A stretch of 52,422 nucleotides of DNA, taken from IMG/VR virus record IMGVR_UViG_3300025120_000076, positions 1 through 52,422 of that record; one strand, written 5' to 3'. The translations under genes were made by a program, and so were the position numbers. The notes beneath the pieces were generated by a model. That model searched no databases. It saw only the letters and a program-made list of their open reading frames with translations, and had not been told where the DNA came from. Origin of the DNA: a virus. Below are positions 1-52,422 of this stretch, one piece after another. Every line of letters begins with the position of its first letter. The stretch's first letter is position 1.

Positions 1-252
1 CGTAGCTTAATAGGTCAAAAGAAATATGGCGCTACAATGATGCAAGAGATTGAAGGTCAAAAGAAAGATCTTAATAGGTTTATGATAGACGTACAAGAAG
101 AATTGATGGATGCTATATTATACATTGAATCAGCTAGACACTGCTTAAGAGACGAAATAGAAGAAGCTATGTTAAACCGTATGAATATAGTAGGTCAAAA
201 TGGAAATGATGGTTTACATTATATAGAGGTCAATGATGAAGAAGTTTTATAA
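1..252 (+). CDS. C-terminal part of a MazG-like/phage nucleotide pyrophosphohydrolase-type protein (partial)
   Basis: The frame is open from the first base, so the gene begins before the window; the first internal Met codon is at 37, but the upstream residues (K-K-Y-G-A-T) look like part of the same protein. About 83 residues are visible. The pattern K-Y-G-x(n)-D-L, then E-E-L-M-D-A-I-L-Y-I-E, is what I know from small phage proteins related to MazG-type (d)NTP pyrophosphohydrolases, where the acidic E-E-L-x-D helix binds metal. The metal-binding set cannot be judged because the N terminus is missing. It overlaps the next gene by 20 bases, as in an operon, and lies upstream of the ribonucleotide reductase genes, which suits a nucleotide-pool role. 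The coding call is solid; the function is tentative. Confidence 0.6.
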   Translation, partial: RSLIGQKKYGATMMQEIEGQKKDLNRFMIDVQEELMDAILYIESARHCLRDEIEEAMLNRMNIVGQNGNDGLHYIEVNDEEVL

Positions 253-688
253 AAAGAAAAAACGAGGACCTGTACAATCAAAAAAAATTACATATGACAA
301 TATAACTTTTGCATCAGGTTTAGAGCGTTATATGTATATGGCTTTGAAAAAAGCTAAGATCAAAGCTTTGTATGAAGGAGAAACATTTGAGCTTCAGGAA
401 GCTTTTGATTTTCCATTTGAATCATTTGAGCGTTGTGGAAATGGTAAAGGTGATTATAAAAATAGAGGTAATAAAAAAATACTTAATATAAAATATACAC
501 CTGATTTTGTTGGTAAAGGTTTTATAATAGAAACTAAAGGCCGAGCAAATGAATCATTTCCACTTAGATGGAAAATGTTTAAAAAGCTATTGACAGAAAA
601 TAAAATAGCTCCATTAACTTTATATAAACCACAAAATCAAAAAGAATGCGACGAAACAATAAGGCTAATCCTAAACTCGCGAAAGTAA
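233..688 (+). CDS. PD-(D/E)XK nuclease, phage endonuclease I / DUF1064-like
   Basis: Protein of 151 residues with a very basic N terminus (residues 3-18). The core matches the DUF1064/T7 endonuclease I-like pattern: F-A-S-G-L-E (E31), an L-Q-x-x-F-x-F-P stretch (about 54-61), Y-T-P-D-F (D91), then I-I-E-T-K-G-R (E100 and K102). E31, D91, E100 and K102 are the expected PD-(D/E)XK active-site set. Such proteins resolve branched DNA or degrade host DNA. The first two codons are both ATG (233 or 236). It overlaps the preceding reading frame by 20 bases and the next small frame by 43. Family call is confident; the substrate is inferred. Confidence 0.8.
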   Translation: MMKKFYKKKKRGPVQSKKITYDNITFASGLERYMYMALKKAKIKALYEGETFELQEAFDFPFESFERCGNGKGDYKNRGNKKILNIKYTPDFVGKGFIIETKGRANESFPLRWKMFKKLLTENKIAPLTLYKPQNQKECDETIRLILNSRK

Positions 689-822
689 TTGCTAGACAAA
701 AATATGCCGAAAGACAAATAGATACTTGGTGGAAGTGGAGTTGGAATATAAGAAAAAAAGTACTATACAAAGAGCTTGTAGAAGTACAAAACAAATATGG
801 AATAAAAGTATATGGAAAATGA
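646..822 (+). CDS. Small basic protein of 58 residues, unknown
   Basis: A short frame starting inside the end of the nuclease gene (M-R-R-N-N-K-A-N-P) and ending T-G-A at 820-822. It is rich in Lys/Arg, with a Trp-rich centre (T-W-W-K-W-S-W) and a Tyr/Lys-rich tail (Y-G-I-K-V-Y-G-K). It fills what would otherwise be a gap between tightly packed genes, and its stop overlaps the start of the next small frame (812), typical of phage operons. I do not recognise a family. The call rests on packing and composition only. Confidence 0.5.
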   Translation: MRRNNKANPKLAKVIARQKYAERQIDTWWKWSWNIRKKVLYKELVEVQNKYGIKVYGK

Positions 823-958
823 AATAAAAAACTGGAGTTTATCTTTTGGTTTTTATCCCGGTATATTACTAGGAATAAGATCTTACAATGAAGACAAACA
901 AGACACACACGTGTTATATCTACCATTTATAGATATAGCCTTAGAAATATATAAATAA
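812..958 (+). CDS. Small conserved-looking 48-residue protein upstream of nrdB
   Basis: Reads M-E-N-E-I-K-N-W-S-L-S-F-G-F-Y-P-G-I, then L-G-I-R-S-Y, and ends P-F-I-D-I-A-L-E-I-Y-K. Its stop and the nrdB start share a base (TAATG at 956-960), a classic translational-coupling junction. I recall similar 45-60-residue proteins with W-S-x-x-x-G, G-x-R-x-Y and P-F-x-D blocks in marine phages, always of unknown function; this should be treated as recollection. The coupling to nrdB suggests co-expression with ribonucleotide reductase. Confidence 0.6.
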   Translation: MENEIKNWSLSFGFYPGILLGIRSYNEDKQDTHVLYLPFIDIALEIYK

Positions 959-1926
959 TGGGATTATTTGACGAAAGAATACCGTATAAACCTTTTGAGT
1001 ATCCTGAGTACTACACGGAGGGTTGGTTGAAGCAAGCTCAGGCGTTTTGGTTACACACAGAAATACCTATGTCAGGTGATGTTAAAGACTGGAACGAGAA
1101 ATTAAATGAATCAGAGAAAAACCTAGTAGGAAATATCTTACTAGGGTTTGCTCAAACCGAATGTGCTGTGTCTGACTACTGGACACAAAAAGTTGTTGGT
1201 TGGTTTCCTAAACACGAAATACAACAAATGGCTATGATGTTTGGTTCACAAGAAACTATTCACGCAGTAGCATATAGTTATTTAAATGAAACACTTGGAC
1301 TTGAAAATTTTGAAGCTTTCCTGCACGAGCCAGCTACTGCTGATCGGTTTGACAATCTTGTTGCGTATGATGGCAATGAATCAGTCGGTATCGGAAAGTC
1401 ATTGGCTATTTTTTCTGCCTTCGCAGAAGGAGTATCTCTTTATTCTGCTTTTGCAGTATTGTATTCTTTTCAATTGCGCAACCTCCTTAAAGGAGTAGGT
1501 CAGCAAATGAAATGGTCTGTAAGAGATGAATCATTACATAGTAAAATGGGTTGTAGATTATTTAATCATATGTGTGAAGAAGATCCTACGTTATTAAAAG
1601 AGTGTGAGGACGATGTATATTTAGCAGCTAAAACAATGGTTAGTTTAGAAGAAAAGTATATAGATAAAATGTTTGAAATGGGAGATCTTGAAAATCTAAA
1701 AGCAGACGACTTAAAACAATTTATAAGAAAAAGAACTAATGAAAAACTTATTGAACTTGGTTACACAGATAAAAGAAAACTTTTTAAGTATGACTCTAAC
1801 AGAGCAGATAATCTCGATTGGTTTTATCATCTTACCGGGGGCCACACTCATACTGATTTTTTCGCCATACGTCCGACAGACTATAGCAAAGCTAATGAAG
1901 GTGAAGACTTTGAAGACATCTGGTAA
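958..1926 (+). CDS. nrdB: Class I ribonucleotide reductase small (radical) subunit
   Basis: Protein of 322 residues, normal R2 length. The diiron ligands are all visible: E68 (F-A-Q-T-E), E99 and H102 (Q-E-T-I-H), E157 (F-A-E-G-V), E191 and H194 (R-D-E-S-L-H). Y106 sits four residues after H102, where the radical tyrosine of class Ia/Ib enzymes lies, so a tyrosyl radical is expected. The first ligand is Glu where E. coli has Asp84. The acidic aromatic tail (E-D-F-E-D-I-W) is the typical peptide that docks into NrdA. Together with NrdA (3384-5081) it reduces ribonucleoside diphosphates to deoxy forms for phage DNA synthesis. The start is fixed by a TAATG coupling with the preceding small gene. 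Confidence 0.97.
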   Translation: MGLFDERIPYKPFEYPEYYTEGWLKQAQAFWLHTEIPMSGDVKDWNEKLNESEKNLVGNILLGFAQTECAVSDYWTQKVVGWFPKHEIQQMAMMFGSQETIHAVAYSYLNETLGLENFEAFLHEPATADRFDNLVAYDGNESVGIGKSLAIFSAFAEGVSLYSAFAVLYSFQLRNLLKGVGQQMKWSVRDESLHSKMGCRLFNHMCEEDPTLLKECEDDVYLAAKTMVSLEEKYIDKMFEMGDLENLKADDLKQFIRKRTNEKLIELGYTDKRKLFKYDSNRADNLDWFYHLTGGHTHTDFFAIRPTDYSKANEGEDFEDIW

Positions 1927-2014
1927 AATAAACATAACAGAAGAAGATATATACAATGATCTTAATTGGAGCGGCATGAGAGACCTTGTAAAAGATAAAG
2001 AAGAACTAAAATAA
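1895..2014 (+). CDS. Small 39-residue protein overlapping the end of nrdB
   Basis: A frame that overlaps nrdB by 32 bases and ends five bases before the lipoprotein gene. It encodes M-K-V-K-T-L-K-T-S-G, then an acidic middle (I-T-E-E-D-I-Y-N-D-L-N-W) and a charged end (D-K-E-E-L-K). The same frame is open back to 1739 with a hydrophobic stretch, but that part lies entirely over nrdB codons and is probably a shadow, so I prefer the ATG at 1895. No family recognised. Confidence 0.45.
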   Translation: MKVKTLKTSGKINITEEDIYNDLNWSGMRDLVKDKEELK

Positions 2015-2019
2015 AATAT

Positions 2020-2436
2020 ATGAAAAAAATAATAATTATTGCGTTAACGTTTATACTTACGTCTTGTGGTAGTACTTATAATGTTTCTACTGATTATAGA
2101 ATTAAAAGTATATTAACAATAACAGAAAAAGGAGATACTTTAGCTGTACCAGTTAGAGATTTTAAATTTAGAGTACTTGATAGAAGAATAGAAGAAATAA
2201 TAAATCGTGAATCATTTAGGTATCAATACAGAGGTAATTGGCCAAACTGGAATTACAACTATTACACAATACCTTTTAATCAAGGATATAATAGATCAAA
2301 ACCTAATATTAAACCTAATATTAAACCAATTAATCCATCACCGCCCTCTATTAAACCTAACATGCCTATAAATACGCCTAGAGTTAAACCTATTTCAAAA
2401 CCCAATAACAAGAAAAATGATATACGTCAAAGATAA
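2020..2436 (+). CDS. Predicted phage-encoded lipoprotein with Pro/Lys/Asn-rich tail
   Basis: Of 138 residues, the first 15 form a short signal peptide (M-K-K, then I-I-I-I-A-L-T-F-I-L-T-S) followed by C16-G-S, a good lipobox for signal peptidase II and of the kind common in Bacteroidetes. The middle (20-75) is a mixed soluble stretch; residues about 75-135 are rich in Asn, Tyr, Pro and Lys, with tandem K-P-N-I units (about 95-105). The mature protein should be anchored in a membrane facing the periplasm or outside. Phage lipoproteins of this kind often block superinfection; that is inference from type and location. It overlaps the next gene by 20 bases. Confidence 0.75.
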   Translation: MKKIIIIALTFILTSCGSTYNVSTDYRIKSILTITEKGDTLAVPVRDFKFRVLDRRIEEIINRESFRYQYRGNWPNWNYNYYTIPFNQGYNRSKPNIKPNIKPINPSPPSIKPNMPINTPRVKPISKPNNKKNDIRQR

Positions 2437-2980
2437 TTTTTTACCTAAAAACTTATTTAATTCTTTAATTGAATACGCAGATAAGTTTAAGGAAGTTAAG
2501 TATCCAGATAAATCTTTTTGGGTTAAAGAATTACCAGATGAGTTTAATAAATATATAGTTAGTCAATTAGAAAAATTTGAAGGAAAAAAAATAAAAAATA
2601 TATTATCTTTTTTACGTGAAGCAAAGAAGGGTCAAGATAATGATTGGCGTATACATAATGATACTATAATAAATGGTCAACAACCTGATAGAGCTATAGT
2701 GTTTTTTGTAGATGCTGATGAAGAAGATATAAATGGAACTGCTTTATGGGAACATGTAGATTACGGCCATACTTATATTAAGTCTGATGACAATGAGTTT
2801 AATAGATTATTAAAGGAAGATTCAAACAATAAATTAAAATGGAAATTAAATTCAATAATAGGTTATAAGTCTAATAGACTATTGTCATATCCCTGTGAGT
2901 ATTTTCACAGCAAATATCCTAACGAATATACAAATAGAAGAATAGTTTTAGTAATGTTTTATAAATATGAAGGAAAGTAA
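2417..2980 (+). CDS. 2-oxoglutarate/Fe(II)-dependent oxygenase-like protein
   Basis: 187 residues. The N terminus (I-Y-V-K-D-N-F-L-P) is the usual opening of prolyl-hydroxylase-like phage oxygenases. A facial triad fits: H80-x-D82 (W-R-I-H-N-D-T) and H164 (E-Y-F-H-S), followed ten residues later by R174/R175 (N-R-R-I-V-L-V-M-F), where the 2-oxoglutarate carboxylate is normally bound. Such enzymes hydroxylate proteins or small molecules; the substrate cannot be told. Found in the + strand metabolic cluster between the lipoprotein gene and a small coiled-coil gene, overlapping both. Confidence 0.7.
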   Translation: MIYVKDNFLPKNLFNSLIEYADKFKEVKYPDKSFWVKELPDEFNKYIVSQLEKFEGKKIKNILSFLREAKKGQDNDWRIHNDTIINGQQPDRAIVFFVDADEEDINGTALWEHVDYGHTYIKSDDNEFNRLLKEDSNNKLKWKLNSIIGYKSNRLLSYPCEYFHSKYPNEYTNRRIVLVMFYKYEGK

Positions 2981-3194
2981 ATTATTAGAAATGAAAAATA
3001 AAGTTGAAGCTTTAACAAGAGTTGTTCAACATTTATTAAATGAAATAACCCAAGTAAAAGATCTAGCAATAGGTACATTAGAAACAATTAAAAAAATGCC
3101 TGATTATGAAGAAGCAATCAACGCACTTAAAAAGGATGTGGTTGAAAAACCTAGTGAAACAGAGAAAATTAAGCCCGACAGAAAGACTAGCTAA
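2967..3194 (+). CDS. Small 75-residue coiled-coil protein
   Basis: Starts 14 bases before the end of the oxygenase-like gene. Residues 1-55 are mostly helix-forming with heptad-like hydrophobic spacing (L-L-E-M-K-N-K-V-E-A-L, V-V-Q-H-L-L-N-E-I); the tail is Lys/Glu/Pro rich. No family recognised. It overlaps the following membrane protein frame, as is usual here. May be an accessory or regulatory partner of a neighbour; no function is visible. Confidence 0.55.
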   Translation: MKESKLLEMKNKVEALTRVVQHLLNEITQVKDLAIGTLETIKKMPDYEEAINALKKDVVEKPSETEKIKPDRKTS

Positions 3195-3384
3195 CAGGTT
3201 GGGATATATGGGCACTGCTTTCATGATGACAAGCCCACATCTACTGCCTGATGAAAGAGGTATGATTACATACATAATAGCTGGTATAATATCTATACCA
3301 CAAGTGTTTGTAGCAAAACAATGGAACTTAGTATTTGTTAATTTAAACGTAGCAATAGCCTACATAATATTATATTTTTCGTAA
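3106..3384 (+). CDS. Small membrane protein with two transmembrane segments
   Basis: A basic N terminus is followed by R-L-G-Y-M-G-T-A-F and two hydrophobic segments: I-T-Y-I-I-A-G-I-I-S-I-P-Q-V-F (about 54-68) and L-V-F-V-N-L-N-V-A-I-A-Y-I-I-L-Y-F (about 75-91). The start is uncertain: ATG at 3106, 3136 or 3208. The last would begin 14 bases after the previous stop but would lose R-L-G-Y, which looks part of the protein. The P-Q dipeptide in a membrane helix and the final Asn-rich helix recall half-transporters of the PnuC/SemiSWEET type, but the match is too short to claim. Its stop shares a base with the nrdA start. Confidence 0.55.
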   Translation: MKKQSTHLKRMWLKNLVKQRKLSPTERLANRLGYMGTAFMMTSPHLLPDERGMITYIIAGIISIPQVFVAKQWNLVFVNLNVAIAYIILYFS

Positions 3385-5081
3385 TGTGGAATAATGAATG
3401 GAAAAAAGGTATTGATTACCCTGAGTGGGGAGATACCGAAGTATATAAAAAAACAATATCAGGAGGATATTTATATCATGAAGAAACACCAAAACAAGCG
3501 TACGAAAGAGTTTCTAAAACAGTTGCGCGAAGATTACAAAAGCCTGAAATGGCAGAAACTTTTTTTGAATATATATGGAAAGGCTGGTTATGTCTTGCCT
3601 CGCCTGTTCTTAGCAATACTGGTACTGATAGGGGTTTGCCTATTAGTTGCTTTGGTATTGACGTCGCTGATTCTATATATGACATAGGAACTAAAAATTT
3701 AGAGATGATGCTACTCGCTAAACACGGCGGTGGAGTTGGTATCGGTATAAATCAAATAAGACCCGCCGGGGCAAACATAACAGGTAATGGAACAAGTGAT
3801 GGCGTTGTGCCGTTTTGTAAAATATACGATTCAACAATACTTGCCACTAATCAAGGATCTGTCAGACGAGGAGCTGCATCAGTTAATATTAATATTGATC
3901 ACGCCGATTTCGATGAGTGGCTCGAAATACGTGAACCCAAAGGAGACGTCAACCGTCAATCGCTTAACCTGCATCAATGCGCTGTTGTTGGCGATAAGTT
4001 TATGCGAAAGCTTGAACAAGGAAATGGAGAAGCTAGAAGACGTTGGGGACGACTACTTCAAAAGCGTAAAGCTACTGGAGAACCTTACATCTTATTTAAA
4101 GGGAATACAAATAAGAATAACCCAAAAGCATACAAAGATAATGGGTTAAAAGTACATATGACAAATATATGTTCTGAAATTACATTACACACAGATGAAT
4201 CACACAGTTTTGTTTGCTGTTTATCTAGTTTAAATTTAGCAAAATATGAAGAATGGAAAAACACTAATATCATTTATGATGCTATCTGGTTTTTGGATGG
4301 GGTACTTGAAGAATTTATCCAAAAAGCTAAAAGTAAAATTGGCTTTGGAAACTCCGTTAGATCAGCAGAAAAAGGCCGTGCGCTTGGGTTGGGAGTATTG
4401 GGCTGGCATACCTACCTCCAAGAAAAAGGATTACCATTTGAAGGGTTATCTTCCCAGTTTGAGACGCGCAGAATTTTTTCTCAGATTAAGATTGAGTCTG
4501 AACGCGCTTCAATGGATTTGGCAGAAATTTATGGAGAGCCTTTGTGGTGTGCTGGAACTGGCTTTCGCAATACTCACCTACGTGCTGTTGCTCCTACTGT
4601 TAGCAATAGTAAGCTCAGTGGAAATGTTTCGCCAGGTATTGAACCGTGGGCTGCGAATGTATTTACAGAGCAGAGTGCAAAGGGGACTTTTATTAGGAAA
4701 AACCCAACACTCGAAAAAGAATTAGAAAAACTTAAATTAAATACAAAAGAAATATGGGACAAAATTTTAGCAGACGGTGGTTCGGTTCAAAATATAAAAG
4801 GTTTAGAAGACTCTACGAAAGAAGTATTTAAAACATTTAAAGAACTTAATCAATTAGAATTAGTAAGACAAGCAGGTATAAGACAACAATATATAGATCA
4901 ATCTGTTAGTTTAAATTTAGCTTTCCCAAGTACAGCAACTCCTAAGTGGATTAATAAAGTACACTTCGATGCTTGGAAAAAAGGTATTAAAACTTTATAC
5001 TACGTTAGAACAGAATCTGTTTTGCGTGGCGACATAGCTGACCATGCCATGAGTGAAGACTGTGTTGCGTGTGATGGATAA
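3384..5081 (+). CDS. nrdA: Class I ribonucleotide reductase large (catalytic) subunit
   Basis: 565 residues. Catalytic elements are complete: C89 (P-I-S-C-F) and C278/C279 (redox pair), the N261-x-C263-x-E265 active-site triad (N-I-C-S-E), the radical-transfer tyrosines Y539-Y540 (L-Y-Y-V-R-T-E-S), and the C-terminal shuttle cysteines C560 and C563. It lacks the N-terminal ATP-cone of bacterial NrdA (about 750 residues), so overall-activity inhibition by dATP is probably absent, a common state in phages. It pairs with NrdB (958-1926), but six small or accessory genes lie between. The start overlaps the previous stop by one base. Last gene of the + strand block, followed by a terminator. Confidence 0.97.
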   Translation: MWNNEWKKGIDYPEWGDTEVYKKTISGGYLYHEETPKQAYERVSKTVARRLQKPEMAETFFEYIWKGWLCLASPVLSNTGTDRGLPISCFGIDVADSIYDIGTKNLEMMLLAKHGGGVGIGINQIRPAGANITGNGTSDGVVPFCKIYDSTILATNQGSVRRGAASVNINIDHADFDEWLEIREPKGDVNRQSLNLHQCAVVGDKFMRKLEQGNGEARRRWGRLLQKRKATGEPYILFKGNTNKNNPKAYKDNGLKVHMTNICSEITLHTDESHSFVCCLSSLNLAKYEEWKNTNIIYDAIWFLDGVLEEFIQKAKSKIGFGNSVRSAEKGRALGLGVLGWHTYLQEKGLPFEGLSSQFETRRIFSQIKIESERASMDLAEIYGEPLWCAGTGFRNTHLRAVAPTVSNSKLSGNVSPGIEPWAANVFTEQSAKGTFIRKNPTLEKELEKLKLNTKEIWDKILADGGSVQNIKGLEDSTKEVFKTFKELNQLELVRQAGIRQQYIDQSVSLNLAFPSTATPKWINKVHFDAWKKGIKTLYYVRTESVLRGDIADHAMSEDCVACDG

Positions 5082-5086
5082 TAAAA

Positions 5087-5112
5087 AAGGGGACCTCAAA
5101 TGAGATCCCCTT
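5087..5112. terminator. Bidirectional terminator hairpin between convergent blocks
   Basis: An 11-base stem (AAGGGGACCTC / GAGATCCCCTT, one mismatch) with an AAAT loop, directly after the nrdA stop. A run of A precedes it and pyrimidine-rich sequence follows. It lies between the end of the + strand block (5081) and the end of the - strand late block (5148), so it can serve both directions. Confidence 0.8.
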
Positions 5113-5147
5113 CCGTTACAGGAACTTTTGGGTATGGTACGCCCAGT

Positions 5148-5384
5148 TTATTTTGTTCCTTTTTTTCTACCTTTTCTTTCCTTACCTTTTAAAGCATCAT
5201 CAATATCACCTAATTGATTACCTACTTCTTTTATTGCTTTAGCAACGTCTTGTAATTCTTTACTAGTTAGCTTGTATCTTTTTTTAATTTCTTTAACAGT
5301 AGCTATAGCTTTTTCGTCTATGCTTGTTTTACTCCACAGTAAAACCCACACGTCTTTCCAATATTGTTTAGTTAGTTTCCACAT
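5148..5384 (-). CDS. Small charged 78-residue protein, last gene of the late block
   Basis: Starts M-W-K-L-T-K-Q-Y-W-K-D-V-W-V-L-L-W, followed by two charged helical stretches and a strongly basic end (K-G-K-E-R-K-G-R-K-K-G-T-K). The Trp-rich N terminus could be an amphipathic membrane-touching helix. The distal position after lysis and tag-protein genes and immediately before the terminator suggests a late product. I do not recognise a named family. Confidence 0.7.
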   Translation of the reverse strand: MWKLTKQYWKDVWVLLWSKTSIDEKAIATVKEIKKRYKLTSKELQDVAKAIKEVGNQLGDIDDALKGKERKGRKKGTK

Positions 5385-5395
5385 ATCTTTTTATA

Positions 5396-5674
5396 TTAAC
5401 ATTTCCATCTGCGTCTAGCAGCTTTACCTCTTTCGCCTGTCCAACCTTTGGATCTAGCACAAAATGATTTTCTTCTTTTAGCAGCTTTGCTACCGGGCTT
5501 AACGTCACCTGTAACAGCTGTTTTTAATTTACTTCCTGGATTTTCTTTTTTATATTCTTTAACACCTTTACTAGTCATACCGGCGCCTTCGTCTGTTGAA
5601 AGAAAGTTTCTACCTTTACCTTTAGTTGTTTTTCTAACTCTAGTGAATGGTGAATTATGTTGTATATATGCCAT
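5396..5674 (-). CDS. Small basic tag-family protein with C-x-R-S-x-G-W motif
   Basis: 92 residues. The N terminus M-A-Y-I-Q-H-N-S-P-F is the shared tag discussed under findings. The rest (about 30-92) reads G-M-T-S-K-G-V-K-E-Y-K, N-P-G-S-K-L-K-T-A-V-T-G, R-R-K-S-F-C-A-R-S-K-G-W and ends R-R-R-W-K-C. I recall this block in small proteins of marine phages and giant algal viruses, function unknown; a search is needed to confirm. Highly basic, so it may bind DNA. It lies with two similar tagged proteins at the end of the late block. Confidence 0.8.
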   Translation of the reverse strand: MAYIQHNSPFTRVRKTTKGKGRNFLSTDEGAGMTSKGVKEYKKENPGSKLKTAVTGDVKPGSKAAKRRKSFCARSKGWTGERGKAARRRWKC

Positions 5675-5685
5675 GATTAATTATT

Positions 5686-6162
5686 TTATTCTCCACATTT
5701 TTTGCTAGGATCATCTACTCTTCTCCAATCTTCTTTTTCAAACCAATCACGTAATGTAGCTCCTTTTTTTCTAGCTCCTTTTACGTTTGTTTTTGAAGAT
5801 CGTTTATATTTACCACTAGCTCCAGCAGATTTTTTAGAGTTAACTAATTCTTTTTTCTTTTCAGCAGACAAGTTATCTATTTTAGATTTAGGTAAACATG
5901 TTTTAGTTGTGCCTCCGCCTTTTTGCCTAGTTGCAGGAGAACTGCTTTTAGGCACGCAGTTAGGAACTTCTCTTCCACCCTTCATTTTTGTACCTTCTTG
6001 CTTATATGATTTCCAACAGTTGAGTGGTGATTCTTCTTCAATATAATCTTCTATTTTATCAGCTTGCGCAGCATGCATTTTAGAAGCTTTGTTTAATTGA
6101 GTAACAACTTTTTTTAAAATTTTTTTTCTTAAAAAAGGAGAATTAGTTTGTATGTATGCCAT
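5686..6162 (-). CDS. Tag-family protein with two small Cys-containing blocks
   Basis: 158 residues, N terminus M-A-Y-I-Q-T-N-S-P-F-L-R-K-K. A helical stretch (about 15-45) is followed by E-S-P-L-N-C-W-K-S-Y-K-Q and V-P-N-C-V-P. Later come C-L-P-K-S-K-I, a Lys-rich K-K-S-A-G-A-S-G-K-Y-K-R-S-S-K and R-D-W-F-E-K-E-D-W-R-R-V-D-D-P-S-K-K-C-G. Both blocks look like conserved short modules that I have seen in marine phage and giant virus small proteins. Basic overall; probably a virion or DNA-associated protein. Shares its boundary base with the next gene. Confidence 0.8.
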   Translation of the reverse strand: MAYIQTNSPFLRKKILKKVVTQLNKASKMHAAQADKIEDYIEEESPLNCWKSYKQEGTKMKGGREVPNCVPKSSSPATRQKGGGTTKTCLPKSKIDNLSAEKKKELVNSKKSAGASGKYKRSSKTNVKGARKKGATLRDWFEKEDWRRVDDPSKKCGE

Positions 6163-6347
6163 TATTTTTTACCTTTACCCATTTTACTTGGTCCACCAGC
6201 TTTAGTACATCTTACACCCCAACCAGAAGCGTAGGCGCTTGGCCAAACTTTAAATTTCTTTTTAGCCGCAGCTTTGCAAGGTCCACTTATAGAGCCGTTT
6301 AAAGGAGAACCTAAATTAAAAGGAGAATCGTATTGTTTGTATGCCAT
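6162..6347 (-). CDS. 61-residue tag-family protein with K-V-W-P-S-A-Y-A-S motif
   Basis: Starts M-A-Y-K-Q-Y-D-S-P-F-N-L-G-S-P-L-N-G, so it carries the tag and both an S-P-F and an S-P-L-N element. The rest is one compact block: C-K-A-A-A-K-K-K-F-K-V-W-P-S-A-Y-A-S-G-W and V-R-C, then a Gly/Lys tail. I recall this S-A-Y-A-S block from small cyanophage and giant-virus proteins of unknown function. The two Cys might coordinate metal or form a disulfide. Located just after the holin-like gene in transcription order. Confidence 0.8.
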   Translation of the reverse strand: MAYKQYDSPFNLGSPLNGSISGPCKAAAKKKFKVWPSAYASGWGVRCTKAGGPSKMGKGKK

Positions 6348-6349
6348 AA

Positions 6350-6505
6350 TTATTTATTTTTTTTTGATTGAATCCATTTGTCTACAGTATATCCTATTGT
6401 TACTAATAGTAAAAGAATTTTTAAAATCATTTCTATATTTGTGAAAGTGGTGACGCCTAGTGTTACACCGTTTATTACGTAAAGTTTTGCTTGTTGAAAA
6501 TCCAT
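6350..6505 (-). CDS. Small holin-like membrane protein of 51 residues
   Basis: Encodes M-D-F-Q-Q-A-K-L-Y-V-I-N-G-V-T-L-G, then F-T-N-I-E-M-I-L-K-I-L-L-L-L-V-T-I-G-Y-T and a basic end (W-I-Q-S-K-K-N-K). One clear membrane segment (about 24-40) and a weaker one before it, with a charged C terminus, is typical of very small phage holins. It sits between the amidase gene and a tag-protein gene, the usual place for a lysis protein. A separate three-helix holin candidate exists at 35088-35492. Confidence 0.65.
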   Translation of the reverse strand: MDFQQAKLYVINGVTLGVTTFTNIEMILKILLLLVTIGYTVDKWIQSKKNK

Positions 6506-6514
6506 TTTTTATTT

Positions 6515-6940
6515 TTATATATTACAATACTCTTCATAAGCGTTAAAACACGGACAGCTTTTCGCTGAAAATTCGTTGTGCCCATGTATCGTTGCTTTTG
6601 GATGTAGTTTTTTTAATACTCTTAATAACTCTAATAAAGTTGCTATTTGATTAGGCGTTCTAGTATCTTTAGCTATCCAGTCTCCATCAGATCCTCTTTC
6701 AGCTTCAACTCCACCAATATAACAAATACCTATACTACCCTTATTGTGATTTTTTACATGAGCACCTGTTTCTGTTATAGGTCTACCATATTCTATCATA
6801 CCATCTAAACCTATTACGTAATGATAACCTATACCTCTCCACCCTCTTTTTTTATGCCATTTGTCTATAGTAGCTGCAGATATCTCTTTACCTTCTTGTG
6901 TGGCAGAACAGTGTATTATTATTTTATCTATTGCCCTCAT
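6515..6940 (-). CDS. Endolysin: N-acetylmuramoyl-L-alanine amidase, T7 lysozyme type
   Basis: 141 residues, close to T7 lysozyme (151). Zinc ligands match: H10 (I-I-I-H-C-S-A-T), H121 (H-G-H-N-E-F) and C129 (K-S-C-P-C-F); K127, two residues before C129, and Y41 (G-Y-H-Y-V-I) match the T7 catalytic Lys and Tyr. G-Y-H-Y-V-I-G-L-D-G and G-S-I-G-I-C-Y-I-G-G are family blocks. It cuts the amide bond between muramic acid and the peptide stem to lyse the cell. No signal peptide, so it needs a holin, which is encoded next to it. The start touches the end of the large virion gene. Confidence 0.95.
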   Translation of the reverse strand: MRAIDKIIIHCSATQEGKEISAATIDKWHKKRGWRGIGYHYVIGLDGMIEYGRPITETGAHVKNHNKGSIGICYIGGVEAERGSDGDWIAKDTRTPNQIATLLELLRVLKKLHPKATIHGHNEFSAKSCPCFNAYEEYCNI

Positions 6941-9900
6941 TATATACCGTGTTTTTCTGCTAATTTTTCTAATCTAAATCTAGGCGTTTTTATATTAGTT
7001 TCTTTTTCTACTTTATATATACTATCTCTAATTTTTTGATTTGGTAATCCCCTTAAAACTTTTTGCCTAAAATTCTTATATTCTTTTTCTTTGATCTTAT
7101 TTTCTTCCCTAGTTTGCTTAGATTTTATTTTACCTTCTTCTTTTCTACGAGCTTTAGATTCAGTTTTCATTAAATCATGCTCTTCAACTCTAGCGTTAAC
7201 ATCCCACTGTCTCCAACCTAAACCTAAAGCTATACGTTGGTAGTTAGTATTACGAGTATCTAAAGCCTCTGTCAACGCGTTTACTTCATCAAATAATCTA
7301 TCTAATGGAAGATTTAAAGTAGCTGAACTTAATTCACCAAGCATATCATATGAAGGACTAAGTTGAAATTTACCATCTATCATTACGTCAAAACCTCTTT
7401 CAGCTATAACGTCTTTATCAAACTTTTGAGTTTGTAAAAAGTTATTAATTTTTCTTATTTTACTACCTATTGGTGGAGATATATTTAAAGCAGCAATTAA
7501 TATTTGTGCATTTTCTCTATTAAACTCTGTTTGCTCTTGTTGCTTGTTATATTCTAATAAAACATTTTTTACAGTAGATACAACCGCCCCAGCTAAACCA
7601 GAACCTCTAAGCATCGTATCAACCATGTTGTTGCCTACTCTACTTACTTTGCCATCTAATTTATTTTGTTTTCTTTCAAGATATTTATCTCTTTCTTTGT
7701 CTGTTTTAAAATCTTCTTCTTCATCTTCAAAACCTGGTAGCATTGCAAACAAAGCATTTTGTAATGTAGAAAATATTAAATTTTGCACAAACCCATAATA
7801 AACTATTTTACTTAAGTTTGTTTTTCTATCACCTCTATTATTTATTAAATCTTGACCAGCTTTTTTCATAAGCCTAGTGTATTGCATAGGGGTATTTTGA
7901 AAAGCTAATACTAATCTACCTAGCACGCTAGACTGCTGCCCAGATATAAGCATTGGATCTGCTGACTGTTGTGTTTCGTCTGATATAGCACTGAAGTCTG
8001 CAAATGCTTTTTTCTCTGCAGCATCTTGTTCAAATCCTGCTTTTTTATATGTGTTTATTCTATTTCTATAAAAGGTTGCACCACCTGTTGCTATGGCTAT
8101 ACTATCAGCAATTTGAGTAGGGGTAAATCCTAATTTTAATATATAAGAAATAACACCTTCCATGCCATTGTTCTTGGCAGCTTGAGCTATTTCAGCTTCT
8201 TGTATATCGCTTTGTAAACCTGATCTTCTTTGTTTTAATTTATCTGAATTAAACAGCTTAGCAACATCACCCCAGTATTGAGGTTGATTAGCAAAAGCAA
8301 TCCCAGCTTTCAATGGATTATTATCAGACCAATTAACGAAGTTTACAGAAGACATCAGCTGTAGTAACGCTGATCTTCTATTGAAGAACATTATAGCTCC
8401 AGTTGAATTATTAACCCAATTATTCCATCTAGTAACAATACGACCTTGACCGGTTGGTTTATTACTACCTGTTTTCATTCTATCTATAATATTAATTAAA
8501 GACTCTTTAACTCTAAAACCATATAAAGCTTCTACTTTATTTAGATTTTTATCACTAAATATTTGATCAACATTATCTGTAAATTCTTTTAAAAACTCTG
8601 CTCTATTTATATCTCTACCTACTCTACTTAAATCACCTATTATAGTTGTTCCGTCCCAAGCAGCTGTTGGTTCTACAAAATTATCTAATCTAGTTATAAG
8701 TTTTACTCCTTCTGAAAAAGCAACGAGATCTACATCTTTACCAAATTTTTTAACAATATCTTTTTGATCTGTTTTAGAAAGCCCAGGTATTTCAAAGCCT
8801 TCTTTATTCCATAAATATATTCTAGTAGCCTCGTCTAACGTATATTTTGTTCCTTGAAACTTTTTATTTAAACCTTTTCTTATTATAGGGTGAGCTTGTA
8901 ACAAAGCACTGTAATCTTTTCTTATTCTTTGCTTAGCTATTTCCATAGCATTAACACCTTTCATGTAAGGTTTAATAAGAGCTTTGTCAAAAAATGCTTG
9001 ATCAGCTTCACCCTGTTTTCCTTTACCAGCAAACGTATACATTGTTAAACCTCTAAAATCATCAGCTGATGGAGGAATAAAAAATGCAAACCTTTTTTGG
9101 TTACGACCTTTTCTTCTAGCGTTTATATCAGAAAAATTAGCTTTTGCTTTAACACCTTTATTTCTTTCTATCATTTTATTAAATTCACTATCTAATGATT
9201 TAGCGAATTTAACTCTAGCTTGTTGCACTCTAGATTTTACATCTAATACGTTGAATATTTCTTTAACAGCTTTTACATTTTTAAGAGCATCATCTGCAAA
9301 ATAAAAATCATTATATCCTTCTGCATATTTATCTACAAACCAATCTGCTTTTGCTTCTGGTCTTCCATCTGCTAAACCTGTTATATTTTTTAAAGGTATA
9401 CTAAGACCTAGTCCTTCTAAAAATTCTTTAATATTTAAAGCTGCAGCTTGAGGTCTTGCTGTTAATATAAATAAATCTTCAGATCCTCTTTTGTCTTGTA
9501 TTGTTTTAGCTACTTCAAATAATGGACCTTTTTTACCATCAATAACTTTATTAAATTGTGTAAAATCAAACTCAGCACCTTCGTCTAGCAAAGCTTGAGC
9601 ATCTGTAGCAAATTCTGTAGCAGATATTTTCTTACTACTACCATCAGGCATGTTAACTATAACCATGCTATTTGACTGAGCCAATGTATCGTCAAAATCA
9701 AATACTCTAGCTTTCTTTTTATTTTTAGAATACTTAATACTATTTCTAGCATTAGTCATAGCTTTATCAGCCTTGTTATTTTTTACTACAACTTTCTTAG
9801 CATCTGGTTTAAAAGTTTCATTTTCTCTATTAGTAACATCTCTATTAAACAACGCTTCGTCTTTTATTTCTCTTAATGTTTTATTACCAGAGAATAAATC

Positions 9901-12900
9901 ATTCATTAAAGTTTTCTGTAATTCTACAGGCACTTCATTTGTTTCAAAAAAGTACTCAGCTAAAGTTTGTTTAGTAGGTATATACATCATGCTGGATAAA
10001 TCTATACCAGCTTCACTTAATCTTATTGTAGATAATAAACCTTGGTCTAATTTTAATTTACCATCTTTATAAAGCTCAACACCTTTGTAGTAAGCATCAG
10101 GCATAGATGTTTTGAAATCTATATCTAATAAATCGTTGTTATCTAAATCTATCCAACCTTGCATATACGATGCTTCAACTATAGGCCAAACTTCATTTAC
10201 CCTACCATCTTTAGCGGCTTGAGTTAACATAGTACCTATGTTATTTTGAGGCTCAGTGTGTTCTTCAATACCCTTAACACCTCTTAATGGATTACCATCT
10301 GCATCTACTTGAACTATAAGAGCAGGCGCTAAAGCTCTATTAGGCGCGTTTTGAGAATTAGTAGCAGCTGAAGCTATTTCATCAAACACCCAAATGTCTT
10401 TAGGATTATCTTTTAAATAAGCTTCTGCAGCAACATAAAAATCTTTTAATACATTTAACTTAGCTTTTTCTTTTGCTACATAACCAGGTTCAAAAATAGA
10501 CTTAGCATAGGCGTTAGTTATTTTTCTATCTTTAGTAATAGGCGTTCTACGTATATCAAATTGTCTTCCAACGTTCTTAACACCTTCTTTAAATCTAGCT
10601 ACTACTCCGTATGGAGATCTTGTTTCACCAAAAACCAAAGCGTTTTTAAAATACGAATTATATCCTGGAAATCTTTCAGAAAAATTATTTAAAGTTCTAT
10701 TAAAACCTTGTATAACAGTTTCACCTTTAAAACTTCTAACACTTTCAGGTAGCGCCGCATCTCTATCGTATGCTCTGCCTGGCTTACCTTCTCTTTGTTT
10801 TGTTTTACTTACCTTATCAAAAGATCTTACTTGTTTTGTAGATTGCTCTACATAGCTAGATGTTTGTTTAGGAGATTTAGGTTTGGCTTTTGCAGCCATA
10901 ACTCTAGACTTACTTGAAGCAACGTCAGCTAGTATTTGTTTAGTTGGCTTAGCCGTTTTTACAGGTGACTGCTTTACTTTATCACGAGCAATAACGTTAG
11001 CCGTGTTTTGGCCCTGTAATTTAGCAGCACCTTTTAATAGTTGACCAATGTTTCTGTTATATAAATTTAATTCACCAGGAGGTGTAATACCTAATTCTGT
11101 TTTAAATTGTTCTACAACTTCAGCTGTAGGATTTTTAAATTCTTCTTTCAGTTCCCAAACCGCCGGTTGTGACGTTTTACCTTTAGATCTTTTACCTGTT
11201 TTATTATAAAAATAATTAAGTAATCTATTGTTTAAACCTAAAGCTCTACCCAATACATCTCTTGATACTTCTATGTTTTCACCTTGTTCATCTATAGTTG
11301 CAGACGAACTACTAACATTTTCAGGTGGTAATATTCTTATAAAGTTTCTAGCGTTTTGTCCTGATCTAAAAAACTCTTGTATATTACCAGCTTCTGATTG
11401 TTCTGGTATACCATTTACTATTTTTTTAGCGTACGTTAAGTTTTTCTTTGGATCAGTAATTTTAGCTTCTGGGACATTAAATATTTTAGCCGCAGCTTTA
11501 CCTGCATATCTATCAGAAACCTCTTTAAATGATAACCCAGGTATCTCCTCAGTCTTTATATCAACCACAGATTCAACTTCAGCTTTATTTACTTTGTCAA
11601 AATTTAATGGATTAATTCTAGTTTCTTTAACTATTGATTTTTCTTCTATAACAGTTTCCTCAGCTACAACTTCTTTTGCTTGTGGAGAGTCTAGTCTATC
11701 AGCTTCACGAGACAATCCTTTAACTTCCTCATATATCTGCTGTTGCTTAGGTCTCATGTTGTTATCTACAAATGTAGAAAACTTAGCTGTATTAGGATCA
11801 AACCTTTCTACTATACCTGGTAAAAATTCTCTAGCAGCAGACAATACATCTTCTCTTCTAAAATCACCTTTACGAGTATCATACTTTAATGCGTTTAAAG
11901 CTAGTAAATCAAATTGATTTAATAAAGCTTGATCTGCTTGTGCCACTTGTGAAGGTTGACTTGATGGAGATTTTTTTATTTGAACTAGCTCTTCAGGTGA
12001 CAAGTTGTCATAGAAAGATTTAGATTCTTTAACATTTGAATCATCTTTTATTTTATATTCTCTTTTAACTAAATCACCTTCTGCTCGTTCAGTAAATAAT
12101 TTTTCCTGCGCTTTTGTTAGTTTACCTTTTTCTAAACTTGTATTATAATCTTTAATAAAATTATAAACATCCTCAGCCTTATTAAACTTAATATTTTTTA
12201 ATCCTGCGTTTTGTAAAAATCTTCTTATTATATCTCCTACTTTAGTAAAAAAACCTTGGTTAAATTTTATATCACCAGTTTGTATAGCACCAGAGAATAA
12301 TGTTAAAACTTCCTCCATTTTTACAGCTTCAGGATCTGCTTTATACTGTTCTAGTCTAGCAGCAAACTCGGTATTTTCAATGCCTTCAATTTTAAACAAC
12401 TCTGTTTTTAATTCTTTACCTAAATTTATAGCAGTACCTTTGCTATTTTTTAAAGTCTTAAATAAAAGTGCATGTAAAAACTCATGATTAGCTACATCTA
12501 CAGCTAGGTCTTTAGCTGATTGTTCTTTGTTTATAACTATAGTTTGTTCTCCAGTTTCATTGTTTTGTAATATAAAACCTTGTTCACCAAAAGATTTTTT
12601 ATCAACATCTTTAAACTTAGGATCTTTAGCTAGCTCCTCTGCTTCTTTAGTATTTTCTACTGTAAAAACAGTTAAGCCTTCTACGCCTTCTGATAAATTA
12701 GTTATTGTTTCTGTAGATATTGTTAATTGATTTTCAGCGCTAATCTCACCTAATCTATTTTCTATTTCTACTAATTTTTTTCTTTGGGTATCAACAAGTG
12801 CTTTATTGTCTCCGGCTTTTTTTATTTCTGCTCTAATTAAAGAACTCTCTTCTAAAAGTTGAATTGTTTCTTTTAATAAAGGTCCTTGTATTTTTAAATT

Positions 12901-14349
12901 CTTAGCTACATTAACAGCGCCCTGTGTAGATCTAAAATTTATTTTTACATTGTCAGCTTCCTCAATCGTTAAATCACCTAAAGATACTTTGTTTTTTAAT
13001 TCTATATCTAGTTTTCTACTAGCAAACCTGTTTTCTGCTATTTTAATTTTATCATCTGTAATATCAGTTCCATCAAAAGCTTCTGCCACAGAAGTGTATT
13101 GGCTTTCATCAATAGTTCTACGCATAGAATTATTTGCTTGAGCATTTCTAACTATGGTTCCAGCTGTACCTGTACCACTCATACCACCACCAGTTGCAGC
13201 TCCTATTATAAAAGTATCAGCTAATTCTAACCAGTAATTTTCAAAAGCTTTTTCATCACCCATAATAAACTTATCAGCCATATTATTTATAGTTAATGTA
13301 GCTGATTCAGATAAACCTTCAGCGCCACTTTCTTTGCTTAATTTAAGAGTAACACCTTTTAATGTTTGTTTAACATATTCTTTACTTTTTCCAGCAAGAT
13401 CTTTAAACATTCTACCACCTATTTTTTTAGTGGTAATTTCTAATAAACCTTCTGAAGCGCCTATTACTGTTGAGTATATTAAATTTTTTGTATTTAATTT
13501 TTCTCCTTTAGCTATATTCTCTGCATCAGCCTGCGCAGCTTGACCAAGCACTATACTACCTATACCTATGCCAGGTGTCATTGCTTGAGCTATAGACGGT
13601 ATAGTTTCTAACGCGCCAGTAAAAGTTCTTGTTATACCCTCTATTAATTTGAGTTGAGAAAATGCTTGACCTATTGTATTGTCATATTCTGTTAAATCTT
13701 CTCTCCATTTTTCAGCAGACTTTTGTAGTTCTTCTGCTTTTTCTCTACCTGGCTTACCTAACTTTTGAATAGCTGATCCTGGATTAGCACCTAACGAAGG
13801 CATTGCACTATAAAAGTTTTGTATTAAATCATCTTGCTCTTGAGCACTAAGCGCGTCAAACTCATCTTCAAACTCTTGAGGTCCTAAAGATTTTACAATG
13901 TTAAATTGCAATCTGTTTAAGTAACCAGGCATATTAGCCAAGGTTTCACCTACACTTAATGTTGCTGCCCATATTCTTTCTGGAGCTTCGCTTAATTCTT
14001 GACCTACATCAAAACCACCTTCTTCACCTTTGTCGTATTTTTTTGCTAATCTAAATAAATTAGCAAAACCTAGACTTGGATTTATTAATGACTGCCCCAA
14101 TGAAACAACGTCCAATGCTGATTCCATAGTGCTTTTCTTCTCGGATGCATCCGGAACTTCGGGTATTACAGTTGCATCCATTTGGACCGCAACACCCTCT
14201 TGAAAATCTTGTTCTTGACTCTCTTCTTGATAAGGTTGAGCGCCTATAGAAGCCAAGAAACTTTCAACATCTAAGCCAAAGTTTTCTGCTTCTATTTTAA
14301 GTTCTTCTAGCGTTTTTAAAACGCCATCTACCATATATTTTTCTTCCAT
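6940..14349 (-). CDS. Giant internal (ejected) virion protein with metallopeptidase-like and HAD-like domains
   Basis: 2469 residues. Visible parts in order: an N-terminal region with repeated helices and a hydrophobic patch (about 245-290); an H622-E-F-L-H626-A-L zinc metallopeptidase-like motif; a stretch about 800-870 resembling sigma-factor core helices (F-D-P-N-T-A-K-F-S-T-F, then M-R-P-K); a long linker; a HAD hydrolase domain with D1551-F-D1553-D-T-L, I-L-T-A-R-P and F-A-D1686-D1687; and a helical C terminus with a hydrophobic segment (about 2183-2205) and a charged end. Size and place after the other internal proteins fit a protein ejected into the host with the genome, like T7 gp16 or 'large polyvalent' phage proteins. 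Which activities are live is unknown. Stop overlaps the amidase start. Confidence 0.85.
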   Translation of the reverse strand: MEEKYMVDGVLKTLEELKIEAENFGLDVESFLASIGAQPYQEESQEQDFQEGVAVQMDATVIPEVPDASEKKSTMESALDVVSLGQSLINPSLGFANLFRLAKKYDKGEEGGFDVGQELSEAPERIWAATLSVGETLANMPGYLNRLQFNIVKSLGPQEFEDEFDALSAQEQDDLIQNFYSAMPSLGANPGSAIQKLGKPGREKAEELQKSAEKWREDLTEYDNTIGQAFSQLKLIEGITRTFTGALETIPSIAQAMTPGIGIGSIVLGQAAQADAENIAKGEKLNTKNLIYSTVIGASEGLLEITTKKIGGRMFKDLAGKSKEYVKQTLKGVTLKLSKESGAEGLSESATLTINNMADKFIMGDEKAFENYWLELADTFIIGAATGGGMSGTGTAGTIVRNAQANNSMRRTIDESQYTSVAEAFDGTDITDDKIKIAENRFASRKLDIELKNKVSLGDLTIEEADNVKINFRSTQGAVNVAKNLKIQGPLLKETIQLLEESSLIRAEIKKAGDNKALVDTQRKKLVEIENRLGEISAENQLTISTETITNLSEGVEGLTVFTVENTKEAEELAKDPKFKDVDKKSFGEQGFILQNNETGEQTIVINKEQSAKDLAVDVANHEFLHALLFKTLKNSKGTAINLGKELKTELFKIEGIENTEFAARLEQYKADPEAVKMEEVLTLFSGAIQTGDIKFNQGFFTKVGDIIRRFLQNAGLKNIKFNKAEDVYNFIKDYNTSLEKGKLTKAQEKLFTERAEGDLVKREYKIKDDSNVKESKSFYDNLSPEELVQIKKSPSSQPSQVAQADQALLNQFDLLALNALKYDTRKGDFRREDVLSAAREFLPGIVERFDPNTAKFSTFVDNNMRPKQQQIYEEVKGLSREADRLDSPQAKEVVAEETVIEEKSIVKETRINPLNFDKVNKAEVESVVDIKTEEIPGLSFKEVSDRYAGKAAAKIFNVPEAKITDPKKNLTYAKKIVNGIPEQSEAGNIQEFFRSGQNARNFIRILPPENVSSSSATIDEQGENIEVSRDVLGRALGLNNRLLNYFYNKTGKRSKGKTSQPAVWELKEEFKNPTAEVVEQFKTELGITPPGELNLYNRNIGQLLKGAAKLQGQNTANVIARDKVKQSPVKTAKPTKQILADVASSKSRVMAAKAKPKSPKQTSSYVEQSTKQVRSFDKVSKTKQREGKPGRAYDRDAALPESVRSFKGETVIQGFNRTLNNFSERFPGYNSYFKNALVFGETRSPYGVVARFKEGVKNVGRQFDIRRTPITKDRKITNAYAKSIFEPGYVAKEKAKLNVLKDFYVAAEAYLKDNPKDIWVFDEIASAATNSQNAPNRALAPALIVQVDADGNPLRGVKGIEEHTEPQNNIGTMLTQAAKDGRVNEVWPIVEASYMQGWIDLDNNDLLDIDFKTSMPDAYYKGVELYKDGKLKLDQGLLSTIRLSEAGIDLSSMMYIPTKQTLAEYFFETNEVPVELQKTLMNDLFSGNKTLREIKDEALFNRDVTNRENETFKPDAKKVVVKNNKADKAMTNARNSIKYSKNKKKARVFDFDDTLAQSNSMVIVNMPDGSSKKISATEFATDAQALLDEGAEFDFTQFNKVIDGKKGPLFEVAKTIQDKRGSEDLFILTARPQAAALNIKEFLEGLGLSIPLKNITGLADGRPEAKADWFVDKYAEGYNDFYFADDALKNVKAVKEIFNVLDVKSRVQQARVKFAKSLDSEFNKMIERNKGVKAKANFSDINARRKGRNQKRFAFFIPPSADDFRGLTMYTFAGKGKQGEADQAFFDKALIKPYMKGVNAMEIAKQRIRKDYSALLQAHPIIRKGLNKKFQGTKYTLDEATRIYLWNKEGFEIPGLSKTDQKDIVKKFGKDVDLVAFSEGVKLITRLDNFVEPTAAWDGTTIIGDLSRVGRDINRAEFLKEFTDNVDQIFSDKNLNKVEALYGFRVKESLINIIDRMKTGSNKPTGQGRIVTRWNNWVNNSTGAIMFFNRRSALLQLMSSVNFVNWSDNNPLKAGIAFANQPQYWGDVAKLFNSDKLKQRRSGLQSDIQEAEIAQAAKNNGMEGVISYILKLGFTPTQIADSIAIATGGATFYRNRINTYKKAGFEQDAAEKKAFADFSAISDETQQSADPMLISGQQSSVLGRLVLAFQNTPMQYTRLMKKAGQDLINNRGDRKTNLSKIVYYGFVQNLIFSTLQNALFAMLPGFEDEEEDFKTDKERDKYLERKQNKLDGKVSRVGNNMVDTMLRGSGLAGAVVSTVKNVLLEYNKQQEQTEFNRENAQILIAALNISPPIGSKIRKINNFLQTQKFDKDVIAERGFDVMIDGKFQLSPSYDMLGELSSATLNLPLDRLFDEVNALTEALDTRNTNYQRIALGLGWRQWDVNARVEEHDLMKTESKARRKEEGKIKSKQTREENKIKEKEYKNFRQKVLRGLPNQKIRDSIYKVEKETNIKTPRFRLEKLAEKHGI

Positions 14350-14350
14350 A

Positions 14351-15997
14351 TTATTTATATTTAGAAAACAATGCAGCAGGATTTGATACTTCTACCTCGT
14401 TATCATCTTTATCTGTAATGAAATACTTTCCATCTGAGAAACTCAAAGTTGAACTTGAATTAGGTATTTTAACTGCTGCTTGAAACTGAGCCGTAATACC
14501 ATCATCAAAAGGATTATCTTTTAAAATTTTATATAATCTTCTACCTTGTCTTGTTGCAGAGTCTGAACCACCACCACTTCCTTTGCTAACTTTTGGTATT
14601 GATGTTGTGCTTATTGTTTCATAAAAATAACCTTCTTGACCAGCAACATAACCTTGTATTCCTCTATCTTGCAAAGCCTCTACATCACTTTGATCTAATT
14701 TTCTTATTACTAATTTAAAACCTGGTGTTTGACCTTGTTGTATTACCTCATTAAGCTCACTGTCTGTATAAGCAGCGCCTGTTCTAGGGTTGATCTTACC
14801 CTTGAATTGATTTTCATCAAATTGATCTGCACCATCTACTTCTGGAACTAAATCATAATGCTCTCTCATAGCGATCATTTCTAACTCAGTTACTATTTCT
14901 ACTTTTTTAGATTGTGGTAATTTTAAAAACTCATCTATTTTTACTTCACCCATACCAAGCCTTTGTTCTAAATAAGCTTGTATTGCTTCTGGGTTGTCTT
15001 GTCCTAATATGTTTGCGGCTCTACCTTGTAATGTTGATTGAAACTTTGAATCTAAAGCTTGTATATCTACAAACTCTCTACTTATAACGTTTCTATATCC
15101 ATTGCCATCTTGAGTTTTAGGAGTTAATCTAGTTCTTAATGAGTCAACTAACTCACCGCTTTTTCCTATTAAGTTTTGCTCTTGAGCTATTTTAGAAAAA
15201 TCTGTACCATCAACTGTTTTGTTTAAAAGATTACCATCCCAAAGATCAAGATTTTTTTGCCATTGGAAAGTAACTGTACCATCACCGTTGTCTGTTATAA
15301 AATCTGCGCTTAAATCAAGACCTTTAATTATATCATTATCTTTACTTAATGTGCTGTTTACGGTAACAAAATTACCTTCTTCAGTATAAGTAGCTTCTTT
15401 CGTGCTTACAACACCATCTTGTTTCATTTCAGCTAAAGAAAATCCAGCTAATTGAGCTGATATTTTTTCTTGAGTAGTTTTACCCTCCCAAAACATTCCT
15501 TTGTTAGGACCACTTGTTCCAGCGTAACCTTTTATCATTTCTACATCGGTCATTATTTTACCACCACCCTCAATAATGCTATCAATGTTTGCTTCAGCTC
15601 TATTTACTATATTAGTGAGTTTATTTCTTTCTTCTTTACTTAGATTAGATTTAGTTAGTAATAAGGTTTGAGCTTCTATAGATCCCATCATGCCTTCACC
15701 ACCTTGCATCATTGTTTTTTGAATATTTTGAAACTGCTTAACTAGACTAGTATCTACACCCTGTTCTTTAGAGGCTTTAATTGTTTCTCTTAAGTTTTTG
15801 TTTTGAGCAAGTGCAACTTTGTTCCAAGCTAAATTAAACCTATCTTGTTTTTCATTAGCAACAGCTTTTTGTTGTTGTCTAAACTTAACCATGTTCTGTA
15901 TTGATTGAACCATGGTTTCACTAATCTTCGCAGCTGCATTGGCCCAAGCCATTGCGGATTGATCATTTATTATTCTTGGATTATCGTACGCACTCAT
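14351..15997 (-). CDS. Internal virion protein, probable ejection protein
   Basis: 548 residues, mainly helical and rich in Gln, Lys and Ala in the first 130 residues (M-V-K-F-R-Q-Q-Q-K-A-V-A-N-E-K-Q), followed by a mixed domain (about 170-440) and a Gly/Ser linker (G-S-G-G-G-S-D-S-A) before a small C-terminal domain. No enzyme motif seen. It lies between the glycine-zipper internal protein and the giant 2469-residue protein with 1-base spacings, an arrangement like the internal core proteins gp14-gp15-gp16 of T7-like phages. The role is inferred from position and composition. Confidence 0.75.
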   Translation of the reverse strand: MSAYDNPRIINDQSAMAWANAAAKISETMVQSIQNMVKFRQQQKAVANEKQDRFNLAWNKVALAQNKNLRETIKASKEQGVDTSLVKQFQNIQKTMMQGGEGMMGSIEAQTLLLTKSNLSKEERNKLTNIVNRAEANIDSIIEGGGKIMTDVEMIKGYAGTSGPNKGMFWEGKTTQEKISAQLAGFSLAEMKQDGVVSTKEATYTEEGNFVTVNSTLSKDNDIIKGLDLSADFITDNGDGTVTFQWQKNLDLWDGNLLNKTVDGTDFSKIAQEQNLIGKSGELVDSLRTRLTPKTQDGNGYRNVISREFVDIQALDSKFQSTLQGRAANILGQDNPEAIQAYLEQRLGMGEVKIDEFLKLPQSKKVEIVTELEMIAMREHYDLVPEVDGADQFDENQFKGKINPRTGAAYTDSELNEVIQQGQTPGFKLVIRKLDQSDVEALQDRGIQGYVAGQEGYFYETISTTSIPKVSKGSGGGSDSATRQGRRLYKILKDNPFDDGITAQFQAAVKIPNSSSTLSFSDGKYFITDKDDNEVEVSNPAALFSKYK

Positions 15998-15998
15998 A

Positions 15999-16928
15999 TT
16001 AACTTATTCTTTTAAATTCAACATCAATTTTAGAGTAATTTACTCTATCATATCCGTCTATGTGGTTTACAACGGCTTCTTGTGGTATTTCATCTGACAT
16101 AACACCTTGGAAAATACCTTCACCTAACATCTTGTTTATGTATTCAAATGCATATATATTTAATCCACTATTAGATTTACCTATAAGTTTTATATTCTTT
16201 TTCATTCTTCTATCAGAAGTGGTGGTGGGCGGCACACCTGGAGCCATTGCACCCATCATACCAGCTGACATTAGTGCTCCACCAAAACCGCTTATAGCAC
16301 TACCCCATGCTTGACCTTGAGCAGCTTTAGCGTTAGCTTGGTTTTGAGCAGCTTGTTGCATATTACCAGCGGCAAAACCTAAATCAGCATTTGTTCTAGC
16401 TTCTCTAGCTTGAAACTCATACTGTATTCCAGCAGCATCTGCTTGTTGTAATCTCATTTGCTCACTCATTTTTAACTTATCAGCTTCACTTTGACCTTGT
16501 GCTCTAAGTTGTTCGTTGGCAGCTTCTTGTTGTTCTATACTAGCAGATATACCTTTTTTACTTTGTAAAGCGGCTTGAGCTAGAGCTGTTGCTCCACCTG
16601 CGCTAGCACCTGTTGTAGCTAATAAATCTAATGTATTAGCCAATGACATATCGGCTTGTTCTGCTTGAAATTCAGCAGCTTGAGTTGCCACTCCTAAATT
16701 AGCAAAAGGATTACTTACCATGCCGCTAAGATCAGTAACCCCAGCGTATGGGTTTACTATAGGAGTTCTAGCTGCTTTAATCTGCTCTATTTCATATCGA
16801 GCTCTTTCTTTGTCGTTTTTAAAACCTTTAGCTTGCTGCTTGGCTTGATTAGCTGCAACTGCTCCTCCAACGGCTGTTGCTGTTGCTCCTACGCCTATAG
16901 CTATTGCCGCAACTGTTCCTATTGCCAT
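15999..16928 (-). CDS. Internal virion protein with C-terminal S74 self-cleaving chaperone domain
   Basis: 309 residues. Residues 3-28 are a glycine/alanine-rich membrane-like segment (A-I-A-I-G-V-G-A-T-A-T-A-V-G-G); 30-210 is Ala/Gln-rich helix; a second Gly/Met patch follows (about 210-232). Residues 235-309 match the peptidase S74 (intramolecular chaperone auto-processing) domain: S238-D-R-R-M-K243-K-N-I, then Y-A-F-E-Y-I, G-V-M-S-D-E-I and a final D-G-Y-x-x-V-N-Y. S74 domains usually end tail spikes and cut themselves off at the Ser after trimer folding. Here one is attached to a gp14-like membrane-active internal protein. GNAT gene upstream, next internal protein one base downstream. Confidence 0.85.
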   Translation of the reverse strand: MAIGTVAAIAIGVGATATAVGGAVAANQAKQQAKGFKNDKERARYEIEQIKAARTPIVNPYAGVTDLSGMVSNPFANLGVATQAAEFQAEQADMSLANTLDLLATTGASAGGATALAQAALQSKKGISASIEQQEAANEQLRAQGQSEADKLKMSEQMRLQQADAAGIQYEFQAREARTNADLGFAAGNMQQAAQNQANAKAAQGQAWGSAISGFGGALMSAGMMGAMAPGVPPTTTSDRRMKKNIKLIGKSNSGLNIYAFEYINKMLGEGIFQGVMSDEIPQEAVVNHIDGYDRVNYSKIDVEFKRIS

Positions 16929-16940
16929 AATATTGTTATT

Positions 16941-17348
16941 TTAAATTATCATTTTTATCATTTCGTGTGACGGCTTTTCATCAACCGACCAACCTAATTT
17001 TTTATGTATCTTAAGTAAACTTTTACTTCTACTTATTGACATAATGCAAGTTTTACCTGCATCTTTAACCATTTGCTCTACAGTTTGTATTAAAAACTTT
17101 ACAGCTAAAGGTCTAGCTCTTTTATTACCATCATGGTCTGAAACCACCCAATCAAACCAGCACATACCTGAATTACTCCAGTATATAAATCCAGCTACAA
17201 TTGGTTTATTTTTATATTCAACCATTACCCCACCAGTTCCATTGTCTGGTAACACTGCTTTGTTAACAGCTGGCCAACCCCAAGCTTTCCACCATGTTTC
17301 TAAAAGACTATAGTCTTCTTCTCTTAATGCTCTTGTTTTTAATTCCAT
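16941..17348 (-). CDS. GNAT-family acetyltransferase-like protein
   Basis: 135 residues. M-E-L-K-T-R-A-L-R-E-E-D-Y at the start is the usual first strand-helix of GNAT folds; G-G-V-M-V-E-Y-K-N-K-P-I-V-A-G-F-I-Y forms the central strands; the acetyl-CoA loop region is about 75-85 (D-G-N-K-R-A-R-P-L); and a late helix-strand (L-L-K-I-H-K-K-L-G-W) is characteristic of the family. Such small GNAT proteins are frequent in marine podoviruses between tail and internal virion genes; the substrate is unknown. Being in the structural block, it may modify a virion or host protein. Confidence 0.75.
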   Translation of the reverse strand: MELKTRALREEDYSLLETWWKAWGWPAVNKAVLPDNGTGGVMVEYKNKPIVAGFIYWSNSGMCWFDWVVSDHDGNKRARPLAVKFLIQTVEQMVKDAGKTCIMSISRSKSLLKIHKKLGWSVDEKPSHEMIKMII

Positions 17349-17358
17349 TTAATTTTAT

Positions 17359-18834
17359 TTAATACGATGATTCTACGTACTCAGAAGATACAGCAAATAA
17401 TTCTTTAGTTGCACCTACTTCTGTAGTGTTATCTGTTGATATTGTAACTGTTGCAAAATAACCTTTTATACCACTTACTTGGTTTCCAAATATAATTTCT
17501 CCTTGGTTTGCTGGTGTAGAGCTTATTAAGTTTGCAACATATTTATTTTCTTTTCTAACAAAGCCAGCATAATTTCTATTGTAAGGTGGATTTGTATTTC
17601 CAAAAACACTACCATACTGAGCTGGATATATAACCTCTCCGTTTGCTGGGTTTAAAATATATTCACCTTCCATATAACTTAGAATAGAATTAGTAGTATC
17701 ATTAGAGCTAGTGTATTGACCATTGTACTCATCAGGACCAGTTGCATCTGATATAAAACTATCAACTCTCCAACCATTACTACCTTCGTAGTTTATTGTT
17801 TTAAAATTCTTAGATAAACTAACAGCTGGGTTAAATATAAAAGTTATAGATGTACTGTTGTCTACGCCATAAAAATTACCTCTATTAACAGTTGTGCTAT
17901 AGTGTTGATATAAAGATCCATTATTAAAAGTAAAGAAATCATTTCTTAGACTAACCATAAAGTCAGGTTTGTAAGAAAAGAAACTAGACCAACCTCTTAC
18001 TTGTTCATCAAACGCTAAAGTGTTGTAATTGTTATTAGCTGTGTTTTGAAGAGAAACAACATATTGTTTATTATGTATATCCCAGCCACCTACAACAACA
18101 CCTTCGCTAGTAGTTGTGCTTATGCTACTAAACTCATCTCTAAAAAAGTCATACATACCATAATTAGAAACTTCTGTTATACCATCTCTAGATAATCTTA
18201 ATACAGCATTTCTATCTGTATCTACAAAATACTTTCTAAAACCATATGTAGCAAAGCTGTTTGGATTTTTGCTTATACCAAAGTTACCTAAGTAAGGAAC
18301 TATTTGACCAATAACTAAATTTAACTGACTAACCGCTGTTCCTCCTCCTTCAGCCGTATATATAGCATCTTTATCTATAAGTGCATAGCTAACTTTATTT
18401 TCTTGAAATATATTTAAATTAGTGTTTTCTGCGTATAATTTTTGTATACTACCCTGTGCAGGGTCTAAACTTTTAGAAATATCTTCACCAACTGGAAAAA
18501 CATTTGTTTGGTTTATACCTGTTCTAGAGTTAAATATACCTGAGTATATTAAAGAATTTAATCTTTGTGTACCATTAAGTTCTTCTTCTACTAAAAAAGC
18601 TCTAGGTCCAAAATCAACAGTTGTATTATTAAACCCACCTCTAATTCTAGCCTCTTCTATAAACCAGTTAGAGTCATTACCACCACCAGTAGATATAACT
18701 GGCCAAGAGCCATTAACACCTGTAGGCACACCTCTAGAACCATTCCATTTAGGTTCTTCGTTACCAGCTGATCCTTGATTTGTCTTTTTCAATAGAAAAG
18801 AATTAAAATACTTTACTTCTATTATAGCTGCCAT
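17359..18834 (-). CDS. Tail stabilisation-like protein, probable second half
   Basis: 491 residues of beta-rich, Asn/Ser/Thr-rich sequence without signal or membrane segment. Blocks such as N-S-L-I-Y-S-G-I-F-N-S-R-T-G, S-I-Q-K-L-Y-A-E-N-T-N-L and F-D-E-Q-V-R-G-W-S-S-F-F-S are those I associate with the C-terminal half of the large P22 gp10-like/crAss 'stabilisation' protein that plugs and seals the short tail. The gene two positions upstream (19225-23040) carries the typical N-terminal half, and a small nucleotidyltransferase gene lies between. A split tail gene is therefore likely; an independent tail protein is the alternative. Confidence 0.7.
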   Translation of the reverse strand: MAAIIEVKYFNSFLLKKTNQGSAGNEEPKWNGSRGVPTGVNGSWPVISTGGGNDSNWFIEEARIRGGFNNTTVDFGPRAFLVEEELNGTQRLNSLIYSGIFNSRTGINQTNVFPVGEDISKSLDPAQGSIQKLYAENTNLNIFQENKVSYALIDKDAIYTAEGGGTAVSQLNLVIGQIVPYLGNFGISKNPNSFATYGFRKYFVDTDRNAVLRLSRDGITEVSNYGMYDFFRDEFSSISTTTSEGVVVGGWDIHNKQYVVSLQNTANNNYNTLAFDEQVRGWSSFFSYKPDFMVSLRNDFFTFNNGSLYQHYSTTVNRGNFYGVDNSTSITFIFNPAVSLSKNFKTINYEGSNGWRVDSFISDATGPDEYNGQYTSSNDTTNSILSYMEGEYILNPANGEVIYPAQYGSVFGNTNPPYNRNYAGFVRKENKYVANLISSTPANQGEIIFGNQVSGIKGYFATVTISTDNTTEVGATKELFAVSSEYVESSY

Positions 18835-18835
18835 A

Positions 18836-19225
18836 TTATATAATTACACTATTATAAATTAATTTAGGTGGTTTGTTAGTTAAAATCTGAGGAAAATCCC
18901 ATGTTTGCCAAAACAAACCGTCAATCCATTCGCCTTTTCTTTGCATTGCTCTAGGAAAACCTCTATCATAAGACTTAGCTGTGTATGGTTTTGTTATATC
19001 AAGTTGATCTTCACTAATATAAAAAATATCAAATGGTCCTATTTCTCTACCTTGCTCTATTAGTTCAAATATATCGCTTGAATTGTAAGGACCAATCATA
19101 CATATATCTATGTCTTTTGTTTCTTTTTTATGAAGAGCTCCTCCTACTAAATAAAGTTTGTAATCTTTCCAATCAAGTTTTAACAGATTTTTTATGTATT
19201 TTTTTATTTGATTTTGATTATACAT
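18836..19225 (-). CDS. Minimal nucleotidyltransferase-like protein
   Basis: 129 residues. After a helical N terminus comes the nucleotidyltransferase-fold signature: Y-L-V-G28-G29-A, a spacer, then K-D38-I-D40-I-C-M-I-G. The D-x-D pair would bind the metal. A third acidic residue could lie in I-G-P-F-D-I-F-Y-I. The rest is short, with no clear second domain. Similar to MNT/antitoxin-like or tRNA-nucleotidyltransferase-like minimal domains; target unknown. It is inserted, with a shared base and a one-base gap, between two genes that look like two halves of one tail protein. Confidence 0.6.
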   Translation of the reverse strand: MYNQNQIKKYIKNLLKLDWKDYKLYLVGGALHKKETKDIDICMIGPYNSSDIFELIEQGREIGPFDIFYISEDQLDITKPYTAKSYDRGFPRAMQRKGEWIDGLFWQTWDFPQILTNKPPKLIYNSVII

Positions 19226-22200
19226 TACACTACTACGAATTGATAACCTGAAGTACTCTCTGTATCTATGTTTGTTATTGTAACTGTTCTACCCATAGCA
19301 TCTTCAAACAAACCTATTACAGCGCTTTGAGTAGATGCAAAAAACCAATCTCCATTAAAATTACTACAATTTCCGGTGCAAGCGTTAGTATTATCTATTT
19401 CAATTGGATTAGCATTGTTTAAATTATTCCACGTACCATCGTAAAGATAGTAACCATTTTGACTACTTAAACCATCTTGTATTTGAATTATCACCCACAC
19501 AACATCATCTCTATCACTACCAGAGCCAGTATATCCATCATAAGATTTTACATATGTAGGTATATTGCCCATTGTTACTTCTATGGTTTGATCTGTTGAA
19601 GCACCTGGATCAGAAACTCTAGTTACTATAGTATAAGCTTGAATTACAAACGTGCTATCGATAAGTCCACCACCACCAGTTGATCTTTGTAATCTACCTA
19701 TATTGTATAAATCACTTGGATTTCCAGAATTACCTATAATTTGAAATTTATTATTATAAGTATTACCATCAGCCCCTGTAGCAGACACAATGCTCCAAGT
19801 AAGATCTTTTCCTCTATTGTTGTTATTCGGTGTGTTTGCTCCGTTTCTAGCTCTAATATCTGTTATAAATGTGTTACCATAAGTTAATTCTATAGGGCTA
19901 GTAGGTGTAACGCTTTCTATAACCGGTACTCTGTTAATTAAATCTCTTGTAACAGTAAAACTTGTAGTAACAGGAGATTGAAGATTAGGTGTAACACTTA
20001 CTACAAAATTAAAAGTAAAACTTCTTTTACCAGCATCGCTACCATACCACACATTGTCATCCCATAAAGATGTTAATTCTAAAAACCAACCACTATTTTG
20101 ATCACCTGCCCAATTTAAAAAATAATTTGTAACATTAACCGGTGTTGATTCATTTGTAAATACGCTTATTAAACTAAAACTAACTACATTAGTTCCAACT
20201 GGATTTGTATTAGCTGTTTGTATAATTTGCCCTGCGGCATCCAGCGCTTTGTATTTAAATATTTCCTCGCCTTCAGACAATTCTTCAGTGAAAAAAGAAG
20301 ATGTATAATTATCTTGAAGAGATGATGCCGCCCCGGTATCTGAATCACTAACATTATTTATTTGCGTTATTAATCCAGCTGATGTAGTTTCGTAGTATAT
20401 ATCTATAACAGATTCAGTTGGGTCTGTTTCTACAACAGCTAATTGTTGAATACCTGGTAGCGCTGAACTTCCACCTGTTAAAACAGCAGATTTACCAACA
20501 GGTACGTCTATATCATCGGCAAGTAGGATGTATTGTTTTCTTGGCGTTGTTTCAGGATTACTTGAAGCGCCACCTGGAAGATTAGTACAACTGAAATCCC
20601 AACCTAAAACAATAACGTTTGTAGGTCCACCAGCCCAATTAGCAACATATGGATTTACACTAGTGTAAGGTGTATTAAAATTAACTCCTTGTACATCTGT
20701 TGCAAAAACAGGAGTACTAGAAGGCGCGTAATAAGTATTATTGGCAGTATCAGTCCATGCACCAGTAGTACAAATTGTGCTTATTGGAAGAAAAGGATAT
20801 CCTAACTTAAAACTTATATTAGTGTATGAAGAATTACCACTTGGTGTTAAAAAACTAGCTCTTTGACCTAATTTAGAATTTACACCTAATTGAGCTATTA
20901 AAGGGTTAGAATCGTATAAATAAAATTGAGGAAAATTATTAGGTACAGGAGGATTTGTGGGATCATAATCAAACAAGTCTCTAAGATTAGATATAGTACT
21001 TACAGTAATACCTTCTATTTCTGGTAGTATTTGTTCGTTACCTAATCCTATTCCATACTGTGTGTTATTTCGATTATTTGTTGGAACTGTATCTGTATTG
21101 ATAACTCTTGGAAATAATATTACAGAACTTCTAAATTGTCTTTGCTGTGGCCCTACTTCAGATAAATCTCTAGGTATTTTATTTATATTATCACCAACTA
21201 AAACTGTATTTGATACATTAGCTTGGTTAATACTAGGATTAATGCCCGCTACTATAGGCTGAGAAGACATTATACCAGGTAAATAAGCATTGTAATAATC
21301 TTGTTGAGTTTGTTTTACTACTATTCTATAAGAATACCATCCTAGTGGATTATAACTTGATGAAGTTGCATCACCATCATAAATTCCAGGCCAATTAGTA
21401 TTTTGATCTGGGCTTGAAGGTCCTATAGAGTTATTTAATATTACTTTTAAAGAATCTCCAGGAAAATTATCAGCTCCAGTAGTTGTTGAATAATTAGAGT
21501 ATGGGTGATACAAGGTTGAACCACCATAAGTTATACCTCCTATAGTTACAGTTTGATCCGTGTTAGACAGTACGACAGAAGAAGATCTACCATATCTATC
21601 TGATAAAACAAAACCAACTTGATAATTTCTATTTTGTTTTAAAGAACTATTAGGATATTCTATTTTACTTGTGGTATTTTTTACAACATCTGTCCCTGTG
21701 TATACAGCAAAATCTGATTTAGTAGTGGCTGTAACATTATAATCTAAACCCTCAGGTGACGTGTGTTTATCTTGATAATTACCATAAATAATTCTATTAC
21801 TAGAAACCTCTTGTGCTAAAGCCTTAACTGGTACCTTATCATAAACCCTGCTTATTTCAGAAGATGGTAGTGTTTTAAATGGTTTTGTAGATTCATATAC
21901 ATATTTAACAACAGTGTTAGTTCCCTCTGCTGTTATTTGGGCTGCATCTATGGTATCTATAAGTTGTAAGGCTAAACCACTAGATTCTTTACCTATTATT
22001 TCTATTTCATCTATATCAAAAGTAGATGCAATCGTGTTCGCTGCCGCTCTATTTCCGTCTGATTTCAAAGGCATCGGTATAAGAGCTCCTATTTTATCTA
22101 CTTTATTTTCCATGAATTTAACTATAGTAGTTTGAAAACTATCTTTCATGTCTTCTTGAACGTTGCTAGCATTAGAATCATCATAAATAAAATAACCATC

Positions 22201-23040
22201 TTGCTTTGGAATAAAAGCTATTTGTGTAAAAGGAGCTAATACAGAATATTCTCCATCTTTAAATTTAAATCTATATGAAAATCTTATAAACTTATCATCA
22301 AGAAATTCTTGATCACCAGCATAATCAGCTTCATAATAAGGATTAGTAGGGTTTACTGCTGGATTAGTTGTAACATCTAATGGTAAGAACTCATCAGCCA
22401 CATTAAACATCGTTGTTTGATATTCGCCAATACCTTGGTTTGTAGATGGAGCTTTAAAATCAGCGGCAATAGCTGCTGTTATTTCCTCGTATAATTCTAT
22501 AGGTTGATAAGGACTTAATTTTGCTACAGATATTTTATCTTCTGAATTATAAAAAGCGCTGTTAGAAGCAGCTATACCTACGTTTATTTTTCTAGGTTGA
22601 TTTCTGTTATCTGTAAAAAACAAAAAATCTTCTAATATGTTTATACCATATACTGGGTTTTGTGTAGAAAAATTTAAGAAAGCTCCTTCAACTAATTTAG
22701 TAGATGTTTCAGAAACTGTGTTATATCTATATATATAGTTATTAGCCATTTTATTATAAATAGACCCACTATGATCTGTTAAAAACACATATATAAAGTT
22801 GTTTAATTCATCTACATGTGCACCTATTACATTCAGTGTGCCAGCAGCCAAACCTTCTTTTACTGAAAAATCCACTTTTAAAGCATTACCTAATACATTT
22901 TCAAGAGCACCAACATCAGCACCTTCAGATCTACTTATCTGAGCATTTATAGCATTTCTATATTCTCCAGAAGGAACAAGTCTTGCTTCAAGATCTTTGT
23001 TCATTTTAGAACCTACAAAAGCATTTTTAACTTCAGCCAT
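19225..23040 (-). CDS. Tail stabilisation protein (P22 gp10/crAss stabilisation-like), N-terminal part
   Basis: 1271 residues. The N terminus (K-N-A-F-V-G-S-K-M-N-K-D-L-E-A-R-L-V-P, G-E-Y-R-N-A-I-N, then V-L-G-N) is the recognisable opening of P22 gp10-like tail-stabilisation proteins. The following 400-500 residues contain repeated beta segments expected of a propeller-like fold. Residues beyond about 950 are Thr/Asn/Gly-rich with Ig- or cadherin-like strand patterns (V-I-E-S-V-T-P-T-S-P-I-E-L-T-Y). It closes the portal-connector assembly. Unusually, the part that often follows in the same chain is encoded two genes later (17359-18834). Confidence 0.85.
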   Translation of the reverse strand: MAEVKNAFVGSKMNKDLEARLVPSGEYRNAINAQISRSEGADVGALENVLGNALKVDFSVKEGLAAGTLNVIGAHVDELNNFIYVFLTDHSGSIYNKMANNYIYRYNTVSETSTKLVEGAFLNFSTQNPVYGINILEDFLFFTDNRNQPRKINVGIAASNSAFYNSEDKISVAKLSPYQPIELYEEITAAIAADFKAPSTNQGIGEYQTTMFNVADEFLPLDVTTNPAVNPTNPYYEADYAGDQEFLDDKFIRFSYRFKFKDGEYSVLAPFTQIAFIPKQDGYFIYDDSNASNVQEDMKDSFQTTIVKFMENKVDKIGALIPMPLKSDGNRAAANTIASTFDIDEIEIIGKESSGLALQLIDTIDAAQITAEGTNTVVKYVYESTKPFKTLPSSEISRVYDKVPVKALAQEVSSNRIIYGNYQDKHTSPEGLDYNVTATTKSDFAVYTGTDVVKNTTSKIEYPNSSLKQNRNYQVGFVLSDRYGRSSSVVLSNTDQTVTIGGITYGGSTLYHPYSNYSTTTGADNFPGDSLKVILNNSIGPSSPDQNTNWPGIYDGDATSSSYNPLGWYSYRIVVKQTQQDYYNAYLPGIMSSQPIVAGINPSINQANVSNTVLVGDNINKIPRDLSEVGPQQRQFRSSVILFPRVINTDTVPTNNRNNTQYGIGLGNEQILPEIEGITVSTISNLRDLFDYDPTNPPVPNNFPQFYLYDSNPLIAQLGVNSKLGQRASFLTPSGNSSYTNISFKLGYPFLPISTICTTGAWTDTANNTYYAPSSTPVFATDVQGVNFNTPYTSVNPYVANWAGGPTNVIVLGWDFSCTNLPGGASSNPETTPRKQYILLADDIDVPVGKSAVLTGGSSALPGIQQLAVVETDPTESVIDIYYETTSAGLITQINNVSDSDTGAASSLQDNYTSSFFTEELSEGEEIFKYKALDAAGQIIQTANTNPVGTNVVSFSLISVFTNESTPVNVTNYFLNWAGDQNSGWFLELTSLWDDNVWYGSDAGKRSFTFNFVVSVTPNLQSPVTTSFTVTRDLINRVPVIESVTPTSPIELTYGNTFITDIRARNGANTPNNNNRGKDLTWSIVSATGADGNTYNNKFQIIGNSGNPSDLYNIGRLQRSTGGGGLIDSTFVIQAYTIVTRVSDPGASTDQTIEVTMGNIPTYVKSYDGYTGSGSDRDDVVWVIIQIQDGLSSQNGYYLYDGTWNNLNNANPIEIDNTNACTGNCSNFNGDWFFASTQSAVIGLFEDAMGRTVTITNIDTESTSGYQFVVV

Positions 23041-23045
23041 TTAAT

Positions 23046-24296
23046 TTAGTGTTTTATCCATTTAGATTTACCACGCATAACTTGAACTATTTCATCAAGC
23101 TTAATATTAGATAATCTTATCTTTGTGTTTCTAAGTTTTGCACTTTTTTCTCTCTTGAATCTTTGTACAATATATTCAGGTTGATTTATTCTACTAGCTA
23201 ATACAGCATGAGATATATAAGAATACATAGCGTCTTCTGCTAGTTTAGGAATTTTAGTATCCATATCTGTAGCTAAGCCATCAGATATATATTCAAATAT
23301 AATCAACTTATCTTTTAAATTACTAGAAAAAGAAACTTTACCTTCTCTTTCATTCATGTTAAACCAACCGTTTGCTTGTGATGTTTGAGGTTCTAACCCA
23401 TACATTTGACCCCAACTAGCACCAAACCAAGAACCTGTATAATCCCAGTTATAAGCCCACATGTCATTTGTAAAATCATTTGTATTGAAGTTACCATTTA
23501 TAAACTTATCATTTGCTTCATGCCATCTTTCTTGTGTTATTGAAGAACCTTCAAGATCATTTCCAAAATTATCTTGAGTAGGTATTCCTTGACTGTCTTG
23601 AATTTGCGTATTATAAGGACTTGTTGTTAAGTTGTTTGTTGGATAAATAGGATGTAAAACACCTAAAGCATCTACCCAAGAAAACTTTACATAATTAACA
23701 TAATCCTGTGGCAACACTAGTGTTAATCCATCAGGTATAGTTAGTTCAGATGATTTAATGCTTTTTAATGTATCATAACTAAACTCTTGTATAGCTCTTT
23801 TTGCATGAAAAACTATATCAGTTCTTTTTACATCTAATATTAATTTACCTTCACCTACATAAGCTACTATAAAATTATTTACAATATCTTCTAGTTTTAC
23901 GTATTGATAACCGCCATAATTATCTTCTACGGTTTGACCATATGCTTTGTCAGCAGGCGTAGCGCCGTATTTTCCTCCGTCAAGTATTGTTAATTGAACA
24001 ACTATATAGTCTGTTGTAGCTACGGTTATAGTTATATCGTTACCACTAACACTATAACCAGAGGTTATTTCAACCCAAGAGCCTGGAGTAGCCGTACCAC
24101 TTTTATATATTTTAAAATTATTTAAAGCATAGTCTGCGTTATTAGGATTTATGTCACCTAAATATAAATCTGTATTAAAAGTTGTTTTTAATATTTGATT
24201 CGCAGTATTATCCCCTTTAAATGGTTGAGCACCTTGGTAATATTGTTGACCAGTTTCTGTTATTAATCCATTAGTTGGAGGTTTTATTACACTCAT
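23046..24296 (-). CDS. Head-tail connector/ring protein (crAss-like)
   Basis: 416 residues. The central part reads I-V-A-Y-V-G-E-G-K-L-I, R-T-D-I-V-F-H-A-K-R-A-I-Q-E-F-S-Y-D-T-L and Q-D-Y-V-N-Y-V-K-F-S-W-V, a block I associate with connector/ring proteins that follow the capsid genes in crAss-like and marine podoviruses. The N-terminal 130 residues are Asn/Thr-rich strands (ring decoration). The C-terminal 60 residues are basic and helical (R-F-K-R-E-K-S-A-K-L-R). It sits between another connector candidate and the stabilisation protein, matching the order ring - ring - stabilisation. Confidence 0.75.
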   Translation of the reverse strand: MSVIKPPTNGLITETGQQYYQGAQPFKGDNTANQILKTTFNTDLYLGDINPNNADYALNNFKIYKSGTATPGSWVEITSGYSVSGNDITITVATTDYIVVQLTILDGGKYGATPADKAYGQTVEDNYGGYQYVKLEDIVNNFIVAYVGEGKLILDVKRTDIVFHAKRAIQEFSYDTLKSIKSSELTIPDGLTLVLPQDYVNYVKFSWVDALGVLHPIYPTNNLTTSPYNTQIQDSQGIPTQDNFGNDLEGSSITQERWHEANDKFINGNFNTNDFTNDMWAYNWDYTGSWFGASWGQMYGLEPQTSQANGWFNMNEREGKVSFSSNLKDKLIIFEYISDGLATDMDTKIPKLAEDAMYSYISHAVLASRINQPEYIVQRFKREKSAKLRNTKIRLSNIKLDEIVQVMRGKSKWIKH

Positions 24297-24302
24297 GATT
24301 TA

Positions 24303-25520
24303 TTATGATTTAGAGTTTGATTCTTCTGCTTGTATAGCTTGTGTTGCTACTTGTACTATTTGTGGATCTCTTATGACCACTCCAGCATATGCTAGTATTC
24401 TTACGATTACTTCTGTTTGCTCTACATTAGACAACTCAAATTGTGTTGACGTAGAACTACTATACACATATTGACCAAGCGTTCCTACTGTAAATCCCCA
24501 TATAGGATTATTAGGTTTTCTAATATAACTAATATCTATATCAGAAACAGTAGTTATACTTTTAGGATATACTAATACGTGTTGTTGACCTGTATTAGAT
24601 CCAGAAGTTCCTTGAGTTGCTTGTTCATATAGATAAACAGGGAAAGTTTCAGAAGGTTTTGTAATAGGAGATAAGTTTAAATACAATAGTTCGTTTCTAT
24701 CTACTCTTTGTATTTCTTTGTTTTTATAAATAACAGTACCTATTCTATGTGTATTTGATGGTGGTAAAAAATATAAATCTATGTTTATAGAATTAATAGT
24801 TGCGGTTGCGTTTGCACCACCGCCATTTATATTTACTATATCATTAACAGAATATCCACTACCAAGAGCATTTATAGATGCAGAAGATATAGCTCCTACA
24901 CTTGCACTTGTTAATGTTATAGCGCCTGTTCCACTACTTCCAGCTTGTGTTATGGTTAAAACTTCATTTCCACCAGTATAACCTGTTCCTGGTTGATTAA
25001 TTGTTAATCCAGTTATAGCACCTGTATTACTAACGCTGTTTATATTTACAGTTAAATCATTATTACCAGTTGTTCCGGTTACGGTTGCTAATCCTACTCC
25101 GTTAGTATAGCCAGTTCCAGGTGTTGATATAATAAACCCCGGTGTTACTGTTTGTATATTTAAAGTTAAATCATTGTTACTTCCAGCTAATGTAGTACCT
25201 ACATTATTTGTGTCTGCATATCCTGTTCCAGCGGCTGTTATTGATAAATCTAAAACCGCTCCAATAGGTACAGATATGGGTTTAGCAAATGTTTTAAATA
25301 TTGATATTGCTGTGTTAATATTTTTTTGCCTATTAACATACTCAGTATCTGTTTGTGGTATTCTTAATAATTGATTATAATCTTCAAAGTAATTTTCAAA
25401 TATCTCTAATTGTACTTGAGCGGCTAGTTTATTAAACTCATCTGGAGTTATATAACCTCTCTGTTCTTTGTTTAAAATAGATAAAACAGTAGTGTATACA
25501 GTGTTTACGTTAATTGCCAT
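24303..25520 (-). CDS. Connector/ring protein with an inserted G-T-G-Y repeat domain
   Basis: 405 residues. Residues 1-80 (V-Y-T-T-V-L-S-I-L-N-K-E-Q-R-G-Y-I-T-P-D-E-F-N) and about 240-405 form a core typical of adaptor/ring proteins next to the capsid gene. Between them (about 90-240) is a repeat domain with four units containing G-T-G-Y-A, G-T-G-Y-T (twice) and G-S-G-Y-S, each followed by Gly/Asn/Thr-rich strands (N-N-D-L-T-L-N-I, N-N-D-L-T-V-N-I). This looks like a beta-solenoid decoration inserted in a conserved core. A hairpin lies just upstream of the start (25540-25567). Confidence 0.7.
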   Translation of the reverse strand: MAINVNTVYTTVLSILNKEQRGYITPDEFNKLAAQVQLEIFENYFEDYNQLLRIPQTDTEYVNRQKNINTAISIFKTFAKPISVPIGAVLDLSITAAGTGYADTNNVGTTLAGSNNDLTLNIQTVTPGFIISTPGTGYTNGVGLATVTGTTGNNDLTVNINSVSNTGAITGLTINQPGTGYTGGNEVLTITQAGSSGTGAITLTSASVGAISSASINALGSGYSVNDIVNINGGGANATATINSINIDLYFLPPSNTHRIGTVIYKNKEIQRVDRNELLYLNLSPITKPSETFPVYLYEQATQGTSGSNTGQQHVLVYPKSITTVSDIDISYIRKPNNPIWGFTVGTLGQYVYSSSTSTQFELSNVEQTEVIVRILAYAGVVIRDPQIVQVATQAIQAEESNSKS

Positions 25521-25539
25521 AAGTTTTTATTATATTAAG

Positions 25540-25567
25540 GATAGGTGATCACAAATGACCACCTATC
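25540..25567 (-). terminator. Hairpin between two structural genes (terminator or mRNA-stability element)
   Basis: A 12-base stem (GATAGGTGATCA / TGACCACCTATC, one mismatch) with a four-base loop, 15 bases after the stop of the 254-residue protein gene in the - direction. What follows on the - strand is AT-rich but not a clean U tract, so partial termination or transcript processing is as likely as full termination. Confidence 0.65.
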
Positions 25568-25582
25568 ATTAATAATCACTTG

Positions 25583-26347
25583 TTAATTTATTTTTTTATC
25601 TATAGATTTGTAAACCTCTACACCTTCGTCTGTTTTTAAATAAGCAGCAAAAGCTGAATAAGGATTTTCATCAAAAGGAACATTCATTAATTTTTTTCCA
25701 TTTGAACCCCAGGTAAAAGTTCTTTGATCTGGCGATAGTTTAATCACGTTAGATTCGGTTGCTTTAATCGCAAAGTTTCTAAGTTGAACATTTTCGTCAT
25801 TAGCTAATGCAATAAATGTTTTAGGATTTTGTTTAGCAAATAAAAGTAAATCTCTTTTTATTTCTTTTGAGCTCATTTTGTTTACTTGGCTTCCTAATTC
25901 AACTCTTAGTATTGCTTCTTGATGTTCTATATCCATTTGTTTAGCAGCGTTTAATGCTGTTATTTCTAACTCTATAACTTCAAGCTCATCATTAGCCACT
26001 TCTATTCTATCGTGCTCTCTATACAAACCATTTAATAACGGATGGTAAAGAGAAAGTATTTTTTGTAAGTTCTGTTTATTCTTTTGAACAGTTAAAACAC
26101 CATCTTTAAAAGTAATATGACCCATTGTAGCTTCGCCTAATTGCTCATCTACAAAAACAGATGATTGATTAGTTGCATAACGCAACTCTCTTTGCATCCC
26201 TTTTTCTTCGTCATACCAAAGTAAAGCGTGTTTTTTTGTATGCTTACTAGGTATTGTTAATGTTAACGGACTTTTGTTCCCCGTTAAATAATAATGTCTA
26301 TCTTTCATTTCCCAACCTTCAGGTTGAGATATTTTTTGTTTTTTCAT
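25583..26347 (-). CDS. Structural-block protein of 254 residues, unknown
   Basis: A basic start (M-K-K-Q-K-I-S-Q-P-E-G-W-E-M) with the block Y-Y-L-T-G-N-K-S-P-L, strands to about 90, a long helix with many Glu (about 110-165: E-L-E-V-I-E-L-E-I-T-A-L-N-A-A-K-Q), and a mixed end (F-T-W-G-S-N-G-K-K-L). No enzyme motif. It directly follows the major capsid gene and is bracketed by hairpins at 26381-26407 and 25540-25567, so its level may be set separately. Head accessory or assembly protein is the best guess; I do not recognise the family. Confidence 0.7.
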   Translation of the reverse strand: MKKQKISQPEGWEMKDRHYYLTGNKSPLTLTIPSKHTKKHALLWYDEEKGMQRELRYATNQSSVFVDEQLGEATMGHITFKDGVLTVQKNKQNLQKILSLYHPLLNGLYREHDRIEVANDELEVIELEITALNAAKQMDIEHQEAILRVELGSQVNKMSSKEIKRDLLLFAKQNPKTFIALANDENVQLRNFAIKATESNVIKLSPDQRTFTWGSNGKKLMNVPFDENPYSAFAAYLKTDEGVEVYKSIDKKIN

Positions 26348-26380
26348 AATATAATATAATAAAATTAATAAAAGTAATAA

Positions 26381-26407
26381 TTACCCCCGTTGATTTAACG
26401 AGGGTAA
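26381..26407 (-). terminator. Terminator hairpin after the major capsid gene
   Basis: An 11-base stem (TTACCCCCGTT / AACGAGGGTAA, one mismatch) with a five-base loop, starting 17 bases after the capsid gene stop. On the - strand it is followed by TTATTACTTTTATTAATTTT, a T-rich run as expected of an intrinsic terminator. Probably lets capsid transcripts end here while some read through to the tail genes. Confidence 0.8.
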
Positions 26408-26423
26408 GAATTACATTAATATA

Positions 26424-27911
26424 CTAGATACCTTTGAATAATACAAAGTTGTTTCTAGCTTGAGTTACTAAACATCTTTCAGATAAGAAGTTAACTTCCA
26501 TAGCATCTAAAGAAGAAGTAAATGCACCGCCAACTGAACCAGTTAACCATGATTTCATTCGTCTGTCATCAGCTTGAGAAGCTCTATATCTTACATGTAA
26601 GAAAGGACGTCTAATGTTTGTACCTAAGATTTGGTCATAAACAGTAGAAGTACCTGCAGGAACTAATACTCCTTCAATTGAAGCAGGACCAGTCATTGCA
26701 CCACGCGTTGAAGCGTCGTTTAAGTATTTCCAATCTGTTTTATAGAAATCATAAGAACCTCTTCTAAATCCAGAGAATCCTAAGTTCAATGCCATTTCTT
26801 CAGAGTTTTCGAATAAACCGAAAGCTACACCACCTGCAAAACCTCCAGAGATAGAAGCTAACATGTCGTCAAAATCAAGAGCAGTAGATCTGTTCAAGAA
26901 TAACATGTTTTCTTCAATAGCTCCTTGAGTATCAAGGTTTTTAAGAATGTCATCAAAAGCATCTAAACCAGCAGCAGCAGTGAAACCTACTTCAACGTTA
27001 CCACCGTTTTGAATAGCTGCAAATAAACCTTCAGTTCCAGGATTAGCAGCTGGTACACCAGCAGCTCCTGCGTTAAGTTCACCTTCAACCATCGCCATTT
27101 CTAAGTAATCTTCAAATCTCAATCTTGTTTCAGATTCAGCTTTTAGATACCATAAATAACCTCCAGTTCCGTCTTCAGTAGCAACTTCTACCCAACCTAT
27201 CTGAGCAGTGTCAGAACCATTGATTGTGTATTGGCTTCTTAAGATTATTGGAGAGTTAGAAAAAGTAGTAAATGCAGGATCAACAGTAACCATTGGGTTA
27301 TTTGCTGAAGCGCCAACGTTAATTCCTTGAGGAGCATTTAACGTATTACTTCCTTTTTGAAAGTCAGAACCGTATACAAAGATCTTAACTGGGTTACCGT
27401 TAACGATACCACTAGCAGCTAAGTTAGCTCCTTGATAAGGCTCAACAATTAATTGTCCTGGAGTACCAGCACCACCTGCAGCGTTTGTGTTAGATGATGT
27501 TACTAAACATTTTACTTCGTTTCCAAAGTCATCCATTACAACGATTGTTGATAGTGGAGATATAACGTTTAGAATTGGCACAGCGGCACCAGCAGCTGTA
27601 ACAGGAATTGTAATAGTTGCACCGGCACCACCGGCTCCTGCTACTACACAGTTGTCATATGAAATATGTAGTCTGGTTTGTTCAGACCAAATAACTTGAT
27701 CAGATGTCATTGGCATCTCTGCTCCAACCATACGTAGAAATCCTGATAACGTTCTGTTACCATATCTCTCTACCTCTTGCTCATAAAGCTCAGGTAAATA
27801 TTGTTGTGCAAAGTTTCCGCCAGCAGCACCGTCAAATTGTAGATAATTGTTTGCAAGCGTTTGTTGAGACGCTGAAGGTATTATCGAACCAAATTGTGGA
27901 CTTATAGCCAT
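26424..27911 (-). CDS. Major capsid protein, HK97-fold (crAss-like)
   Basis: 495 residues, the size known for crAss-like major capsid proteins. N terminus M-A-I-S-P-Q-F-G-S-I-I-P-S-A, then Y-L-P-E-L-Y-E-Q-E-V-E-R-Y-G and F-L-R-M-V-G-A-E, as in that family. Ala/Gly-rich strand regions, no signal or membrane segment; the C-terminal part has R-P-F-L-H-V-R-Y-R. Codon use and the dense hairpin-bounded position (terminator at 26381-26407) fit a highly expressed gene. Upstream gene is scaffold-like, then portal and TerL, the standard head module order. Confidence 0.9.
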   Translation of the reverse strand: MAISPQFGSIIPSASQQTLANNYLQFDGAAGGNFAQQYLPELYEQEVERYGNRTLSGFLRMVGAEMPMTSDQVIWSEQTRLHISYDNCVVAGAGGAGATITIPVTAAGAAVPILNVISPLSTIVVMDDFGNEVKCLVTSSNTNAAGGAGTPGQLIVEPYQGANLAASGIVNGNPVKIFVYGSDFQKGSNTLNAPQGINVGASANNPMVTVDPAFTTFSNSPIILRSQYTINGSDTAQIGWVEVATEDGTGGYLWYLKAESETRLRFEDYLEMAMVEGELNAGAAGVPAANPGTEGLFAAIQNGGNVEVGFTAAAGLDAFDDILKNLDTQGAIEENMLFLNRSTALDFDDMLASISGGFAGGVAFGLFENSEEMALNLGFSGFRRGSYDFYKTDWKYLNDASTRGAMTGPASIEGVLVPAGTSTVYDQILGTNIRRPFLHVRYRASQADDRRMKSWLTGSVGGAFTSSLDAMEVNFLSERCLVTQARNNFVLFKGI

Positions 27912-27927
27912 AATAAATAATTTTTAA

Positions 27928-29154
27928 TTAGTTAAACTTTTTTGTTTTGATTTTTAATTTTGTTGAGTCTAATCCACTAATCGATTTTACTTTTAATCCA
28001 TTTATAAAAACATTTCCGTCTGCAACTTGCCTTGGGCCGTCTTTGGAGGGATTTTTGGAAGTGTTGATAACGTTTTTAACGCCATCAGCTTTTCCTTGTT
28101 CATAAAAATGATGAGCAATTTTATCAGCATTCATTGCAGCATACATAGCTTTATGATACCCAGCTGGATCTACAATTTGTCCTTCATCATTAGAATATCT
28201 ACTAATAAAGTTCTGTACATCTATTTGAGTCTCACCAACTTTAACAGGATCTTTTACTCCATATCTAAATTTTTTATCTCCTACATTGAAATCAAAACCT
28301 TTGAATTCTGAAGAAAATAATTTTTTAGTATTGTCTCTAAAGTCACCGTGTAATCTAGTTGCAGTTTCTTGTTGCAATTTATATTGGTCATAAAAACTTA
28401 ACGCTTCTTGCTGCTCTTGAGTTACACCCGGTCTCAACTTGATCTCGTCGTAATATTTTTTCTTAGAGCTTTCTAAAAATTGTTTTGCTTTTGCAACCTC
28501 TTCTTTATAAGCAAGTTTTTTCTTTCGAATATCTCTTGCCTCGTCCACATCTTCGTCAAAGTTAAAATTATCTTCTAATAAAAAATTAATTTCATCTAAT
28601 TCTAAATGTGGTTTAGTTTTTTTGTAAAATTCATGGAGTAATTGAGCACTGTCTAATTTTTCATAATCTTTATTTAAAGTTACGTAATCTTCTACAGAGC
28701 CACCAGTTTCTTCCATGAATGAAACTAGTTTTTCAATATTTTCTGGTAAAGGTTTTCCAAGAATTTTTTCATCTCTTACAGCTTTTTTAACCTCTTGTTT
28801 TATTTCTTTTACCTCTTCTTCTGTTATTTCTTGGAGTGGGCTTTCTTGATTTTTATCATCTTCGCTGGACTGCTGTATTTGTTCGTCCACTTTAATGCTA
28901 TCTCCGGCTTGTTTGCCCACAGCCACTTCTGTTGTTTCTCCGATTTGAATGGCATCTTCTTCTTGTTTTAATGCTTCTTTAGGAACTTCAACCTTTACAA
29001 CATCTGGAACTACTTCTCCAGTTGCTTCTGGTTTAGTTAAATCAACTTTAGTTATTTTATCTACTTTTTTACCTAATTGTCTAGGTTTAGTTTTTTTAGC
29101 TTTTAAACTAAAATCACCTTCTTGCTTTACAGCTTCTTGTGTTTGTTCTGACAT
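27928..29154 (-). CDS. Probable scaffolding protein
   Basis: 408 residues, strongly charged. Residues 1-150 are low-complexity and acidic (many Glu, Lys, Val, Gln); 180-280 are predicted helices (L-L-H-E-F-Y-K-K-T-K, A-K-Q-F-L-E-S-S-K-K-K-Y-Y); the end is basic (L-K-I-K-T-K-K-F-N), the part that in other phages contacts the coat protein. It lies between portal and major capsid genes, the classic scaffold position. No protease motif is seen here. Confidence 0.75.
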   Translation of the reverse strand: MSEQTQEAVKQEGDFSLKAKKTKPRQLGKKVDKITKVDLTKPEATGEVVPDVVKVEVPKEALKQEEDAIQIGETTEVAVGKQAGDSIKVDEQIQQSSEDDKNQESPLQEITEEEVKEIKQEVKKAVRDEKILGKPLPENIEKLVSFMEETGGSVEDYVTLNKDYEKLDSAQLLHEFYKKTKPHLELDEINFLLEDNFNFDEDVDEARDIRKKKLAYKEEVAKAKQFLESSKKKYYDEIKLRPGVTQEQQEALSFYDQYKLQQETATRLHGDFRDNTKKLFSSEFKGFDFNVGDKKFRYGVKDPVKVGETQIDVQNFISRYSNDEGQIVDPAGYHKAMYAAMNADKIAHHFYEQGKADGVKNVINTSKNPSKDGPRQVADGNVFINGLKVKSISGLDSTKLKIKTKKFN

Positions 29155-29185
29155 AATATAATATAATTTAGTGTTTACTTAAAAA

Positions 29186-31561
29186 TTAAATAAGAGATTG
29201 TTGCTGTTCAAAATCAATAGGCAATAAATCATTTTGTCTTTGATCTATCATTTGACTTTGTTGACTACCTTCCATTTTAATTCTTTTATCTTTACGATTT
29301 TCAATTTCTTGTTCTTTAACCGTACGTTTATTAATATCTAATTCAGCTAGTTGTCTATCGTATTCAAACTGCTGAGACATTAAATGTTTTTTACCTTCTA
29401 ATTCAACCTGCATTCTCTGTATTTCAAATTGAGATTTAGCATTTTCTAGATTAACCTTTTGCTCTGTTATTGCTTGTTGTTTTTGAACTTCAGCTAAAGC
29501 AGCTTGTTCATTTTGTTGAGCATTGGCCTGCGCTTGCGCTTGTATGTTAGCCCTAGCATTATTTGCTTCTCTAGCTAATTTTTGTTTACGCTTTTGTTTT
29601 AATAATTGATTTGCTAATTTAAGATTTTTTATTTGCCTAACATCTATAGCATCTTCTAAATCTATACCTCCTGACTGTAAAGCTACTTGTATGTTTTGTT
29701 CTAGCTGAGCTTTAGCTTCATCATCTGGTTCTAATTCTAAAAATATTCCAAAATCATGTAGGTTTAAATAACTAACTTCTTTTAAAGTTTCAACATTATA
29801 CAATGATATACTTTCTATTAAACTATTTGCTGTTAGTGGAAAATCTAAAACATCTGCTAACTTTAAAGATATGTTTTCACATACACGTAAAGCTAAATAT
29901 AAACTAGCGTTATTTATGTGTTTAGTAGCTATGTTTGATTGATTAGCCGCCATTTTAGCTAAACCTACTAAAGCATCTTTATCAGGCAAGCTACCATCTC
30001 TAGCTTCATTTAATCCGGTCACATCTCTTATCATTTGTAAATAATATTGATAAGTTTGTATTAAAGCTCCTAGCTTAGCTCCTGACGCTGATGTTTGTAG
30101 TTCTTGAATAGGGATTCTTCCTCTATTAGGATCACCTTCTTGTGTCAACGATCTACCAACAATACTACCTGTTTGAAAATACATGTTTAATGCTTCGGCT
30201 GGATTATAGTTTGTGCCATTACCAAGATCAACTTCTGCTAATCCGTCCATGTCTAAAAATACTCCATCAGGTACCATGCGTGATAATACTTGTTGCATTT
30301 TTAAATGCGTAATTTGTATCATATCAGCAAAACCAGTACATCTACTGACTATAGATTCTATTCTTCCTTTGTACATTCTTGGCGCTACAATAGTATAGTT
30401 CATTTCAACTTTGGTAGTATCAGCATATGGCCTAGTCATGTTTTCAGCTAACTCCCATTTTAAAATTGTATTAGTTCCTAAAACTTTAGCGCCACTATAT
30501 AAAACTTCTATACTTCTTCCTACCTTATCGTAGGTGTCTGATGGTGGAGGATTAAACTCATCAGTTTTTTGAATTATTTTTTCTAATCCATTTTCTGTTT
30601 TCTTTAACTTAAATACTTGGTTCATGTAAGTTTTATATTCAAAATATAATACTTGAACTGTATTGTTATCATAATTTCCCCAACCAGTTATATATTGTCT
30701 GTTACCTGGCATTTCCTGTATTCTCTGTAATTCTTCATTAGAAATATCTGGAAATTGCTTTTTAAGCTCAGGTATAGTTATTGATTTAACTTCTCCAACA
30801 TAATATATATCTTCAAAGTTAGGATCTTCTGTATAAGAATATATTAAATAAGCTGGATCTACATAATCTAATGTTATGCCATTTGCTTTATTAAAGTTAG
30901 TTTTGGCACAAGCTATTCCACATACTACTAAATCATGATTTAATCTTCTTTTAGTTAATTCCCATTTGTTTTGAGATAACGTTTGAGATATAGCTTCCTC
31001 TTCAGCTATTTCAACAGCTTGCTTATATGATAATTGCATGTGAAGCTCTAAGTCTTCTTTTGTTTTAGGTAACTCATCTTGCGGAACATTAGACTGAGAC
31101 ATATTTATACCTAATTGTTGTTGAGCTTTTTGTATTTGAGCTGAGGCAAACATATCTCTAGCCACATTAGTAGCGTATTGAGTTCTTTCTTTTACTGACT
31201 CAGGATCTTGAGAATACGCTTTAATATCATACTCTTTACTTGAAATACCATTAACTACTATATCAACAAATTTTGATAATATAGGGACAGGTTTCCAGTC
31301 TAAGTTTAAATAGCTTAAGTCACCATTAATAGATAATTCATCTTTATATTTTTGAACAGGTTGTTCTCCTCTAGCGTATAAACGTAGATGATGATAATTA
31401 TTCCAGCTTGTTAAATATCGGTTACCGTTAGTTCTACCTTGATTAAACCATTCTGTCTCAATAGCTGATGCTACTTGTGAACCATATTCCCAGGAAGCTT
31501 TTTCTGCATCCGGTACTACCTGACTCGGAAAAGCGCTATTAGAGTTTGTGTATAAATTCAT
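29186..31561 (-). CDS. Portal protein (crAss-like)
   Basis: 791 residues, typical for crAss-like portals. N-terminal half is mixed alpha/beta (Y-L-N-L-D-W-K-P-V-P-I-L-S-K-F-V-D-I-V-V-N-G-I is a good portal wing motif), the centre has D-V-T-G-L-N-E-A-R-D-G-S and the following helices, and the C-terminal 150 residues are a long Gln/Ala/Lys-rich coiled coil (A-N-A-Q-Q-N-E-Q-A-A-L-A-E-V-Q-K-Q), the helical barrel seen in large podovirus portals. Adjacent to TerL (same-base junction), so the packaging motor is encoded as a unit. Confidence 0.9.
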   Translation of the reverse strand: MNLYTNSNSAFPSQVVPDAEKASWEYGSQVASAIETEWFNQGRTNGNRYLTSWNNYHHLRLYARGEQPVQKYKDELSINGDLSYLNLDWKPVPILSKFVDIVVNGISSKEYDIKAYSQDPESVKERTQYATNVARDMFASAQIQKAQQQLGINMSQSNVPQDELPKTKEDLELHMQLSYKQAVEIAEEEAISQTLSQNKWELTKRRLNHDLVVCGIACAKTNFNKANGITLDYVDPAYLIYSYTEDPNFEDIYYVGEVKSITIPELKKQFPDISNEELQRIQEMPGNRQYITGWGNYDNNTVQVLYFEYKTYMNQVFKLKKTENGLEKIIQKTDEFNPPPSDTYDKVGRSIEVLYSGAKVLGTNTILKWELAENMTRPYADTTKVEMNYTIVAPRMYKGRIESIVSRCTGFADMIQITHLKMQQVLSRMVPDGVFLDMDGLAEVDLGNGTNYNPAEALNMYFQTGSIVGRSLTQEGDPNRGRIPIQELQTSASGAKLGALIQTYQYYLQMIRDVTGLNEARDGSLPDKDALVGLAKMAANQSNIATKHINNASLYLALRVCENISLKLADVLDFPLTANSLIESISLYNVETLKEVSYLNLHDFGIFLELEPDDEAKAQLEQNIQVALQSGGIDLEDAIDVRQIKNLKLANQLLKQKRKQKLAREANNARANIQAQAQANAQQNEQAALAEVQKQQAITEQKVNLENAKSQFEIQRMQVELEGKKHLMSQQFEYDRQLAELDINKRTVKEQEIENRKDKRIKMEGSQQSQMIDQRQNDLLPIDFEQQQSLI

Positions 31562-33769
31562 TTATTCAATTATTTTTGACAATGTACCTTTATTGTTATA
31601 TTTTTTTATTCCTATATCAAAAACTTGTCTTGTAGTTTTAGCTATGGGTCTATATTTGTTTTTATTGCAAGCCATTATAGCTAAGCCAGAACTAATAGAA
31701 GCATCATGACTTGTTCTGTTATTTATGTTAAATTTAGCCCAATCTTCTAATGTTCTTTGAAGATACATTTGACCATACTCTCCATTACTTTTTATTCCAA
31801 TAAAATCTTCAATATAAGATTCTATAGCGGCAGCGTGAGCTTGTTTAATATCTTCACTTGAATTAGGTATTCCACCTATTTCTCTTTCAGTTACAGATAG
31901 TTTTATTTTATCCGGCCGGTTCATTGCAAAACCTCTATAGCCTCTTCTTTTAAAATGATATAATAATCTTGGCTTATTATTTTCAGCTAATATAGGCATG
32001 CTATAAAAAATACAAGCCATTAAAACATCTTCAAAAAATATTTCAGCAGTTTGTGGTCTAGCTATATATTCTAAGAAAAAATGATTTGCTGGCGCATTTT
32101 CCATGCTAAACTTTGTTAGCCCGTGTAGAGAACCTTTTGATCCTCTTTTATCTACTGTTCCTGATATATCATAACTATCACACCCGAAAGCACCTATATG
32201 TTCATTAGCAGGATATTTTAATCCTCTTTTTATTACAATATTATTTTGTAGGTTAAGAGGTGGTGTCCAGGTGATAAAAAATCTTCCTTTGTTATGAGGA
32301 ACAAATATAACTTTAGTATCTTTTATTCCGTTTTCCCAATGAAAATTTCCTTGTGTAACTAAATTACTATTTCTTAAATCTCCGTTCCAGTCTATTTGCT
32401 CGTATATTTTTGTTAAATTAAAAAGAGAGGCTTTTGCCTCATCTCTAAAAGCATGTTCTTCAGTTCTTGGAAATTGTCTATAAAATTCATTTAATGCATC
32501 TTGATCTGTTTTTAAACCATCAACTTCATTTTGCCAATAGTCTATAACACCTAATTTTATCTGCGTGCCATGAGCATCTGTTGTTTTTTTATTTGGAGTG
32601 TCGAATACAGGTACTCCATGAGAATCAATGTATCCCTCGTAGTTCCATTCCATAGGTATGAACAAACTATATAATCCCGAGCGAGTCTGTCCGTTGGCGT
32701 TTCTATTTGTGACATCTGAATCATAATATAATTTTTTAAAATTATCACCTCCTTTATCTAATGAATTTGAGGTTGATCCCATCATACACTTTCCAATTAT
32801 TCTACTACCTAATCTAAGTGTAGTTTTTGTAACCCTCCAGTTATTTTGAATATTATTAGGTCTTTCCCATTTACCACTTTCATCGTGTACTAAAAGCTTA
32901 AGTTTTTCTCCATCATAAGAGTTGTCGCCTGTATTTTTCCAATCGATTGTTGTGTCAAGTCCTTCAAGCTCAGCTGCTGTTTCATTAGAGTCGAGCTTTC
33001 TACGGGTAAATTTAGATGCTGGTACTCTGTAAGCAAGCTCAGTCTTGGGGCGATCCATACCGTCTTGTATTGGTTTGAAAAAAAACGGGTAGTTAACTGA
33101 TATTGGTACGACCTTATCGGTAAACATTGTTTTTGCATCTGGTCCAGATTTTGATAATATACCATATCTTGAGTCTGAATTAATGGTTGCGAGATTAACA
33201 ACCTCTCCTGAGGCCATAAATGAAAATCCTGATCTACGGTTTTTAAGGTAGCACATTCCATAGCTTCTGTAGTCTGCTTTGCAAGCTTCCCAGAAAATAT
33301 AGAATAATCTATTTGCTTCTCTAAAATCTGGTTTCCCAACATCAATCTTGGACCACTGCAAGTACATATAGTGAGTACCAGTAATGTAAGTAGCCACGTT
33401 TTTATTATAGAACCAAAAACCTTGTTCTCTTCGAAGAAATTCTTTATCAATGTAATCATACCAGTGTTCTTTAAAGTCAACCGGATATTTCTCCCAATCA
33501 AATCTCGTTTTTATTTTTTTTAATTCTTCAGGTATAATAGATCTATGCCATGCATTTTTTTCAAACTTAACTACATTATCTTTTTTTGGCAGAGCTATTT
33601 TTAGATTTTGTATTTCGTATATTTCACCTATCTCACCTGTTCTACTAATTATAATTATATCATATTTATCATTATAACCGTACTCCCACTTTTTATTTCT
33701 ATTGTTTCTTTTTAATATATTAGAATCAATGTAATTTTCTAAAACTTTATATAAGTTTTGCTTATACAT
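31562..33769 (-). CDS. terL: Terminase large subunit (TerL)
   Basis: 735 residues. ATPase: a Walker A-like region at about 176-184 (K-N-R-R-S-G-F-S-F) and Walker B L-L-V-H-D296-E297; the coupling motif is G-S-T-S-N (331-335). Nuclease: G-C-D529-S-Y-D532-I-S is the first acidic motif. The Walker A loop is atypical (R-R-S-G-F-S rather than G-x-G-K-S/T), with no Lys directly before Ser. TerL pumps DNA into the head and cuts concatemers. The gene overlaps the small gene upstream by one base and is immediately followed by portal. Confidence 0.93.
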   Translation of the reverse strand: MYKQNLYKVLENYIDSNILKRNNRNKKWEYGYNDKYDIIIISRTGEIGEIYEIQNLKIALPKKDNVVKFEKNAWHRSIIPEELKKIKTRFDWEKYPVDFKEHWYDYIDKEFLRREQGFWFYNKNVATYITGTHYMYLQWSKIDVGKPDFREANRLFYIFWEACKADYRSYGMCYLKNRRSGFSFMASGEVVNLATINSDSRYGILSKSGPDAKTMFTDKVVPISVNYPFFFKPIQDGMDRPKTELAYRVPASKFTRRKLDSNETAAELEGLDTTIDWKNTGDNSYDGEKLKLLVHDESGKWERPNNIQNNWRVTKTTLRLGSRIIGKCMMGSTSNSLDKGGDNFKKLYYDSDVTNRNANGQTRSGLYSLFIPMEWNYEGYIDSHGVPVFDTPNKKTTDAHGTQIKLGVIDYWQNEVDGLKTDQDALNEFYRQFPRTEEHAFRDEAKASLFNLTKIYEQIDWNGDLRNSNLVTQGNFHWENGIKDTKVIFVPHNKGRFFITWTPPLNLQNNIVIKRGLKYPANEHIGAFGCDSYDISGTVDKRGSKGSLHGLTKFSMENAPANHFFLEYIARPQTAEIFFEDVLMACIFYSMPILAENNKPRLLYHFKRRGYRGFAMNRPDKIKLSVTEREIGGIPNSSEDIKQAHAAAIESYIEDFIGIKSNGEYGQMYLQRTLEDWAKFNINNRTSHDASISSGLAIMACNKNKYRPIAKTTRQVFDIGIKKYNNKGTLSKIIE

Positions 33770-34041
33770 TATTTAGATCTTGTTTCTGCAAAACCTTTAA
33801 AACTTTTTTCTTTTGTTTCTTTTGGTTTTTCATTTATAATATTTTCTTCCTCTTGTATTTTTTGTAAAATTTCAAAGGCATCAAATATAGCTAATTTTTT
33901 TGTTGCAGCTGCGTTTTTTAATCTATCCGCTGATATATCTTCTGCTGTATCTACAATAGGTTCTTTAGCCACCTTTATTAATTCCTCAACTGCTATTTGC
34001 CCAGCTTGGATTATATTCTTCTTGGTTTTCTTTATTTCCAT
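33769..34041 (-). CDS. Small helical protein upstream of TerL, terminase small subunit candidate
   Basis: 90 residues: M-E-I-K-K-T-K-K-N-I-I-Q-A-G, V-E-E-L-I-K-V-A-K-E-P, then A-D-R-L-K-N-A-A-A-T-K-K-L-A-I-F-D-A-F-E-I-L-Q-K-I and a charged tail ending F-K-G-F-A-E-T-R-S-K. All helical. Its stop shares a base with the TerL start, the place where TerS is normally encoded. I recall near-identical small proteins in marine podoviruses. A classic helix-turn-helix is not obvious, so the TerS role is inferred. Confidence 0.65.
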   Translation of the reverse strand: MEIKKTKKNIIQAGQIAVEELIKVAKEPIVDTAEDISADRLKNAAATKKLAIFDAFEILQKIQEEENIINEKPKETKEKSFKGFAETRSK

Positions 34042-34591
34042 ATTTAATTACAATATCATTAGATTTCATACAGTATAATCTTTCATCGTTTATAATAAAA
34101 TCATACTCTCCATAAGGTGTGTATCCTACAACGTCTCCCTCACTCACACCCGCAGCTTCTAAGAAGCTATTACCTATTTTTAATACACCAATAAGCTTTT
34201 GTTCTTTATTTATATTAAAATCATTTTTTGATTTTAAAGGTTTTACAAAACATCTATTGTTTATTGACTTAAAATCTTCTTTATTTTTATATAAATATAT
34301 TTGATCTAAAGAACAGAAATATAAATCTTCTTTAAACCAAGATCTACTTTTTTTCTTATTACCTCTTATATCATAAAAAGTTCTAAATACATTATGATGT
34401 ATAACTATAATATCACCAACTTTAATTGGGGTGTTGTATGCTATAGGTGTTTTAACTACAACAGCTAGATTATTAACAAATTTAAAATTTTCTATTTTAG
34501 TATTTAAAATTAATTTTATCCCACCTATTGTTATATCATTAGAATACTCTTTACCTAAAGGTTTTACAACAAAATCATATATTGACCTCAT
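33986..34591 (-). CDS. Tandem GroES-like (co-chaperonin-fold) protein
   Basis: 201 residues that read as two GroES-like halves. Half 1 (about 4-102): F-V-V-K-P-L, N-N-L-A-V-V-V-K-T-P, I-K-V-G-D-I-I-V, and D-Q-I-Y-L-Y at the end. Half 2 (about 112-185): C-F-V-K-P-L, L-I-G-V-L-K-I-G-N, V-S-E-G-D-V-V-G-Y-T-P, R-L-Y-C-M-K-S-N-D-I-V-I-K-Y. These follow the GroES plan (V-K-P-L start, G-x-V segment, G-D-x-V loop, final D-I-V strand), but each half lacks an obvious Gly-Gly-hydrophobic mobile loop like the separate GroES (41006-41269). It lies next to the packaging genes and overlaps the small gene downstream by 56 bases. May act as an assembly co-chaperone; function inferred. Confidence 0.65.
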   Translation of the reverse strand: MRSIYDFVVKPLGKEYSNDITIGGIKLILNTKIENFKFVNNLAVVVKTPIAYNTPIKVGDIIVIHHNVFRTFYDIRGNKKKSRSWFKEDLYFCSLDQIYLYKNKEDFKSINNRCFVKPLKSKNDFNINKEQKLIGVLKIGNSFLEAAGVSEGDVVGYTPYGEYDFIINDERLYCMKSNDIVIKYGNKENQEEYNPSWANSS

Positions 34592-34830
34592 TAATATTCT
34601 AAATCATATTCAACTGATATTGCCATGTTAGAGTTAAATTTCTTCCACGGCAATACTTCATTGTTTTTCTTTATGTGTATATTATAAGAATTATCAGACT
34701 CTTCAAAAAGTATATGAGATATTTCATGTCCTCCATAAACCTGTTGTCCTATGGAATAATGCATCGCATCGTTTTTGTAATCAGAGCCAATGCTAATTTT
34801 TCTAATATTACTTGGCATCTTCTTTTTCAA
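34591..34830 (-). CDS. Small protein of 79 residues in the packaging module
   Basis: Reads I-R-K-I-S-I-G-S-D-Y-K-N-D-A-M-H-Y-S-I-G-Q-Q-V-Y-G-G, H-I-L-F-E-E-S, then P-W-K-K-F-N-S-N-M-A-I-S-V-E-Y-D. Beta-rich and soluble. I recall similar proteins beside packaging genes of marine podoviruses, of unknown function. It shares its final base with the start of the tandem GroES-like gene and overlaps the preceding gene by 23 bases, so translation is coupled. Confidence 0.65.
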   Translation of the reverse strand: MKKKMPSNIRKISIGSDYKNDAMHYSIGQQVYGGHEISHILFEESDNSYNIHIKKNNEVLPWKKFNSNMAISVEYDLEY

Positions 34831-35059
34831 TTTTAGAATAAACCCCGTCTTCTAGACTTATATTAACTTGACCATATTTTTCTTCAAGTTCTTTTTTTAG
34901 CTCTTCTAAAGTATCAGCTTCTTGTTTAGCTAGTTTAATTAAATTTGTTTTTTGAAGTTCTCTAAAACCTAGTTCACTTAATAAACCTTGGTATTTTATA
35001 TTTGCTTCTTTAACACTTTTTAATTCTTCTTCTGTTATTTTATTAACTTTTTTTGACAT
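34808..35059 (-). CDS. Small coiled-coil protein of 83 residues
   Basis: Almost entirely charged helix (T-E-E-E-L-K-S-V-K-E-A-N, E-L-Q-K-T-N-L-I-K-L-A-K-Q-E-A-D-T-L-E-E-L-K), ending G-Q-V-N-I-S-L-E-D-G-V-Y. The combination of long coiled coil and a V-N-I-x-L-E-D-G strand is one I recall from marine phage proteins of unknown function. Overlaps the next gene by 23 bases. Could be an assembly or adaptor protein. Confidence 0.65.
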   Translation of the reverse strand: MSKKVNKITEEELKSVKEANIKYQGLLSELGFRELQKTNLIKLAKQEADTLEELKKELEEKYGQVNISLEDGVYSKIEKEDAK

Positions 35060-35087
35060 TTGATTTAATTTAATTAATTAATTGTTT

Positions 35088-35492
35088 CTACTTATTACTA
35101 TTATTACTTATTTTTTTACCTTTTTCCCATGATCTTCCTACAAAGTAAGCTCCATAAACGGTTACTAATAATGTTTGAAATATTGGTATGTATTCTTCTG
35201 CTATTTTAAACTCACCTATGTTACCATCAAAAAACGCACAAACAGTAAATATAACAGTTAAGTATATTAACACCATAGGGCGTATGTTCTTTGACAAAAC
35301 AGAATCAGACTTCATGTCTGACTCCCATCTTGATGTAACTTGCTCTTGTGCTTCGCTGTCGGCTTTTTCTAATATTTGTGTTATTAATCTTTGAGCTTCT
35401 AGCTTTTCTTCTTTAGTAGTAGTTAAACTGTCTATGACTTGACCAACTTCTTTAATAACATTGCCAGTGAGCCATTCCCAAAGTTTTTTCAT
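35088..35492 (-). CDS. Three-helix phage holin-like membrane protein (GTA holin type)
   Basis: 134 residues. An amphipathic Trp-rich N terminus (M-K-K-L-W-E-W-L-T), a long charged helix (about 25-60), then S-K-N-I-R-P-M and two membrane segments (about 72-90 and 101-119) with a basic tail. The W-E-S-D and K-N-I-R-P blocks before the first membrane helix match the holin family known from gene transfer agents (3TM holin). A second small holin-like gene sits by the amidase (6350-6505); which acts as holin and which as antiholin or accessory is not shown. Confidence 0.8.
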   Translation of the reverse strand: MKKLWEWLTGNVIKEVGQVIDSLTTTKEEKLEAQRLITQILEKADSEAQEQVTSRWESDMKSDSVLSKNIRPMVLIYLTVIFTVCAFFDGNIGEFKIAEEYIPIFQTLLVTVYGAYFVGRSWEKGKKISNNSNK

Positions 35493-35495
35493 AAT

Positions 35496-36092
35496 TTAAT
35501 TGTTTACTGCACAACCACAAGAATTACCGCCACGTTTACTACCACCGCTTTTAGTTCTAGGTCCCATAGATAAACTAGGCTTTCCAATTTTTATAGATTT
35601 TCTACCTTTACCTGGCACCTTAAATCCTGGAGGCAATTGCTTTTCTTTTTTCGCTGGTGGTGGTGGTGGTGGTGGATTTGGAACAAATGTTAAATTTGAT
35701 CTTTTTTTCTCACCATAATTTTTAGGAATTGCTGGTGTTTTCTTTCCTTTAATTTTTGTTTCATACTTTTTAGGATTGTCTTTAATCCATTGTTTCTGCT
35801 TTGCTCTTTCTTCAGGATCTTTACTAAAAGGGACTTTCTTAGGAGGTGTTGTTTTTCCAGGTTTTCCAGGAATCTCAAAGTCAGTTTGATAATTTGTTTT
35901 TGTGTATGTACCTTTTACACCATCTTTTGAACCTTTGTAGGTTTCACTACCAGTTTGTCTTTCTACATCACAAGGAGGATTACCTGGAGTTCCACAAGGA
36001 CCAGCGTTAATAGGACTCATAACTCTAGAAATGCCACCAAAAGGAGTTCTGTTTTGTTTTTGGGATTTAGATCCCATACTCATTCTAAACAT
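35496..36092 (-). CDS. Low-complexity virion-type protein with S-R-V-M-S-P-I motif
   Basis: 198 residues. N terminus M-F-R-M-S-M-G-S-K-S-Q, then T-P-F-G-G-I-S-R-V-M-S-P-I-N-A-G, sharing the S-R-V-M-S-P element with the 39019-39792 protein. The rest is Lys/Pro/Gly-rich and looks disordered, with an eight-proline run (about 141-148), repeated P-G-K-P-G-K and a Gly/Ser/Cys end (S-C-G-C-A-V). No enzyme motif. In the cluster of tag proteins; product probably packaged or head-associated, inferred from composition. Confidence 0.75.
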   Translation of the reverse strand: MFRMSMGSKSQKQNRTPFGGISRVMSPINAGPCGTPGNPPCDVERQTGSETYKGSKDGVKGTYTKTNYQTDFEIPGKPGKTTPPKKVPFSKDPEERAKQKQWIKDNPKKYETKIKGKKTPAIPKNYGEKKRSNLTFVPNPPPPPPPAKKEKQLPPGFKVPGKGRKSIKIGKPSLSMGPRTKSGGSKRGGNSCGCAVNN

Positions 36093-36097
36093 AATAT

Positions 36098-36811
36098 TTA
36101 TTTTTTATTTTTATTAGCAGCGTATTCTTTTCTTCTTTTAACAAGGTCTGCAACAGCTTGAGATTTTTTAGTTTGTTGCTCAGCTTTTTTACTTGCCCTC
36201 GACTTCTTGTATGTTTCTCTTCTCTTATCTAAATCAGCTTTGTTTTGAGCTTTTTTGGCTGCATTGGCTTTTCTTTTATTATCTGTTTTTATAGATCCAT
36301 AAGCTGTTTTTGTTTGCGTAGTTCCAGAAGATACTTTACCATCAACTATGTTAACTGAGCCAGTCTTTTTTAATTGTCTACGAACATCTTTTTCTTTTAC
36401 GTTTGGATATTGTTTACTAGTAAAAGCATCAATTGAACCTGCACCACCTCCTCGCGTACCTGTTTTTACTTCAAGTAAATTTCTTCCACCTACTTTAACT
36501 TTACCGCCGCTGCCGCCTCTCATGTACCCTTGAGTATTTAAAGCATCACCATCAGCATCTCTAGTGTTAGCGGCTTTAGTTAAATCTGCTGCTAATTTAT
36601 TTCTAGATTTTCTATTTTGTCTTTTAGTCCCTGGTTTAACAGCTACTTGTCTAGTATATCTATCCTTTTCTCCATCATGCTCATGATCAAAATCCATGTC
36701 ATGATTTAATGGTGAAGAGCCTAATCTAAACAAAGAAGATTGACCCGCGACTTGCTTTGTCTTGTTGTAACCCGAAGTTCGTGACGGGCCAAAATTTTGT
36801 TTATATGCCAT
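36098..36811 (-). CDS. Basic tag-family protein of 237 residues
   Basis: Starts M-A-Y-K-Q-N-F-G-P-S-R-T-S-G, followed by L-F-R-L-G-S-S-P-L-N-H-D: tag and S-P-L-N element together. Then Lys/Arg/Gly/Asp-rich low complexity (G-G-S-G-G-K-V-K-V-G-G, S-S-G-T-T-Q-T-K-T) and a strongly basic helical end with many Lys and Ala (about 175-237; K-K-A-E-Q-Q-T-K-K, V-K-R-R-K-E-Y-A). Overall very basic, suggesting DNA or RNA binding. No known domain recognised. Confidence 0.75.
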   Translation of the reverse strand: MAYKQNFGPSRTSGYNKTKQVAGQSSLFRLGSSPLNHDMDFDHEHDGEKDRYTRQVAVKPGTKRQNRKSRNKLAADLTKAANTRDADGDALNTQGYMRGGSGGKVKVGGRNLLEVKTGTRGGGAGSIDAFTSKQYPNVKEKDVRRQLKKTGSVNIVDGKVSSGTTQTKTAYGSIKTDNKRKANAAKKAQNKADLDKRRETYKKSRASKKAEQQTKKSQAVADLVKRRKEYAANKNKK

Positions 36812-36814
36812 GTT

Positions 36815-37411
36815 TTATTTTTTTTTATCCATACCCGGATCAGATTTGTAAGCTCTTTTTCCTTTACTTTTTTCCATACCTTTAGACTCATCTCTACGAT
36901 CTTTCATAGATTGTTTCTTGCTAGATTCTTTACCATCTTTAGCTAAACTTTCGTCAAGTTTATCATTGTATCCTTGTCTTGACATTCCTTTTTCCGCCAT
37001 ACTAGCATGTGCTGCTTTTCTTTGGTCGTCACTTTTATATCTTGACATTCCGTCTTTGCCTTGAGATTTTTTTATTGCAGCATCTTTTTTAGCCATGTAT
37101 TCTTCAGTAGAATGCTCAGACGTATGTCTTGACATTCCGCCGTCTATACCGTCTAATGCAGCTTGTCCTTTAGTTTTTCTAGACATTCCTTCTGAACCTT
37201 GTATGCCTTTTAATTTTTCAGCAGGTACTCCATATGAATAACCATCCATACCTTTTTGTCCGTTCATAGCACCTGACATTCCTTTCAGGTATTGAACAGA
37301 ATTATCTAATGGAGACATCGCTGTGTCTGCTCCACTCATGATTCTTGAAATCATGTCTTTTCCGTGTTTTGAACCTTTTCTGTTTGGTCCAAATTTTTGA
37401 TTATATGCCAT
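36815..37411 (-). CDS. Tag-family protein with repeated G-M-S-R motif
   Basis: 198 residues. M-A-Y-N-Q-K-F-G-P-N-R-K-G-S at the start, then I-S-R-I-M-S-G, A-M-S-P-L-D-N-S, and four later copies of G-M-S-R (G-M-S-R-K, G-M-S-R-H, G-M-S-R-Y, G-M-S-R-Q) spaced about 20-30 residues apart. The rest is Lys/Ser/Gly/Asp-rich and likely disordered. The repeats suggest a multivalent binding region. Four bases before the next tag gene. Function unknown. Confidence 0.75.
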   Translation of the reverse strand: MAYNQKFGPNRKGSKHGKDMISRIMSGADTAMSPLDNSVQYLKGMSGAMNGQKGMDGYSYGVPAEKLKGIQGSEGMSRKTKGQAALDGIDGGMSRHTSEHSTEEYMAKKDAAIKKSQGKDGMSRYKSDDQRKAAHASMAEKGMSRQGYNDKLDESLAKDGKESSKKQSMKDRRDESKGMEKSKGKRAYKSDPGMDKKK

Positions 37412-37416
37412 TTTTT

Positions 37417-37746
37417 TTAATATTTTTCGTAGTTATCTGTTTTACTATATGCTTCTTTTTCCCATGGTAAATTAGGATTACCCTCATTCATTTTTGAACG
37501 AGAATATGTTTTTCCTTTCCAATAGACGTTTTTATTATCATAATCTAGATCACCTCTTTTTATTTGATCTATATGAACTTCTTCATGATCAATTATACTT
37601 TGAGTTTGCTCTGAATCTTTAGTTATATCCTCGGAAATTAATATAGTACCGTTTTTATTGCCTTTACCTAAAATACCTTCTGGTAATTCTCTTTCATACA
37701 CAGGAGTGTTAAATAAAGGAAATGGTGAACTCATTTTAAATGCCAT
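37417..37746 (-). CDS. Small HExxH metallopeptidase-like protein
   Basis: 109 residues. After a tag-like start M-A-F-K-M-S-S-P-F comes I-I-D-H54-E55-E-V-H58-I-D, the zinc metallopeptidase H-E-x-x-H motif in a helix, and a later P-W-E96-K-E98-A-Y that could supply the third ligand, as in gluzincins. The spacing H58 to E96/E98 (38-40 residues) is plausible for a minimal peptidase. I recall similar small H-E-x-x-H proteins in marine phages. It may mature other tag proteins nearby; this is inference. Followed downstream by the G-M-S-R repeat gene. Confidence 0.7.
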   Translation of the reverse strand: MAFKMSSPFPLFNTPVYERELPEGILGKGNKNGTILISEDITKDSEQTQSIIDHEEVHIDQIKRGDLDYDNKNVYWKGKTYSRSKMNEGNPNLPWEKEAYSKTDNYEKY

Positions 37747-37747
37747 A

Positions 37748-37903
37748 TTAGTTTTTATAAGGAAACATTTTATTCAATGTTGTTTGTCGTTTTTTACAAC
37801 CACAGGGGACGTTAAGTCCGCTAGATATTCTATCTACAACGGACTTAATTCCTGTTCTTTGTGTAAACTTAGCAACATCGTCGCCTAATCCCCTAGACTT
37901 CAT
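37748..37903 (-). CDS. Small 51-residue protein with C-G-C-K-K-R-Q motif
   Basis: Encodes M-K-S-R-G-L-G-D-D-V-A-K-F-T-Q-R-T-G-I, then S-S-G-L-N-V-P-C-G-C-K-K-R-Q and N-K-M-F-P-Y. The block G-L-G-D-x-V-x-K-x-T-x-x-T-G-I with L-N-V-x-C-G-C-x-x-R-Q and x-F-P-Y is one I recall from small proteins of phages infecting Bacteroidetes and others, where it is conserved but unexplained. The C-G-C pair may bind metal or be redox active. Between the peptidase-like gene and a Gly-rich protein gene; start at 37903 leaves 7 bases to the previous stop. Confidence 0.75.
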   Translation of the reverse strand: MKSRGLGDDVAKFTQRTGIKSVVDRISSGLNVPCGCKKRQTTLNKMFPYKN

Positions 37904-37910
37904 CTAAATA

Positions 37911-38390
37911 TTATAGAGAAGCTAAAGATGAAAATGTAGCTTGATTCCAATACATTTGGTCATCAGCTAATAATCCAGCACCATCTTTACCTAATTGACA
38001 AGTAGAAGATACTCCACCTGGATTAGCAGTAAGTGCTCTGTTGATTATTTGAGAAGGCATGTTACCTGCTACAGTTACCGTGGCAGGATTAACAATAGCA
38101 ACTGCTCCTGTTCCTTGTGTATCTGCTGGATCTGAAATAGTGCTAGTACCTACAAGTAAAGTAAGTATTCTTCCACCTACTGTTCCAGCTGGTACTGTAG
38201 CGCCATCAGCGTGTCCTGCTTCTAACCCTACGTATTCACTTAGTGTAACAACTACACTGTAAGCACCACCACCAGATACTGCATCTGATATGCTTTCGAT
38301 TTTGTCAACATCTAGTAATACTGATCTTGATCCTGTACCACTTCCTAAAGTAGCATTGTTTGCGATGTTAAATTTAATAAATTTCGCCAT
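37911..38390 (-). CDS. Probable virion decoration/structural protein of 159 residues
   Basis: M-A-K-F-I-K-F-N-I-A-N-N-A-T start, Gly/Ser/Thr/Val-rich strands throughout (S-V-V-V-T-L-S-E-Y-V, A-T-V-T-V-A-G-N), no charge clusters and no known catalytic motif. Composition resembles head decoration proteins rather than its basic neighbours. Preceded on the - strand by a 78-base A-rich leader with (TTTTTG)-type repeats when read on the + strand, so it may have its own promoter. Confidence 0.65.
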   Translation of the reverse strand: MAKFIKFNIANNATLGSGTGSRSVLLDVDKIESISDAVSGGGAYSVVVTLSEYVGLEAGHADGATVPAGTVGGRILTLLVGTSTISDPADTQGTGAVAIVNPATVTVAGNMPSQIINRALTANPGGVSSTCQLGKDGAGLLADDQMYWNQATFSSLASL

Positions 38391-38468
38391 AATTTTTGTT
38401 TTTGTTTTTGTTAATGTTTATGTGATTGTTTTTATGTGAGTTTTATTACAGACCTCTACTGTTATTTT

Positions 38469-39005
38469 TTATCCTTCTTCTACTGGGTTTGTAAGATCTC
38501 CACTTATAGGTAGTGTTCCTCTAGAAGCTCCAGCAATAGAGTTTGTAGCACCTTGTGCACCTCCAGATATAAATTCGTTAGAAACTTGCTCTGCAGCACC
38601 TGCTTCTTGAGCAACAGCGGCATCTTCGCCTTCTGTTGTTGCACCTGCGTCATCACCTGCTAATTGACTTTCTATAGAATCTAGTTTAGTTATTATTTCT
38701 TGGTGTCTTCCTTTTCTTCCTCTCCCTCTTCTTTTTCCACCAAGTATAGCCGCGGCAGCTCCAGCAAGAAAACCAAAATTAGCTGGTGAATCATTGTGCT
38801 CAGCACCTGTTGAATTTTTACCATCATAATTATAACTACCATGAGCATCGTCAAATAAAGCTTCAGCGTGGCCTTTGTGACCTTCTTTCATTTGTCGCTT
38901 ACCTCTTTTTACATCTTCTTCTTCCCATGAGTTAACCATGTGACGTCTAGAGTGTTTAGCGTTTCCGCTGTATTGACCATAATGTCCTTTTTGTTTATAT
39001 GCCAT
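38469..39005 (-). CDS. Tag-family protein with His-rich start and acidic C terminus
   Basis: 178 residues. M-A-Y-K-Q-K-G-H-Y-G-Q-Y-S-G-N-A-K-H-S-R at the start, H-N-D-S-P-A-N-F in the middle, a small Gly/Ala patch (F-L-A-G-A-A-A-A-I-L-G-G), a basic patch (K-R-R-G-R-G-R-K-G-R-H) and an Ala/Glu/Gly-rich C terminus. The Gly/Ala patch could be a short membrane-touching segment. Sits between two tag-family or decoration proteins. Unknown function. Confidence 0.75.
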   Translation of the reverse strand: MAYKQKGHYGQYSGNAKHSRRHMVNSWEEEDVKRGKRQMKEGHKGHAEALFDDAHGSYNYDGKNSTGAEHNDSPANFGFLAGAAAAILGGKRRGRGRKGRHQEIITKLDSIESQLAGDDAGATTEGEDAAVAQEAGAAEQVSNEFISGGAQGATNSIAGASRGTLPISGDLTNPVEEG

Positions 39006-39018
39006 AACTTTGTATTTA

Positions 39019-39792
39019 TTAACCTAATCTAAAAGTATCAGAACTTGAATTATAATAAATAGATTGACCTTTAGGTATATCTCCTTTATTTATTTTCTTT
39101 TCAATTTTTTTTGATTGTCTTTTAGATTGTCTTTTAGTTTTTGACTCTTGTCTTTTAGTGACTTTATCTAGTTTATTTTTGTTTCTTTTTGTAACTCTTT
39201 TAGCTTTTTCAGATTGTCTTTTAGTCGTTCTATCTATTCTACCTTGTATTCTAGCTTCTTTAGCTTTATTACCTTTACCTTGTTTAGCTGCTTTAAGTTT
39301 TCTATCTAGTCTGTTTAATCTACCTTTACCCTCATTACTATCACGCTTTACATTATCATTACCACCACTTACAGCACCACTACCACTTATTGTTGCTCCT
39401 TCAAATTCACCAAAGTCTACATCATATCTTTCTGGAGACGAATAAGAATTTTCACCAGTTTGAACATCGTTATTATTTTGCAAAACAAAACTTGAAAAAT
39501 CAGGTTCAGCATTTAAAGGAGATTCTGTTCTACTTAAACCCATTAGAGTTTTAGCTAAATGAGCTTGTTTTTCTAACTTACCACCTTTATTTTCTTTTAT
39601 AACTTTATTAGCATACGCGGCCGTACTCATGCCCGCTTTCTCTGCTTTAGCTTTAAATTGTCCTTTGCTATTTTTGGTAGCATCAGCTATCCAATCTTTA
39701 GCATCTAGTGGACTCATTACTCTTGAAACGCCGCACATAGACATAGCTTTGCCAGATTTTCTAGATGGTCCAAAATTTTGTTTATATGCCAT
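39019..39792 (-). CDS. Tag-family protein with two S-R-x-x-S-P-L motifs
   Basis: 257 residues. M-A-Y-K-Q-N-F-G-P-S-R-K-S-G-K-A start (identical over the first ten residues to the 36098-36811 protein), then C-G-V-S-R-V-M-S-P-L-D-A-K and L-M-G-L-S-R-T-E-S-P-L-N-A. Between lies a small helical stretch (about 40-80; S-T-A-A-Y-A-N-K-V-I) and after it a highly basic repetitive tail of Lys/Arg/Gln/Thr (about 160-235). Likely nucleic-acid binding or cargo; I do not recognise a domain. Confidence 0.8.
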   Translation of the reverse strand: MAYKQNFGPSRKSGKAMSMCGVSRVMSPLDAKDWIADATKNSKGQFKAKAEKAGMSTAAYANKVIKENKGGKLEKQAHLAKTLMGLSRTESPLNAEPDFSSFVLQNNNDVQTGENSYSSPERYDVDFGEFEGATISGSGAVSGGNDNVKRDSNEGKGRLNRLDRKLKAAKQGKGNKAKEARIQGRIDRTTKRQSEKAKRVTKRNKNKLDKVTKRQESKTKRQSKRQSKKIEKKINKGDIPKGQSIYYNSSSDTFRLG

Positions 39793-39802
39793 AATTTGTT
39801 TT

Positions 39803-40306
39803 TTAATCTAGTTTATCTAATAATACTATGTCAATAGGAGGTGTTGGTGAAGATGCAAAAACTTTTACTACTTGTAAGTCAAGTATCTTGCCAGCTGGAA
39901 TATTATTTACAGTTGTTGTGTTACCTGAAACATCTGTAATTTTAACGTCACCTGTAGTTCCAAAGTATAAAGAGTAACCCTCACTACCAGCTACATTACC
40001 TTTGTATATTTCATACACATCATTAGCTGCTATTGCAACACCCGTTGTATCTATAGTTATAGTTGTATCGCTTACCACATTTTTAACTTGATAGCATTTG
40101 CTCTGCGTTTTGTTATATATGATATCACCACTGCTTATGTTATATCCTAAAGCATTTGTTTTAGCATTCGTGAACTCAGCAGATGAATCAACTAAGGTTG
40201 TAGTATTAGAACCCGCTGCAGCTGACCCAGTTTTCAATAACCCAGGTTGAGGTAAATTATAATCGTCACTGGGTATAACGGTTAATGATGAAATGTATGT
40301 GCTCAT
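39803..40306 (-). CDS. Probable virion structural protein (decoration-like), 167 residues
   Basis: M-S-T-Y-I-S-S-L-T-V-I-P-S-D-D-Y-N-L-P, then alternating Gly/Thr/Val strands, a domain with Y-N-K-T-Q-S-K-C-Y-Q-V (about 65-75) and an end motif S-L-Y-F-G-T-T-G-D-V-K-I, I-P-A-G-K-I-L-D-L-Q-V-V-K-V-F-A that I associate with marine phage head/decoration proteins. No enzyme motif. Located upstream (in transcription) of the tag cluster. Confidence 0.7.
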   Translation of the reverse strand: MSTYISSLTVIPSDDYNLPQPGLLKTGSAAAGSNTTTLVDSSAEFTNAKTNALGYNISSGDIIYNKTQSKCYQVKNVVSDTTITIDTTGVAIAANDVYEIYKGNVAGSEGYSLYFGTTGDVKITDVSGNTTTVNNIPAGKILDLQVVKVFASSPTPPIDIVLLDKLD

Positions 40307-40330
40307 GTTTTAATTTTTAAAGTTCTTATA

Positions 40331-40555
40331 TTACACGCCCTGTGCTTTTAACACTGGATTCATACCACCGCCTTTTACAGGTGCTTTTAGTATTTCCATA
40401 CCAGTTATACCTGAACTTGAACCTATACCGTGAGCTCTACCAGCTTGGTCTAGTGGTCCGTCCCAAACATGAGATTCACCTACTATACCAACCTTACTAC
40501 CTGGTTTTAATTTTTCCATTGAAGGATCGTATTTTCCGTGGCCTTTTTGATGCAT
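40331..40555 (-). CDS. Small Gly/Lys-rich protein of 74 residues
   Basis: Starts M-H-Q-K-G-H-G-K-Y-D-P-S-M-E-K-L; H-V-W-D-G-P-L-D-Q-A-G-R-A-H-G-I-G and a Gly-Gly-rich end (V-K-G-G-G-M-N-P-V-L-K). Soluble, no motif I can assign. Fits between the helical DNA-binding-like protein and a structural protein with few spare bases. Unknown. Confidence 0.6.
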   Translation of the reverse strand: MHQKGHGKYDPSMEKLKPGSKVGIVGESHVWDGPLDQAGRAHGIGSSSGITGMEILKAPVKGGGMNPVLKAQGV

Positions 40556-40559
40556 AATT

Positions 40560-41009
40560 TTAATTTTTATATTTATCTTTGTTTGCGTTATATATAGATT
40601 TTGATAATACTTTATCTGTATATGTTTTTCTTTTAATTATAGAATTTCTTCTTTGACTTGAAGGTATTTCCTCTTTGCCTAGCATTATTCTATATATTCT
40701 TTTTATAAGTTGCTTTCCTTTAAAAGAAACTTTGTATATATTGTAAGTTTGAGTAGTTCTATTTCTTTTTCTCCATACAACAACCCAATCATTTTTTATT
40801 AACCTGCTCCATCTTCTATTGTCCCAACTATAAGAATAAGATCCTTCTTTAAAATCTTTTAATGTAAAAAGATCTATACAATCTAAATATATTAAAAGTT
40901 CTAAATCAGCTTCATTTATGCCGTTGTTTTTGGAAGCCCATTTGCGTATTATACGATAATGTTTTAACAGATTAATTTTTTTTAAATCTTCTGCATCTAG
41001 CTTTTTCAT
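40560..41009 (-). CDS. Winged-helix-like basic protein, conserved in marine phages
   Basis: 149 residues: L-L-K-H-Y-R-I-I-R-K-W-A-S-K-N-N-G-I-N-E-A-D-L-E-L-L, D-C-I-D-L-F-T, Y-S-W-D-N-R-R-W-S-R-L-I, W-R-K-R-N-R-T-T-Q-T-Y-N-I-Y-K-V-S, and a basic tail. The helix-turn-helix plus wing pattern suggests a winged-helix (MarR-like) DNA-binding fold. I recall this block from uncultured marine phages, near head or chaperonin genes. Might regulate late genes or be a head protein; overlap of 4 bases with groES supports co-translation. Confidence 0.65.
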   Translation of the reverse strand: MKKLDAEDLKKINLLKHYRIIRKWASKNNGINEADLELLIYLDCIDLFTLKDFKEGSYSYSWDNRRWSRLIKNDWVVVWRKRNRTTQTYNIYKVSFKGKQLIKRIYRIMLGKEEIPSSQRRNSIIKRKTYTDKVLSKSIYNANKDKYKN

Positions 41010-41269
41010 AAAACAACGACCACATCTTGTAGTTTAATAACGTGGTAAGCTTTATTTTCTATTTCTATTTTATGACCTGAGTGCTTATCGTAAAATATTT
41101 CATCACCTACAGCAACTCCAGCCACATCATCACCCATGCTTATAATATTAGCCCTTAAATACCTAATGTCATCTTTGTGTGATTCTGCTAATAGTAAACC
41201 TCCTTTTGTTGAGGTTGTACCATCTTTTATTTTTTCTATAATTAAATTTCTACCTAGTGCTTTCATCAA
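41006..41269 (-). CDS. groES: GroES/Cpn10-like co-chaperonin
   Basis: 87 residues, slightly shorter than E. coli GroES (97). K-A-L-G-R-N-L-I-I-E-K-I at the start, mobile-loop-like T-S-T-K-G-G-L-L-L-A (GroES has G-G-I-V-L), V-A-V-G-D-E-I-F-Y in the middle and a closing strand L-Q-D-V-V-V-V-L. It should cap the GroEL ring encoded directly upstream. In bacteria groES precedes groEL; here the order is groEL then groES with a 20-base overlap. Confidence 0.88.
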   Translation of the reverse strand: MMKALGRNLIIEKIKDGTTSTKGGLLLAESHKDDIRYLRANIISMGDDVAGVAVGDEIFYDKHSGHKIEIENKAYHVIKLQDVVVVL

Positions 41270-42824
41270 CTCTTACATTATTAATTACACAATCAGTAGA
41301 TATTATAGTAGTCGCTACGGAAGCCGCATTAATTAAAGCACTTTTAGTAACTAGTAGTGGATCTATAATACCATGTTTAACCATATTTACCATATTTCCT
41401 GTAACTACATCTAAACCTTCGCCTTTATTATTTTTTAAATGATCATTTTGCTTGTCTGTTACAACAACACCTGCATTATTTAATATTTTAAAAAAAGGAG
41501 CTTTTATAGCTCTTAATAAAGCTTTTTCTCCATTAGACTTAGATTTTAAACTATTTGAAGCGTTGAACAAGGCTATACCTCCGCCAGATACTATTCCTTC
41601 TTTTATTGCGGCTTTTGTAGCGCATATAGCGTCTTCTACTCTATCTGTTTTTTCTTTTAATTCAATATCAGAATTAGCACCTACTTTTACTATAGCTACT
41701 TTACCAGATAAACGAGCTAAACGTTTTTCTAGGTTTATAACAACGTGAGGTTTATTTTTCTTTGTTAAATCTTTTTTAATTTGATTTATAATATCTTTTA
41801 CTTCCTCACTTGTTTCATTAACTGTTATTAATGTTTTGTCACTATCAGAAGAAGCTTTAATACATGAACCTAAGTAATCAATATCTATAATACTTAAGTC
41901 ATCACCTAAATCTTCGTTTATAATAGTTGATCCCGTCAATAAAGCCAAGTCATCTAAAATAGTTTTTCTATTTAAACCATAAGCTGGAGGGTCTATAACA
42001 TTTATCTTTATATTCCCTTTCATTTTATTCATTACTAAAGCAGATAAAACAGCGTTTTCTACTTCACCTATAATCAATAAAGCTTTGTTGTTTTTTATAA
42101 CATGCTCTAGTACTGATTGTATCTGCCTAATTGAATCTACTTTTGATTCCATTATTAGCATTAGTGGATTTTCTAAATCAGCAGTGCTTTTGTCTTTATC
42201 AGTAGTAAAATTTATATGTGCAAAACCTTTATTATATTCTACACCTTCTACAATTTTAACCTCAGTGTCTCCAGTTTCAGAACCTTCCATTGTTACAACA
42301 CCTGTTTTACCAACTTCTCTAAAAGCATCAGCAATTAACTTACCTAACTCTTTATCATTGTTAGTAGATATTGTGGCTATGTTGTCAATCATTTCACCAG
42401 AAACTGGTAAACTGTTTTTTTCTAAATATTTTACAACTTTACCAACGCCGTCTAAAATACCTTTTTTAGTTATTCTTATATTAGCGTCTTTTTCTTTTGA
42501 TGAATAAACTTGATCCAATATAGCGTGCGCTAATATTGTTGCTGTTGTTGTTCCATCACCTGCTTCCCTAACTGTTTTACGAGATGCTTCTTTTAATAAA
42601 GTAGCACCCATATTTTCTATAGGATCTTTTAATATAATAGAGTTTGCAACTGTTACACCATCTTTGGTTATAACTGGGTGACCACTTGAGTCTTCCATTA
42701 TAACACATTTACCGCTGGCTCCAAGTGTGGAGCCAACAGCATTAGTGAGTTGTTCTATTCCTTTAAATACTTTAAACTTAGCTTCGTCACCAAAGCTTAA
42801 GTTCTTGACTATTGAGTCTGACAT
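41250..42824 (-). CDS. groEL: GroEL/Cpn60 chaperonin
   Basis: 524 residues. ATP-site residues are present: D55 (I-T-K-D-G-V-T-V, E. coli D52), G-D90-G-T-T-T-A-T-I (E. coli D87) and V-E-D398-A (E. coli D398). The apical segment retains V-E-G-V-E-Y-N-K-G. The C terminus ends D-C-V-I-N-N-V-R-V-D-E-S-T-R; the Gly-Gly-Met tail of bacterial GroEL is absent, as in several phage chaperonins. A full ring with the adjacent GroES would fold phage or host proteins, perhaps the capsid protein. 25 bases separate it from the gene upstream. Confidence 0.95.
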   Translation of the reverse strand: MSDSIVKNLSFGDEAKFKVFKGIEQLTNAVGSTLGASGKCVIMEDSSGHPVITKDGVTVANSIILKDPIENMGATLLKEASRKTVREAGDGTTTATILAHAILDQVYSSKEKDANIRITKKGILDGVGKVVKYLEKNSLPVSGEMIDNIATISTNNDKELGKLIADAFREVGKTGVVTMEGSETGDTEVKIVEGVEYNKGFAHINFTTDKDKSTADLENPLMLIMESKVDSIRQIQSVLEHVIKNNKALLIIGEVENAVLSALVMNKMKGNIKINVIDPPAYGLNRKTILDDLALLTGSTIINEDLGDDLSIIDIDYLGSCIKASSDSDKTLITVNETSEEVKDIINQIKKDLTKKNKPHVVINLEKRLARLSGKVAIVKVGANSDIELKEKTDRVEDAICATKAAIKEGIVSGGGIALFNASNSLKSKSNGEKALLRAIKAPFFKILNNAGVVVTDKQNDHLKNNKGEGLDVVTGNMVNMVKHGIIDPLLVTKSALINAASVATTIISTDCVINNVRVDESTR

Positions 42825-42851
42825 ATTTGATTTAATTTAATTTTATTTATT

Positions 42852-43142
42852 TTACTTAAAGGTCTTAACGACTTGTGGTCCGCGAATATAAGAAAGCTTT
42901 TTCTCATAGTGGTTAATGGAAGCATCTATTGCTTGTTCAGCTCCTTCCATTGTTTCGCGTCTCGTTACATCGATCCAAGAATCTTCTTGTTTTGGATCAA
43001 GGTATTCAGTTTGGTAGAATCCGTTTGGTAGTTGTACAATTCTCCAGTTTTTCTTTTGAATTATATGCTCCCATACTTTTTTGGTCTCTTCCGTTATTTG
43101 TGGTTGACTACTCCACGAACTAGTCTGGTAATATAGTGTCAT
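42852..43142 (-). CDS. Small protein of 96 residues between tail and chaperonin genes
   Basis: M-T-L-Y-Y-Q-T-S-S-W-S-S-Q-P-Q, then T-K-K-V-W-E-H-I-I-Q-K-K-N-W-R-I-V-Q-L-P-N-G-F-Y-Q-T-E-Y and a helical C-terminal third (E-Q-A-I-D-A-S-I-N-H-Y-E-K-K). The W-R-I-V-x-L-P-N-G-x-Y-Q-T-E block looks conserved across marine phages from memory. No function known to me. Upstream leader of 88 bases has small hairpins. Confidence 0.65.
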   Translation of the reverse strand: MTLYYQTSSWSSQPQITEETKKVWEHIIQKKNWRIVQLPNGFYQTEYLDPKQEDSWIDVTRRETMEGAEQAIDASINHYEKKLSYIRGPQVVKTFK

Positions 43143-43203
43143 CGGTTTTGGTTTTTAAATTTGACATTGGTTATTGCTCTCACCGAGCAGGTATGTTTTT
43201 ATT

Positions 43204-43222
43204 ATCACTTGATTTTAGTGAT
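43204..43222 (-). terminator. Weak hairpin downstream of the 101-residue protein gene
   Basis: A six-base stem (ATCACT / AGTGAT) with a seven-base loop, nine bases beyond the stop at 43231 on the - strand. The flanks are A/T-rich but a clean U tract is absent. A second five-base stem (TGCTC / GAGCA, about 43175-43190) follows. Could be a weak terminator or leader structure. Confidence 0.35.
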
Positions 43223-43230
43223 TTTTACAT

Positions 43231-43536
43231 TTAAGTAAAACTTAACGTTTCATCTTCTTCTTTAGCTAACTCATTTACTTCATTTGCACAAGCTATTATT
43301 AAATCATCTGAATAAGGTTTTGTCCAGTCAATAAGTTTAGCTTTAAATTCTGGTGTATCCTCCCATTCAACAAAGTTATCAGGGTCAAAAGTTAATTTTG
43401 TAACTCCACTATGACTGGAAGAGTATTTCCCATCATCAGCTTTAACCGTAAAGCTAACGTATTCAATAACGTGTTCTTTTCCTTCTAAGGATTTTTTAGC
43501 TTTTATATTTGTTATTTCTATTGAAGCGTTTATCAT
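43231..43536 (-). CDS. Small tail-associated protein of 101 residues
   Basis: M-I-N-A-S-I-E-I-T-N-I-K-A-K-K-S, V-S-F-T-V-K-A-D-D-G-K-Y, and W-E-D-T-P-E-F-K-A-K-L-I-D-W-T-K-P-Y, then an acidic helical end. Beta-rich first half, helical second half. I recall this kind of protein directly after tail-fibre genes in marine phages, so it may assist fibre assembly or be a chaperone-like partner. Twelve bases after the fibre stop in transcription order. Confidence 0.65.
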   Translation of the reverse strand: MINASIEITNIKAKKSLEGKEHVIEYVSFTVKADDGKYSSSHSGVTKLTFDPDNFVEWEDTPEFKAKLIDWTKPYSDDLIIACANEVNELAKEEDETLSFT

Positions 43537-43547
43537 TATAATTTATT

Positions 43548-46500
43548 TTAAAAAGTATCAACATCAAATATTCTATATCTTATTTTTATAGATATACTTG
43601 TCAACCCTGATGGGTATGCGCCAGAGTTTTGTTTATGTATAGTAGTTGCTTTATTAACAGCGTATGTTCTACCTTGAGAACCAGAGCCAGTAGGTATATC
43701 TCTTGTATAAAATCCATAAAATGGAGCTGACCCTGATTGAGATTGATTAACTATTTCATTAAATCTTAAAGCAGGTAAAATTGACACTGAAGCACTAGCT
43801 TGGGCTAAATTTGCTTGTCTTATTTCTAGATTGTTTGATGTTGATCCAGTTGAAGAATATTTCATCATCCAATCGGTATATGTAATTACAACGGCTTTGT
43901 CAGCGCCTGGAGCTGATATTAAAGTTTGACCTAGTGTTGAATTAAGTTGCGCAAGTGTAAACGTAAAAGTAGCTTCTTGTTCGCCTCTTACAACGTTACC
44001 ATCTGGATCAACACATAATGCAGCTAGCGTATCTTGGGTTGCAGCTTGGTTATCTTGATTAGGGCTTAGAGGTCCAGTTGTTGAAACTGCTATAGCTGTA
44101 TAAGGATCAAAAGCAATTTTTCCTTCTTTTACAGTAATTTGTTTTTTACCTTTACTTACAAGGCTTACTCCGTTAGCAGCATCAAAACTACCTAATCCTG
44201 TGTCGTCATCACCCGCACATGTAAAATCAGCAGCATTAACTCCTTTAACTTGAACTTGGCTATTAACAAATAAAACTCCAGTTGATACTTCTGCTAACCC
44301 AGAATTTGAGGTTATACTTGAACTACCGTTAAAAATAGCTATTTCTCCACTTGTACCTGTACCTGTTACTGTACCTTGAGGCACACCAGATATAGCATTA
44401 TCTACATAAAGTTTATTAGCCGCATCTGTAGAATCGGTTACGGTATCAACACCTTGTATTCTTCCAGTTCCTTGTAAAAAAAGATCTCCGGAAGTTATAA
44501 TTAATCTACCTGAGGTAGTTATTGACATTCTTTCAGCAGACTCATCATTCATAAAAAAGTCTAGCGTCTCAGCGCTGCAATCAAATTTAATTGCCGCAGC
44601 TTGGTTAGTTGGATCTTGGGCGTCAATAAAAACAAGACCTGCTTTAGTTTCTGCTGTATTTTCAATTATCAAGTCTTTTGTATCACCTGATATTTTAACA
44701 TCACTACTAAATGTTTTAGCTCCCGAAATTGTTTGGGTCGTGTCTAGCGTTACGTAGTTAGTTAAACTTGGTATACTTGCATCAACATAAGCTTTATTCG
44801 CCGCATCAGTTGAATCAGACACTGTATCTACACCTTGTATCCTTCCTGTACCATCTAAAACTATTTGACCATTGCTGACAGTTACAGTACTTGAGAAAGT
44901 AGCTGCAGTTGCTGTCAATCCTTGGATTTCCATATTTTTATTAACCTCTATATGCTCACCGCCATTAGTAGTAATAAATCTCATATATAAATCAGAGCCT
45001 TGTTTTATTTCTAAAGCAGCACCGCCATTATCTATCATTAAAATATCAGAACTACTTGAAGTCAAATCAATGTCACCTATTATACCAATACCTGTGTTTG
45101 TAGTTTCAAACTTTTTAGAGTTATCGTAATAAAGCTCTATTGGCCCGTCTAGTGTGAATTTAGCATAGTTTTCTCCTAATGCTCCTGACTTTATATTAAC
45201 ACCTGTGTCTGAGTATATTTCTAAACTTCCTGGACCTGATTCTTCAATAAACGAACCAGTACCCATGCTTGAGTGAAATATTCGAAGGTCAGAAGAATTA
45301 CCAAATTGTGCTTTTACATTATCTTCTAAGTCTATACTTCCAGTCATTGTCCCACCAGCAAGTGGTAAGAAAGGCCCAAGTCCTCCACCGTGAGAGTCCA
45401 CGTAAGCTTTAGTTGCAGCATCTGCTCCGGCAGTTGGTGTCGCTAAATCATAGATTTTTTGGTCGTTCATATGTAACGGAACAAAACTATTAACTTCTGA
45501 AGCAGTTATATTAAAATACGTAGGAGAAGCATCGCTATCTCTAAAATTATGACTAACTGCATCGTAATAAGCGCTACCACTATTGTACAATTCTATATTA
45601 GCACCAGTTGGTGTTGAAAGAATAATATTATTTGAACTGGCTATACTGTTTGCTGATAATGTAATTTGACCACTATTTCCTGCTGCAGCTTCAATATTAC
45701 CTGAAAAACTCCCTGCTCCTTGGTGGCTATTCCAATTTGGAGTTTCAGTATCAGGGTTTGATGAATGGATTAAAGTACCAGTGGGTGTTCCAGCTGATGG
45801 AGTTGTAAATATTTCAGAGGTGCTTGGATTTGATATAACTTCAACTACAGGTTGAGCAAAATCATCAACGCATAACCATATTTCTACTTGACCATCACTT
45901 AATTCATATACCTCTAAATAGACGTCATCTAAAGTAGCTATATCTCCATCATATCTAAACACAAAGTTTTTAGTTGAACCTCTTCTTTGAAATATAGCTT
46001 CTTGAACCATTTGGTCATTATTACCATAATCAAACGCTCTGTCTATTTTAAATCTTGCGTACCCGTCTGTTGTATTTGTATTTTTGTAAATTTTAAACTT
46101 TTCAGCGCCTGAGCTTGATGAAATACCTATAAAAGCTTTTTGACCCGTAAGAGAATTAGAACTTATCTGTGTATTATATTTTACAGTTGTTCCAATAAGC
46201 CCACCAGTTAAAGTTCCACCAGCAAGTGGTAAGTAAGCACCACCTGTTGCGGGCGCGCCACCTATGTCACTTAGTACTTGTGCTCCAGTTCTGTATTTTA
46301 CTGTACCACCATCACTTACTAAAAATTTATCAGTATCTGATGTTGCGTTTGATATAGTTTGAAACGTACCTGTTCCTTGTACATTTACATTTGTAACATT
46401 ACTTGCTGGTGCTCCAAAGTATACAGTGCCGCCGCTTGTGCCTGTGTTAATAAAACTGGTACTAGAAGATTGAAACATTTGCAAAAAAGTAGTTCCACTA

Positions 46501-46847
46501 GCTTGCAAGGTTATACTTGCTGTAGCGTCTGAACCAACTGTAATTGATCTTCCAAACGTAGTAGCGCCACCTTTTAAATAAGATCCAGTGGATGCGTCAC
46601 TTGATATTAATACTTTGTTACTACCACCGTTAGCTAATCTTAATTCCATTGCATCACCATCAGATGCATAAAAACCAGAAGATGAACTGTAATCACCACC
46701 ACCATTTTTAGTTTGAACTAACAATGCAAAACTGTCACTTAGAGAACTATTTTGTTTGACATGAAGTGTTGCACCAGTGCTGTTTTGGCGTCCAGTCATT
46801 AACGTGTCACCTGTTACTGTAGAACTATTTTTAAGATTTATTGACAT
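43548..46847 (-). CDS. Long tail fibre protein with N-K-A-Y-V-D repeats
   Basis: 1099 residues, Gly/Ser/Thr/Asn-rich and beta-structured. Contains two copies of G-R-I-Q-G-V-D-T-V-(S/T)-D-S-T-D-A-A-N-K-(A/L)-Y-V-D and related A-T-K-A-Y-V-D, Y-L-P-L-A-G-G-T-L-T-G and F-L-P-L-A-G-G-T-M-T-G units, classic phage tail-fibre repeat modules. The last 180 residues change composition (T-F-T-F-T-L-A-Q-L-N-S-T-L-G-Q, F-Y-G-F-Y-T-R-D-I-P) and are the likely receptor-binding head. No S74 domain here. Preceded by a hairpin (46868-46889). Confidence 0.88.
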   Translation of the reverse strand: MSINLKNSSTVTGDTLMTGRQNSTGATLHVKQNSSLSDSFALLVQTKNGGGDYSSSSGFYASDGDAMELRLANGGSNKVLISSDASTGSYLKGGATTFGRSITVGSDATASITLQASGTTFLQMFQSSSTSFINTGTSGGTVYFGAPASNVTNVNVQGTGTFQTISNATSDTDKFLVSDGGTVKYRTGAQVLSDIGGAPATGGAYLPLAGGTLTGGLIGTTVKYNTQISSNSLTGQKAFIGISSSSGAEKFKIYKNTNTTDGYARFKIDRAFDYGNNDQMVQEAIFQRRGSTKNFVFRYDGDIATLDDVYLEVYELSDGQVEIWLCVDDFAQPVVEVISNPSTSEIFTTPSAGTPTGTLIHSSNPDTETPNWNSHQGAGSFSGNIEAAAGNSGQITLSANSIASSNNIILSTPTGANIELYNSGSAYYDAVSHNFRDSDASPTYFNITASEVNSFVPLHMNDQKIYDLATPTAGADAATKAYVDSHGGGLGPFLPLAGGTMTGSIDLEDNVKAQFGNSSDLRIFHSSMGTGSFIEESGPGSLEIYSDTGVNIKSGALGENYAKFTLDGPIELYYDNSKKFETTNTGIGIIGDIDLTSSSSDILMIDNGGAALEIKQGSDLYMRFITTNGGEHIEVNKNMEIQGLTATAATFSSTVTVSNGQIVLDGTGRIQGVDTVSDSTDAANKAYVDASIPSLTNYVTLDTTQTISGAKTFSSDVKISGDTKDLIIENTAETKAGLVFIDAQDPTNQAAAIKFDCSAETLDFFMNDESAERMSITTSGRLIITSGDLFLQGTGRIQGVDTVTDSTDAANKLYVDNAISGVPQGTVTGTGTSGEIAIFNGSSSITSNSGLAEVSTGVLFVNSQVQVKGVNAADFTCAGDDDTGLGSFDAANGVSLVSKGKKQITVKEGKIAFDPYTAIAVSTTGPLSPNQDNQAATQDTLAALCVDPDGNVVRGEQEATFTFTLAQLNSTLGQTLISAPGADKAVVITYTDWMMKYSSTGSTSNNLEIRQANLAQASASVSILPALRFNEIVNQSQSGSAPFYGFYTRDIPTGSGSQGRTYAVNKATTIHKQNSGAYPSGLTSISIKIRYRIFDVDTF

Positions 46848-46867
46848 CTTTTTTTATTAAATTAAAT

Positions 46868-46889
46868 ACCGGTCCAATTAAGAACCGGT
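46868..46889 (-). terminator. Hairpin between two tail-fibre genes
   Basis: An eight-base stem, ACCGGTCC / GAACCGGT (six exact pairs around the CCGG palindromes plus one G-C and one G-U), six-base loop, about ten bases beyond the fibre stop at 46899. On the - strand it is followed by a T-rich stretch (ATTTAATTTAAT), so partial termination is plausible. Confidence 0.65.
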
Positions 46890-46898
46890 TAGATTAAA

Positions 46899-49418
46899 TT
46901 AAGCTACTTTTATTATAAGAGCTTGATATGTACCTTGTGATATGCTACTACCTACAAAGTTAATAGTTAAATCATTACCCGATCTAGTTACATCAGCATA
47001 AACTGTTTCACCGCCCGAAGTTATAACCTCACATTTTGTATTTATTGCAGTTGCACCTAAAACTGAATTAGTATCTATAACCCAACCTTCTGTACCAGCT
47101 GGTGGACCTGATTGTTGTGATACACCTGATGTAGAAGTATTAAGAACTACATTAGCAGCACTAAATGCTCCAGCAGCAGAGAAAGGTAAATCAGATACTA
47201 AACCTTTTTTAACATTATTATCATCTGCATCACTATACATTATTGTATCTGTAAGTGCTATGGCAGTTCCTTCTAAATCAGTTGCTGTTTCAATTATGTT
47301 ATCTGTTCCTAAGTAATCAACCGCAAACTCAGTTCCACTTAATGTTAAACCATCACCAGCTGTGTAAGTTGTATTAGTACCTGTTAAAGTAATTGTATTT
47401 CCAGTTTGCGAAGCTGTAACACTACCCGCACCTAATACTAACACCGTTCCACCACTTGCGCTAAGCTCTATACCTGAATCAGTATTATTAGTACCAACAC
47501 CAGATATTGTTTGATTAGCATTTTGTGTGTCTGTCCACGGTATGTTAACAACCATTTTGTCATTTTCAGTTAACTGAATTCCATACCATCTACTAGTTGT
47601 AGTTGAAATACCATTAACACCAGATTCAGTTACATCAGTGTCACTGAATAACTTAACACCACCAAGTACTGAAGTTGTTGCAGTTGGTAAAGAATAGGCC
47701 GATGTATAAGTTGGTATAGCCCACTCATTATCTTTACTTAAGAATCTAGTTGTAGAAGTAGCACTAGAACCATCTGCAGCAGATAAATCAGCGTCAAGTT
47801 CTACGGCACCAGTAGTTGCGGTTGTTGGTGACATTGTTAAATATGATGAATTAGCGCTGTCTGCTTTAAAACTATTTACAACTACACCTTGAGATATTAA
47901 TGACCAGTCTGAACAAACAGAAGCGTTAGCAGATGCAACTTCAACACCTATTACAGCATCACCTACATCTAAGAAACTAGTTGTTGCACACGTACCAGTA
48001 CCTCCACTTCCGTAGAAATTACCACCAGTATTTGCTACTACATAGTAATCACCAAGTGCTACAGCAACCCTTGCCGCGGCTGGATTAAAGTCAGAACCTG
48101 ATAATTGATACAAATAACTACCATCATTATCTCCTGATAATATTTCACCAGTATCAGCTCTAAATGTTCCTTTAAATGTTAATCCACCAGCGACTAAACC
48201 ATCAACATAATCTTTTGTTACAAGCGTTGTGCTAGCATCAGTTCCTGCTGTAGAAGCTGATTGAGCTTTACCTGCTGTTTTTATTGAATCAACACCACTA
48301 CCTAAAACCTCTAATTGAGTGGTGATTTTTACTGTATTTGGTAAACCAAAAATGTAAGCATCTTCTGCTACACCTGTTACCTCTACTTCATCACCTGTTC
48401 CGCTAAATGTTATTGTATCTTGTACACTACCATTTTTAGCAAGTGTTAAATCAGTACTATTAGCTGCTTTGTCTAATGCATATGTGTTCTGCGAATTGTT
48501 ATCTGTCCAAGGAACATTAACAACTAATTTAGCATCACCTACAGCTGAGTCGTTATCAAGTTGCACTGCGTAATATCTACCAGTTGTTGTAGATAAACCC
48601 TGAGTATTTTCACCTGATTGAGTATTATTAACATTAGCACTAAAAACAGTACCTGTTAATGTAAGACCATTTCCAGCTGTATATTGTGTATTGTCGTTCG
48701 GTAGTTGAATAGCCATTACGTATGGATCACTTGTACTACCCGATCCACTTACTGTAACACCAGCTGTTCCAGTTGCGGCGGTAAGCTTCACAAATTTACC
48801 AGTTGTAATATCGCTGTCAGAATCTGCAGAGTCTCTTAAAACCCATTTGTTGTAGTTGTCAGCAGTTGTTGCAACTGAAATTTCACTGCTCGAAACTCTA
48901 GTTATATTTATAAGATTTCCACCAGTTAATTTAACATTGTCATCAGCACCAGTACTAGGGTCTAATGTTAAAAATGGATTATCATCGCTACCAACACTGG
49001 ATTGGTTTGCTAGAAAATCATAAGTTGTATCAACACTACCTGTTGGTACTGCCCATGTACCGTCTGCTCGTAAGAAGTTGGTGTCTTGAGTTTCTCCATT
49101 TGAACTTGGTACGTGACCAACATTAGAATCTCCATCAAAAGCCATTGACTTAATAAGAACAGCTCCAGTTGTTGGATCTACTACTATTGGTACTCCTGTT
49201 GACGTGCCTGGTGTTGTTTCGTCTACAGAAGTAACCGAACCAGCTATTGTAACCCAAGCACTACCCTCACCTACTTTTAAAACGTTTAAAGTTGTGTCAT
49301 AATATAACTGACCATCTACAGGTGTCCCAGCGTCGGTGTCGTTTAATTGATTATCGATCACAGGTTGCTTGAGCTGGTTTTGATTGTAGCTAACCGTGTT
49401 TAAAAAGTTTATTGCCAT
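46899..49418 (-). CDS. Tail fibre protein of 839 residues
   Basis: M-A-I-N-F-L-N-T-V-S-Y-N-Q-N-Q-L at the start and the block G-T-P-V-D-G-Q-L-Y-Y-D-T-T-L-N-V-L-K-V-G, frequent in fibre proteins. The body is Thr/Ser/Gly/Asp-rich with internal repeats, for instance W-T-D-N-N-S-Q-N and W-T-D-T-Q-N-A-N following V-V-N-V-P and V-V-N-I-P, and T-A-G-N-G-L-T-L-T-G / T-A-G-D-G-L-T-L-S-G. No catalytic motif. Probably trimeric. Together with the 1099-residue fibre it may determine the host range. Confidence 0.85.
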   Translation of the reverse strand: MAINFLNTVSYNQNQLKQPVIDNQLNDTDAGTPVDGQLYYDTTLNVLKVGEGSAWVTIAGSVTSVDETTPGTSTGVPIVVDPTTGAVLIKSMAFDGDSNVGHVPSSNGETQDTNFLRADGTWAVPTGSVDTTYDFLANQSSVGSDDNPFLTLDPSTGADDNVKLTGGNLINITRVSSSEISVATTADNYNKWVLRDSADSDSDITTGKFVKLTAATGTAGVTVSGSGSTSDPYVMAIQLPNDNTQYTAGNGLTLTGTVFSANVNNTQSGENTQGLSTTTGRYYAVQLDNDSAVGDAKLVVNVPWTDNNSQNTYALDKAANSTDLTLAKNGSVQDTITFSGTGDEVEVTGVAEDAYIFGLPNTVKITTQLEVLGSGVDSIKTAGKAQSASTAGTDASTTLVTKDYVDGLVAGGLTFKGTFRADTGEILSGDNDGSYLYQLSGSDFNPAAARVAVALGDYYVVANTGGNFYGSGGTGTCATTSFLDVGDAVIGVEVASANASVCSDWSLISQGVVVNSFKADSANSSYLTMSPTTATTGAVELDADLSAADGSSATSTTRFLSKDNEWAIPTYTSAYSLPTATTSVLGGVKLFSDTDVTESGVNGISTTTSRWYGIQLTENDKMVVNIPWTDTQNANQTISGVGTNNTDSGIELSASGGTVLVLGAGSVTASQTGNTITLTGTNTTYTAGDGLTLSGTEFAVDYLGTDNIIETATDLEGTAIALTDTIMYSDADDNNVKKGLVSDLPFSAAGAFSAANVVLNTSTSGVSQQSGPPAGTEGWVIDTNSVLGATAINTKCEVITSGGETVYADVTRSGNDLTINFVGSSISQGTYQALIIKVA

Positions 49419-49428
49419 GATTGTTTTT

Positions 49429-50115
49429 TTAGTTTAAGTATACTTTCCCTGTTATGTTTTGAGAAAAGTTGATTTTTAGTGTGTTTACTGTTAAATATGT
49501 TACTTGACCATATATCTCTACATTGTTGTTTGATATAACAGATACAGATGGGTTTTTGTTTAAATTATGTGTTACATTCCATTGCGCTTGATTAACAAAA
49601 GCTTCTTCGTAGTTTTTATCACCCACGTCTCCTGCTAAAACAAAATTTGCGAAGTCATAGTTTTTGTTGTTAACTAAGGACCCGTTACCTCCTATGTATG
49701 TTAATGCTAACGTATATGTTGTTGCTCCAGCGTCAATAGTATATGCTGTTATTTTGTAATGTCCAAAATTACTTATTTGTTTTTGTTCATTTATTAGTAA
49801 ATCACTATCTACTAAATAATTTAAGAACTGTACTACATTTTGCCCACTTATATCTACTATAGAAACAGTAAGACTAGTTATTGCACTGAAGTTAGTTGAA
49901 TCAGCAACGCCGCTAAACTCTCCGTTTCCAGTGCCACCTACTACAAATTTAAATACCATTTGCGCAGATACTGATATCTTAGCATTGATATTTAAATATT
50001 CAGCTATTCCAGCTGCTGTGAACTGACGTGTTAATTGGTTAGAGTATTCCGTTCCTATCCACGCGTCGTTATCTTGTATAGTTTTATCTATAGGATAAGA
50101 ACTTATTCTTGCCAT
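49429..50115 (-). CDS. Tail fibre-type protein with I-S-S-Y-P adaptor start
   Basis: 228 residues. The N terminus M-A-R-I-S-S-Y-P-I-D-K-T-I-Q-D-N-D-A-W-I-G-T, then T-R-Q-F, resembles the adaptor found at the start of many marine phage fibre proteins; the next upstream gene (50117-50677) has a diverged form of it. The rest is beta-rich with a C-terminal strand-rich domain (W-N-V-T-H-N-L-N-K-N-P-S-V-S-V, K-V-Y-L-N). Probably connects or decorates the fibres. Confidence 0.75.
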   Translation of the reverse strand: MARISSYPIDKTIQDNDAWIGTEYSNQLTRQFTAAGIAEYLNINAKISVSAQMVFKFVVGGTGNGEFSGVADSTNFSAITSLTVSIVDISGQNVVQFLNYLVDSDLLINEQKQISNFGHYKITAYTIDAGATTYTLALTYIGGNGSLVNNKNYDFANFVLAGDVGDKNYEEAFVNQAQWNVTHNLNKNPSVSVISNNNVEIYGQVTYLTVNTLKINFSQNITGKVYLN

Positions 50116-50116
50116 G

Positions 50117-50677
50117 TTATGTAAAGTTTACAATTCTATATAGAATGTTTAGTTTAATAGGTGAGTTACCTTGTGATACTGTAGTGCCGGATGTTGCTGT
50201 TAAAGTGAAAGCTGTGTTTGGTTCGTAAACCATCTCATCATTGTTAGGGAAATCAAAAACAGTATATCTATCTTGTGTAATGTTTAATTCTGTTGAAGGG
50301 TTAAGAGTATGAAAAGTGCTTACTGCTCCTAATTTAAAAGCGATAACATCGCTTAAACCAGTGGTTGCAAAATTATATACAGTACCTCCATAGTCTAAAA
50401 ACATTGCCATGTTTAATATTGATATTAATTGTCCGGCACCTGCAGCAGGTATAAGGTCTATTACTCCACCTCCGTTTAATGCTAGCATGTCAGACGCTGA
50501 AAGTGTAATTTCTTTTAGTTTTAAAATACTATTATCTACGGAAAATGAAGCTACATCAGTTATACTGAAGTTTCTAGTAACTGGAAGATCATCCGAGTTA
50601 GCTTTTGGAACAACTGTACCGAGTAACATATCGTCTGCCTTTGGCGTTCCTTTAGGGTAACTTTGGATTATTGACAT
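50117..50677 (-). CDS. Tail-fibre-type protein, first gene of the - strand block
   Basis: 186 residues. M-S-I-I-Q-S-Y-P-K-G-T-P-K-A-D-D-M-L-L-G-T, then V-T-R-N-F-S-I-T, is the adaptor-like N terminus shared with the 49429-50115 protein. Later strands (L-T-L-S-A-S-D-M-L-A-L-N-G-G type, I-T-Q-D-R-Y-T-V-F-D-F-P) and a conserved-looking C terminus (I-K-L-N-I-L-Y-R-I). Being the first gene downstream of the divergent control region, it should be under the main late promoter. Confidence 0.75.
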   Translation of the reverse strand: MSIIQSYPKGTPKADDMLLGTVVPKANSDDLPVTRNFSITDVASFSVDNSILKLKEITLSASDMLALNGGGVIDLIPAAGAGQLISILNMAMFLDYGGTVYNFATTGLSDVIAFKLGAVSTFHTLNPSTELNITQDRYTVFDFPNNDEMVYEPNTAFTLTATSGTTVSQGNSPIKLNILYRIVNFT

Positions 50678-50828
50678 CTGTTAGTGTGTGTGTTAGTTTT
50701 AGTGTATTATTTATATCTTATATACTCACATATAATAAGGCGTTTTTACATAGCTTGTGACAATAGGTACTTACTTACTTATATTATAAGGCTAGTGTCA
50801 AAGTTTTTAAGTGTAGAGACGTGTAGTG

Positions 50829-50857
50829 TTGCCACTCTTTTCTCTGCACTATCTTTG
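50829..50857 (+). promoter_or_regulatory. Candidate Bacteroidetes-type promoter (TTG - 18 - TATCTTTG)
   Basis: TATCTTTG (50850-50857) fits the Bacteroidetes -7 consensus TAnnTTTG. A TTG (50829-50831) lies 18 bases upstream, near the place of the -33 TTTG element (usual spacing 19-21). It points to the + strand small genes that start at 51275. A weak, purely motif-based call. Confidence 0.3.
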
Positions 50858-51065
50858 TATAGGAAAACCACTTTGTTTTGACCGGGTTCCCCATGCTTTA
50901 CCTCGCTCAACCGTGACGTTTCGAATTTTCCATGCACGACCTTAAAAGCTTAGCACTTTGTTTACAGAACTACTACGTAGATGATTAGATAATTTACATG
51001 TAAGTTCATTCACATACTGTCTCACTACTCGCTTCGCTACTATAATATAATATATAATAGCAATA

Positions 51066-51172
51066 TGACAACTTGTCACTACATATATGACTGATTGTCA
51101 TGACATTATGTCACAGTTATAATACATATATACTATGACACTATGACACTTCGCGGTATGACACTATGACAT
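51066..51172. repeat. Array of TGACA/TGTCA motifs with two 16-base tandem units
   Basis: Nine TGACA or TGTCA pentamers occur in 107 bases: TGACA at 51066, 51101, 51136, 51144, 51159 and 51167; TGTCA at 51074, 51096 and 51109. TGTCATGACA at 51096-51105 is a perfect palindrome. TATGACACTATGACAC (51134-51149) and TATGACACTATGACAT (51157-51172) are near-identical 16-base units made of two 8-base repeats, separated by TTCGCGG (period 23). Iteron- or operator-like; more copies flank it (51620, 51657). Confidence 0.75.
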
Positions 51173-51274
51173 ATTTAATAAGTAAACTAAATTACATACT
51201 TAAACAAACTAAATACGTAACGAACTAGATAATATAAATGTAACTAAATAATAATAATAATTAAAATTAAAACT

Positions 51275-51499
51275 ATGCAATTAAATTCTAAAAGATTTGT
51301 CATCAGACAATCACTAATCGGAAAAAATCAAACAATCAATGTAACTTTCAAAAATGGTAAAACATACACTTACAATCACGATAAAGTGTGGGAAATTATG
51401 AAAGATAAATTATCAGAAATGAATTGTTTTATTAAGTACAAATCTTACACTTCATCAACTAGTGTACCAGTAGTACTAAGAGATAAAGAGGTAGTATAA
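51275..51499 (+). CDS. Small 74-residue protein, first gene of the + strand small-gene block
   Basis: M-Q-L-N-S-K-R-F-V-I-R-Q-S-L-I-G-K-N-Q-T-I-N-V-T-F-K-N-G-like start: a beta-hairpin-like stretch ending N-G-K-T-Y-T-Y, then a helix (K-V-W-E-I-M-K-D-K-L-S-E-M) and a final S-Y-T-S-S-T-S-V-P-V-V-L-R-D. Preceded by an A-rich leader ending AAAACT just before the ATG. Probably an early phage protein; unknown function. Confidence 0.65.
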   Translation: MQLNSKRFVIRQSLIGKNQTINVTFKNGKTYTYNHDKVWEIMKDKLSEMNCFIKYKSYTSSTSVPVVLRDKEVV

Positions 51500-51619
51500 C
51501 TACTACTTCTTTACCAAACGGTGACTATCCGAACCGAGTCGGCAACAGGCTAAACTGGATATTATACAGGCGCGTTTCGCTTATATTAATCACCTGTCTA
51601 AATAATGTTGAATGAGCAA

Positions 51620-51662
51620 TGTCATTATGGTACAAGAGTGTGTTCGATTCACACTATGACAA
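51620..51662 (+). other. tRNA-like T-arm/acceptor minihelix, not a complete tRNA
   Basis: GTGTG-TTCGATT-CACAC (51638-51654) is a perfect five-base T-stem with a canonical seven-base T-loop. The next seven bases, TATGACA (51655-51661), pair at six of seven positions with TGTCATT (51620-51626), giving acceptor-like pairing; A62 would be the discriminator. Only 11 bases (with a GG) link the two, so there is no room for D and anticodon arms. The outer stem is also a TGTCA/TGACA inverted repeat like the 51066-51172 array. Could be a tRNA relic, an attachment-site remnant, an RNA structure or an operator. Confidence 0.3.
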
Positions 51663-51683
51663 CTAACAAATTAAATTATAACT

Positions 51684-51893
51684 ATGTCAAAATTCAAATT
51701 CAGAGGATTTATTCCTGCAGTAACTAAATATGTAAAATCAAAACCACTAGTAGAAGTGGTAGCGGAAGTAATAGCCTTCGGTTTACTAATGCCATTAGCG
51801 TTTGGCGGAATTACCTTCTTCATCTTTATGATGATAACAGGTCAAGTTGATTATTCAGCGATGGATTCTATTAACTGTCAAATCTGCTACTAA
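51684..51893 (+). CDS. Small membrane protein of 69 residues
   Basis: M-S-K-F-K-F-R-G-F-I-P, a basic and amphipathic start, then a membrane segment V-I-A-F-G-L-L-M-P-L-A-F-G-G-I-T-F-F-I-F (about 29-48) that may run further into M-M-I-T-G. Ends in a soluble tail with two cysteines (N-C-Q-I-C-Y). Start context ATAACT-ATG as in the neighbours. Likely an early membrane-targeting protein (for example superinfection exclusion or host takeover), which is inference. Confidence 0.6.
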   Translation: MSKFKFRGFIPAVTKYVKSKPLVEVVAEVIAFGLLMPLAFGGITFFIFMMITGQVDYSAMDSINCQICY

Positions 51894-52024
51894 TGAAAGT
51901 TTACTATAGCAAACTACAAGAGAGATTTATAGCTCGTGAAGAATACTTTGACGAGCTACTCTTTGGAACTCTTAATGATGAGAACTATGACAAGCCAATA
52001 CAAAACAACTACGATAAAAAGTAG
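51893..52024 (+). CDS. Small 43-residue acidic/aromatic protein
   Basis: M-K-V-Y-Y-S-K-L-Q-E-R-F-I-A-R-E-E-Y-F-D-E-L-L-F-G and an Asn/Asp/Lys-rich end. Its ATG overlaps the previous stop (TAATG at 51891-51895), supporting real translation. Helical, no known domain. Part of the chain of tiny rightward genes. Confidence 0.5.
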   Translation: MKVYYSKLQERFIAREEYFDELLFGTLNDENYDKPIQNNYDKK

Positions 52025-52040
52025 ATAATATAATAAAATC

Positions 52041-52181
52041 ATGCAAAGAATAATATACATATCAAAACTATCACTCTGGTTACAAAGTAATCACGAAATA
52101 CTATCAGTTCTTCCTCAGGAAATACTCGATGAAGTGTATGTATATCAACGCTTTCAAACTAAACTAATTAATAATCTTTAA
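52041..52181 (+). CDS. Small 46-residue protein
   Basis: M-Q-R-I-I-Y-I-S-K-L-S-L-W-L-Q-S-N-H-E-I-L-S, then P-Q-E-I-L-D-E-V-Y-V-Y. Amphipathic helix-like with no motif I can assign. Spacing of 16 bases from the previous gene and the start AAAATC-ATG fit the neighbours. Function unknown. Confidence 0.5.
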   Translation: MQRIIYISKLSLWLQSNHEILSVLPQEILDEVYVYQRFQTKLINNL

Positions 52182-52193
52182 AAATATAATACT

Positions 52194-52313
52194 ATGAGCA
52201 ATTTCTCTTACACACTACTAAAAATATCTTGGCGAGTATACGACAAGCATTACACTAAATTAACTGACGAAGAAAAGTCTAATGTACTAGATATCTATTA
52301 TGATTTCTATTAA
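52194..52313 (+). CDS. Small 39-residue protein
   Basis: M-S-N-F-S-Y-T-L-L-K-I-S-W-R-V-Y-D-K-H-Y, then T-D-E-E-K-S-N-V-L-D-I-Y-Y-D. Preceded by AATACT before the ATG, 12 bases after the previous stop. Unknown function. Confidence 0.45.
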   Translation: MSNFSYTLLKISWRVYDKHYTKLTDEEKSNVLDIYYDFY

Positions 52314-52324
52314 AATAATTAACT

Positions 52325-52422
52325 ATGCAATTTATACTAACATGCCCTAATGGCAAAGAAATCGATATGACTCACTACGTCGGTAAACAAATGGATGGTG
52401 AGTTAACTAGACAAGATGTTCT
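52325..52422 (+). CDS. Start of a further small gene, cut by the window end
   Basis: ATG in the same A-rich context (TTAACT-ATG), then Q-F-I-L-T-C-P-N-G-K-E-I-D-M-T-H-Y-V-G-K-Q-M-D-G-E-L-T, open to the last base. It continues the rightward series of tiny genes with about 11-base spacing. Product unknown; only the N terminus is visible. Confidence 0.5.
   Translation, partial: MQFILTCPNGKEIDMTHYVGKQMDGELTRQDV

Follow-up and report, generated by a model that had tools for sequence, protein, structure and literature searches.

The region between the leftward and rightward gene blocks of the viral record IMGVR_UViG_3300025120_000076 holds an array of short repeated boxes, which has a regular unit structure, is conserved at a fixed position in many relatives and keeps set distances to the same promoter motif. 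The array is very likely a protein-binding control site, a prediction based on a cluster of one word upstream of the first putative early promoter and on its recurrence, with fixed layout, in roughly half of the relatives. The chances are about even that it serves as a multi-site operator for this promoter (P2) in a lineage of podoviruses. The preliminary description had proposed an iteron-type origin or a multi-site operator; the operator has gained from the constant position and the apparent helical phase of the array to the promoter motif, the origin has been weakened, and a multi-site operator now fits better than a replication origin.

The window, i.e., the whole stretch of DNA analysed, is a complete IMG/VR virus record of 52,422 bases. 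It is classed as linear and is therefore probably a fragment; larger related records have about 60–72 kb. Genes run rightward at 37–5081, leftward at 5148–50677, and rightward again from 51275. In relatives, the rightward block encodes primase-helicase, Erf annealing protein, exonuclease, ligase, and ribonucleotide reductase, as well as a sigma-factor-like protein and a 204-aa HTH protein. Judged by this gene content, the rightward block would be early and the leftward block late. The terminase (TerL) is closest to that of MW202828 from Manatee Spring (62.8%), the nearest published relative, followed by Flavobacterium Elemovirus (43%) and Cellulophaga Callevirus (36%). By sequence, the lineage belongs to environmental podoviruses related to Elemovirus and Callevirus, and the hosts of its closest isolates are Flavobacterium and Cellulophaga. 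A crAss-like identity was dropped because of these nearest TerL neighbors, a gut crAss-like phage giving only a weak match; it is also unsupported by the 2,469-aa protein, which has no PHROG match. The features referred to below are:

50117–50677, minus strand: first gene of the leftward (putatively late) block, 186 aa.
50758–50800, minus strand: 43-bp palindromic element TGACA-N33-TGTCA, before the leftward block; in relatives at G005 6890–6932 (plus strand) and 67810–67852 (minus strand), and in loci L137–L216 at the start of the HTH gene.
50961–51005, plus strand: P1 (TTTACAGAACTACTACG...GATAATTTACATGT), the promoter-like motif in a second copy that lies upstream of the array.
51066–51171, no strand assigned: array of five 13-bp units TGACA-N3-TGWCA, with nine exact TGACA/TGTCA boxes and one TGACT.
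51066–51078, no strand assigned: unit 1, TGACAACTTGTCA, convergent pair.
51088–51100, no strand assigned: unit 2, TGACTGATTGTCA, convergent pair with one mismatch, abutting unit 3.
51101–51113, no strand assigned: unit 3, TGACATTATGTCA, convergent pair.
51114–51135, no strand assigned: AT-rich spacer of 22 nt between units 3 and 4.
51136–51148, plus strand: unit 4, TGACACTATGACA, direct pair.
51159–51171, plus strand: unit 5, TGACACTATGACA, direct pair, ending 56 bp before the GATAAT of P2.
51204–51241, plus strand: P2, early-promoter-like motif (ACAAACTAAATACGTAAC...GATAATATAAATGT), with GATAAT at 51228–51233; repeated motifs of this kind in relatives at G012 28418–34333 and G021 55817–61358.
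51275–51499, plus strand: first early gene, coding for a 74-aa protein of no assigned function, the anchor for finding relatives.
51620–51661, plus strand: anticodon-less tRNA-like element of about 42 nt; also at G005 68681 and 69239, in G009, G040, G045, L134, and others.

All nine TGACA/TGTCA copies claimed to lie here far above chance are present within 106 bases, with TGACA at 51066, 51101, 51136, 51144, 51159, and 51167, and TGTCA at 51074, 51096, and 51109. The boxes are not independent; they are grouped as units starting at 51066, 51088 (one mismatch), 51101, 51136, and 51159, and TGWCA is identical on both strands except for its central base. The perfect palindrome described earlier is found at 51096–51105 (TGTCATGACA), and the tandem units said to be 23 bases apart do have this spacing (51134, 51157), the repeat TATGACACTATGACA having 15 bases instead of 16. 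The placement between leftward and rightward genes likewise agrees with the block borders at 50677 and 51275. Units 2 and 3 together form a conserved 26-mer core. The spacer between units 3 and 4 keeps its length and AT-richness in most layouts and does not keep its sequence; the AT-rich spacer is reduced in L036, L125, and L128, and the entire surrounding region is AT-rich.

Over the whole window, TGACA/TGTCA occurs 90 times compared to a mean of 101 in dinucleotide shuffles, the enrichment being local to the array and not global, and the second-densest 107-base stretch of the record has 3 copies. The Poisson expectation of nine copies anywhere in the record is about 2e-10, before correction for about 512 possible 5-mers. 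In simulations with a first-order Markov model, trained on the intergenic region with the array included, none of 20,000 sequences reached nine copies (maximum 4). The array thus holds a binding-site-like word clustered beyond chance. Other copies at 51298 and 51685 fall in coding sequence or a start codon.

Lack of conservation in close relatives had been named beforehand as a point that would count against the proposal, and the array recurs with a fixed layout in many independent contigs. Among 46 loci fetched with the first early protein, 12 have 7–9 boxes in a 110-base stretch upstream of the gene, the others none or few. A search with the 26-mer core retrieved 17 viral contigs plus a 6.6-kb contig (L134) that had been assigned to a gammaproteobacterial MAG. 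In 84 related records, the exact unit hardly occurs outside the array, a reversed control pattern being near zero. Box counts are bimodal: of 33 large related records, 17 contain 6–9 boxes within about 120 bases, the remaining 16 contain no more than 4, and none has 5. A first set of 18 records was scanned for intergenic word clusters. The array ranks first in all array-bearing genomes but G021, whose array misses the cut-off, and in most of them it is the only significant cluster; the array-free genomes of this set have no significant intergenic k-mer cluster. Two main layouts of unit spacing exist, 22–23/13/34–36/21–23, which is that of the window, and 13/23/14–16/19–21. Box pairs 8 bp apart (n = 78) are direct in 60 and convergent in 18 cases, and never divergent.

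The distribution of the array is patchy and not monophyletic in the TerL, portal or primase trees. Each tree needs at least two label changes, so the array was gained or lost more than once; the early region of the lineage is mosaic. Among isolates, TGACA-type arrays are missing from the examined parts of MW202828 and elemoF, and from phi38:1. The idea that array-free relatives carry an array of a different motif at the same place was rejected, the genome-wide scan having given nothing significant. Single array-free records have repeats of their own at this site, e.g., L032 with a weak repeat of ATCAT type and L044 with a repeat of AACGTG. A repeated CTGATCATATCAT, statistically weak, occurs in the matching array-free intergenic region upstream of the first early gene in L032 and L049. 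A dense ACGCG repeat tract without TGACA boxes lies in an intergenic region near the strand switch in L115 (31030–31190; MW202828 about 43,030–43,190).

The array is always upstream of the same promoter motif. This motif, ACAAACTAAATACGA-N10-GATAATATAAATGT, precedes many rightward genes, is nearly restricted to the early strand, and differs from the usual Bacteroidota promoter; its conservation suggests that the GATAAT motif is a promoter. Copies of the P1 type upstream of the array are also found in the close relatives L012 and L014. Between the last unit's end and GATAAT lie 35, 45/46, 55/56, or 78 bp in 27 of 27 arrays measured, a constant position relative to the putative promoter. The four distance classes fit a ladder of about 10.5 bp, and 0.9% of random four-distance draws are equally regular. 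Such a ladder is suggestive of helical phasing of the array to the promoter motif and falls short of proof, since the arrays are homologous and the distance classes are only four. A conserved hairpin-like sequence, GTAGTGTTGCCAC / GGGGTATAGTGTTGCCCCC, lies between the 43-bp element and the early promoters at about 50825–50840 of the window and at the same place in relatives.

The 43-bp element before the late block reads TGACAnTAGCC...ATAAGTAA...GGCTAnTGTCA. In relatives, a further copy overlaps the start codon of the 204-aa HTH gene, which lies beside the sigma-like gene, and most near-complete records have exactly two copies (late block and HTH gene), with or without the array. At 76 of 79 HTH loci the element is 42–44 bp long with TGACA-like and TGTC ends, many having imperfect inner arms. 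TGACA-N17-ATAAGT inside the element looks like a -35/-10 pair, and the element as a whole resembles a shared promoter-operator in a regulatory switch. Since TGACA forms its outer arm at both the late block and the HTH gene, these two sites and the array may all be targets of a regulator recognizing a GACA core, and the word common to array and element may point to one regulator. Against one shared binder, some 43-bp elements have GGACA arms where array boxes keep TGACA (L043, G021).

An accessory multi-site operator is the best fit to the constant promoter-motif distance, the paired boxes, and the absence from half of the relatives. In such an operator, a protein would bind TGWCA boxes cooperatively, in pairs spaced by 8 bp, and the five units would hold several dimers on a defined helix face about 35–80 bp upstream of GATAAT. 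The bound array would then repress or activate early rightward transcription in the early-to-late switch. Both the binding of a protein and its control of transcription are what we infer from these patterns, and repression of early genes would be our guess for the sign. The promoter motif occurs without the array in about half of the relatives, so early transcription in the lineage cannot depend on the array. The array might be an optional, exchangeable control module, bound by a host-encoded regulator, or else by a regulator common to the phages and active at the 43-bp TGACA element of the late and HTH-sigma promoters as well, a proposal we offer tentatively and with more doubt than confidence.

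A search for the binder revealed no family present in all array-bearing and absent from all array-free records (17 vs. 16), and a gene exclusive to array-bearing genomes was rejected as binder in comparisons of 7 v 11 and 17 v 16 records. The best association was that of a 45-aa family present in 9 of 17 array-bearing and 0 of 16 array-free records. As no protein family tracks the array, the binder would be a phage protein that the array-free relatives share, or a host protein; HTH and sigma-like proteins are present in both groups alike. A 44-aa early protein, ranked first among families within 4 kb, was rejected as an Arc-like RHH binder: its AlphaFold2 model is a beta-hairpin with two helices, a Foldseek search gave no match, and the protein is absent from the array-bearing G040, G058, and G065. 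The 204-aa HTH protein was rejected as well, its recognition helix not varying with the array and its structure model being poor and without significant structural match. RHH families are missing among the 25 best Pfam families matched by 38 early proteins of G005. As for the first early protein itself, that of the window has no Pfam match at 0.01. Over about 40 residues, its G005 orthologue matches Enterotoxin_b below threshold (19.4 bits against a cut-off of 25), and a similarly named PHROG is matched weakly over a similar length; this is probably chance or a common small fold and no evidence for a toxin.

Several known systems resemble the array. MetJ-type operators consist of near-palindromic 8-bp boxes with 8-bp pitch, used in pairs, and share this pitch and pairing with the array, which differs in sequence, extends over several pairs in 106 bp, and comes with no MetJ homologue seen. 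Lambda OR/OL is a multi-operator early switch. Phage 186 pR-pL is another (PMC7498355). Both are like the array in having several sites at a divergent early switch with apparent helical phasing, and differ from it in that the array has no recognized repressor gene beside it and is optional in the lineage, for which no sign of lysogeny was found. The RHH omega/ParB operators of plasmid pSM19035 have 7-bp WATCACW repeats in 7–10 contiguous heptads overlapping promoters; direct and inverted repeats alike are high-affinity sites for two dimers (PMC9499535). Like the array, they are tandem short boxes, direct or convergent, at promoters, and the direct-or-convergent rule of the array is formally that of omega operators; all 78 pairs have the 7–8 bp pitch and the orientations of an RHH-type operator. 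The array differs in its 5-bp near-palindromes, 8-bp pitch, and separated pairs, and no RHH protein was found among the best Pfam matches of the early proteins. Our claim is that the array works like a multi-site operator, and membership in the RHH family is not asserted.

Direct and convergent repeats also resemble the parS arrays of RHH-ParB proteins that overlap promoters (PMC9499535). A role as partition (parS-like) or packaging site is nevertheless highly improbable, given that arrays are tied to the promoter motif by a fixed distance and that no ParA or RHH family appears among the best matches of the scanned early proteins. Binding of a regulator or nucleoid protein encoded by the host, with the array acting as host-dependent switch or as decoy titrating a host factor, would explain why no phage gene family follows the array and why its presence is patchy in all three trees, as expected if it followed the host. 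This is a doubtful explanation, as no array-bearing contig has an assigned host, no host operator of the array form was found, and L134, the sole match in a bacterial genome, carries phage early genes.

Iteron origins, e.g., lambda ori (O protein) and P4 ori, combine several short repeats with an AT-rich segment. The array likewise has several short units regularly spaced in a fixed layout, and the AT-rich 22-nt spacer of the main layout might correspond to such a segment. In an origin of this kind, an initiator would bind the units, the spacer would melt, and the primase-helicase would be loaded. The primase tree groups the array-bearing genomes with good support and only two exceptions, and the array lies at the strand switch where GC skew turns. 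Even so, we regard an origin as unlikely. Half of the relatives that share the replication genes lack the array (16 of 33 records), no replication gene separates the two groups, and no substitute cluster exists in those array-free genomes that were scanned. No initiator family was recognized for the 38 early proteins of G005 (PHROGs and Pfam, best 25 families each), and array units are of mixed orientation, unlike classical iterons. The skew check suggested by the preliminary description did find a turn at the strand switch, but the skew minimum of array-free genomes is near the same switch, so the turn is not specific to the array, and in the array-bearing G021 the minimum is about 2.3 kb beyond it. 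As GC skew is fully confounded with gene direction, it cannot discriminate an origin and was set aside as evidence for one.

The tRNA-like element is a finding separate from the array. The further copies noted at 51620 and 51657 are present in the sequence and belong to this element, not to the array: 51620–51624 and 51657–51661 form opposite sides of an acceptor-like stem of 7 nt with 6 pairs. A short GG-containing linker, a canonical T-arm at 51638–51654 with loop TTCGATT, and an ACTA tail complete the element, which is found after the same gene in most relatives. Covariation is strong in both stems across about 30 relatives. In 19 distinct sequences, pairing holds for 97.6% of cells, and 68 cells are double-changed vs. 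20 from shuffles (0 of 500 reach 68); pairing collapses in slid controls. No Rfam family matches at the curated cut-off, and ARAGORN makes no call. The element is possibly a minimal substrate of RNase P or tRNase Z for cutting early mRNA, which is a guess.

How transcription is controlled in these environmental podoviruses is poorly known. If the array is the optional module proposed above, some members of the lineage add a layer of early-transcription control that close relatives do without, and the array-bearing and array-free relatives offer a natural comparison. A sharply defined, portable array with constant promoter-motif distance is a direct handle for probe and spacing tests. The array and the 43-bp element of the late and HTH-sigma promoters would jointly outline a complete and testable early/late switch.
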